A stretch of DNA of 34,572 bases from a virus, in IMG/VR virus record IMGVR_UViG_3300007633_000005, positions 1-34,572 of that record. One strand, 5' to 3'. The notes below the pieces were generated by a model. The model searched no databases. It was not told the origin of the DNA and saw only the letters and a program-made list of their open reading frames with translations. Shown one piece after another: positions 1 to 34,572 of the stretch. The position numbers and the translations under genes are program-made. Position 1 is the first letter of the stretch. Each line of letters opens with the position of its first letter.

Positions 1-204
1 AATGGTTTCTCATACGATTATACCCTAGACGAAAACAGTAATGAAATAGCTTTTAAAAATTCAAGAGGTTTTTATAGGGTAAAAGGAGAAGAAGTTTCAA
101 AAGAAGAATACGAAACGTTTATAGATCAATTAAACTCTAATAATCTAGATGGTAAAGAAGCCGAAATAGAAGGACGTAAATACAAATTAACATTAATTAA
201 ATAA
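1..204 (+). CDS. C-terminal part of YHK-family small protein (gene continues from 34468)
   Basis: This open frame has no start in the window; it reads from base 1 to a TAA at 202-204 (67 codons). It closely matches the C-terminal part of the complete protein encoded at 7120-7452, with the same ending (GRKYKLTLIK). The other half, with the matching N-terminus, is the 35 codons at 34468-34572, which end in the same reading frame. Joining end to start gives a 102-residue protein, 8 residues shorter than the paralogue, with the gap exactly at the join. The family contains a short 'DENGnEiaFKN' motif resembling YD/MORN-like repeats; I do not know its function. It is followed 7 bases later by a small exported protein, as is the paralogue. 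Confidence 0.8.
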   Translation, partial: NGFSYDYTLDENSNEIAFKNSRGFYRVKGEEVSKEEYETFIDQLNSNNLDGKEAEIEGRKYKLTLIK

Positions 205-224
205 AATCAAAATGAAAAAACTAC
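186..224 (+). repeat. 39-bp exact direct repeat, copy 1
   Basis: The 39 bases from 186 to 224 occur again without mismatch at 30586-30624. The repeat covers the end of one gene, the short spacer and the first codons (MKKL) of the next gene. The stop codons used at the two places are in different frames, so shared protein ancestry does not explain it. It probably marks a past recombination or duplication. Confidence 0.9.
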
Positions 225-523
225 TAACAACAATTATCGGAATGGGTCTAGCAAGTACAATGCTATGCTGTCAATCAGAAAACGAATCAATAAGAGATTT
301 TGAACAAGAAGAGCCAAAACAAATAGAATACCAGTGCTTGATGTCTGTTTCAAGCCTTGGCAACTTAATGAAAGTTATAAAGCTTGACTACGGTATAGAT
401 AAAGTAAACGAATACAGAGGGGTAAGAACGCCAAGGTCAAGACACGATTTTCATTGCTTTGATAAAAACACTCACACTATAGATGAAATGATTAATATAG
501 TTGAGCAAAAATATAAAAAATAG
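212..523 (+). CDS. Small exported protein, probable lipoprotein
   Basis: A 103-residue protein with a positively charged start (MKKLL), a hydrophobic segment (residues 4-18) and Cys19-Cys20, followed by a polar acidic stretch. This looks like a lipoprotein signal, although the residues before the cysteine (TML) are a poor lipobox; a signal peptidase I substrate is the alternative. The mature part has two more cysteines (about residues 43 and 82) that could form a disulfide. It lies directly downstream of a YHK-family gene, mirroring the pair at 7120-7660, and is the last rightward gene before the terminator at 549-588. A role at the host envelope, such as blocking superinfection, is inference from context only. 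Confidence 0.7.
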   Translation: MKKLLTTIIGMGLASTMLCCQSENESIRDFEQEEPKQIEYQCLMSVSSLGNLMKVIKLDYGIDKVNEYRGVRTPRSRHDFHCFDKNTHTIDEMINIVEQKYKK

Positions 524-548
524 AAAAATAGTTTTAAGTTGGTTAGTA

Positions 549-588
549 AACCCAGTTACGGCTCCCCGCTTGTGCTGGGTTTTTTTTT
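549..588 (+). terminator. Intrinsic terminator where the two arms converge
   Basis: A 7-bp stem AACCCAG/CTGGGTT (549-555 with 575-581) is followed by a run of T residues to 588. It ends rightward transcription. The leftward endolysin gene stops at 587-589, so the element lies between convergent transcripts. Confidence 0.8.
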
Positions 589-958
589 ACCACCTAGCTT
601 TTGTCTCTCTAATATCGTAATGAACAAAATTAGAATACAAACCTAAACCACCCTGAAGCATTGAACCCTCCGAAATAAGAAACTCAATAGCATCGTAAAT
701 AACTTTTGGAGGTACGCCGTTAATCTTAATGTCAACCGCCATGCCTAGCAAGTGATATGAATTTTTAACACCACCAACTGCTTTATTGTGTCGTGGGCTT
801 CTGTATGCTGAATTGATATGAATAGGGTAGCAGATGTAGTCTCTTAGGGTTTGAAGTTGATTTGCTACCTTCTGAATGTTAAAAAAAACATCTTTTGGCA
901 TTGGCGAACCGTCCTTACTTTGAAACTCTTCAAGACTAAAGTTTTTAGTTAGTTTCAT
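587..958 (-). CDS. Endolysin, M15-family zinc peptidase
   Basis: A 123-residue single-domain protein of the peptidase M15 type (D-Ala-D-Ala carboxypeptidase or L-Ala-D-Glu endopeptidase fold), which cuts peptidoglycan peptides. The zinc signature is visible: SxHxxGxAxD as S67, H69, G72, A74, D76, and a C-terminal VHYD with H113. The SAYRSPRHN segment just before it is typical of the family. There is no signal peptide, so it needs a holin or another route to the periplasm. It is the last gene of the leftward late arm and overlaps the preceding 41-residue gene by 4 bases (ATGA), closing a cluster of small membrane genes. Endolysin is the expected role; exact bond specificity cannot be read from sequence. 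Confidence 0.9.
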   Translation of the reverse strand: MKLTKNFSLEEFQSKDGSPMPKDVFFNIQKVANQLQTLRDYICYPIHINSAYRSPRHNKAVGGVKNSYHLLGMAVDIKINGVPPKVIYDAIEFLISEGSMLQGGLGLYSNFVHYDIRETKARW

Positions 959-1080
959 TTTTCAATTGAATATTGAAGAATCGCCTTTTTATATAGCTCT
1001 TTATTTTCTTTTCTTAGCCTTTCAATTTGTAGCTTCTTTAGGATTTTCTCCCTTTTTTGCTTTCCATTATTCCAAAACAT
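955..1080 (-). CDS. Small basic coiled-coil protein in the lysis cluster
   Basis: A 41-residue gene. Its ATG overlaps the TAA of the upstream gene by one base (TAATG at 1078-1082) and its TGA overlaps the ATG of the endolysin gene (ATGA at 955-958). This double start-stop coupling is good evidence that it is translated. The protein is rich in Lys, Arg and Glu and looks like one amphipathic helix (residues 5-38). No membrane segment is seen. Function unknown; its place between a membrane protein and the endolysin suggests a role in lysis. Confidence 0.7.
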   Translation of the reverse strand: MFWNNGKQKREKILKKLQIERLRKENKELYKKAILQYSIEK

Positions 1081-1358
1081 TACTTGATATTTAGATTTTT
1101 AAAAATAACTTCAAGCTTGGTTATTTGATTCTCTAAATTCTGTAATACTAAAGTAGTTTTTTTGTCTGAAATACTTTGAATGTTTGCCCTCTGTTCTCTC
1201 AAGTCATCAAGGTATCCAGATACAATATCTTTGCTGTATTTCTCTTTTTCTTTTATTCTCTTCACCAAATGAATAATAATACCAGAAGCCACAGAAATAA
1301 CCCCAGCTACTACATAAGTCGGCACGCATTCTATTCCTTGTGGTATCATTAAAGGCAT
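1080..1358 (-). CDS. Membrane-anchored coiled-coil protein, lysis cluster
   Basis: A 92-residue protein with one hydrophobic segment at about residues 12-32, followed by a basic stretch (HLVKRIKEKEKY) and a predicted coiled coil to the C-terminus. This layout fits a small phage inner-membrane protein such as a holin partner, antiholin or i-spanin. The start at 1358 is favoured because it overlaps the upstream stop in a TAATG; Met4 is an alternative. Neighbours are a 2-TM holin candidate upstream and the 41-residue gene and endolysin downstream. Role assigned from context. Confidence 0.7.
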   Translation of the reverse strand: MPLMIPQGIECVPTYVVAGVISVASGIIIHLVKRIKEKEKYSKDIVSGYLDDLREQRANIQSISDKKTTLVLQNLENQITKLEVIFKNLNIK

Positions 1359-1516
1359 TATTTAATTTTTATTGGTTTGTTTGAGTACAATAGCCCCACG
1401 TAAATTACAAAAAGAATGATATACCAATAGTATGGAATATCAAAACTATTAAAGTCGCTTAAAACGCCTAAAAAAGCCATTAATGCGACTATGATATTTC
1501 TAAGATATATTCTCAT
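1358..1516 (-). CDS. Two-TM small membrane protein, holin candidate
   Basis: A 52-residue gene. It has two hydrophobic segments, about residues 7-20 and 31-46, joined by a short acidic loop (SDFNSFD), with a basic C-terminal tail. This is the size and layout of a class II holin. Its stop overlaps the next start (TAATG at 1356-1360) and its start lies inside the end of the preceding gene (overlap of 17 bases). It is two genes ahead of the endolysin. Identification as the holin is inference from topology and position; 1080-1358 is the rival candidate. Confidence 0.65.
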   Translation of the reverse strand: MRIYLRNIIVALMAFLGVLSDFNSFDIPYYWYIILFVIYVGLLYSNKPIKIK

Positions 1517-1661
1517 TTTCTTTTTCTTTTTGTTCTTCTATAATAATAAAGTCAAATGCACTGATAACCATTTTAGCTTCGTCAAGTGAAAAAACCCCTG
1601 CTTTGCTTGCTTTGTTAAGAGCTTGGCTTAAAATTTCAATAGCTTCTTTTTTGTCTCTCAT
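1500..1661 (-). CDS. Small acidic hypothetical protein
   Basis: A 53-residue gene starting with ATG at 1661 inside the end of the preceding gene and ending with TAG at 1500-1502 inside the next one. The protein (MRDKKEAIEILSQALNKA...) is helical and acidic at its end, and has a central 'GVFSLDEAKMVISAFDF' stretch reminiscent of short EF-hand-like or helical phage proteins. There is no membrane segment. The chain of overlaps supports its being a real gene. Function unknown. Confidence 0.6.
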   Translation of the reverse strand: MRDKKEAIEILSQALNKASKAGVFSLDEAKMVISAFDFIIIEEQKEKENENIS

Positions 1662-2073
1662 TTTCTAATTTATTAAATAATTCAACTTTGTTTTTTGATT
1701 TCTCAACCTCTTTAAATAGTGTTTTTTCGCAGTGGTCCTTATCCAGAAAATCTAAAAGACCAACAAGCCATTTGCCTATTTTTGTCAATCCAAAATACCG
1801 CTCATTCCAGCCCATCACCTCACTAATTTGCGTGTCCTCGTCTCCAAACTTAAACCCGCTTGATTTTTTAATTAGGGTGTCATTGAATAGACCTTTAAAA
1901 ACTAAAGATCCTACTTGGTTTATGCTTAATGCTATTCTAAAAAAGTAATTAGATAGCCCAGAAAATTTGAGATAAAATAAACTCCAGAAAAAACCAACTA
2001 CAGAAAGTACTGAAAAGATCAATACCGCTAATATAACCAATATTAGCGATAAAATTATCCTAACTATCTCCAT
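1636..2073 (-). CDS. Membrane protein of unknown function
   Basis: A protein of 145 residues from the ATG at 2073, or 153 from the ATG at 2097. I prefer 2073 because the protein then begins directly with its hydrophobic stretch (MEIVRIILSLILVILAVL) and overlaps the upstream gene less (14 bases). A long hydrophobic region covers about residues 4-40, probably two membrane helices; the rest is soluble with a charged C-terminal end. It sits at the start of the lysis cluster. Function unknown. Confidence 0.7.
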   Translation of the reverse strand: MEIVRIILSLILVILAVLIFSVLSVVGFFWSLFYLKFSGLSNYFFRIALSINQVGSLVFKGLFNDTLIKKSSGFKFGDEDTQISEVMGWNERYFGLTKIGKWLVGLLDFLDKDHCEKTLFKEVEKSKNKVELFNKLENERQKRSY

Positions 2074-2449
2074 GATTATATGGCTGGCAAGCATCACCGT
2101 TAAAATAACCTTTAGATATCGTGTCTTGAAGTAATACCGCTTCTAGTATTTTTTTAAACTCTGTTGTGTAGCTTTCTGATGGCTCAATAGGGTCGTTAAA
2201 ACTTGAGAAAAAAGCATCAAGTTCTGCATTTGTATAAAACAAAGGAACTGCACTCATGTGATCTTTTGCTAAAACTAGACTTTTATTCCCTTCGTCATCT
2301 ATGATTAGTGCGTAGGTATAAACATAGACTATAGCACCTTTGGAAGTTGGTCTATATCCTTCGTTTTTAATTGCCCTTACAAGCTTTGCACTCTTATTTT
2401 CAAGTTGGTTGTAAATATGTTCGTTGTCTGTTATTATTGCTGCTAACAT
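2060..2449 (-). CDS. Hypothetical late protein
   Basis: A 129-residue soluble protein (MLAAIITDNEHIYN...). It has mixed alpha/beta character and no recognisable motif. It lies between the fibre gene and the lysis cluster, so it may be a fibre-associated or assembly protein. I do not recognise the family. Confidence 0.65.
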   Translation of the reverse strand: MLAAIITDNEHIYNQLENKSAKLVRAIKNEGYRPTSKGAIVYVYTYALIIDDEGNKSLVLAKDHMSAVPLFYTNAELDAFFSSFNDPIEPSESYTTEFKKILEAVLLQDTISKGYFNGDACQPYNHGDS

Positions 2450-2471
2450 TTTTTATTGATTTATTTGTTTA

Positions 2472-3449
2472 TTAATGATATATCCAGTTAGTACCGTCAA
2501 AGAAAACTAACGCTCTATCAGAACCACCTCCTGTTGCCGTGCCTCTATAAGTTATTGCAGAGGCATCTGTAACAATAGCAAGTTTATTAGCTACTCCTGT
2601 TGGTAAATTCGCAACAGTATATTCTGAAACAGTAACGTAAGATTCCCATCCATTTGATTTATTTACTTTAACATCTTCAAGTCCGTCTGTTTGATATACG
2701 TGCAAGCCTATTGCTGGTGATGTTATAGCTAGTCTTTGAGCTTCGGTCATTCTAGGGGAGTGTATAGATCCTTGCGTATTACTATCTACTTGTAATTTTG
2801 CAGTAGTTTCTTTACTAGTAGAATTACCAATAATAACACCACCAGCAACTAATCTAAACTCTTGAGTACCTAAATGACTAAAAAGCAAGTCGTTTGCTTT
2901 AAAAGTTATACCTGATGAGTTTGCACCTCCTCGTGAAATATTAGGAAAATTTAATGCACCATCTGATAATATTGTATATTTAGAGGATGAAAAATTAGAG
3001 TTACTACCAAATAATCTTAAACTACCTCCTGAATTCAATTCAAGAATATTTACGCCAGCTGATTTCCATACTTGGATAAACTGATTAAAAGGAGATACAT
3101 ATCCTAATATGTTATCGACTATTAAAGAAGCGGTTTCTTTAGTATTACCATTACCTTTAATAATAGTACTTACGTCAGAAACTTTCATTTTCTCATTACC
3201 CGCATCATCCGTTACATCAAGTAAATCCTGCCCAGGGCTTGTTCCTATTACCGAAAGTTTTGCGGTTGGGGTTCCACCAATACCAATACTCCCAAGAGGG
3301 TCGCTAAACGTAAACTGATTTAAAAGGTCTGCATTGTTATTTACTGCAGTTTTTATTTCGTTTAGGTCTCGATCTTGGCACTGGTTTATCCTTATTTTTC
3401 TAGGTTTTAAACCAACTTTGTCATCCCAAGTTATTTTTGTTGCTTGCAT
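2472..3449 (-). CDS. Tail fibre / host-recognition protein
   Basis: A 325-residue protein. It has an N-terminal virion-attachment-like part, beta-rich Gly/Ser/Asn repeats in the middle (SGGSLRLFGSNSNFSSS), and a C-terminal block containing SPRMTEAQRLAITSPAIG and LHVYQTDG. That block is a familiar feature of Bacteroidetes phage and cell-surface fibre proteins. The ending (ALVFFDGTNWIYH) is likewise typical. It probably forms a trimeric fibre at the tail tip that contacts the host surface. It lies near the end of the structural genes, right after a small membrane protein. Confidence 0.75.
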   Translation of the reverse strand: MQATKITWDDKVGLKPRKIRINQCQDRDLNEIKTAVNNNADLLNQFTFSDPLGSIGIGGTPTAKLSVIGTSPGQDLLDVTDDAGNEKMKVSDVSTIIKGNGNTKETASLIVDNILGYVSPFNQFIQVWKSAGVNILELNSGGSLRLFGSNSNFSSSKYTILSDGALNFPNISRGGANSSGITFKANDLLFSHLGTQEFRLVAGGVIIGNSTSKETTAKLQVDSNTQGSIHSPRMTEAQRLAITSPAIGLHVYQTDGLEDVKVNKSNGWESYVTVSEYTVANLPTGVANKLAIVTDASAITYRGTATGGGSDRALVFFDGTNWIYH

Positions 3450-3450
3450 T

Positions 3451-3714
3451 TTAAATTATTGTTTTTAGAAAATCATAAAAAATGATTGCAGAGCAACCTA
3501 CCATGGTATAAAATATATCTGCTTTCTCAAAAGTTCCTTTGCCTGTTGCTTTGTCATAAATTTCTTTAGCTACGGCAATCAAAAAAGTAACAAAAACGCC
3601 GATTCCTATGTATTGGTTTCTAGTAAATCCAAAATCCTTTAGAACTAGCATTGTTGTCATTCCAATAAAAAATCCGAAAGCTATGTGTAGCTTTTTATCA
3701 AATGGTAATCTCAT
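3451..3714 (-). CDS. Small membrane protein, YfiM/holin-like
   Basis: An 87-residue protein with three hydrophobic stretches (about residues 9-25, 34-50 and 68-85). It contains KLHIAFG near the start and KEIYDKATGKGTFEKADI in the middle. The 'KEIYD...G' plus Asp pattern is seen in small Bacteroidetes membrane proteins related to YfiM/DUF2279. Encoded two bases from the fibre gene. A second holin or envelope-associated role is possible; not certain. Confidence 0.65.
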   Translation of the reverse strand: MRLPFDKKLHIAFGFFIGMTTMLVLKDFGFTRNQYIGIGVFVTFLIAVAKEIYDKATGKGTFEKADIFYTMVGCSAIIFYDFLKTII

Positions 3715-3719
3715 GTTAT

Positions 3720-4247
3720 TTATATATCAAAATTTAAATCATAATTTAAAAACTGTTCTTCTATAAACTCAATAAAGCCTAAATCTTCAAGGCTACTAAT
3801 GAGTAAAGCCGTTTTTTCCTCTTTGCCAGTAAAAGCTAAGCTAAAGCCGTTAAAATCGCTTTTAGAGGCGCCTGACTGATTGCTCACCTTTGCAGTCATT
3901 CCATTGCGTACCCCAAAAATCAAAAGTTCATTGTTGTAAGTCTCTACAATGATTCTCCAATCTGTTTTTAAAAACTTGTGAACGTCTAAAATATCATAAA
4001 CCTCACTTAATTTTAAATTCACTGTTTGATCAAAAAAGTACGAACCCTGATCATCACTTGAATTTTGAGTAAAGTCTCCCTCTACATCAAACTTATAAAT
4101 CAAAGTTTCTGGAAAGGCTGTAAGACTCATGCCACTACTCTTAATTTGAGAACGATTGTATTTCACAAATTCAAAAAGATAGGCGTGCTTTATTTTGCCA
4201 AGCGTAGTTTTGCACTTTCTTGAGTATGGTTCAATTACAACAGCCAT
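3720..4247 (-). CDS. Tail-tube-like virion protein (paralogue of 8021-8563)
   Basis: A 175-residue protein that shares landmarks in the same order with the capsid-adjacent protein at 8021-8563: an N-terminal Cys followed by TLG and a hydrophobic segment with aromatic residues, a beta-rich middle, then GA-SDFNG(F/Y)(S/T)L with a following hydrophobic helix. The common layout suggests two diverged copies of one virion protein. A tube or neck protein fits both copies. It overlaps the upstream connector gene by 17 bases, which supports shared translation. Exact role not known. Confidence 0.6.
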   Translation of the reverse strand: MAVVIEPYSRKCKTTLGKIKHAYLFEFVKYNRSQIKSSGMSLTAFPETLIYKFDVEGDFTQNSSDDQGSYFFDQTVNLKLSEVYDILDVHKFLKTDWRIIVETYNNELLIFGVRNGMTAKVSNQSGASKSDFNGFSLAFTGKEEKTALLISSLEDLGFIEFIEEQFLNYDLNFDI

Positions 4248-4818
4248 CTAAATCATTTTTGCAGTTATTGTCGCATTCATTAACGCCACTGTATCGCTCC
4301 CACTTATTTGCATTTTGAGCGGTGCCAAAATAAAATCCAGCCATCAAGTTCATTTCTTTTTGAGCGTCTACACCATCCTGATACCTTTTGTATTCTGGCA
4401 AAGGGTTTTTACAAATCCAATCATAAAACCTAGTTATGAAAGATTGAGCCATGCCAAAATACTCATTTGCAAATACTTCAATCTCTTTTCTTGAAGGTAC
4501 AACTTCGTTTTCTGCTTGGTGTGTGTAAATACCACCATTGTCAACGGTGTAAGATGAAACAGAAATGTATTTGCCTGCAGTTTGGTTTTTAAGTATTGGC
4601 TTTATATATCCATTGTAAAGCTCTAAATACAAACCTGTTAAAGTACTCGCCTGAAAGTCTGTTTTAATTTTATCATACAACTCAGAGCCCAGCAAAGGCT
4701 CCAAAACCAACAACTGTACGTTTGCAATTGCAAATCTGTATTTATCAATATCTATATTACCACCCATTACAGTGGTCTCTGTTATTTCTTGTGGTGTTAT
4801 GAGTAGTAATTCTGCCAT
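4231..4818 (-). CDS. Head-tail connector-like structural protein
   Basis: A 195-residue protein starting MAELLLITPQEITETT, of a family found next to portal genes in Bacteroidetes phages (resembling the DUF6712 type). It is mainly helical, with the FYDWI region and a C-terminal Cys-rich tail (CDNNCKNDLDGCCN) that may bind a metal or form disulfides. I chose the ATG at 4818, two bases after the portal stop, over the ATG at 4836 because the family begins at MAELL. Probably forms the head-completion ring. Confidence 0.65.
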   Translation of the reverse strand: MAELLLITPQEITETTVMGGNIDIDKYRFAIANVQLLVLEPLLGSELYDKIKTDFQASTLTGLYLELYNGYIKPILKNQTAGKYISVSSYTVDNGGIYTHQAENEVVPSRKEIEVFANEYFGMAQSFITRFYDWICKNPLPEYKRYQDGVDAQKEMNLMAGFYFGTAQNANKWERYSGVNECDNNCKNDLDGCCN

Positions 4819-4820
4819 GA

Positions 4821-6725
4821 TTAAGATGCTTTCCAAAAATTATTACTTGGGCTTGCTACTTGTGCAACCTCTTTAGGGTTTTGCACCCAACGTGCGTCAT
4901 CCCTTTCGTCCAGTGGTAGTGCTAAAATCATTCTTCTAGCTTCGTTTACGCTTTTCAAAGCCTTGTTGTTTCGCCTTAAATAGATTTTTCTTTGCCAAAA
5001 ATGCTTGCAATTTACGCCTCCTTTGTACTTTGCAATGTCATAGGTATTTGCACCCTTCAATCCAAAGCCTTTATTGACTACTTTTTTGCTTGCATTCTCT
5101 AAGTCCTCCCAACGATACACACGATTTTCTTTCAAAACTTTTTCGCAAAACTCCCTTTGCCCTTCACTTGCACCTTTGTACTGATACCTGATTTTAAAAA
5201 GGCTTGTATCTTGTTTGCTTTTTCTGTTTGGGTACGATAGTGGAGACCTTGCGAGCTTTACTACACTTTCATTTAGTTTTTTTTCGCTTACGTTAAAGGC
5301 TTCATCATCCTGCATGATCATTTCAAATTCTTCTAAAATGTCCTCTTCTTTTTCGCCACTCATTACAAATTCATCTGCAATGCTATCAATCACTTTTTGT
5401 ATTGGTGTTTCGTTTAGCTCTACACTATCACAACCGCAACCATGACCATGTTCGTGAAGTTGTTGCTCTACATCATCATTGATCTTTTTTTGTGGTGTCT
5501 GTTTAAAAATATTTTCAAGCTCTTCTTGAGGGTAAGAAAGCATGGAAGCCAGTAAAGACTTTCCTTGCTCTTCTGTAAGTAATCCAGAATTTACGTTTTG
5601 AATTATTTGCATTGCAGATGATAATTGCCCAGAATCAAAAGACTTTGAAGCATCTGCCGTTACCTCGGTTAGTGGTATAAAATAAAAATCAAACTCATGA
5701 CCATACAACCTAAATATACTTGCTATAGCATCTGTAATATATTGCTGTTTTGGCTTTATTACCCTTTTGTAAAGTTGTATTTCTGCGGTGTCTAATTCCT
5801 CTGCATTGTTCCCAAGACCTGTATTGTCTTTGATTCCAAAAAGCATCGGACTTGTAACTCTATGAGCCGTGAGCAATTGCTGTCTTGATTCTTGTGTTAA
5901 AAAATCCCACTGCTTGTGTGCATCATTTATGTTTAAAGGTACTACAGTAACCTCAACATCAGCACCATTAAAAGCTAATATAAATTTGCCAGCGTTTTGG
6001 CTTCCTGTTAGCTTTGTTTTGATTTTTCTTTCAAATTCTGCTCTTTGTTCTGGATCCCAGTTTGCACCCCCTGGAATGTTTATGATATAACCAAAAGACA
6101 ATCCATTTTGGATATGATTGATGCAATAGTTTGCGATCTCTTCCTCCATTTCAGCATAAGGCAAGCCAGCTAAATATTCAGGATCAGCAAAGTAGTTTTT
6201 TCCAGCCTTATAAGGACTTATTTTTAAAATGGTAATAGGTGCTTTATTACCAAAAGCAGGGTAACGCTCAGGTTTATTTTCAGGTTTGGTTGTATTTTTC
6301 CAATCGTTGCTAAACCAATAAGCGTTTATGACCCCTTCTTCGTCCTCAATTTCAGGAATTACTTTGTTGGTAGCTATGTGCTTTATTTCAGGTAGGTTTT
6401 TGCTATCTATTTTTGCTATTACTTGAATGTATGCCTCACCAAATAACTGTTTGTCTGATACTATTTTCTTAATCTCCTTTGCATCTGTACACTCATTTAG
6501 TAGTTCAACAGCTTTTTTATCATCGCTAGTAAGTCCACGACCATAGATTAAATCAATGTAGCTGTTAATAATAGCGGCGTTTGTGGGGCTACCATTGTAA
6601 CGATCAATAATATACTGGTAAAAGTCATTATTTATACCATTCATCACCCATTTTTTAGTCTTATTTTCTTGTAATTTTGGGCGAACGTAGCTATTTAATT
6701 GAACTAATCTTATTTCATTACTCAT
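4821..6725 (-). CDS. Portal protein with C-terminal MuF-like minor head domain
   Basis: About 634 residues from the ATG at 6725 (MSNEIRLVQL). An upstream ATG at 6779 would overlap the preceding gene heavily, while 6725 overlaps by 8 bases. Roughly the first 400 residues are portal-like (a dodecameric ring for DNA entry and exit), with a typical TNAAIINSYIDLIYG start and the VTSPMLFGI...GLGNNAEELDTA region. A Cys/His-rich linker (HEHGHGCGCD) follows. The last ~130 residues carry RYQYKGASEGQREFCE...GGVNCKHFWQRKIY, the pattern of the C-terminal domain of Mu gpF/SPP1 gp7-type minor head proteins. Fusion of these two roles in one protein is unusual. Confidence 0.85.
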   Translation of the reverse strand: MSNEIRLVQLNSYVRPKLQENKTKKWVMNGINNDFYQYIIDRYNGSPTNAAIINSYIDLIYGRGLTSDDKKAVELLNECTDAKEIKKIVSDKQLFGEAYIQVIAKIDSKNLPEIKHIATNKVIPEIEDEEGVINAYWFSNDWKNTTKPENKPERYPAFGNKAPITILKISPYKAGKNYFADPEYLAGLPYAEMEEEIANYCINHIQNGLSFGYIINIPGGANWDPEQRAEFERKIKTKLTGSQNAGKFILAFNGADVEVTVVPLNINDAHKQWDFLTQESRQQLLTAHRVTSPMLFGIKDNTGLGNNAEELDTAEIQLYKRVIKPKQQYITDAIASIFRLYGHEFDFYFIPLTEVTADASKSFDSGQLSSAMQIIQNVNSGLLTEEQGKSLLASMLSYPQEELENIFKQTPQKKINDDVEQQLHEHGHGCGCDSVELNETPIQKVIDSIADEFVMSGEKEEDILEEFEMIMQDDEAFNVSEKKLNESVVKLARSPLSYPNRKSKQDTSLFKIRYQYKGASEGQREFCEKVLKENRVYRWEDLENASKKVVNKGFGLKGANTYDIAKYKGGVNCKHFWQRKIYLRRNNKALKSVNEARRMILALPLDERDDARWVQNPKEVAQVASPSNNFWKAS

Positions 6726-7020
6726 AGAAATACAAATCTTTTGTGAGTTTATATTTTTGTGGGTCTTGCGTTGTTGCAATTAACTTACCACGATACAAAA
6801 TTTCAGTTCCATAAGAAACTTTTATTTGGTATTTGTCATTTTCTGAAAAAGAAAAATCAAAGTTTAATGAAAGTATGCCGTCTGTTAACGTTGAAACATT
6901 AGAAACCTCTGTACTAACTTTTGTAACTTCGTTGTATAACTCCAAAACAACAGGCGTAACGTATGATCTTGGTACAAGATCAATCGTGTGATTTACATTA
7001 TCTGGATTAACTACTTTCAT
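6718..7020 (-). CDS. Small beta-rich late protein, first gene of the portal operon
   Basis: A 100-residue protein (MKVVNPDNVNHTIDLVPRSY...). It is beta-rich with no membrane segment and resembles small conserved proteins next to portal genes in Bacteroidetes phages; I cannot name a function. Its ATG is the end of the ECF-type promoter motif at 7021-7053, so its transcript should be almost leaderless. It overlaps the portal start by 8 bases. Confidence 0.65.
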   Translation of the reverse strand: MKVVNPDNVNHTIDLVPRSYVTPVVLELYNEVTKVSTEVSNVSTLTDGILSLNFDFSFSENDKYQIKVSYGTEILYRGKLIATTQDPQKYKLTKDLYFYE

Positions 7021-7053
7021 ATTTATAAAACGAAATATTTGTTTTTTTGTTAC
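7021..7053 (-). promoter_or_regulatory. ECF-type late promoter, copy 3
   Basis: Read on the minus strand: GTAAC (7053-7049), a 15-base spacer, then TCGTTTTATAAATATG ending in the start codon of the gene at 7020. The same arrangement with identical spacing is found at 10453-10485 and 18456-18488. AAC and CGT spaced like this is the hallmark of ECF sigma promoters. Confidence 0.75.
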
Positions 7054-7063
7054 AAAGTTTATT

Positions 7064-7093
7064 TTGAGTTGTTAATTTATTTGCTATATTTGC
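7064..7093 (+). promoter_or_regulatory. Bacteroidetes-type promoter for the 7120-7985 cassette
   Basis: TTG at 7064-7066, 18 bases, then TATATTTG at 7085-7092, matching the -33/-7 elements of the Bacteroidetes housekeeping sigma. The spacer holds GTTAATTTATTTG (7071-7083), shared with other early promoters here. It is back to back with the ECF-type promoter of the opposite strand. Confidence 0.8.
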
Positions 7094-7119
7094 ATTAATA
7101 AAAATTAAAATAAGATAAA

Positions 7120-7452
7120 ATGAGAACAATAATCAAAGCCTATCATAAAAATTCAGATATTGTTGCTTATCATAAGTATGAAAAAAAAGACTTAATAAAA
7201 GAAAGAACTTTCGATGAAAATGGATATCTTTTAACTTTTAAAGATGCAACTGGTTACTCATACGATTGTACATTAGACGAAAACGGTAATGAAATAGCTT
7301 TTAAAAATTCAGATGGTTTTTATCAGGTAAAAGGTAATAAAGTTACAAAAGAAGAATACGAAGCGTTTATAGCTCAATTAAACTCTAATAATCTAGATGG
7401 TAAAGAAGCCGAAATAGAAGGACGCAAATACAAATTAACATTAATTAAATAG
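7120..7452 (+). CDS. YHK-family small protein (complete paralogue)
   Basis: A 110-residue soluble protein (MRTIIKAYHKNSDIVAYHKYE...) with two acidic/Gly turns of the form DENG followed by aromatic residues, a pattern similar to short YD or MORN-like repeats. The C-terminal 40 residues are nearly identical to the copy that spans the window ends. The last ~90 bases of the two genes differ at very few positions while the 5' parts have diverged, suggesting gene conversion. It is the first gene of a rightward cassette inserted in the leftward late region, with its own host-type promoter. Function unknown. Confidence 0.75.
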   Translation: MRTIIKAYHKNSDIVAYHKYEKKDLIKERTFDENGYLLTFKDATGYSYDCTLDENGNEIAFKNSDGFYQVKGNKVTKEEYEAFIAQLNSNNLDGKEAEIEGRKYKLTLIK

Positions 7453-7459
7453 ATAAAAA

Positions 7460-7660
7460 ATGAGAAAATTAATCTTTATTCTGGCATTAGGACTTTTCGC
7501 AAGTTGTAATAGTGATGACAATGGTGGTTGTGAATGTTATGCTCAATATTACCAATTCGGTAGAAAAACCATAAAGCAATACTATTCCGATAACTGCGGT
7601 GATGATGGAAAGGTTACGGCAAACTCAAATAATTTAAGAATTGTAGTCGAGTGTGAGTAA
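7460..7660 (+). CDS. Small surface lipoprotein
   Basis: A 66-residue protein with a clean lipoprotein signal: MRKLIFILALGLFAS then Cys16. The residues after the cysteine (NSDDN) resemble the acidic lipoprotein export signal by which Bacteroidetes send lipoproteins to the cell surface. The mature part is only about 50 residues with four more cysteines (two in the CEC motif), probably disulfide-bonded. Paired with a YHK-family gene, as is the 212-523 protein. Phage-encoded outer-membrane lipoproteins can block superinfection (T5 Llp is the known example); that role here is a hypothesis. Confidence 0.75.
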   Translation: MRKLIFILALGLFASCNSDDNGGCECYAQYYQFGRKTIKQYYSDNCGDDGKVTANSNNLRIVVECE

Positions 7661-7661
7661 T

Positions 7662-7985
7662 ATGGAAGAAATACTAAAAGATTTCATTAAAAAGTCAGAA
7701 GAACGTGAAAGGTTATTTATCCAAAAGCAAGAAGTACTTGATAATTTATTTATAGAAAAGTCGAAAGAACTTGACAATTTAAAAGATGAGATAAAAAGGT
7801 CTATTTGTATTTTTAGATCAATAATGTTTCACAAACATGGGTGCTTAAAAGATGTCCATCCGCTTTCTGCTACAACATGTAAATATCTTGGCATAGGTAA
7901 AGATTCTCCAATAGCTTGGCTACTCCCCGTACACGAGGAATATTTAAGAAAAGAAATAGAATTAGAAAATAAAAAAACCCCCTGA
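7662..7985 (+). CDS. Hypothetical coiled-coil protein of the inserted cassette
   Basis: A protein of 107 residues from the ATG at 7662. A GTG at 7653 would add three residues and overlap the lipoprotein gene by 8 bases. Residues 1-55 are strongly charged and helical with repeated Glu-Lys patterns, likely a coiled coil. A Cys/His-containing part follows (HKHGCLKDVHPLSATTCKYLG). The pattern 'predicted helix then SATTCKYLGIG' is known from phage and mobile-element proteins, but I do not know its role. The stop codon lies inside the terminator hairpin loop at 7978-7993. Confidence 0.6.
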   Translation: MEEILKDFIKKSEERERLFIQKQEVLDNLFIEKSKELDNLKDEIKRSICIFRSIMFHKHGCLKDVHPLSATTCKYLGIGKDSPIAWLLPVHEEYLRKEIELENKKTP

Positions 7986-7996
7986 ATAGGGGGCTT
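7974..7996 (-). terminator. Bidirectional terminator between capsid operon and cassette
   Basis: CCCCC (7978-7982) and GGGGG (7989-7993) form a stem with a 6-base loop. On the minus strand it is followed by seven T residues, so it should end leftward transcription from the capsid genes. On the plus strand a weaker T-rich tail (CTTCTTT) follows, ending the rightward cassette. Confidence 0.75.
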
Positions 7997-8020
7997 CTTT
8001 AAAACTATAAAAACCTAAAT

Positions 8021-8563
8021 TTATACGTTTGCTTGAACTGTAGCTAAAAACGCTGTTACTGTTGCACTATCTAATATTGGCGCTAAGTCTTTTACTATTG
8101 AAGTTCCTGTCAATGTGTAGCCGTTGAAGTCGCTTTGCGCCCCTCCAGTAGTTGCTACATTGTTAAAGTCTATTCCTTCGTTTAAGTCTTGACCAATACC
8201 AACTGCGTGATAGTTTGAATTTCTATCTTTAATCACTGCCATTGCTCGTGATTGAACTAAAAAATTTAGTGTAGCGTGCTTAGTTGCACTCATGCCACCA
8301 AGTAAAGCTGTGATAGTTTGAGTATTTACAGAAGTGAAAGTATCTCGAGAACTTACTACGTTTTGTTCTAGTATATTTCCAACTCCTGTAACGTCAAACT
8401 CAAAAGACTGCGTCAGTAAAATGTTCATAGCTGTAGCTTCAGAACCATCTGCACTAATTGTAAATGGGTCTTCTAAATTATTGAAGATGTAAATTTTTTG
8501 AACACCTCCAAGTGTGTTTGTACATTGTCTCCCAATTCCTTGGGTAATATCACTACATGCCAT
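8021..8563 (-). CDS. Tail-tube-like major virion protein
   Basis: A 180-residue protein encoded directly after the capsid gene. It is beta-rich with alternating Thr/Val stretches, an N-terminal Cys-Thr-Asn-Thr-Leu-Gly-Gly segment, and an SDFNGYTLTGTS motif near the C-terminus (about residues 145-156). The shared landmarks show it is a distant paralogue of the 3720-4247 protein. Size and position fit a major tail tube protein, but a head decoration or neck protein cannot be excluded. Last gene before the leftward terminator at 7974-7996. Confidence 0.65.
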   Translation of the reverse strand: MACSDITQGIGRQCTNTLGGVQKIYIFNNLEDPFTISADGSEATAMNILLTQSFEFDVTGVGNILEQNVVSSRDTFTSVNTQTITALLGGMSATKHATLNFLVQSRAMAVIKDRNSNYHAVGIGQDLNEGIDFNNVATTGGAQSDFNGYTLTGTSIVKDLAPILDSATVTAFLATVQANV

Positions 8564-8581
8564 ATCTATCTATTTTATTGA

Positions 8582-9484
8582 TTAAGCTCTGTAAAGAACA
8601 ATTTCTCCACCAAAGCCGTATTGAACACCGCCAGTCATAACTACAGAACCGATCACTTTGCCATCTAGTAAAGTTTCGTTTGTGTTTGCCAATCTTACTT
8701 CGTTCAAGTCAGAAAGTAACCCCGTTCCAAAAAACACTTGCTTAGTGTCATAACCAACCATTGTGTTAGCGTTTAGACCACCTATTTCAGTCAAAGTATA
8801 GCCTTCAAACTCAGCATAGTTAGGACTTAAGAAAGTACCATTAGTTCTCGCTTGAGTTCCGTAAATTCTTCTTAAAGCTCTAATAACATTGGTGGAAACC
8901 CCCATTTTGTAAGTTGGTGAGTTTAACACCTCGTCTGGAATAGCATCAATAAACTTACCTAATTCAGCTTCTACATTTGCAGAAGTGATTGCAACTGGTG
9001 TTGCGACGTCAATTACATCAGCATCAGCTAAAAATGCTGGTATAAGTCCTGAAAATTTACCTGAAGTTCCATCACCTTCCCATATTTGAACATCTATAAA
9101 TCTTGCAATAATATCTGCCATTTGCATTAGTATTGCCGCCTTTTCTGTTTGAGGTAAATCATCATTGTGAGCCGAAAAACCCATTTGAGCCGCAGTCCAA
9201 AGCTGTCTGTAGTCTTCTAGACAAAACTCTGGATGCCACATTATTTTTTTAGGAGCTAGTAATTTTTCAGAAAGAATAACAGATCCTTGTGGGTTTCTAC
9301 CGCAAGAATAATCAACAAAACCTTCTTCTACTTCAATTTTTCTAACATACACATTGCTAGTTAGATCTGGATAAATTGTTACTAGATTATCTTTGATTGT
9401 GTTTGATTGCTTAATTGCCTTCCTAATATAATCTCCTGCTACTTCACCAATAAAATTGGTTGTAATATCACTCGTAAATGCCAT
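8582..9484 (-). CDS. Major capsid protein
   Basis: A 300-residue protein directly after a protease/scaffold gene, the usual order for HK97-fold capsids. Features include the N-terminal arm, a central DDLPQTEKAAILMQMADIIARFIDVQIWEG segment (quoted in part: ARFIDVQIWEGDGTSG) like the spine region of HK97-type capsids, and a C-terminal half with a receptor-domain-like turn (GYTLTEIGGLNANTMVGYD). No transmembrane parts. The protein starts MAFTSDITTNF with no long delta domain, consistent with a separate scaffold fused to the protease upstream. Confidence 0.85.
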   Translation of the reverse strand: MAFTSDITTNFIGEVAGDYIRKAIKQSNTIKDNLVTIYPDLTSNVYVRKIEVEEGFVDYSCGRNPQGSVILSEKLLAPKKIMWHPEFCLEDYRQLWTAAQMGFSAHNDDLPQTEKAAILMQMADIIARFIDVQIWEGDGTSGKFSGLIPAFLADADVIDVATPVAITSANVEAELGKFIDAIPDEVLNSPTYKMGVSTNVIRALRRIYGTQARTNGTFLSPNYAEFEGYTLTEIGGLNANTMVGYDTKQVFFGTGLLSDLNEVRLANTNETLLDGKVIGSVVMTGGVQYGFGGEIVLYRA

Positions 9485-9498
9485 TTTTTTTTATTTTG

Positions 9499-10452
9499 TT
9501 ATTGTGTTACTCTGTTTAAATATTCTACCATGCTCTCATTTTCTTTTGCTGTTGGTGCAGACTTCACAGCTTTAGCTACTGGCTGTTTGCCAAGCTCAAC
9601 TACCTTTTCTTTCAAAGATTTAATTTCAGCTTTCATTGCCACCTCTTTTTCTTCTTCTTTCTTTTCCATTTCGGTAGTCATGCCTGAAACTACCTCTTTG
9701 ATCATTTCCATGATCTCGGTTTTCATTTCATCGGTAAGCCCTGCCACTTCCATTTCGGTCTCCTCTTCTTTTTTGTCCTCTTCTTTTTCCTCTAGCTTTA
9801 CTTTGTCTTCTTTCAAAGATACCGCCTCAGCTTTTGAATTGAATACAGATTTTAAAAGAGACTCAAACCACGACTTGGAATCTTCGTTTAATTCTACTTT
9901 ATTACTCATATCACTATTTAATTTAATTTCTTCATGTATAAAATTACCTTCTATGGAGAATCCTTTTACCTTACCAGTTTTAACATAATCATTCCATATA
10001 TCCTCAGATTCTAACTTCATGTTTGCTACCCAACTACCTTTTTTAGCGTTTAAATTGTAGATATTTGATTTGTCGTTTTTCTCATCTTCCACAATCCAAT
10101 TTTCATAAAAAGTAACGCCTTCTAGTTTAAGATTGCTTTCGTGGTTTATATTTGAATTGTTTTGATTACCGTTTTTCATAAAAGAAAGTAACGATTCTCT
10201 CACAACATCTTCTGGTATAACTATTTCGTACTCCTCCTCTCCGTTGTTTCTGTAAATTGGTTTATTTGGCTCTAAGACTACACCAATTAACTCTCTTTTA
10301 TCTTTATTAACTGTAGCGAACTTTACTTGTTGATCTGCCAGTGCTACAAAATCGTTTTTCATAGCTGGTTGACCAACAATAGATACAAGATTAACATCGT
10401 GTCCATTTTTTGGATTAAGTCTTAAAATATATCTTTTAAATTTCTTTTTCAT
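9499..10452 (-). CDS. Prohead protease (XkdF-like) fused to scaffold domain
   Basis: 317 residues. Residues ~1-178 match the XkdF type of phage serine protease (LIGVVLEPNKPIYR, GNQNNSNINHE, KVKGFSIEGNF). Candidate catalytic residues are His104 and Ser166. The rest is an acidic, Lys/Glu-rich coiled coil with a C-terminal ALTERNATING helical end, as expected for an internal scaffold that is digested during maturation. Placed just before the capsid gene. The start codon forms the end of an ECF-type promoter (10453-10485), so this is the first gene of a head operon. Confidence 0.85.
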   Translation of the reverse strand: MKKKFKRYILRLNPKNGHDVNLVSIVGQPAMKNDFVALADQQVKFATVNKDKRELIGVVLEPNKPIYRNNGEEEYEIVIPEDVVRESLLSFMKNGNQNNSNINHESNLKLEGVTFYENWIVEDEKNDKSNIYNLNAKKGSWVANMKLESEDIWNDYVKTGKVKGFSIEGNFIHEEIKLNSDMSNKVELNEDSKSWFESLLKSVFNSKAEAVSLKEDKVKLEEKEEDKKEEETEMEVAGLTDEMKTEIMEMIKEVVSGMTTEMEKKEEEKEVAMKAEIKSLKEKVVELGKQPVAKAVKSAPTAKENESMVEYLNRVTQ

Positions 10453-10485
10453 ACTTATATAACGAAAAAAACTCGAAACTGTTAC
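10453..10485 (-). promoter_or_regulatory. ECF-type late promoter, copy 2
   Basis: On the minus strand: GTAAC (10485-10481), 15 bases, then TCGTTATATAAGTATG ending in the start codon at 10452. It lies in the 42-base gap after the tape measure stop and before the protease/capsid genes, so it can boost head genes independently of tail genes. Confidence 0.75.
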
Positions 10486-10494
10486 ACTTTTGGA

Positions 10495-12414
10495 TTATAG
10501 CGTTGCTGTTTCCACCGCATTCCTATCTAATTCCTGCTGACTAGAAACGTCTGAACTCACTACATAAGCCTTAATAGGTCGGTCTTGGGTTTGTATGCTT
10601 TCAGCTATTTGATCAGTTCCAGTGCCTTGCACCAAATTAAAAGAAGGTGCTTGCACTTGTGGTGTTGATTGGCTAACCGAACCGCTTGGTGCTGATTGTG
10701 AACTTTCAGGAGTTGACAAAATACTAGCAACATTTGCAAATCCACTAGCTCCAACTATTGCGGCGTTTGCAAATCTTAAACTTTGAGTTGGTGTAAAGTC
10801 TGTAGTTTCTGCCAATGTTTTGTTAATACCCTGAAAGGTGCTTGCTGTAGCCTGTGCAATCGCAACCCCTTTAGCTAATGCCGAACCTTCTTTTGCTAAA
10901 CTTCCTAATAATTGAAAAGTGCTATTTGCCAAATTTTGCTCAAACTCTGCACTTGACTTAGCGTTTTTCTTTTTAATCTTGGTTTTTTCATTGTCAAGTT
11001 GTATCTCTCTTTGATCTAGTTCTTGCTTAGCATCTAAATAAGCTTGCTCAGCATCAACACGTGCTTGAGTGCCCTCTTTGTAAAGTTCTTTTTTTCTTTC
11101 AAGGTCTTCTAGTAGAAGTTCTTTTTCAAAGTCAAGATTTTCCTTTAGTCTTTCAAGTTTTAGCAATTCGTTTTCTTCTTGCTCTGCCTGAAAATTCTTT
11201 TCATTTATTAATCTTTCATTTTTTGCATCTATTACCGATTGTTCTAGATCTATTTCTTCTTGAGTAAGTGCCGTTTTGTTTGTTTTTTGTTCACTAACAA
11301 AGCCAGCAGTAGTGTCCAAAACATCTTGGTAGTTTTTCTCAGCGTCTATAAGTTGTAGTCTAGAATTCAAACTTCCATTACTAGCTTGAACTTCTAATTT
11401 TGCAAGTTCTATTGCTTTTTGTGCATTCGCTATTTGAAGTCTATTGCTATCCTCTAGTATTTTTTTAAGTTCATTGTTTGCCTTTACTCTAGTAGCTATA
11501 TCATTTTCAGTTTCGTCTCTTATTTGCCTCTGCAACTCGGCTTCTTTTTGCTTTGTTAAAAGTATAAGTTCATTTTGGGCAATAGCTATTTTTGTTTCTT
11601 CACGAAGTTTGACCAGTGCCTTTGCTTGCTTTGACTTTTCTTCAATATCTATTTTAGAAACTTTTTTGATTGATTCTTCAGTAACTTTTGTAATTTCTTC
11701 AACAGCCTTTCCTATATTATTTATTATATCCTCTGCACTTTGTTTGTATTTTTTTCCAGTGTTTATAATTTGCTCATTTGTCTTTTTTATTGATTCCTCA
11801 AGCTCCTTTATTTTTTCTTTATCCTTACCAGAAAAAATAGTTTTTTCAAATGCTAATTGCACCTCTTGAACACCTCTTTTAATTCCTAAAAAAGCAAGTT
11901 TTAAAGGTGTCAACGCTATATTAATAGCACCAAGAACTGTCTTTTTTAAAGATTCAAATCCATTAGTTACTTTGCTTACATTTTCAACAGCATTAACTAT
12001 AGCAGTTACAAAATCACCAAAAATCAAATTGATAGTTTCAAAAGTTTCTTTGAATACTTTAGACACTTTTGAGTTTTCAGCAAATGCCATCGATAGTTTA
12101 GCAACGCCAGCAACAAGCAATCCAATGCCAGTGGCTTTGATCGCAGTTCCTATTCCTCTGATCGCATTACCAAAACGATTGGCAGATTTTTTGCTTTTCT
12201 TAAAACCCTCCTCTGTTTTGCCAAGCTCCTTATTTACTTCTGAAAGTTGCTTTTTTAAAAGTTTTAGCTTTTTAGGATCGGTAGTTTCTGATATTTCTTT
12301 TTCTAAATCCTTAGCTGTTTTGGTTAAATCCTCAAATGACTTTTTGATTTCATCGGCTCCACTAACAGCATCCTTGTTGTCAACCTTTATTTTTACTGTC
12401 CTCTCGATGCCCAT
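10495..12414 (-). CDS. Tail tape measure protein
   Basis: 639 residues: an N-terminal conserved part (MGIERTVKIKVDNKDAV), a hydrophobic Gly/Ala helix at about residues 90-115, a very long charged coiled coil (about 195-480), a second hydrophobic Ala/Gly region (about 490-560), and a Ser/Gln-rich end finishing with QDRPIKAYVVSSDVSSQQEL, which is typical of Bacteroidetes phage tape measures. The protein sets tail length and helps DNA pass into the cell. Its length suggests a moderately long tail. It overlaps the upstream 49-residue gene by 22 bases. Confidence 0.85.
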   Translation of the reverse strand: MGIERTVKIKVDNKDAVSGADEIKKSFEDLTKTAKDLEKEISETTDPKKLKLLKKQLSEVNKELGKTEEGFKKSKKSANRFGNAIRGIGTAIKATGIGLLVAGVAKLSMAFAENSKVSKVFKETFETINLIFGDFVTAIVNAVENVSKVTNGFESLKKTVLGAINIALTPLKLAFLGIKRGVQEVQLAFEKTIFSGKDKEKIKELEESIKKTNEQIINTGKKYKQSAEDIINNIGKAVEEITKVTEESIKKVSKIDIEEKSKQAKALVKLREETKIAIAQNELILLTKQKEAELQRQIRDETENDIATRVKANNELKKILEDSNRLQIANAQKAIELAKLEVQASNGSLNSRLQLIDAEKNYQDVLDTTAGFVSEQKTNKTALTQEEIDLEQSVIDAKNERLINEKNFQAEQEENELLKLERLKENLDFEKELLLEDLERKKELYKEGTQARVDAEQAYLDAKQELDQREIQLDNEKTKIKKKNAKSSAEFEQNLANSTFQLLGSLAKEGSALAKGVAIAQATASTFQGINKTLAETTDFTPTQSLRFANAAIVGASGFANVASILSTPESSQSAPSGSVSQSTPQVQAPSFNLVQGTGTDQIAESIQTQDRPIKAYVVSSDVSSQQELDRNAVETATL

Positions 12415-12541
12415 ACTCTTTTTATTTTTCTTTTAGTAGCTTTCCAGCTGTGGTCTAATTCGTACTTTCCTTTCGCTATTTCTGTGTACTTACCAGCACC
12501 TAAATATTCAAATTCTTGAAGTGATTTTAGTATCTCAAACA

Positions 12542-12542
<1 letters not shown>
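12393..12542 (-). CDS. Small basic protein upstream of the tape measure
   Basis: A 49-residue gene. Its start overlaps the stop of the preceding gene by one base (TAATG at 12540-12544) and its end runs 22 bases into the tape measure gene. The protein (MFEILKSLQEFEYLGAGKYTEI...) is basic at its C-terminus (KATKRKIKRVWASRGQ). The tight coupling on both sides argues it is translated. Small proteins in this place often act as tail assembly factors, but nothing in the sequence proves that. Confidence 0.6.
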
Positions 12543-15478
<2,936 letters not shown>

Positions 15479-15482
<4 letters not shown>

Positions 15483-16498
15483 ATCGTGCTGATTTCATCA
15501 AAAGAATACTTAAATTCTACTGTGTACTTTATTAGCCTATCGTTTACCATGTTTTGATATTCCACACTTGAAGTCTCTAAGTTTAGAGGAATGTACTTTG
15601 AGCCATCGTATTGCCATACCCTTTCGCTGTTTAGCATTTGTCTAAAAGTTTCGTTTTGCGATTCCTCTACAAAACCGCTATTCATTTTGAAGCTAGTACG
15701 TGCGTTTAGGTTGTAATCTACATATTGATGATTCCCGTTAAACACAGAGACACCACTTCTTTGAAAAGTATCTTTAGTGGTTTTCATGCTTTCTTTTCGC
15801 TCCTTGAAAAAAGTAAAAGATTGCATTTGCCCCTCTTTGTTAATAAAGAAAATATCTATTGGATCATACTTACACTCTTCAACAACCTCGATCAAGTACG
15901 TTTCACTATTGTATGTTACTTCAATTTCATTGTCTTGGTCTAACTCCGAACAATCAACCCACACGCTTTTGAAATAGTCTGCGGTATCTGTTGAAGTCGC
16001 AACGGTTAAATCTAAATTTATTTCACTGTTTGGACTTGAAACAATTTGAACGTTTGTGCCGTCTGGAACTAAAGGAATCAAAACCTTACTAGTTTTGTTT
16101 GCTCTCATGTACTCTCCTTGCATCAATATTTTATTTGATGGCAAGCCTACATTTAAACCTTCGATTGCTGAATAGTAACCTTTCACTCCAAAATCTTGTA
16201 GTAGGTTTGTGGTAACTCCATCAACTGTCCGATCAATTCGGACGTTTAAAGTGTTTGGGTTATTCACCAATCCTGTGCCACTTCTTGAAAATGTTTCAAA
16301 CTCTATAAAGTCATTAATCCAGTTTGCTATGTTTATCGTTGCGGTTGCTTTTGATTCGGGATTAGTGTCGGTTACGGTGTAGGTCGGACTTGCTGGAACG
16401 CTTGCACTATCTCCTTGCCAGATATAAACATCAATAATTGTATCAAATGAAAAATCTAAGTTGTAGGTCAGGCTGTATGTGCTTCTTGTTTTGATCAT
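15479..16498 (-). CDS. Tail protein, distal-tail-like
   Basis: A 339-residue, mostly beta protein (MIKTRSTYSLTYNLDFSFDT...). It contains a TATINIANWINDFIEFE segment, and GVSVFNGNHQYVDYNLNART in the second half, as in phage tail proteins of Bacteroidetes. It overlaps the 790-residue protein by 4 bases (ATGA) and the two are almost certainly partners in the tail tip. No enzymatic motif. Confidence 0.65.
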
Positions 16499-16499
16499 T

Positions 16500-16697
16500 T
16501 TAAAATCTGTTTGGTTTTAACACGATTTTTTTTAGTTTATTACATTTTTTGCATTTATAAAAATGAATATATTTTCTTTTCATGCTGTGCCATGTTGTAG
16601 GTCTGAACCCCATTTCTTTAACTAACTCAAATTCACTTTTAATGGTTTGCTGATCTATTTTTTCGTAGTCATGATTGCAGAATAATTGTTTAAACAT
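16500..16697 (-). CDS. Small zinc-ribbon-like protein
   Basis: 65 residues with CNH (Cys7, His9) near the start and CKKC (about residues 49-52) near the end, a spacing that suggests a single zinc site. The rest is basic. This type of small Cys/His protein is common in Bacteroidetes phages between tail genes; its role is unknown. It is encoded two bases upstream of the tail protein start and four bases after the preceding gene. Confidence 0.65.
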   Translation of the reverse strand: MFKQLFCNHDYEKIDQQTIKSEFELVKEMGFRPTTWHSMKRKYIHFYKCKKCNKLKKIVLKPNRF

Positions 16698-16701
16698 ATT
16701 G

Positions 16702-17241
16702 CTATTTATTTACTGTAAAATCTAAAAATTTATCTAAGTCATTTGCATACGCTCTCACAATATCATCTGGGAGCTTTTGGTATGCCAATTCAAATGGTCT
16801 TCTGAAAAAGTCTGTTTGTTCAGTTCCTTGATGGTAAACCGCATTTGCAACTGCAAACTGTGCTGATTTTCTTTTCACAAACCTACCACGTGCATCTCTT
16901 ACGTTTTTACCTTTTATCGTTAGCCATTTGCTGAATGCTTTTGGGGGTGGCATTTTATCTTTGTACCTGAACTTTCCTGTGTTCTTTTTCAACTTCCACT
17001 GGCTACCGTCTGCTTTTGACCCCCCGACCCCCCTGACCCCCTCGTCAACAAATTTCCAGTAGTCTTCCATGAAAAAAGAAAACTCTAAGGCGCCACTTTT
17101 AAAGACCTTCGTTTCGTATCGCATCGAATCATACAGGTCTTTCGTGGCGTTGATTCCTTTTTTGCTCAACACCGTTCTGGCTTGCTTTATGATTCGCTTG
17201 CCAAATAGATTAAACTCTTTTTCTACATTAGACGCACTCAT
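16702..17241 (-). CDS. Tail completion protein, HK97 gp10-like
   Basis: A 179-residue basic protein. The helical N-terminus, the EFSFFMEDYWKFVDEGVRG segment and the C-terminal KSAQFAVANAVYHQGTEQT with a FFRRPF motif recall HK97 gp10-type head-tail joining proteins, which close the tail. It contains a stretch of Gly-Val-Arg-Gly-Val-Gly-Gly encoded by a G-rich tract (17020-17041). It overlaps its upstream neighbour by 14 bases. Confidence 0.65.
   Translation of the reverse strand: MSASNVEKEFNLFGKRIIKQARTVLSKKGINATKDLYDSMRYETKVFKSGALEFSFFMEDYWKFVDEGVRGVGGSKADGSQWKLKKNTGKFRYKDKMPPPKAFSKWLTIKGKNVRDARGRFVKRKSAQFAVANAVYHQGTEQTDFFRRPFELAYQKLPDDIVRAYANDLDKFLDFTVNK
17020..17041 (-). other. G-tract cluster inside the gp10-like gene
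   Basis: On the minus strand there are three runs of 5, 6 and 6 G bases separated by 2-3 bases within 22 bases. In this A+T-rich genome it stands out. It encodes GVRGVGG and could form G-rich structures in DNA or mRNA. Confidence 0.6.
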
Positions 17242-17704
17242 TATTTTTGCAAATGTTTAGAATTGTGTTTGGCATTTCAACATCAAAAGTCAACTGCCAG
17301 CCATCAAGGTTGTCTGCGTATTCATTTTCTATTTGAGAAAAGGGAGGATTCTCACTAGACAAGATATTTTTATCACATAAATCGTTATACATTATATTCC
17401 AAATCCTGTTTAAAGAAGCTAGCATCTCATTCATATTGTCCACTTCGTTGTCGTTATTGTAAAATTTATCGTTTACAATTTCTTTGTTGGTGTCTCTTTG
17501 CTGTACGCACGTAAGCTCTACATTAAAAACAATAGTATTACCATTTGTAAATCTCCCTGTGTCGATTGCAATATGTAAAAGAGGGTATATATCACCTTTG
17601 TCTAAAAATGCTTTGCTTAGCCTACCCTGTGCTATTGTGTTGATAAATAGATCGGATTCCCCTAACTCCTTAAAGTATTTTAAAAGCTGGCTATACTGAT
17701 TCAT
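17228..17704 (-). CDS. Tail terminator / neck-like protein
   Basis: A 158-residue protein (MNQYSQLLKYFKELGESDLF...). Its pattern of an N-terminal helix, beta strands and an amphipathic helix (NEMLASLNRIWNIMYNDL) is reminiscent of tail terminator proteins, but sequence motifs are weak. Its ATG overlaps the TGA of the -1 frame extension upstream (ATGA at 17701-17704), which supports that frame being translated. It overlaps the next gene by 14 bases. Confidence 0.6.
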   Translation of the reverse strand: MNQYSQLLKYFKELGESDLFINTIAQGRLSKAFLDKGDIYPLLHIAIDTGRFTNGNTIVFNVELTCVQQRDTNKEIVNDKFYNNDNEVDNMNEMLASLNRIWNIMYNDLCDKNILSSENPPFSQIENEYADNLDGWQLTFDVEMPNTILNICKNNECV

Positions 17705-17961
17705 TTTTGAGTTTGTTTTTTTCTTATTGAGGAAACAAGTTTTTGTTTGTCTAATCTATGAGCTAAAAAAACGTGTATTTCATGTATTCCTAATCTCATT
17801 ACTTTTTCAACTTTTAAAATATTACCAATGCCATCCTCGGTTGTATCTGTTAAATTTACAATGGTTGCATACCAACCCCACTTTTTGAAGTAGTCGCTCG
17901 CTTCTGCTCCTTCGCTTGTGCCTTGCTTATATATTTCTGGGTAGATTGATACAATTCGTTT
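17701..17961 (-). CDS. -1 frame extension of the 18455 gene (putative frameshift product)
   Basis: From the slippery site at 17958-17964 the -1 frame is open for 85 codons to a TGA at 17701-17703. The reading begins with RIVSIYPEIYKQG and contains SDYFKKWGWYATIVNLTD, which looks like real protein and like the C-terminal domains of Bacteroidetes phage proteins. The product of a -1 shift would be 166 + 85 = 251 residues. The frame ends exactly on the start of the next gene (ATGA), which is typical of a real gene end and not of a random frame. A rare in-frame start would be the ATG inside (VMRLGIHE). Siphoviruses often use this trick for the G/GT tail chaperones. Confidence 0.6.
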   Translation of the reverse strand, partial: KRIVSIYPEIYKQGTSEGAEASDYFKKWGWYATIVNLTDTTEDGIGNILKVEKVMRLGIHEIHVFLAHRLDKQKLVSSIRKKQTQK

Positions 17962-18455
17962 TTTAAATTCAAAAAAAAAACCATCACACCATTTACCACG
18001 CTCATTGGAAAATCTCTCATTTTTTCAGCATACTCGCTGGTGCCGTTGTACTTTACAAGTTTATAATTTCCGAACTTGTCTTTTTTAGCAATAGGTCTGT
18101 AAAGAACCGCAAGCATCCTGTGGTATTCTTTAACGTCATTGCAATAATTCTGAAAGTCTCCAAACTCCGAGCCGTTCATTTGATCCAAGTTAGGGTGAAA
18201 GCCAAACTCCACGCCATCTATTTTGAAAGTCATTTGAAAATCACAAGGCTCATTTAATGCTTTTTTGATTTGTTCATAAAATTCATTTATTTCAACCATA
18301 GGAAACTGCGAAACAATGTTCACGTCCACATCACAAAACACAGAAACCACTTGTTTCTTTTGCTCGACTTCGCCAAGATCTTTATCAAGCTCGCAAAACT
18401 TTTGATATTGACCAAGTGTGATTTCACCTATATGTTCTGGCAGTGTAACTTTCAT
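17856..18455 (-). CDS. Tail-assembly chaperone-like protein, zero-frame product
   Basis: 199 residues (MKVTLPEHIGEITLGQYQKF...). The N-terminal 150 residues are conserved-looking (FKIDGVEFGFHPNLDQM, YHRMLAVLYRPIAKK), while the end after residue 166 is low-complexity and basic (SKAQAKEQKRATTSKS), as expected where a frameshift replaces the normal tail. It starts directly at the ECF-type promoter (18456-18488). The likely role is a tail assembly chaperone of G/GT type, although it is 5.4 kb ahead of the tape measure, not adjacent. Alternatively this is a gene broken by a frameshift mutation. Confidence 0.65.
   Translation of the reverse strand: MKVTLPEHIGEITLGQYQKFCELDKDLGEVEQKKQVVSVFCDVDVNIVSQFPMVEINEFYEQIKKALNEPCDFQMTFKIDGVEFGFHPNLDQMNGSEFGDFQNYCNDVKEYHRMLAVLYRPIAKKDKFGNYKLVKYNGTSEYAEKMRDFPMSVVNGVMVFFLNLKNELYQSTQKYISKAQAKEQKRATTSKSGVGMQPL
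17958..17964 (-). other. Canonical -1 slippery heptamer A AAA AAC
   Basis: In the zero frame the codons read TTA AAA AAC, so the heptamer is A AAA AAC in the correct phase, with AAC as codon 166. This is the standard X XXY YYZ form. A run of ten T bases lies just upstream (17971-17980 on the plus strand as A) and could also slip. Confidence 0.65.
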
Positions 18456-18488
18456 ACTTATAAAACGATTTTTTTCTTTTTTTGTTAC
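18456..18488 (-). promoter_or_regulatory. ECF-type late promoter, copy 1
   Basis: On the minus strand: GTAAC (18488-18484), 15 bases, then TCGTTTTATAAGTATG ending in the start codon at 18455. It begins one base after the stop codon of the 55-residue gene at 18489 and should drive the tail operon. Confidence 0.8.
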
Positions 18489-18656
18489 TTAGTAGATGGC
18501 AACTATCTCTGACAATACAAAAACACAATCTAAAGAACCTTCTTTATTCGAGATTTTAGTATGTTGATTAATAGCATTTAAATCAGACGCTAGTTTTAAA
18601 GCTATTTTTTCAGAAACTTTTTTTTCAATCCCATTTTTAAAAAGTACTGTTTTCAT
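18489..18656 (-). CDS. 55-residue protein, tandem copy 2
   Basis: Starts MKTVLFKNGI and ends CVFVLSEIVAIY. The neighbour at 18687-18854 encodes a clear paralogue of identical length with the same first ten residues. The middle keeps QHTKI at the same position in both copies. Conservation of both ends and length between diverged copies indicates that they are real genes. The protein is probably a small alpha/beta domain; function unknown. The stop sits next to the late promoter. Confidence 0.7.
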   Translation of the reverse strand: MKTVLFKNGIEKKVSEKIALKLASDLNAINQHTKISNKEGSLDCVFVLSEIVAIY

Positions 18657-18686
18657 GTTCTAAATTTTATATAATATTTTTTTTAC

Positions 18687-18854
18687 TTAGTAAATAGCAA
18701 GTATTTCGCATAAAACAAAAACACACTGTAAAGACTTATCTTTATTATATATTTTCGTGTGTTGATAACCAAGATTTAAATGAGACGCTAGTATTTCAGC
18801 TTTTTCCTGAGACACTTCTAATTTAATTCCATTTTTAAAAAGTACTGTTTTCAT
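18687..18854 (-). CDS. 55-residue protein, tandem copy 1
   Basis: A 55-residue gene placed directly after the large terminase subunit; it starts MKTVLFKNGI and ends CVFVLCEILAIY. It is a paralogue of 18489-18656, arising from a tandem duplication of about 198 bases that includes the spacer. Possibly a terminase- or assembly-associated factor, judged only by position. Confidence 0.7.
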   Translation of the reverse strand: MKTVLFKNGIKLEVSQEKAEILASHLNLGYQHTKIYNKDKSLQCVFVLCEILAIY

Positions 18855-18888
18855 GTTTTGATTTTTATTACTTGTTGTTTTTTCTGAT

Positions 18889-20040
18889 TTAAGCTAATAT
18901 AATTGTATAGTCTCCCGAAAGGTGGTACGATACATTGTATCGAGCTGGGTCAATAATGTGATTGAAATCGTCAATATACATTTGACTCACTTTGTCAACA
19001 TAAATATGATATTTAAACTCCCTTATTGCGTTATGGCTGTTTGGATCAATAATAATTTTGAAGTCTTGCATTATTGAAACACCAGCACGAATGCTGTCTT
19101 TACCTTTTATAGAAGCAACAACATTACAACCTTTTTGATTAAGTTCTGAAATCAATCTAGGCTCTGCACTATCTGCAACTATTAATTTACGTCCAGCGTG
19201 CTTTAAATTGATTTCAGCTATTTGGGACGTTGTTAGTTTGATCTTATACAGATGTTCTTTTAAATAAATTATTTTTTTCTTTTTGTCTATGGCAACCTCC
19301 ACTAAAGTCGTGGGGTCATTTGAAAATCCAAAATCTTGACCGAAAGAAGTTTGTAAATTATCAGGGTTAAAATTTCCAATTTCCCAATCTGTAAACACTG
19401 CACCCTCTAGTTGCCCAACTTGACCTAAGCCGTAAACCTTCCACCAATTATCCCAATAGGTTGAAGTATGTGCACGGTCTCTTGCCTTTTCTAGTTCTTT
19501 TACTATGCTTTCTTCAAGTGCTTCGTTGTCTTTGTATGTTAATATTATAAAATCAGAATCTTTATCGTTTACCAAGTTTTCATGTACCCAAAACTCACTT
19601 GAAGGGTTGTAGTCTAGGTAAATAAATTTTTTAGTTCTGATTGCTAGCTGTTGGTAGCTTTCAAAATCTATTTTGTTGCACTCGTTTATAAAAAGAACAT
19701 CACGCCTTGCTCCTCTTAGTTTGTCGGGTTGATCTGCTGAAAAAAACTCTATGAATGATCCGTTTGTAAAATTGTAAGTATGGCTTGATTTATTAAAATT
19801 TTGTTCAATCCAGTTTTGCGTCCAAATCATTATTTTTTTAAAGTCTCGAATTGCACCACGTTTTAAATGCGGTATGCTTTCGGAGACAATGCTAATTTCG
19901 CTATTAGGTCTTTGAATAGCGTATTGAATGAGTAAGGGTATGATAGAAAACGTCTTGGACGAGCTGGTGCCACCTTGTACTATTCTAATTCGTTTTCTAA
20001 GTTTAGATATTTTCCTCTGTGCTGTCGTTGCTTGAAACAT
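18889..20040 (-). CDS. terL: Terminase large subunit
   Basis: 383 residues, slightly short for the family. It is the ATPase/nuclease motor that packages DNA. Visible motifs are Walker A GGTSSSKT (23-30), Walker B VLFINE (115-120, with Asn in place of Asp before Glu120, as in PBSX-type terminases) and the coupling motif LDYNP (142-146). The nuclease has D236 (GQDFGFSND), D290 (VADSAEP) and a late Asp in HIIDPARY. The N-terminal FQATTAQRKI motif supports the start, which lies 38 bases inside the small subunit gene. It belongs to the PBSX/Terminase_3-like group. Because the phage looks circular, packaging may be by headful, but the sequence cannot decide this. Confidence 0.92.
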   Translation of the reverse strand: MFQATTAQRKISKLRKRIRIVQGGTSSSKTFSIIPLLIQYAIQRPNSEISIVSESIPHLKRGAIRDFKKIMIWTQNWIEQNFNKSSHTYNFTNGSFIEFFSADQPDKLRGARRDVLFINECNKIDFESYQQLAIRTKKFIYLDYNPSSEFWVHENLVNDKDSDFIILTYKDNEALEESIVKELEKARDRAHTSTYWDNWWKVYGLGQVGQLEGAVFTDWEIGNFNPDNLQTSFGQDFGFSNDPTTLVEVAIDKKKKIIYLKEHLYKIKLTTSQIAEINLKHAGRKLIVADSAEPRLISELNQKGCNVVASIKGKDSIRAGVSIMQDFKIIIDPNSHNAIREFKYHIYVDKVSQMYIDDFNHIIDPARYNVSYHLSGDYTIILA

Positions 20041-20356
20041 CTAAATTTATTTCTTTAAATATAGGCTTTTCAGTTATATTCTGGTCTATCGTTTGCTTTG
20101 GCTGTCCATAGGCTGAATCCATCAACTTTGAATATGCGTTTACGTTTCCCTTTCTGGCTTCTTTGATCATTGCTAGTGTCATCACGTCCTCTTGGCTCAG
20201 CTTTTCATTTTTTCCCGTGATAGGGTTTTTGATGGTGTCCTGAGCTTCGAGCCATTTCTTTGCAATGGTGCTTCTGTTCTTTGAGCCTTTGGGTCTGCCG
20301 TTGGGGTTACCGCTTTGCCCTTTCTTGTAAGATTTTAATCCATCTGTGTTTGGCAT
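20003..20356 (-). CDS. Putative terminase small subunit
   Basis: A 117-residue protein with the motif KKGQSGNPNGRPKGSKN (residues ~11-28), a basic AT-hook-like segment typical of DUF5681 proteins found next to terminases. A helical part follows (EDVMTLAMIKEARKGNVNAYSKLMDSAYGQP), which resembles a DNA-binding small terminase. It directly precedes and overlaps terL by 38 bases. Genome recognition is therefore its likely job. Confidence 0.75.
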   Translation of the reverse strand: MPNTDGLKSYKKGQSGNPNGRPKGSKNRSTIAKKWLEAQDTIKNPITGKNEKLSQEDVMTLAMIKEARKGNVNAYSKLMDSAYGQPKQTIDQNITEKPIFKEINLDVSSNDSTEENI

Positions 20357-20384
20357 AGCAACACTGTTTTTGCACTGTTCTTAA

Positions 20385-20822
20385 TTATACGGTTTTCTTT
20401 CCACAAACCTCGCAAATATTTTCTTCTTTTTCTTCTTCTTTTTCCTCTTCTTTAGTTTCCTCAATTCCAAAATCAACAGGCAAATCTAGCCCCCACTCTT
20501 CCAGTTGTTCAGGCTCCCACTCATTCGCAATCATATCCCAATCCCAATCTCCAAAACCAACATTGTCTTTGATGATAAACTCATCTTTTTGCTTTTGCGT
20601 CCATCCTGTTGAATACATTACTGGCACGTCATCATATCCAGCTTCAATGCAAGCTTTCAGTCTCATATTACCGCCAAGTACCATGTTATTTTCATCAATC
20701 ACAATTGGTCTGACTGATAGCATTTCAGGAAACTCTTTAATGCTTTTCACTAGCTTTTTGAACTTCTCGCTCCTTATGAATCTAGGATTGTTTGGGTTTG
20801 GTTTTATTTCTGTTATTTTCAT
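20385..20822 (-). CDS. ParB/Srx-like nuclease-fold protein with C-terminal zinc ribbon
   Basis: 145 residues. The N-terminal ParB-like fold is seen in IKPNPNNPRFI, RPIVIDENNMVLGGNMRLKA and DEFIIKDNVGFGDWDWD. The C-terminus is acidic (Glu/Lys repeats) and ends with CEVCGKK, half of a zinc ribbon. ParB-like proteins sitting next to adenine/cytosine-N4 methyltransferases in phages are common and thought to be partners in DNA modification or defence evasion. The gene overlaps the upstream gene by 4 bases (ATGA). The role is not proven. Confidence 0.75.
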   Translation of the reverse strand: MKITEIKPNPNNPRFIRSEKFKKLVKSIKEFPEMLSVRPIVIDENNMVLGGNMRLKACIEAGYDDVPVMYSTGWTQKQKDEFIIKDNVGFGDWDWDMIANEWEPEQLEEWGLDLPVDFGIEETKEEEKEEEKEENICEVCGKKTV

Positions 20823-21238
20823 TTATAATTAGATATAATTTTTGAATTATCTTTTAAGTTTTTATAGAAATTATTAAACTCTTGTATGTTCCAATTATAG
20901 TTTACTATTTCATCAATTACAACTGCGTAAGCATCACCTTCGTAAAGTGCTTTCAAAAATCCATCGCTATCATATTTGTCTCTTACTTTTTGGATAGTTT
21001 TTACCAATGCTTCTTTGATTTGTTTATCTTGAAGCCTTACTTCTAGTTGAATATCATACTCTTTGTATTCTTGACTTAAATTAAAGATAAAATCTTCAAG
21101 ATCTTTAGTGTACAATAGTTCGCAAAAGGTTTTATTACCCAGTTTCCAGCTAAATAATACCAGCGTTGCTATTGAAAGTTTATCATCTAGTCGATCAATG
21201 AATCGAGTAGTTTCGTATATGATTGGTTCTATTTTCAT
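20819..21238 (-). CDS. Hypothetical protein between methyltransferase and ParB-like genes
   Basis: A 139-residue, mostly helical soluble protein (MKIEPIIYETTRFIDRLDDK...). It has no motif I recognise. Encoded one base after the methyltransferase stop and overlapping the ParB-like start by 4 bases, so it is translated with them. It may be a small partner of the methyltransferase module. Confidence 0.6.
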   Translation of the reverse strand: MKIEPIIYETTRFIDRLDDKLSIATLVLFSWKLGNKTFCELLYTKDLEDFIFNLSQEYKEYDIQLEVRLQDKQIKEALVKTIQKVRDKYDSDGFLKALYEGDAYAVVIDEIVNYNWNIQEFNNFYKNLKDNSKIISNYK

Positions 21239-21239
21239 T

Positions 21240-22700
21240 TTATGAGTTATTTGTTCTCGCTTCTGCTATTTTGATATACTCTTCATTCATTTCAATTCCT
21301 ATAAAGTCTCTGCCAGTATTTTTACTTGCTATGCCAGTTGTACCACTTCCCATGTATGGGTCTAAAACAACTCCTCCTGTAGGTGTTTTTGTGATTGTGC
21401 AAAGGTACTCCATAAGCTTGAGGGGCTTTACTGTTGGGTGGTGGTTTTGATTTGGTATTCTGTTTTGAGGTTTATTCATTCTAGGGTCTGAGCTAAAATT
21501 GTTTTTCAATGCCCAGCTATTTTCCTCCAACCCCTCGCACCCTTTATTCCTTTCCGACTTGCTAGCTTTGGCACAGTAGAAAAAGCGTGATGCACCGCCT
21601 TTGCTTTTTTCGCAAATAGTATTACCATTTCCAATACCTTTAAAAGTGCTATGTAATTTATTTTCGTATTTTTTTTTCATTGCTCCACTTGTCAACTCCC
21701 CACTCTGCTCATCCAACATCCGCCCTGCCTCTTCGTCTAGGATTATATTGGCTGGGAATCTGCCTTGGACTTGGTCGGACTTGCTCTCTTTAGTGGAGTA
21801 GAAATAACGAGCGGCTGATCCTGAATCTCCATTTCTGGAAATATTTTTGTTTTTAGGAAAACCCTTAAATATCATTTCATTGTCTTTAGCCTCATAGGGT
21901 TTTACAGTACCTGTAGTAGTTTCAGGAAACAAATCAATTACCTCATCACTACCATCGTGTATTATATTGGATGGGTATCTGCCTTGTGGTTGTGTGTAAT
22001 TCCTTTCTGTATTGTTTTCTAATCCTTTAAAATAATCATCTCCTTTTTCGCTTCCTTTTGAATAAGTACCGCCGTTTAAATTATCTTCCGTAGGTATCCT
22101 CCCCCCGTCAATATTCAGCCCACTAACTCCCCACTTGATAGCGTTGTTTGCGTATGTACCATCGTTTGGTTTCATAGCTACTATGATAGGCTCGTAGGCT
22201 GGCTTAAGACCGTGAGACTTCCAACCGTTCCATTGTTTGGCGTGGTCAGTTTCTGGGGCTGTTATATTCCATTCAGTTTTGTGTTCATTATCAACTTTAC
22301 CTAATCCTTTATTTTTCCCCAATGCTTGACCAGTTATGCTTTGCTTACCTACAACTTCCCTTTCAGCACCTGCCATTTTATCCAATTGCTTACTAATATC
22401 AGTAGCTTTCGGAAACCCACTACCATAAATCCACATGATACAGTCTTTCAAAACAAAACCTGCATCCTCTACATTTACCGCCATTCGGTGCTGTGTTCTT
22501 GAGCCTGCAAAGATTAAAGCCGTGCCACCTGGCTTCAGCACTCTTAAGCATTCTTTCCATACCTCTACTTTCGGCACTTCGTAATCCCATTTTTTACCCA
22601 TGAATAAGATACCATAGGGTGGGTCTGTTATGATCGTGTCGACAGAGTTAGGCTCTAACTCTTTGAGTTTTTCTAGGCAGTCGCCGTGAATTAGTTTCAT
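21240..22700 (-). CDS. DNA methyltransferase (N6-adenine or N4-cytosine, beta class)
   Basis: 486 residues. The catalytic motif IV DPPY is at residues 26-29, and the SAM-binding motif FxGxG-like VVLDPYMGSGTTGIA lies near the C-terminus, followed by FIGIEMNEEY. Catalytic motif first and SAM motif last defines the beta class of N6_N4 methyltransferases. The middle (about 100-420) is the target recognition region, containing RNKGCEGLEEN and HHPTVKPLKLM. It likely protects phage DNA from host restriction. No restriction endonuclease is nearby, so it is an orphan enzyme. Its start overlaps the upstream 55-residue gene (ATGA). Confidence 0.9.
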   Translation of the reverse strand: MKLIHGDCLEKLKELEPNSVDTIITDPPYGILFMGKKWDYEVPKVEVWKECLRVLKPGGTALIFAGSRTQHRMAVNVEDAGFVLKDCIMWIYGSGFPKATDISKQLDKMAGAEREVVGKQSITGQALGKNKGLGKVDNEHKTEWNITAPETDHAKQWNGWKSHGLKPAYEPIIVAMKPNDGTYANNAIKWGVSGLNIDGGRIPTEDNLNGGTYSKGSEKGDDYFKGLENNTERNYTQPQGRYPSNIIHDGSDEVIDLFPETTTGTVKPYEAKDNEMIFKGFPKNKNISRNGDSGSAARYFYSTKESKSDQVQGRFPANIILDEEAGRMLDEQSGELTSGAMKKKYENKLHSTFKGIGNGNTICEKSKGGASRFFYCAKASKSERNKGCEGLEENSWALKNNFSSDPRMNKPQNRIPNQNHHPTVKPLKLMEYLCTITKTPTGGVVLDPYMGSGTTGIASKNTGRDFIGIEMNEEYIKIAEARTNNS

Positions 22701-22864
22701 ACAGGAATTAAAGATACATTGGTAGAGCTAAGAGAATAACCTACTTGAAAATTATAATAATTACTCCAAAAATGAATTATACCTTCAGGAAATATCATGT
22801 CAGTTCTTAGATTTGCTGTTGTTGTATTCCAAAACATATCATAACATGTTGCCGCTATTTCCAT
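22697..22864 (-). CDS. 55-residue protein coupled to the methyltransferase
   Basis: The sequence starts MEIAATCYDMFWNTTTANLR and ends VSLIPV, and its TGA overlaps the methyltransferase ATG by 4 bases (22697-22700). It begins 10 bases after the stop of the preceding gene. It contains many aromatic residues but no charged helix, suggesting a small beta protein. Tight spacing on both sides is the main evidence that it is real. Function unknown. Confidence 0.55.
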   Translation of the reverse strand: MEIAATCYDMFWNTTTANLRTDMIFPEGIIHFWSNYYNFQVGYSLSSTNVSLIPV

Positions 22865-22873
22865 TCTTCAATT

Positions 22874-23314
22874 TCACTTATTTTCATAACTCTCAAAAAC
22901 TTTATCCAGCATTTCAATCATTCTTAACAATGGCTTTGGGCTACATCCTGAGCAGGGTTTAAAATATTGCTTTGCGAAAATATCAGAATACAACTTAGCA
23001 ACGAACTCAATTTGATCGTTTTTCATTACCAAAGTCCGAACCTTTTTGAAGTGTTTGTAGTCTGCATATTCTGATTCTGTAAAGCATCTAACAGGAACTA
23101 GCTTTGATGGCATTACTTTGTTCAATACCTTTTTTCTTTTATCGCAACCACAGTCCTCACCATCTTTAAATATTGTTTTTTTGATAGCGTTTGTAACTGA
23201 TGCAATCGGTGTTTCATTTAGCAAATAATCCACTTTGTCTCCTAACCCTTGTTGGTTGTCTTTCAGCCACTGTTTGTACTCTTTTGTTCTTTTATCCTTT
23301 GGCGGTTGGCTCAT
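22874..23314 (-). CDS. Cysteine-rich protein after the sigma factor gene
   Basis: A 146-residue protein of a kind common next to terminase genes in flavobacterial phages. Cys pairs CGC (about 54-56) and CSGC (about 121-124) suggest a zinc site. The LNETPI...V motif recurs in the linker of the portal protein (4821-6725). Its start overlaps the sigma gene by 23 bases. A role in DNA packaging or transcription is plausible but not shown by sequence. Confidence 0.65.
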   Translation of the reverse strand: MSQPPKDKRTKEYKQWLKDNQQGLGDKVDYLLNETPIASVTNAIKKTIFKDGEDCGCDKRKKVLNKVMPSKLVPVRCFTESEYADYKHFKKVRTLVMKNDQIEFVAKLYSDIFAKQYFKPCSGCSPKPLLRMIEMLDKVFESYENK

Positions 23315-23747
23315 CTTTAAATAATTTGTTGCGTGCTTTTTTCAATTCCCTATGTACAAAAGCATAATTTATATTGAACTCTTTTTGTATTTGCCTTAAA
23401 CTTTTGTTTTGACTTTCAAGGATCAATTGTTTTTGATGAAAAGGTAGTTTTTCAAATCTATCAATAATACATTTTTGAATGTCATCAATTTCAAATTTTT
23501 CTAATACTTTCACTTCATTAAAAAACCAATCTTCTGGAAAAAAAAGTATGTCTTTTCTCTTAACCTTATCATAAAACATAAACCTCAAAGCTGTGAAGAT
23601 ATAGCTATCATTCAAGCCTCCTTTCATATTGTGAATTTTCAAGTACATATCTTGCACCAAATCATCAGCTGTGTTTTTATCTCCAGTAAGTTTTAAGGCA
23701 TACGCTCTCCAAATATGATCTTTTTTAGAAATCAACTCTAAACTCAT
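23292..23747 (-). CDS. Phage-encoded ECF-type RNA polymerase sigma factor
   Basis: 151 residues, the size of a two-domain ECF sigma factor. Region 2 is at about 10-65 with the core-binding and -10 contacts (ADDLVQDMYLKIH at 27-39, FTALRFMFYDKVKR at 51-64). A short acidic linker follows, then a region 4 helix-turn-helix at about 98-143 (LPFHQKQLILESQNKSLRQI then YAFVHRELKKARNKL). It is the first gene of the leftward arm and has a host-type promoter (23765-23772). Three downstream gene starts carry an ECF-type promoter motif, which makes this protein the obvious activator of the late genes. This link is inference; related proteins can also act as small terminase-like DNA binders. Confidence 0.8.
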   Translation of the reverse strand: MSLELISKKDHIWRAYALKLTGDKNTADDLVQDMYLKIHNMKGGLNDSYIFTALRFMFYDKVKRKDILFFPEDWFFNEVKVLEKFEIDDIQKCIIDRFEKLPFHQKQLILESQNKSLRQIQKEFNINYAFVHRELKKARNKLFKDEPTAKG

Positions 23748-23764
23748 TCGGTTTTGTTGTTAAA

Positions 23765-23772
23765 CAAATATA
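23765..23772 (-). promoter_or_regulatory. Host-type -7 element for the sigma operon
   Basis: TATATTTG on the minus strand, 18 bases ahead of the sigma ATG at 23747, fits the Bacteroidetes TAnnTTTG element. A clear -33 TTTG is not seen; a TTAAAAAATATTTAG spacer similar to the early promoters precedes it. Confidence 0.6.
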
Positions 23773-23803
23773 CTAAATATTTTTTAATTGATAAATTATT
23801 GGT

Positions 23804-23811
23804 TATTTTTG
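23804..23811 (+). promoter_or_regulatory. Host-type -7 element for the rightward early arm
   Basis: TATTTTTG on the plus strand lies in the divergent region 23748-23819 and faces the rightward genes. The match is to TAnnTTTG; the upstream element is weak. This 72-base gap is the only place from which both arms can start. Confidence 0.5.
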
Positions 23812-23866
23812 CTAAAAGTATGTTCATGAAAAAAGATAATAAAAAAAAAGAGGTGGAAAAAAACAG

Positions 23867-23953
23867 GTGAAAAAGAACCCTTTAGAAATTAAAAAAAGAA
23901 CCATTGCCGTCTATGAATTTAACAACATGGAAAACGACAATTTAGACAAATGA
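23867..23953 (+). CDS. Possible 28-residue leader gene (GTG start)
   Basis: A short frame from GTG at 23867 (MKKNPLEIKKRTIAVYEF...) to a TGA that overlaps the next start (ATGA at 23950-23953). The rest of 23820-23949 has only a 16-codon frame. The overlap is the only support, so this may be a leader peptide or chance. Confidence 0.3.
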   Translation: MKKNPLEIKKRTIAVYEFNNMENDNLDK

Positions 23954-24372
23954 AAGACTACAGCAAAGGGAGTTTAAACGTATTTGTGCATCTAACTCCA
24001 AACCCTAAATCCTACGGCAGTTTAAATTTACTTTTATCTCAAAATGGTTTAGCATACAGCAACTATGTAAAAAAAGACTTTCCATTTTTAATTGACGGCT
24101 ATCCTGTTTACAAAATTAAAGTTAATCGAGGTCGCGTTATTGATTACATGATAGATATTATTTTGATTAACCTAAAGGATCATAATGAATTTGGAAACCA
24201 CATTGTAAAGTTTAATGACGATTTTGACAATGTTATAGGCGTTCACTTTAAATACTCAGGCGGTTTCTTTGAAGTTGTAGACGCATCCTACAAAAATAAA
24301 GAAGGCTCTAATCTTTGTGCCTCTTTGAACTTACAGAAAATACAAAAAGCCCTTAATGGGTCAAAAAAATAA
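23950..24372 (+). CDS. Hypothetical early protein
   Basis: A 140-residue protein (MKDYSKGSLNVFVHLTPNPK...). It is alpha/beta with many Asn, Tyr and Asp residues and no recognised motif. It is the first sizeable gene of the rightward arm and overlaps the next gene by 17 bases. Being the first early gene, it could affect host takeover, but this cannot be seen in the sequence. Confidence 0.6.
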   Translation: MKDYSKGSLNVFVHLTPNPKSYGSLNLLLSQNGLAYSNYVKKDFPFLIDGYPVYKIKVNRGRVIDYMIDIILINLKDHNEFGNHIVKFNDDFDNVIGVHFKYSGGFFEVVDASYKNKEGSNLCASLNLQKIQKALNGSKK

Positions 24373-24601
24373 GCAAAGCGGATTTAAAATAAGCGATTCC
24401 ACGCTTTTAATTGTGTGCTTTGTTTGTGTGTTTTTTTATTGTGTTAGTTCATTCATGTATATTGATGCTGATGATATAAAAAAAGCCAATCAAACCTGCC
24501 ATGCTCATGGTGGTTTACAACGATACTACATACATTTTAACGCTAAAAAGTTTGAGTGTAAAGACGGCACCTCTTACCTAATCAGAAAAAAAACTTTTTA
24601 A
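24356..24601 (+). CDS. Small membrane protein
   Basis: 81 residues with one hydrophobic stretch (about 16-36, TLLIVCFVCVFFYCVSSF) after a basic start, then a short soluble tail with Cys-His residues (TCHAHGG). Probably one membrane helix with the C-terminus outside. Function unknown. Ends shortly before the promoter at 24616-24648. Confidence 0.6.
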   Translation: MGQKNKQSGFKISDSTLLIVCFVCVFFYCVSSFMYIDADDIKKANQTCHAHGGLQRYYIHFNAKKFECKDGTSYLIRKKTF

Positions 24602-24615
24602 AATTGTTCAAAACA

Positions 24616-24648
24616 TTTGCACAATGTTAAAATGTTTGTTATATTTGC
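24616..24648 (+). promoter_or_regulatory. Bacteroidetes-type early promoter
   Basis: TTTG (24616-24619), 20 bases, then TATATTTG (24640-24647). The spacer has GTTAA nine bases before TATATTTG (24626-24630), as in three other early promoters. It should drive the recombination/replication genes starting at 24676. Confidence 0.8.
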
Positions 24649-24675
24649 ACATATAACAACTTAAAATACTAATTT

Positions 24676-25044
24676 ATGAGATCACTAATTAAAAAAATCA
24701 GTCAAATCTTTAACAAACCAAGCTACAACAAAAAAGAAGTTTTGGAGCTTTTAGAAATAGAAGCCTATAGCTTTTCACCTGATGCCATGGATGATTCTCT
24801 GCAAAAACATAGCAAAGAAATAGACTATAGGGGTGGAATTATTCGTTTTGAAATTTATGTTCGAGTATATGTAAAAGACGACCCTTACGTTACATACGAT
24901 AATCCTTTAACAGATATAGAGCTTGAAATTATTTTAGTTGACTTTGATTTTGAGATGTATGACAAAGATGGTCATGAGATATTTCACAGCATTACAGATT
25001 GTGAAATTGGCGATGCTTTACAAATAGTAGAATCTAACATTTAA
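24676..25044 (+). CDS. Hypothetical early protein
   Basis: A 122-residue acidic protein (MRSLIKKISQIFNKPSYNKK...). It has a basic N-terminal helix and a beta-rich body with many Asp residues. No recognised domain. Its last codons (LQIVESN) recur at the end of the next gene as part of a duplicated 59-base segment. It precedes the ERF-type genes and is probably co-transcribed with them. Confidence 0.6.
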   Translation: MRSLIKKISQIFNKPSYNKKEVLELLEIEAYSFSPDAMDDSLQKHSKEIDYRGGIIRFEIYVRVYVKDDPYVTYDNPLTDIELEIILVDFDFEMYDKDGHEIFHSITDCEIGDALQIVESNI

Positions 25045-25071
25045 AAACAAATATATTATGAGCATTTACAA
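25013..25071 (+). repeat. 59-bp direct repeat flanking the short ERF gene, copy 1
   Basis: Nearly identical to 25431-25489 (offset 418 bases; a handful of mismatches). It covers the end of one gene (LQIVESN), the spacer and the start of the next (MSIYK). Confidence 0.85.
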
Positions 25072-25462
25072 GAAGTTATTTGAAGCAAAAAAAGAAATGA
25101 ACGCTATCGTTAAGGATAGCGAAAATCCATTTTTCAAAAGCAAATATTTTGATATTAACAAATTACTTTCAGAAGTTAAACCAGTTCTTCAAAAACATGG
25201 TTTGCTGTTATTACAGCCTATAACAGATGAACATGTTGAAAGCGTTATAATTGATGTATCTGATAAAGATTTAAAATGTGTCATTTCATCGAAAAAATTA
25301 CCAAATATTCAAGACACTCAAAAGTTAGGTAGTGCAATAACTTATTATAGAAAATTTACTTTACTAAGCTTATTGAATTTGAAAGCGCAAGCTGAAGCTT
25401 GTTTTTCTGGAACTAAAGAACAGATAGAAAATGATTTACAAATAGTAGAATCTAACACCTAA
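25058..25462 (+). CDS. Short ERF-like single-strand annealing protein (chimeric end)
   Basis: 134 residues. The N-terminal 100 residues match the following ERF-like protein: same MSIYKKL start, a Y/F-D-(I)-N-K-LL motif, and a conserved GSAITYYRK(F)TLLSLL helix. Then it carries FSGTKEQIEN, also shared, and finishes with LQIVESNT, which is the end of the upstream gene. It therefore looks like a truncated duplicate whose tail was supplied by the upstream gene through recombination. It may be a regulator, an inactive partner or a shorter active annealing protein. ERF proteins pair complementary DNA strands. Confidence 0.6.
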   Translation: MSIYKKLFEAKKEMNAIVKDSENPFFKSKYFDINKLLSEVKPVLQKHGLLLLQPITDEHVESVIIDVSDKDLKCVISSKKLPNIQDTQKLGSAITYYRKFTLLSLLNLKAQAEACFSGTKEQIENDLQIVESNT

Positions 25463-25489
25463 AAACAAACATATTATGAGCATTTACAA
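25431..25489 (+). repeat. 59-bp direct repeat flanking the short ERF gene, copy 2
   Basis: Second copy of the segment at 25013-25071. Recombination between the two copies would precisely remove the 25058-25462 gene. Confidence 0.85.
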
Positions 25490-26069
25490 AAAACTATTAA
25501 AAATCCAAAAAGAAGTTAAAGGGCTTTCAAAAGACGGTAAAAGTTATAAATACAGCTATGTGTCTGGTGGAAAATTATTAAGTTTTATTAGACCACTAAT
25601 GAACAATAACGATCTTATTTTAAAGCAAGAAATATTATCTATTGAAAACACTAGACAAGACTATCAAGTCTGGGATAAATATGAAAAAACTTATAAGCAA
25701 AAAAACGAAATACTAAGTAAGGTTGAAATGAAGTTTACTTGGGTTGATTGCGAAACTGGTGAAAAAGACGAAAATTTGTTTGGAGCAAATGGTCAAAATG
25801 ACTGGGAAAAAGGATTAGGCTCTGCACTTACTTACGCTGAAAGATATTTTTTGTTAAAATATTTTCATATCTCTACTGATGAAGATGATATAGACAACCC
25901 AATTAGAAAAGAAAATACTTTAATAAACACTGCAAAGCCAAAACTAACTGATAGTCAGTATGAGGCTTCTTTTTCTGGAACTAAAGAGCAAATTGAAAAT
26001 GTTTTGAGAAAATATGATCTTACTGCAGGGCAAAAACAAGAATTAACAAATCATTTAAAATCAATATAA
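25476..26069 (+). CDS. ERF-family single-strand annealing protein
   Basis: 197 residues with the ERF core: KLLKIQKEVKGLSKDGKSYK then YVSGGKLLSFIRPLM, a long beta/alpha region, and GLGSALTYAERYFLLKYFHI near 125-145. This resembles Erf/Sak proteins that anneal single DNA strands during phage recombination and repair. A DEDDID acidic segment follows, then a C-terminal tail FSGTKEQIENVLRKYDLT shared with the preceding gene. It is transcribed in the early operon, next to a SSB-like gene, as expected for a recombination module. Confidence 0.8.
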   Translation: MSIYKKLLKIQKEVKGLSKDGKSYKYSYVSGGKLLSFIRPLMNNNDLILKQEILSIENTRQDYQVWDKYEKTYKQKNEILSKVEMKFTWVDCETGEKDENLFGANGQNDWEKGLGSALTYAERYFLLKYFHISTDEDDIDNPIRKENTLINTAKPKLTDSQYEASFSGTKEQIENVLRKYDLTAGQKQELTNHLKSI

Positions 26070-26070
26070 C

Positions 26071-26517
26071 ATGAGAGGGTCAAAAGAATTATTTGAAGAG
26101 CTACAGGAAAAAATAGCCTATGAGATTAACATGGTAGAGGAGGGTAACCTCAACTACCTAGACGCACTAATCGAAATGAATCAGTAAAAAGTTAAAATAG
26201 AAGAGACTTTAAACGATATAAAAGATTGGCAAAGAGAAAACATTGACGAAATACAGAACGAAGCACAAGGGTACAAAGGTCAATACAAAGGATATAAATT
26301 CGAAGTTAGAAACGGCAAAACAATGTATGACTTTAAAGGCATTGAAAATATTGCTCAAAAAGAAAAGGAGTTGAAAGATTTGAAAGAGAACCACAAGCAA
26401 GCCTACATACAATACCAAAAGGGTATGCTTAACGTGAATACTGATGGTGAAGAGATTGAACTCCCTAAAGTTTCTTATTCTGCTTCTTATGTAATTTTAA
26501 AAGAGATTAAAGAATGA
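26071..26517 (+). pseudogene. Early gene interrupted by an in-frame TAA stop
   Basis: From ATG 26071 the frame encodes 38 residues (MRGSKELFEELQEKIAYEIN...) to a TAA at 26185-26187, then continues in the same frame with no other stop for 109 further codons to 26517. The part after the stop (DWQRENIDEIQNEAQGYKG, FEVRNGKTMYDFKGIENIA, IELPKVSYSASYVILKEI) has no ATG until residue 46 of that part, and together the two parts have the layout of one family seen in Bacteroidetes phage recombination modules. So this is a single gene split by a nonsense codon (context CAG TAA AAA). Mutation, error or readthrough are possible. Confidence 0.65.
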
Positions 26518-26858
26518 AAGATTTAACCAAAGACCCTATTGTTCAATCTGTAATAAGAAAGATGAATCAACGGTCAAAGGACGGCATAGAAAAGTATGGC
26601 ACCACGCTTTTAGAAAATGATAAAGATTGTTTTTTAACTCACCTGCAGGAGGAGTTAATGGATGCGGTAAATTACATAGAAAAGCTTTCAAAGTCTAAAT
26701 TTTTTAAGAAAAAAGGTAAAAAATCAAAAAGCGAAAGACTAAGGAGTGTTCTTCATTTAGTTCATGAAAGTAATAACATTGAATTAGATTTTGAGGATTA
26801 TTACAATGGAAAAATGGAGCAAATTATAGATCATTTCAAAAAAAAAATAAATCAATAA
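26514..26858 (+). CDS. MazG-like nucleotide pyrophosphohydrolase
   Basis: A 114-residue protein with RSKDGIEKYGTTLLEN near the N-terminus and HLQEELMDAVNYIEKL (about 43-58), the form of a phage MazG-like family with EExxD helix residues (E46, E47, D50). Such proteins hydrolyse NTPs or (p)ppGpp and may modify nucleotide pools. The basic stretch FFKKKGKKSKSER is unusual. Overlaps the upstream gene by 4 bases. Confidence 0.65.
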   Translation: MKDLTKDPIVQSVIRKMNQRSKDGIEKYGTTLLENDKDCFLTHLQEELMDAVNYIEKLSKSKFFKKKGKKSKSERLRSVLHLVHESNNIELDFEDYYNGKMEQIIDHFKKKINQ

Positions 26859-26870
26859 ATAATAAATAAG

Positions 26871-27171
26871 ATGGGCAAAATGCTAATCGGTGCAATCGAC
26901 CTTAACAAGATTGACAAAACAAAAATTGTAACAACTGACAAAAATGGAAACCCATTTAAAAATGGTGCCAAGTATTTAAATATTGTTCTTTGGATTAATG
27001 ATGAACCAGATCAGTTTGGAAACAATGCAAGTATTCAAGTTTCACAAACAAAAGAGGAGAGATCAGAGAATAAAACCTACCTACATAGGAAATTTAAAAG
27101 AGTTTAAAAAAGATTCTAGCTCAATGAAATCACCTTCAGGTGAGACTGTAGAAGGTGATCTACCTTTTTAA
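26871..27171 (+). pseudogene. SSB-like replication protein split by a +1 frameshift
   Basis: The frame from ATG 26871 (MGKMLIGAIDLNKIDKTKI...) runs to a TAA at 27105-27107, giving 78 residues. A conserved end is in the +1 frame: TYIGNLKEFKKDSSSMKSPSG then EGDLPF ending at 27171. The body (KYLNIVLWINDEPDQFGN, SQTKEER) and the acidic tip EGDLPF are those of a small SSB-like protein; the tip is the usual protein-binding end of SSB. The shift must occur near 27071-27080, where AAT AAA ACC has a run of four A. So either the gene is broken, or an extra base is an assembly error, or ribosomes shift here. In every case the intact product is an SSB-like single-stranded DNA binder. Confidence 0.65.
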
Positions 27172-27261
27172 ACCATTTTCCCGACGTGGGTAATATGGTA
27201 AAACCATTTTGTTGACGATAACAAAATGGTAAAACCAACCCGTTGAACTCCACGAGTTGGT
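27172..27261 (+). repeat. Three-unit array of 28-bp hairpin repeats, 31-bp period
   Basis: Three units (27172-27199, 27203-27230, 27234-27261), each 28 bases, all beginning ACCA and ending TGGT, separated by AAA. The middle unit is a perfect 11-bp inverted repeat (ACCATTTTGTT with AACAAAATGGT) around a 6-base loop. Unit 3 has a 10-bp stem with one mismatch, unit 1 an interrupted stem. Stem sequences differ but length and ends are kept. It lies between the SSB-like gene and the DnaA-like gene. Confidence 0.8.
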
Positions 27262-27269
27262 GTAATTTT

Positions 27270-27299
27270 AAAGTGGTCAAATTCGACCACTTTTTTTTT
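27270..27299 (+). terminator. Strong intrinsic terminator
   Basis: A perfect 9-bp stem AAAGTGGTC/GACCACTTT (27270-27278 with 27285-27293), loop AAATTC, then T residues through 27299. It separates the recombination genes from the replication genes. Confidence 0.85.
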
Positions 27300-27319
27300 A
27301 ACAATAAAACCAAACAAAA

Positions 27320-27682
27320 ATGAGTTTTGAAGAACTGAGACAATACATTCTGGAAAAAAGCAACATTGACGTTCTTTCTAAAAAAAGATTTTGCCCAATA
27401 CCAACAGCAAAAAAAGTTTTTATTCAAGTAGCTCGAGAAAAATGCTGTGAAAAATTTGGCATTAAAAGAACGTTTGAGGATATTGGTAGTTTTTTAAATT
27501 TGAATCATTCAACGGTCATTCATCACTACAAACATGATCTTAAATATGATTTTATAGAATACCCAATATTTAAAATGATATTTACTAAATTCTTTCCACA
27601 AACTAAAAAATCAATTGAGGAATACAAACTAGAAAACGAAATGCTAAAAGAAAAAATTAAAATTTTAACAAATAAACAATGA
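27320..27682 (+). CDS. DnaA-domain-IV-like DNA-binding protein
   Basis: A 120-residue protein. Residues 52-71 read FEDIGSFLNLNHSTVIHHYK, matching the signature helix-turn-helix of DnaA domain IV that binds DnaA boxes (typically D/N-HSTV). Residues 1-50 are a helical lead; the C-terminal end (about 95-120) is a short coiled coil (EEYKLENEMLKEKIKIL). No ATPase domain is present, so it is a DNA-binding protein only, perhaps recognising the origin or the hairpin array just upstream. It overlaps the next gene by 4 bases. Confidence 0.75.
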   Translation: MSFEELRQYILEKSNIDVLSKKRFCPIPTAKKVFIQVAREKCCEKFGIKRTFEDIGSFLNLNHSTVIHHYKHDLKYDFIEYPIFKMIFTKFFPQTKKSIEEYKLENEMLKEKIKILTNKQ

Positions 27683-28380
27683 GCGAAAAACCAAACTTTT
27701 ATTCTGTAATACCTGCAACCGTAAGGTATGACACCAACCTATCATCAAGCGAAAAACTTTTTTATTCTGAACTAACCGCCATGAGTAATTCCCAAGGCTT
27801 TTGCTGGGCGTCCAACAGTTATTTTTCTGAACTTTATAATGTTTCTAAATCAACAGTTTCTTTGTGGATTAAAAAGTTAGAATCAAAAAATCATATCAAA
27901 GTTTTTTATCAAAAAGAAGGAAAGCAAATAGTAAAAAGAGAAATTTACCCTATACAGAAAATCGAAAGGGGGTGGTCAGAAAATCAAAAGGGGGGTAGTC
28001 AGAAAATCGAAAGGGGGTGGTCAGAAAATCGAAAAGAGAATAATACAAGTATTAATAATACAAGTATTAATATAGATACGCATTCTGGTTTTTCTTTCAG
28101 AAAAAGTTTGTGTGGTTTAGGTGTTGAAAAAAAAATAGTAGATGATTTTTTAAAAAACAGAAAACTAAAAAGACTTGCAAATACTGAGACTGCTTTTAAT
28201 CGTTTAAAAAAAGAAGTTTTAAAAAGTAAAATCCCTTTGAACGAGTTGTTTGAAATTATTGTTTCAAAGGGGTGGGGTGGTTTTCAAAACGAATGGATGA
28301 AAAACTTAAATAGAACATACACTAATACAAAAAAAATGAGCATGGCTCAAAAAATGAGAATTGAATATGGAATTAACTAA
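27679..28380 (+). CDS. Replication initiation protein with N-terminal winged helix
   Basis: 233 residues. The N-terminal ~100 residues form an HTH_36/winged-helix domain: PATVRYDTNLSSSEKLFYSE, MSNSQGFCWASNSYF, and VSKSTVSLWIKKLESK. Residues ~93-125 are repeats of QKIERGWSEN encoded by 22-23-bp iterons (27955-28037), then NNTSI twice from the 15-bp repeats (28039-28068). The C-terminal ~100 residues are helical and resemble DnaD/replication protein ends (LNELFEIIVSKGWGGFQNEW). This is the organisation of lambda gpO, with its origin inside the gene. It would recruit the host helicase. Confidence 0.75.
   Translation: MSEKPNFYSVIPATVRYDTNLSSSEKLFYSELTAMSNSQGFCWASNSYFSELYNVSKSTVSLWIKKLESKNHIKVFYQKEGKQIVKREIYPIQKIERGWSENQKGGSQKIERGWSENRKENNTSINNTSINIDTHSGFSFRKSLCGLGVEKKIVDDFLKNRKLKRLANTETAFNRLKKEVLKSKIPLNELFEIIVSKGWGGFQNEWMKNLNRTYTNTKKMSMAQKMRIEYGIN
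27955..28037 (+). repeat. Iteron array inside the replication gene
   Basis: Four copies of a 22-base unit, CAGAAAATCGAAAGGGGGTG plus GT: 27955-27976, 27977-27999 (23 bases, one extra base and changes), 28000-28021 (identical to the first) and a partial fourth from 28022. The G-tract in each unit stands out in this A+T-rich genome. The layout recalls origin iterons. Confidence 0.8.
28039..28068 (+). repeat. Two 15-bp palindrome-containing repeats next to the iterons
   Basis: AATAATACAAGTATT occurs twice in a row (28039-28053 and 28054-28068); each contains the palindrome AATAC-AA-GTATT. The block is A+T-rich and follows the iterons directly, like the unwinding region of a theta origin. Confidence 0.75.
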
Positions 28381-29062
28381 CTACAAAAAAACAGACAAGC
28401 TTCGAGAGATGAACCCAGAAACTCTTGAAGAAATACTACAAACAAAATTTAAATATTTTCTTAGTAATCTTTTGTCTCTTTCAGAAGATAAAGAGGAGGG
28501 GCTCAGTAACGCCATAAAGGCGATTAAAACGCATTGCATAGGTACTACCCTCAGCGAGGTAAAAAAAGCATTTGAAATGTACGCAAATAGCGAATTAGAT
28601 ATAGTTCCAATATCAAATCATATTGATTATATTCTGGTTGGTAAGATTTTCAATGAATTTAAAAAACTTAGAACACGCCCAAAAGAAAAAAAGCAACTAC
28701 CTGAGCCAACTATTTCAGAAGAAGAAAAAGAGCTTATAGTTTATAGCGGGGTTGTAAATTGCTTTGATTCTTATTTTCAGTACAAAATTATTGATGATGG
28801 CTACTATTGGGTAGGTAGCTATTTGGGTAAGAAAGGATTAATAAAGTTCACCCCAGAAGAGCGTAAAAGCATGATGGAACAAGCTCAAAGAAACGTGAAA
28901 AAAAACGCACTTAATGAAAGCTATTCAGAGTACAAAAAACTAATTAGCCAGATTGAAAGGAAAAAAAACAGCAAAGTTGAGGTTGAATTTATTTACATTG
29001 GTTTGGCGAAATACTTTGATAAGCTAATTGCTGAAGGCAAACACATCAAAGATTTAATTTAA
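28367..29062 (+). CDS. Hypothetical replication-region protein
   Basis: A protein of 231 residues from the ATG at 28367; a TTG at 28361 is the only longer alternative. The start lies inside the end of the replication gene (overlap of 14 bases). The N-terminal half is helical (KTHCIGTTLSEVKKAFEMY), the middle is acidic and the C-terminal half is basic and helical with KFTPEERKSMMEQAQRNVKK. A helicase-loader-like role is conceivable because of position; the sequence alone does not identify it. Confidence 0.6.
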   Translation: MELTNYKKTDKLREMNPETLEEILQTKFKYFLSNLLSLSEDKEEGLSNAIKAIKTHCIGTTLSEVKKAFEMYANSELDIVPISNHIDYILVGKIFNEFKKLRTRPKEKKQLPEPTISEEEKELIVYSGVVNCFDSYFQYKIIDDGYYWVGSYLGKKGLIKFTPEERKSMMEQAQRNVKKNALNESYSEYKKLISQIERKKNSKVEVEFIYIGLAKYFDKLIAEGKHIKDLI

Positions 29063-29065
29063 AGC

Positions 29066-29446
29066 ATGAAAAAAGTAGAGGAAAGATTGCAAACAGTAAT
29101 CAGCAACTATATTAAACTGCAATACCCATATGTTATATTCACTGCTGAAAAAAGCGGTTTAAAATTATCTATAGGACAGGCGGTAAAAGCTAAAAATCAA
29201 CGAAACCCATCAAGAGGTTTGCCAGATGTTTTAATCCTACAACCAAATAAGCACTACAAAGGTTTATTTCTTGAGGTTAAAAAAGAAACTCCCTACTTGA
29301 AAAGCGGTAAACTCTCCAACAACAAACACATTCAGGAGCAAAACGAAGTTTTAAAAAGGCTAAACAGCTTAGGGTATTTGGCGTTATTTGTTTGGTCTTA
29401 TGAAATGGCTAAAGTAATTCTTGATTCTTATATGAAAGAAATATGA
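29066..29446 (+). CDS. VRR-NUC domain nuclease
   Basis: 126 residues with the VRR-NUC form of the PD-(D/E)XK fold: RGLPDVLI (D54), then GLFLEVKKE (E70, K72), and a helical C-terminus (LKRLNSLGYLALFVWSYEMAK). Such enzymes are structure-specific nucleases, likely acting on replication or recombination junctions. Next to the replication genes, a Holliday-junction-resolving role is a reasonable guess. Overlaps the next gene by 4 bases. Confidence 0.85.
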   Translation: MKKVEERLQTVISNYIKLQYPYVIFTAEKSGLKLSIGQAVKAKNQRNPSRGLPDVLILQPNKHYKGLFLEVKKETPYLKSGKLSNNKHIQEQNEVLKRLNSLGYLALFVWSYEMAKVILDSYMKEI

Positions 29447-29658
29447 AGCCTTACAATAATGACTGTAGCTTGAATTGCACACTCTTTGAAATGGATGGAA
29501 AATGCTTTAAAATAGTTGGTTGTGAATACGGCACAGGAAAAGAAGTCTGGAAAGCTACAGACACCTACAGAAACACAAATACCAATGAATTATTTGTAAG
29601 ATCAAGAAAACAGTTAATTATAGAAATGCGAGAAAAAAATGCAAAAATTATTGAATAG
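29443..29658 (+). CDS. Small Cys-containing hypothetical protein
   Basis: 71 residues (MKPYNNDCSLNCTLFEMDGK...). Cys8, Cys12, and two further Cys (in KCFKIVGCEYG) may form a metal site. The C-terminal end is basic and helical. It is translationally coupled to the nuclease gene (4-base overlap). Function unknown. Confidence 0.6.
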   Translation: MKPYNNDCSLNCTLFEMDGKCFKIVGCEYGTGKEVWKATDTYRNTNTNELFVRSRKQLIIEMREKNAKIIE

Positions 29659-29662
29659 TTTT

Positions 29663-29692
29663 TTTGTTTGTTAATTTATTTAGTATATTTGC
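29663..29692 (+). promoter_or_regulatory. Bacteroidetes-type early promoter
   Basis: TTTG (29663-29666), 17 bases, then TATATTTG (29684-29691), with GTTAATTTATTT in the spacer as in the 7064-7093 and 33836-33869 promoters. It drives the 29720 gene and probably those after it. Confidence 0.85.
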
Positions 29693-29719
29693 ATTAAAGC
29701 AATTTAAAACAATAACATC

Positions 29720-30304
29720 ATGAACATTCTAACAAACAAAATTAAACTACATTTAGCAACCTCTCCAAAAGAAATAAACGACACACTTAGTCACATACAC
29801 ATGACTAAAGAAGTTTGTAGGGCAACAGATATGAACATTTTAGCTATTGTACCAACAAAAGAAATATTCTCAGAAGATTTTGATTTTATACAAACCATCC
29901 CCGATGAAGGCTTACTGATACCAGCATCCGTATGGAAAGAATTAATAAAGTATAAAAATATAAGCTATCAATCAATAGACGAAAAACACTTTTTCGACTT
30001 GAGTAATGGTAAAAATGCACCAGAAATTAGACTAGAAATAAAATCAGGTAATAGTATCAACTACCCAAGTTTTGATCATATTATTAATGCTGATCGTATA
30101 ATAAAAAGAGATTATATTGGTATAAATCCAAAAATATTAAAGCGTTTTTGTGATGCTACTGGTGGGGAAAATAGGGTTAAACTTACTTTCATGACGGATA
30201 ACAAAGATACTAGTAGGGATGAACTATATTACAGAATGAAAATTGAAGTTTGTAATAGTGATATCATAGGACTTGTGATGCCAGTTATAAAATTTGATGA
30301 TTAG
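29720..30304 (+). CDS. Possible DNA-clamp-like protein
   Basis: 194 residues. The second half has a beta-rich pattern, SGNSINYPSFDHIINADRI, then KILKRFCDATGG and an ending of IGLVMPVIKF, which recalls the last domain of beta-type sliding clamps (which end in a similar MP-hydrophobic segment). It is shorter than a real clamp, so it could be a one- or two-domain phage version. It has its own promoter. Assignment is tentative. Confidence 0.45.
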   Translation: MNILTNKIKLHLATSPKEINDTLSHIHMTKEVCRATDMNILAIVPTKEIFSEDFDFIQTIPDEGLLIPASVWKELIKYKNISYQSIDEKHFFDLSNGKNAPEIRLEIKSGNSINYPSFDHIINADRIIKRDYIGINPKILKRFCDATGGENRVKLTFMTDNKDTSRDELYYRMKIEVCNSDIIGLVMPVIKFDD

Positions 30305-30306
30305 TT

Positions 30307-30369
30307 ATGGAAGGAATAAAAGTAACATTAGTACCAACACAGAACTTAATTAAGAACACTAAGATTTAA
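30307..30369 (+). CDS. Possible 20-residue peptide
   Basis: A short frame MEGIKVTLVPTQNLIKNTKI that fills the gap between two genes (the next gene starts at 30373). No homology can be claimed from 20 residues. Listed because similar short frames occur between early phage genes. Confidence 0.3.
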   Translation: MEGIKVTLVPTQNLIKNTKI

Positions 30370-30372
30370 ATT

Positions 30373-30600
30373 ATGAATGAAATGGAATTTTATAAAAAGA
30401 CTGATGAATGTATTGCTAAATTTAAAAACGGCAAAGAGCGATACCAACAATCAGCAACGTTTAACAGAGTGGTTCAAATGCTTGTAAGAGATGCAGACCC
30501 TTACGAAATAATAGACCAACTGTGCCAAATGAATGACGATAACCAAAAAGCATTTGAACAATATATACGTAGATTTACAAGACCTATTAACATTAATTAA
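30373..30600 (+). CDS. Hypothetical small protein
   Basis: 75 residues, helical and soluble (MNEMEFYKKTDECIAKFKN...). It contains RDADPYEIIDQLCQMNDDNQK, a helix-turn-helix-like stretch, but no clear DNA-binding motif. Its last codons lie in the 39-base repeat also found at 186-224. Confidence 0.55.
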   Translation: MNEMEFYKKTDECIAKFKNGKERYQQSATFNRVVQMLVRDADPYEIIDQLCQMNDDNQKAFEQYIRRFTRPININ

Positions 30601-30624
30601 ATAAAATCAAAATGAAAAAACTAC
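30586..30624 (+). repeat. 39-bp exact direct repeat, copy 2
   Basis: Identical to 186-224 over 39 bases and reads through the end of the 75-residue gene into the first codons of the next. Confidence 0.9.
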
Positions 30625-30839
30625 ACGACGATGTTAAAAAAATCAAAAAAGATCTTTTAGATCCCAGATCTCCTCTTAAAGAAGAGGATATAAAAGGACT
30701 TACTTCAACTTTAAATTATATCGAAAAAAAGGTTAAAATGCAACATCAAATAGAAAATCAGGCAGTTGAGATATGTGAAAAAATAGATGATATTAATTTA
30801 TCACTAGAGGATGCTTTAAATTACAAATCTAAAAGATGA
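30612..30839 (+). CDS. Small coiled-coil protein
   Basis: 75 residues, starting MKKLHDDVKKIKKDLLDPRS. Almost entirely helical and charged with heptad-like hydrophobics. It precedes a membrane protein and overlaps it by 4 bases, so the two may act together. The first codons are supplied by the 39-base repeat. Confidence 0.6.
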   Translation: MKKLHDDVKKIKKDLLDPRSPLKEEDIKGLTSTLNYIEKKVKMQHQIENQAVEICEKIDDINLSLEDALNYKSKR

Positions 30840-31375
30840 AACTGAAAATTATACTTTTTCAATTCTTAGCAATCGCTGTTTTAGCTTATTTTTTATTCCA
30901 GAAACCAGAAATTAAAACAGAAGTCAAAACAGAGAAAAAGATTGTAAAAGTCGTTGACACTTTTTTTAAATCAAAACCAGAAAAAATAAAAGAGGTTTTT
31001 GTTAAAGTTCCAGAAGTGAAAACAAAAGTAATTCACGACACTGTTTTTGTAAATAAAAAAGCTAAAGAGTATGTTTACAAAGACACTATAAAAACCGCCA
31101 AAATAACCTCTACAATCATTGCAGATAACATTTACAGCAGATCGCTAAGGGTTGATCTTTCAGAAAGGCAAATCAAAAAAGAAATTACAAAAACGGTTTT
31201 TAAGCCAAGATTTTATTTAGGCAATAGTTTTACTTTAGGTTCAGGAAAATCAATTGAAACAATTAGCCTAAGTGGATTTTTATCTACAAAAAAAATTCTC
31301 ATCGGGGCTGGCATAGGGCTTAACTTTGAAACAGGAAAGCCATTAGTTCCTATTACACTAGCATATAAATTTTAA
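30836..31375 (+). CDS. Membrane-anchored protein, spanin-like (DUF6808-like)
   Basis: 179 residues with a single N-terminal hydrophobic segment (about 4-21), a long charged coiled-coil stalk (KTEVKTEKKIVKVVDTFF, about 25-100) and a beta-rich C-terminal end (PRFYLGNSFTLGSGKSIETI ... LAYKF) that resembles outer-membrane beta sequences. Proteins of this layout occur widely in Bacteroidetes phages. The layout of inner-membrane anchor, periplasmic stalk and outer-membrane-like end would suit a spanin that joins the two membranes during lysis. This is inference; it lies far from the other lysis genes. Confidence 0.6.
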   Translation: MKLKIILFQFLAIAVLAYFLFQKPEIKTEVKTEKKIVKVVDTFFKSKPEKIKEVFVKVPEVKTKVIHDTVFVNKKAKEYVYKDTIKTAKITSTIIADNIYSRSLRVDLSERQIKKEITKTVFKPRFYLGNSFTLGSGKSIETISLSGFLSTKKILIGAGIGLNFETGKPLVPITLAYKF

Positions 31376-31379
31376 AGAA

Positions 31380-31505
31380 ATGAAAAAAATAATCCAAACT
31401 TTACAGCAACTCGTTGACAGAAAAGAGTTGAACAAAACAAACAAAAGAAAAGTTTCTCAGATGATACTAAACGCTAAATTTGAAAACGAAAAAAACAAAA
31501 AATGA
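31380..31505 (+). CDS. 41-residue basic protein
   Basis: MKKIIQTLQQLVDRKELNKT is the first part; the protein is very basic. Its TGA overlaps the next ATG (ATGA at 31502-31505). It starts 4 bases after the membrane protein gene, so the three are probably co-translated. Function unknown. Confidence 0.6.
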   Translation: MKKIIQTLQQLVDRKELNKTNKRKVSQMILNAKFENEKNKK

Positions 31506-31798
31506 AAGAATTTAAAGGTTCAAAAGGCAAGTGGGACTGTGTATTTACATCTAATAAAAGCAGGGCAGTAAGAAACAAAGACGGAATAATATGTACATTG
31601 TATAAACCCTCAAGATATAGTGGACAAGACGAAAGGTACGAACAAGAATTAGAAGAAAATTTAAACGACCAACGACTAATAGCAACATCACCATTATTGC
31701 TTGATGCTTTACAGGATTTGGTTAAATTTTGTGAGGAAAACAATACAGGTGCAGAATTAGAATTAGCTTACGACGCTATAAATAAAGCTGTTCGTTAA
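31502..31798 (+). CDS. Hypothetical protein of a widespread phage family
   Basis: 98 residues with the pattern FKGSKGKWDCVF, KDGIICTLY and then RLIATSPLLLDALQDLVKF; this is a layout often seen in small phage accessory proteins. No known catalytic residues. It is followed by 71 bases with no gene. Confidence 0.6.
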   Translation: MKEFKGSKGKWDCVFTSNKSRAVRNKDGIICTLYKPSRYSGQDERYEQELEENLNDQRLIATSPLLLDALQDLVKFCEENNTGAELELAYDAINKAVR

Positions 31799-31869
31799 AT
31801 AAATTATAACTCCTTACTGCGAACTTAATACCTACCTTACTTATTATTAAAAACAAAAACAATTTGAAA

Positions 31870-32160
31870 ATGGAATCAAAAAAAGTAATTAGCAAAAATA
31901 ACTTACCTACAAGAAGCCCGATATTGTCTACTGTGGTTTATGTATTAGCATTGGATTATTGGAATGCTCCGCAATGGCTTTTTGGTGCGGTAGCATTGAT
32001 TCTATTGTTTATTTGGATAGCCTGGATAATATCATTATTTAATCAAGATGAAATTGACGTAATGATCAAATGGAATACAAGACCAGATAAAGGAACAAAA
32101 CTAAGAAAAAAATCAAATTTTCAAAAAAGGCTAGACGAAGCAATGAAGGGCAAGAAATAA
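31870..32160 (+). CDS. Small membrane protein
   Basis: 96 residues from the ATG at 31870 (a TTG at 31864 would add two codons). A hydrophobic segment at about 37-56 (WLFGAVALILLFIWIAWIIS) and a possible weaker one at 18-30; the C-terminal part is basic (KLRKKSNFQKRLDEAMKGKK). Probably an inner-membrane protein with a cytoplasmic tail. Unknown role. Confidence 0.6.
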   Translation: MESKKVISKNNLPTRSPILSTVVYVLALDYWNAPQWLFGAVALILLFIWIAWIISLFNQDEIDVMIKWNTRPDKGTKLRKKSNFQKRLDEAMKGKK

Positions 32161-32168
32161 TTTATAGA

Positions 32169-32226
32169 TAACGGTTTGGCTATGTGCCGTTGTGAGGTAC
32201 GAGCAATGGACATATAGCCTTTGTTA
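32169..32226 (+). other. Strongly folded 58-base hairpin upstream of the RNA ligase gene
   Basis: The ends pair as TAAC (32169-32172) with GTTA (32223-32226). Inside, GGCTATGTG pairs with CATATAGCC (one G-T pair) and CCGTTG pairs with CAATGG around an 11-base loop, with small bulges. Sequence composition differs from its surroundings. It may be a gene-cassette recombination site or a structured leader. Confidence 0.65.
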
Positions 32227-32248
32227 ACCACAGTTAATTTTAGAATAT

Positions 32249-33016
32249 ATGAAACCATTAAATAGAAAAAATTACGGCAGTATTCCGCACCTATCCAACA
32301 GTAAACTCGGCGAGAAAGACTACTTTATAGGGGAAGGACAAGAGCGAATATTGACAAAAAAGAAACGAGATAAACACGATACTATATTGGTGTTTGAAAA
32401 ATACGATGGCTCAAATATAGGTGTAGCCAAGAAGGATGGAAACATATTTGCATTGACACGTAGCGGATATGAAGCAAGCACAAGCCCATACAAGCAACAT
32501 CACGAATTTGCAAAATGGGTAGGTAGAAGATTTGAAATGTTTAATGACTTACTGAATGATGGCGAACGTATTGCTGGCGAATGGCTTTATCAAGCACATG
32601 GATTGATTTACAATATTGAAAAAGAACCAATCGTATTTTTTGACTACTTCAATGCAAACAATGAGCGACAACCTTTTGAAGTTCTTGAGCAAATGGGATT
32701 ACCATTACCAAGATTGCTACATAAAGGAGATGCTATAAGTGTTGATGAATTGAAGCCTATACTCAACTTAAAGACTGATTCTATTTGTCCTAAAGAGCAG
32801 CCCGAAGGAATGGTTTATCGAGTTGAGCGGAAAGGCAAAGTAGATTTTCTCGCTAAGTGGGTAAGACAAGATTTTGAAGCGGGTAAATACTGCATTGGAA
32901 TAGATGAGAAAGATTTGATTTGGAACGTAGCCACCCACACCGCAACCTATGAAACACAAACTTTAATTGGCTTTATTAACTATGACCGCTTGTTATACCC
33001 CGTTTTTTCGGGGTGA
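32249..33016 (+). CDS. RNA ligase (Rnl2-like, ATP-dependent)
   Basis: 255 residues of the nucleotidyltransferase ligase superfamily. The adenylated lysine is K51 in FEKYDGSN (KxDG motif I). Further motifs are RSG (71-73), GEWLYQAHG (110-118), FFDYF (130-134), EGMVYR (186-191) and AKWVR (202-206). Such enzymes seal nicks in RNA, for example repairing cleaved tRNAs as T4 Rnl does. The gene looks less A+T-rich than its neighbours, is flanked by two hairpins (32169-32226 and 32997-33014), and has no related neighbours, so it may be an acquired cargo gene. It starts 22 bases after the hairpin element. Confidence 0.85.
   Translation: MKPLNRKNYGSIPHLSNSKLGEKDYFIGEGQERILTKKKRDKHDTILVFEKYDGSNIGVAKKDGNIFALTRSGYEASTSPYKQHHEFAKWVGRRFEMFNDLLNDGERIAGEWLYQAHGLIYNIEKEPIVFFDYFNANNERQPFEVLEQMGLPLPRLLHKGDAISVDELKPILNLKTDSICPKEQPEGMVYRVERKGKVDFLAKWVRQDFEAGKYCIGIDEKDLIWNVATHTATYETQTLIGFINYDRLLYPVFSG
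32997..33014 (+). terminator. Hairpin at the end of the RNA ligase gene
   Basis: ACCCCG (32997-33002), six T, CGGGGT (33009-33014), overlapping the last codons of the gene. The T stretch is in the loop instead of after the stem, so as a terminator it is imperfect. Confidence 0.55.
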
Positions 33017-33048
33017 GTGAAAATAATTTACAGAAAAGTGTATTTTTA

Positions 33049-33081
33049 TTTGGTAGTTAATACATTTTACTGTATATTTGT
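33049..33081 (+). promoter_or_regulatory. Bacteroidetes-type promoter
   Basis: TTTG (33049-33052), 20 bases, then TATATTTG (33073-33080). GTTAA is 12 bases upstream of TATATTTG, three more than in the other early promoters. It drives the gene starting at 33110. Confidence 0.7.
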
Positions 33082-33109
33082 ATCAGTTAATAATTAAAAT
33101 ATAGAAATC

Positions 33110-33298
33110 ATGACAGTATCAAACATTATTCACAAAGAAAAATTTAACAAGGCTATTGAAGAAGGTATTTATACTATTTTGCCCAGTCAAGATGCCAAAA
33201 CATCGACAAAAAACTCAAAAGAATATGAGTATTTTAAAGTTGAATATTTAAACCCTGCTTTATATAAAAGCACATTTTTTGTAGCAGTATGGAACTAA
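33110..33298 (+). CDS. Hypothetical small protein
   Basis: 62 residues (MTVSNIIHKEKFNKAIEEGI...). Soluble alpha/beta, no known motif. Has its own promoter 33049-33081 and overlaps the next gene by 10 bases. Confidence 0.6.
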   Translation: MTVSNIIHKEKFNKAIEEGIYTILPSQDAKTSTKNSKEYEYFKVEYLNPALYKSTFFVAVWN

Positions 33299-33441
33299 TA
33301 AACTGGCACGAACTAAGTAGAAAACTTTCTGGGAATGGTCAAAATATCCGACCAAATAAAATACCTAAAAAGTACGAACGCAAAGTTAAAAGATTACTGT
33401 TGCTGTTGAAATTGTGGGAGCGTTGGGCAAATGGTGCATAA
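33289..33441 (+). CDS. 50-residue basic protein
   Basis: A 50-residue gene starting MELINWHELSRKLSGNGQNI. It overlaps the preceding gene by 10 bases. The rest has a basic helix (KIPKKYERKVKRLLLLLKLWERW). Its ISWHEL/NWHELS-type start and 'IRP...IPKKYERK' pattern is seen in small phage accessory proteins of Bacteroidetes. DNA or RNA binding is possible. Confidence 0.6.
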   Translation: MELINWHELSRKLSGNGQNIRPNKIPKKYERKVKRLLLLLKLWERWANGA

Positions 33442-33462
33442 CTCCTTGATAAACCAACTTTC

Positions 33463-33489
33463 ATTGATTACCAACAACTTGTAATCAAT
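33463..33489 (+). promoter_or_regulatory. Perfect 9-bp inverted repeat, possible operator
   Basis: ATTGATTAC (33463-33471) and GTAATCAAT (33481-33489) around a 9-base spacer. No T run follows, so it is not a terminator. Its position in a 118-base gap ahead of the 33560 gene suggests an operator or RNA hairpin. Nothing else is seen in 33442-33559. Confidence 0.5.
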
Positions 33490-33559
33490 TAACAATCTAA
33501 ACACATATAAACTGTAATACATAATTTTTAATAAATAACTATTTAAAACGTCATAAAAA

Positions 33560-33763
33560 ATGATAAAACAAAAAAAAGGAATGATTAAAGATATTTTGAT
33601 CGAGTACGAAATGAACCAAAAAAACTGCGAATACGTGCATGCAGAAAAAAAAGTAGATCACTTTCTGGAAAGCAAAAAAAAACCTCAGCAAACCAAAAAA
33701 TATAATTTTTTACTAAATAACGTATTCAATAAAAAAATAAGTAACTTGCACATCGCAAAGTAG
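33560..33763 (+). CDS. Hypothetical small basic protein
   Basis: 67 residues, Lys-rich (MIKQKKGMIKDILIEYEMNQ...). Helical with no membrane segment. Function unknown. Followed after about 30 bases by a terminator. Confidence 0.55.
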   Translation: MIKQKKGMIKDILIEYEMNQKNCEYVHAEKKVDHFLESKKKPQQTKKYNFLLNNVFNKKISNLHIAK

Positions 33764-33794
33764 TTTTTTTCATAATTAGTTTTAATGGTTAGTG

Positions 33795-33828
33795 ATACCC
33801 TAGTTTTTTTAGCTAGGGTATTTTTTTT
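33795..33828 (+). terminator. Strong intrinsic terminator
   Basis: Stem ATACCCTAG/CTAGGGTAT (33795-33803 with 33813-33821), then T residues to 33828. Ends rightward transcription from the 33049 promoter just before the next promoter. Confidence 0.85.
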
Positions 33829-33835
33829 CTTTTTA

Positions 33836-33869
33836 TTTGTTTTTGTGTTAATTTATTTGTTATATTTGC
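33836..33869 (+). promoter_or_regulatory. Bacteroidetes-type early promoter
   Basis: TTTG (33836-33839), 21 bases, then TATATTTG (33861-33868). GTTAATTTATTTG sits in the spacer (33847-33859), as in 7064-7093 and 29663-29692. This promoter drives the 33895 gene, and through it the cassette that crosses the window ends and stops at the 549-588 terminator. Confidence 0.8.
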
Positions 33870-33894
33870 AGTATAACAATTTAAAACAAGTGCT

Positions 33895-34251
33895 ATGAAA
33901 GCAAAAAAATTATTCAAAAAACTTAGAAAAGCTTGCAAAGGAGAAGGTCAAGATATACCAACTCCAAAAGAAACAGCATTAATTGTATTTGAGTTTGCAA
34001 CTGATATTTTTACAAGTTATAGAACAGACTTGTTTATGCAAGTCTTAAACGAAAACAACTTTCCAGGAAAGAAAAACCCAGTTAAAAGACCCAAAAAGTG
34101 CTTTGACAAGTGTATTGCTCTTTGCCATATACCTTCAAGAGATGTAATTTTAAGCTCTGATTTTGCTTACGCATTAGCTCAATCGCTTCAATTTTGCTAC
34201 GATTCAAAAGAATATGACGAGTTTTTAAAAGTACTTAACTCGATATTATAA
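33895..34251 (+). CDS. Hypothetical early protein
   Basis: 118 residues with a basic N-terminal part (MKAKKLFKKLRKACKGEGQD) and a helical rest, with three Cys in the RPKKCFDKCIALCH stretch. No recognised motif; soluble. First gene after the promoter at 33836-33869. Confidence 0.6.
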   Translation: MKAKKLFKKLRKACKGEGQDIPTPKETALIVFEFATDIFTSYRTDLFMQVLNENNFPGKKNPVKRPKKCFDKCIALCHIPSRDVILSSDFAYALAQSLQFCYDSKEYDEFLKVLNSIL

Positions 34252-34288
34252 ATGCTAAACCAATTAAATAATACTAAAATTAGATATT

Positions 34289-34471
34289 ATGTCAAATAAA
34301 GAAAATAAAAAAGAAATTAATGAATTATCTGAGCTGGATATGCCTGATAGAGTAAGTAAACGTTACGGATATGATATAAAAATAATGCCTGAAGCTACTT
34401 CTGATAACATGAATTTTATGATTGATAAAATAAACGAGCTTGTACAAGCAGTAAATGAATTGAAAAAATGA
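34289..34471 (+). CDS. Small hypothetical protein ahead of the YHK-family gene
   Basis: 60 residues (MSNKENKKEINELSELDMPD...), helical at its C-terminus (FMIDKINELVQAVNELKK), suggesting an oligomerising coil. Its TGA overlaps the next ATG by 4 bases (ATGA at 34468-34471). Unknown function. Confidence 0.6.
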   Translation: MSNKENKKEINELSELDMPDRVSKRYGYDIKIMPEATSDNMNFMIDKINELVQAVNELKK

Positions 34472-34572
34472 AAACAATACTCAAAGCCTACCACAAACAT
34501 TCAGATGTATTAGCTTACCATAAGTATGAATCAAACGGTTTTTTATGTGAAAAAACTATAGATGAAAACGGT
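34468..34572 (+). CDS. N-terminal part of YHK-family protein (continues at base 1)
   Basis: 35 codons from ATG to the window end (MKTILKAYHKHSDVLAYHKY...), aligned with the first 35 residues of the 7120-7452 protein. No stop is reached. If the window is circular, the reading frame passes directly into the C-terminal part at 1-204. Confidence 0.8.
   Translation, partial: MKTILKAYHKHSDVLAYHKYESNGFLCEKTIDENG

Follow-up and report, generated by a model that had tools for sequence, protein, structure and literature searches.

At positions 27172-27261 of the window, which is the complete 34,572-base IMG/VR virus record analysed here, three short inverted repeats are wedged between the stop codon of a gene for an SSB-like protein and an intrinsic terminator, behind which the genes for a small DnaA-domain-IV-like protein and a replication initiator follow in the same orientation. 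By sequence comparison the window resembles flavobacterial phages. Its portal protein is 44.5% identical to that of Nonlabens phage P12024S, and the relatives of this protein include a 99% identical 4-kb contig that ends short of the array region. Structural genes lie mainly on the minus strand and early genes on the plus strand. The features of the locus are as follows.

24616-24647, plus strand: nearest upstream flavobacterial-type promoter, TTTG...TATATTTG; in an operon with the SSB-like gene
26871-27171, plus strand: SSB-like gene, phrog_24909 family; acidic C-terminal tail ...GDLPF, stop codon 27169-27171
27172-27199, plus strand: hairpin unit 1, ACCATTTTCCCGACGTGGGTAATATGGT; stem ACCAT/ATGGT + TT/AA + CCC/GGG, loop GACGT
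27203-27230, plus strand: hairpin unit 2, ACCATTTTGTTGACGATAACAAAATGGT; perfect stem ACCATTTTGTT/AACAAAATGGT, loop GACGAT
27234-27261, plus strand: hairpin unit 3, ACCAACCCGTTGAACTCCACGAGTTGGT; stem ACCAAC/GTTGGT, C-A mismatch, CGT/ACG, loop TGAACTCC
27270-27299, plus strand: intrinsic terminator, AAAGTGGTC-AAATTC-GACCACTTT; hairpin 27270-27293, T-run to 27299
27320-27682, plus strand: small protein with a DnaA-domain-IV-like helix-turn-helix (sub-threshold Pfam match); start 20 nt past the T-run
27679-28380, plus strand: replication initiator, HTH_36/O-like
27955-28034, plus strand: 22-bp iterons, 3.6 copies, 89% matches, inside the initiator gene
28039-28072: AT-rich direct repeat, inside the initiator gene, after the iterons
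29663-29691, plus strand: next intergenic flavobacterial-type promoter

Promoters of the early region

The sequence TAnnTTTG is the flavobacterial -7 promoter consensus (PMC9723704). Plus-strand promoters with TTTG followed by TAnnTTTG were located in the early region at 24616, 29663, 33049 and 33836, the last of which comes right after the other strong terminator of the window (33794-33822). None was recognised on the plus strand between 24647 and the start of the DnaA-like gene at 27320, and the only strict plus-strand match before 29663 lies inside that gene (27473-27502). Barring a promoter of another type, expression of the DnaA-like gene would thus need read-through of the terminator. 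Such a promoter could sit unseen near the array, since the window may encode a phage sigma factor (23292-23747, a sub-threshold match to Sigma70_r2); P12024S likewise codes for a sigma-70 region 2 protein. Elsewhere in the window, a ParB_N-like domain was found just under the Pfam cut-off at 20385-20822, and a 198-bp repeat occurs in two copies, 78% alike, at 18479-18868, where no minus-strand ORF of at least 60 aa is listed.

Structure of the hairpin array

The array consists of three inverted repeats of 28 nt that recur every 31 nt, with AAA between the units, exactly as an earlier note made from the sequence had described it, and extends from the first base after the stop codon of the SSB-like gene to a point 8 nt short of the terminator. 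Predicted folding gives three separate hairpins, with 10, 12 and 10 pairs in units 1, 2 and 3, respectively. Pairing is imperfect in unit 1, which contains a bulge as well as a T-T mismatch, and in unit 3, which has one C-A mismatch, so that the claim of the earlier note that pairing is maintained in differing stems needs tempering on this point. It does hold in that each 5′ arm pairs best with the 3′ arm of its own unit (9, 11 and 10 of 12 matches, versus 4-8 for arms of different units). Units 1 and 2 are 71% identical and look, from their sequences, like duplication products that differ on both sides of the stem, with CCC/GGG in one and GTT/AAC in the other. The stems that the earlier note called covarying belong to three units of one genome rather than to homologues, so that this is not covariation as the term is normally understood. 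Selection on the shape of the units and not on their sequence, which had also been suggested, is supported because pairing within each unit is kept although the stems differ.

The folding of this region is not readily matched by chance. None of 200 dinucleotide shuffles of 27160-27275 folded as well (z = -3.6). A triple-hairpin statistic, defined as the energy of the weakest of three hairpins at one fixed period of 28-35, reached -9.2 kcal/mol, a value attained by none of 1500 dinucleotide shuffles (best shuffle, -6.5 kcal/mol). It is units 2 and 3 together with the terminator hairpin that give this best score; units 1-3 at period 31 score -8.6 kcal/mol, and every one of the 1500 shuffles was weaker than that as well. 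No other position in the 34.6-kb window came within 1 kcal/mol of the best score.

The folding energy of the array is -48.1 kcal/mol on the minus strand versus -44.4 kcal/mol on the plus strand, a small advantage of the minus strand that stems from unit 3, whose C-A mismatch turns into G-U there; with DNA folding parameters, hairpins form on both strands too. Since both strands fold, folding by itself cannot say which strand matters. We favour action as plus-strand RNA on account of the orientation of the array, the stop codon before it and the terminator after it.

That terminator, which the earlier note had singled out as strong, has a G+C-containing hairpin with a T-run directly after it, and the pairing probability of the hairpin is about 1 with the array alongside. 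A 33-bp stretch that includes it (27267-27299) is 91% identical to sequence found in phages of Flavobacterium columnare, FCL-2 among them, where the counterpart is intergenic and lies about 34 nt past a gene end.

The upstream SSB-like gene

In the window, the reading frame of the SSB-like gene is interrupted near 27070-27107. The N-terminal part (26871-27107) stops at 27107, and the C-terminal part, which carries the ...GDLPF tail, is conserved and intact in the next frame, to 27171. The aligned relatives have one uninterrupted frame, and we cannot tell whether the interruption is a sequencing error or a real change. The gene is 72.6% identical to its counterpart in Tenacibaculum phage JQ and 66% to that in Polaribacter phage P12002L. 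It belongs to phrog_24909, a family of unknown function most members of which end in DDLPF or similar, an acidic tail that we take to resemble the acidic tip of SSB. This DLPF tail is the only feature that suggests SSB identity: Pfam, PDB-sequence and PDB-fold matches gave no support for it. The structure model of the family (pLDDT 80) has no significant PDB match, and its named matches in BFVD are uncharacterised phage proteins only.

Hairpins behind the SSB-like family in related phages

Hairpins are enriched behind members of this family. When gaps of 22-200 nt were considered and only hairpins within the gap were counted, a hairpin of -10 kcal/mol or stronger followed 18 of 32 family members versus 25 of 133 control gene ends (p = 6e-5, a value that is approximate because the downstream regions were thinned by shared 10-mers only); the controls were open frames of at least 100 aa and may hold some non-genes. 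The comparison was refined once, and its less strict version (54% of 54 family members versus 20% of 346 controls) points in the same direction. In 17 of the 18 cases the gap to the next gene contains no TAnnTTTG. Intrinsic terminators likewise occurred no more than 150 nt behind the stop codon in 16/55 distinct regions downstream of the family, the window being included and counted at its earlier stop, versus 16/294 control ORF ends.

The hairpins of the relatives are unrelated in sequence (for example GGGGGATTAAGTTCCCCC, and GGGAGGGG...CCCCTCCC), and several are without a T-run. Most relatives have a single hairpin behind the gene, and many are without a strong one. A hairpin behind the SSB-like gene is thus a recurrent solution, of which the triple array, particular to the window, is an extreme form. 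Reading by eye also suggested pseudoknot-like interleaved stems at four places in related loci (L005:646-760, L230:1803-1910, L037:5108-5245 and the minus strand of L037, 34480-34385). These elements follow the SSB-like gene or precede a replication gene, their second stem being a terminator with a T-run; those of L005 and L230 are similar in sequence, and none of those in L005, L230 and L037 has an Rfam match at the gathering score.

Replication genes and the likely origin

The label of DnaA domain IV that the earlier note had given to the 27320-27682 protein corresponds to a sub-threshold Pfam match (E = 1.4e-4; 22.2 bits, with a cut-off of 31.5), and the other neighbour, which it had called SSB-like, matches no SSB family. 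For the DnaA-like protein, an AlphaFold model built on a single sequence is poor (pLDDT 54). No relative was found with peptide patterns in IMG/VR, in phages, or among 397 genomes of one family (a search run without a positive control), and 28 selected records yielded one weak match. Small DnaA-domain-IV-like proteins are present in related phages that have no array.

In phages with O-like initiators the origin usually lies within the initiator gene. The sequence of the window fits this pattern, in that the iterons and the AT-rich repeat inside the initiator gene (27955-28072) are the likely replication origin. The AT-rich part of this stretch accounts for a short match at the DNA level to initiator genes of staphylococcal phages.

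The suggestion that the array itself is an origin or initiator-binding array finds no support. Its units are dissimilar rather than near-identical direct repeats, it contains no DnaA box, and the iterons lie about 700 bp downstream in the initiator gene. DnaA-box-like matches in the window as a whole are about as frequent as chance predicts (10 found, 10.5 expected).

Searches for further arrays

In pattern scans of IMG/VR viral contigs and of a GTDB-based genome collection no second copy of the array was recognised in another phage or genome; the array is known from one genome so far. Folds were judged visually rather than against a cut-off in these scans, which would not pick up relatives whose units end in other sequences. 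A two-unit pattern gave 22 loci in the viral contigs, a few with one paired unit (such as L014 and L023) and none with two adjacent self-paired hairpins of comparable quality. A three-unit pattern gave 15 loci in the GTDB-based collection and 18 in the viral contigs, which resemble coding tandem repeats and do not fold as three separate hairpins. The spacer pattern TGGTNAAACCA, required twice, gave 33 loci in the viral contigs in which some enclosed units pair; four (L243, L257, L258, L261) have single ACCA...TGGT units of about -13 kcal/mol between TGGTNAAACCA spacers. Among the matches listed by an automatic scan of related loci for evenly spaced hairpins, ordinary coding sequence predominated.

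Within the window, unit 2 occurs once when up to 3 mismatches are allowed, and five other ACCA-N(16-24)-TGGT strings have no comparable stem, as read from the strings. Rfam has nothing at gathering score for the whole window, including the array, and a permissive scan of the array region gave only matches far under the gathering scores.

A candidate mRNA element between operon genes

The reading that we favour, and to which we give an even chance, is that the array and a leaky terminator form an intercistronic mRNA element that raises expression of the upstream gene relative to that of the replication genes. Transcription begun at the early promoter (24616) would pass through the SSB-like gene, the three hairpins would form one after another, and most transcripts would end at the terminator behind the array. 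Expression of the replication initiator and of the DnaA-like protein would depend on the fraction that reads through. The structured 3′ end of the SSB-like mRNA that termination or cleavage leaves would be shielded from 3′-5′ exonucleases, and the upstream product would be made in high ratio to the initiator proteins. Transcription of the region as RNA, partial termination and protection are each inferred.

This mRNA element is favoured because the array follows the direction of transcription and sits flush between a stop codon and the terminator, because pairing is kept in units with different stems, and because hairpins are enriched behind the SSB-like family. Position, folding and the lack of a recognised promoter between the genes are those of an intercistronic mRNA-stabilising hairpin. 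Protection alone does not account for three units, a fixed period and fixed ACCA/TGGT ends. An RNA regulator had been the last-named alternative of the earlier note, whose interpretation is overall partly supported; with the stop codon, the terminator and the orientation taken together, it turns out to fit the anatomy best.

Four other explanations were weighed, which rank in the order antitermination, DNA-binding sites, single-stranded DNA hairpins and free small RNA. The first of these, which we consider unlikely, is an antitermination or attenuation switch in which the hairpins influence RNA polymerase as it passes, like those of HK022 put RNA, or refold with the terminator to give timed read-through. 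The three hairpins do stand immediately before a terminator that initiator expression must pass, and pairing, with one G-U included, is possible between the 5′ arm of the terminator, AAAGTGGT, and the arms ACCATTTT of units 1 and 2. In the computed ensemble, however, the terminator and the outer stem of every hairpin coexist with a probability >0.9, which leaves no competing fold without a helper. Put-type elements sit close to a promoter, whereas the recognised promoter here is 2.5 kb upstream of the array. That the array is a new phage RNA element, in which phased, shape-conserved hairpins set or time read-through via RNA polymerase or a recruited RNA-binding protein, is a proposal that we regard as rather improbable.

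Equally improbable is that the units are palindromic sites at which a dimeric protein binds DNA, such as an operator of the adjacent DnaA-like protein, with the 31-bp period placing the sites on one helix face. The constant ACCA/TGGT ends, the period and the helix-turn-helix protein encoded next door would suit such sites, but symmetry within units is kept better than similarity between them, and a DNA reader should keep the sequence of its site. DnaA domain IV binds asymmetric sites, and the array has no DnaA box. Neither was a sigma-A promoter recognised at the array that could be controlled, and similar DnaA-like proteins exist without an array.

We think it still less probable that the units act as hairpins of single-stranded DNA in replication, for example as a priming or assembly site on a displaced strand by the initiator genes. 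Folding of both strands with DNA parameters and the closeness of replication genes agree with this, but the likely iteron origin lies elsewhere, as does the cumulative GC-skew minimum (23749, at the switch in gene orientation), and it would be left unexplained why the array fits so closely from stop codon to terminator. A free small RNA whose structure serves a target of its own, either as a decoy that occupies an RNA-binding protein of the host or as a repeat RNA of antitoxin type, is very doubtful: the order of repeat array, terminator and gene is that of type III toxin-antitoxin systems (PMC8860590), but the downstream gene is DnaA-like rather than a ToxN-type nuclease, the repeats are dissimilar and not near-identical, the predicted hairpins are plain, and no Rfam family matches at gathering score.

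If the mRNA-element reading is true, flavobacterial phages would tune the ratio of SSB-like protein to replication initiator through structured intercistronic RNA, in a layout that recurs behind the SSB-like family with unrelated sequences, and the locus would be a simple example of shape-only selection in phage operons. The triple array is so far known from a single genome, and its reach is to that extent limited.

Comparison with known systems

Protective intercistronic hairpins have been described in Escherichia coli, for example in malE-malF and menBCE, and consecutive ones can occur in one operon (PMC5927463). Like the array, these are stable, lie within an operon right behind the favoured gene and may stand several in a row; the array differs in that its three units keep constant ends and a constant period and that an intrinsic terminator comes after them, and its protective role is a prediction. 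Partial termination is a recognised transcript class in Flavobacterium (PMC9723704), and the window resembles intra-operon terminators with partial read-through in its hairpin and T-run, with the next gene 20 nt on and no recognised promoter, although its terminator is preceded by a hairpin array that was recognised in none of the relatives. REP/BIME elements are also short, imperfect palindromes in intercistronic positions, but they are dispersed, whereas the paired units of the array are found at one place in the genome. HK022 put RNA shares with the array the presence of tandem hairpins in a phage early transcript, a predicted one in the case of the array, although the array lies far from the recognised promoter.
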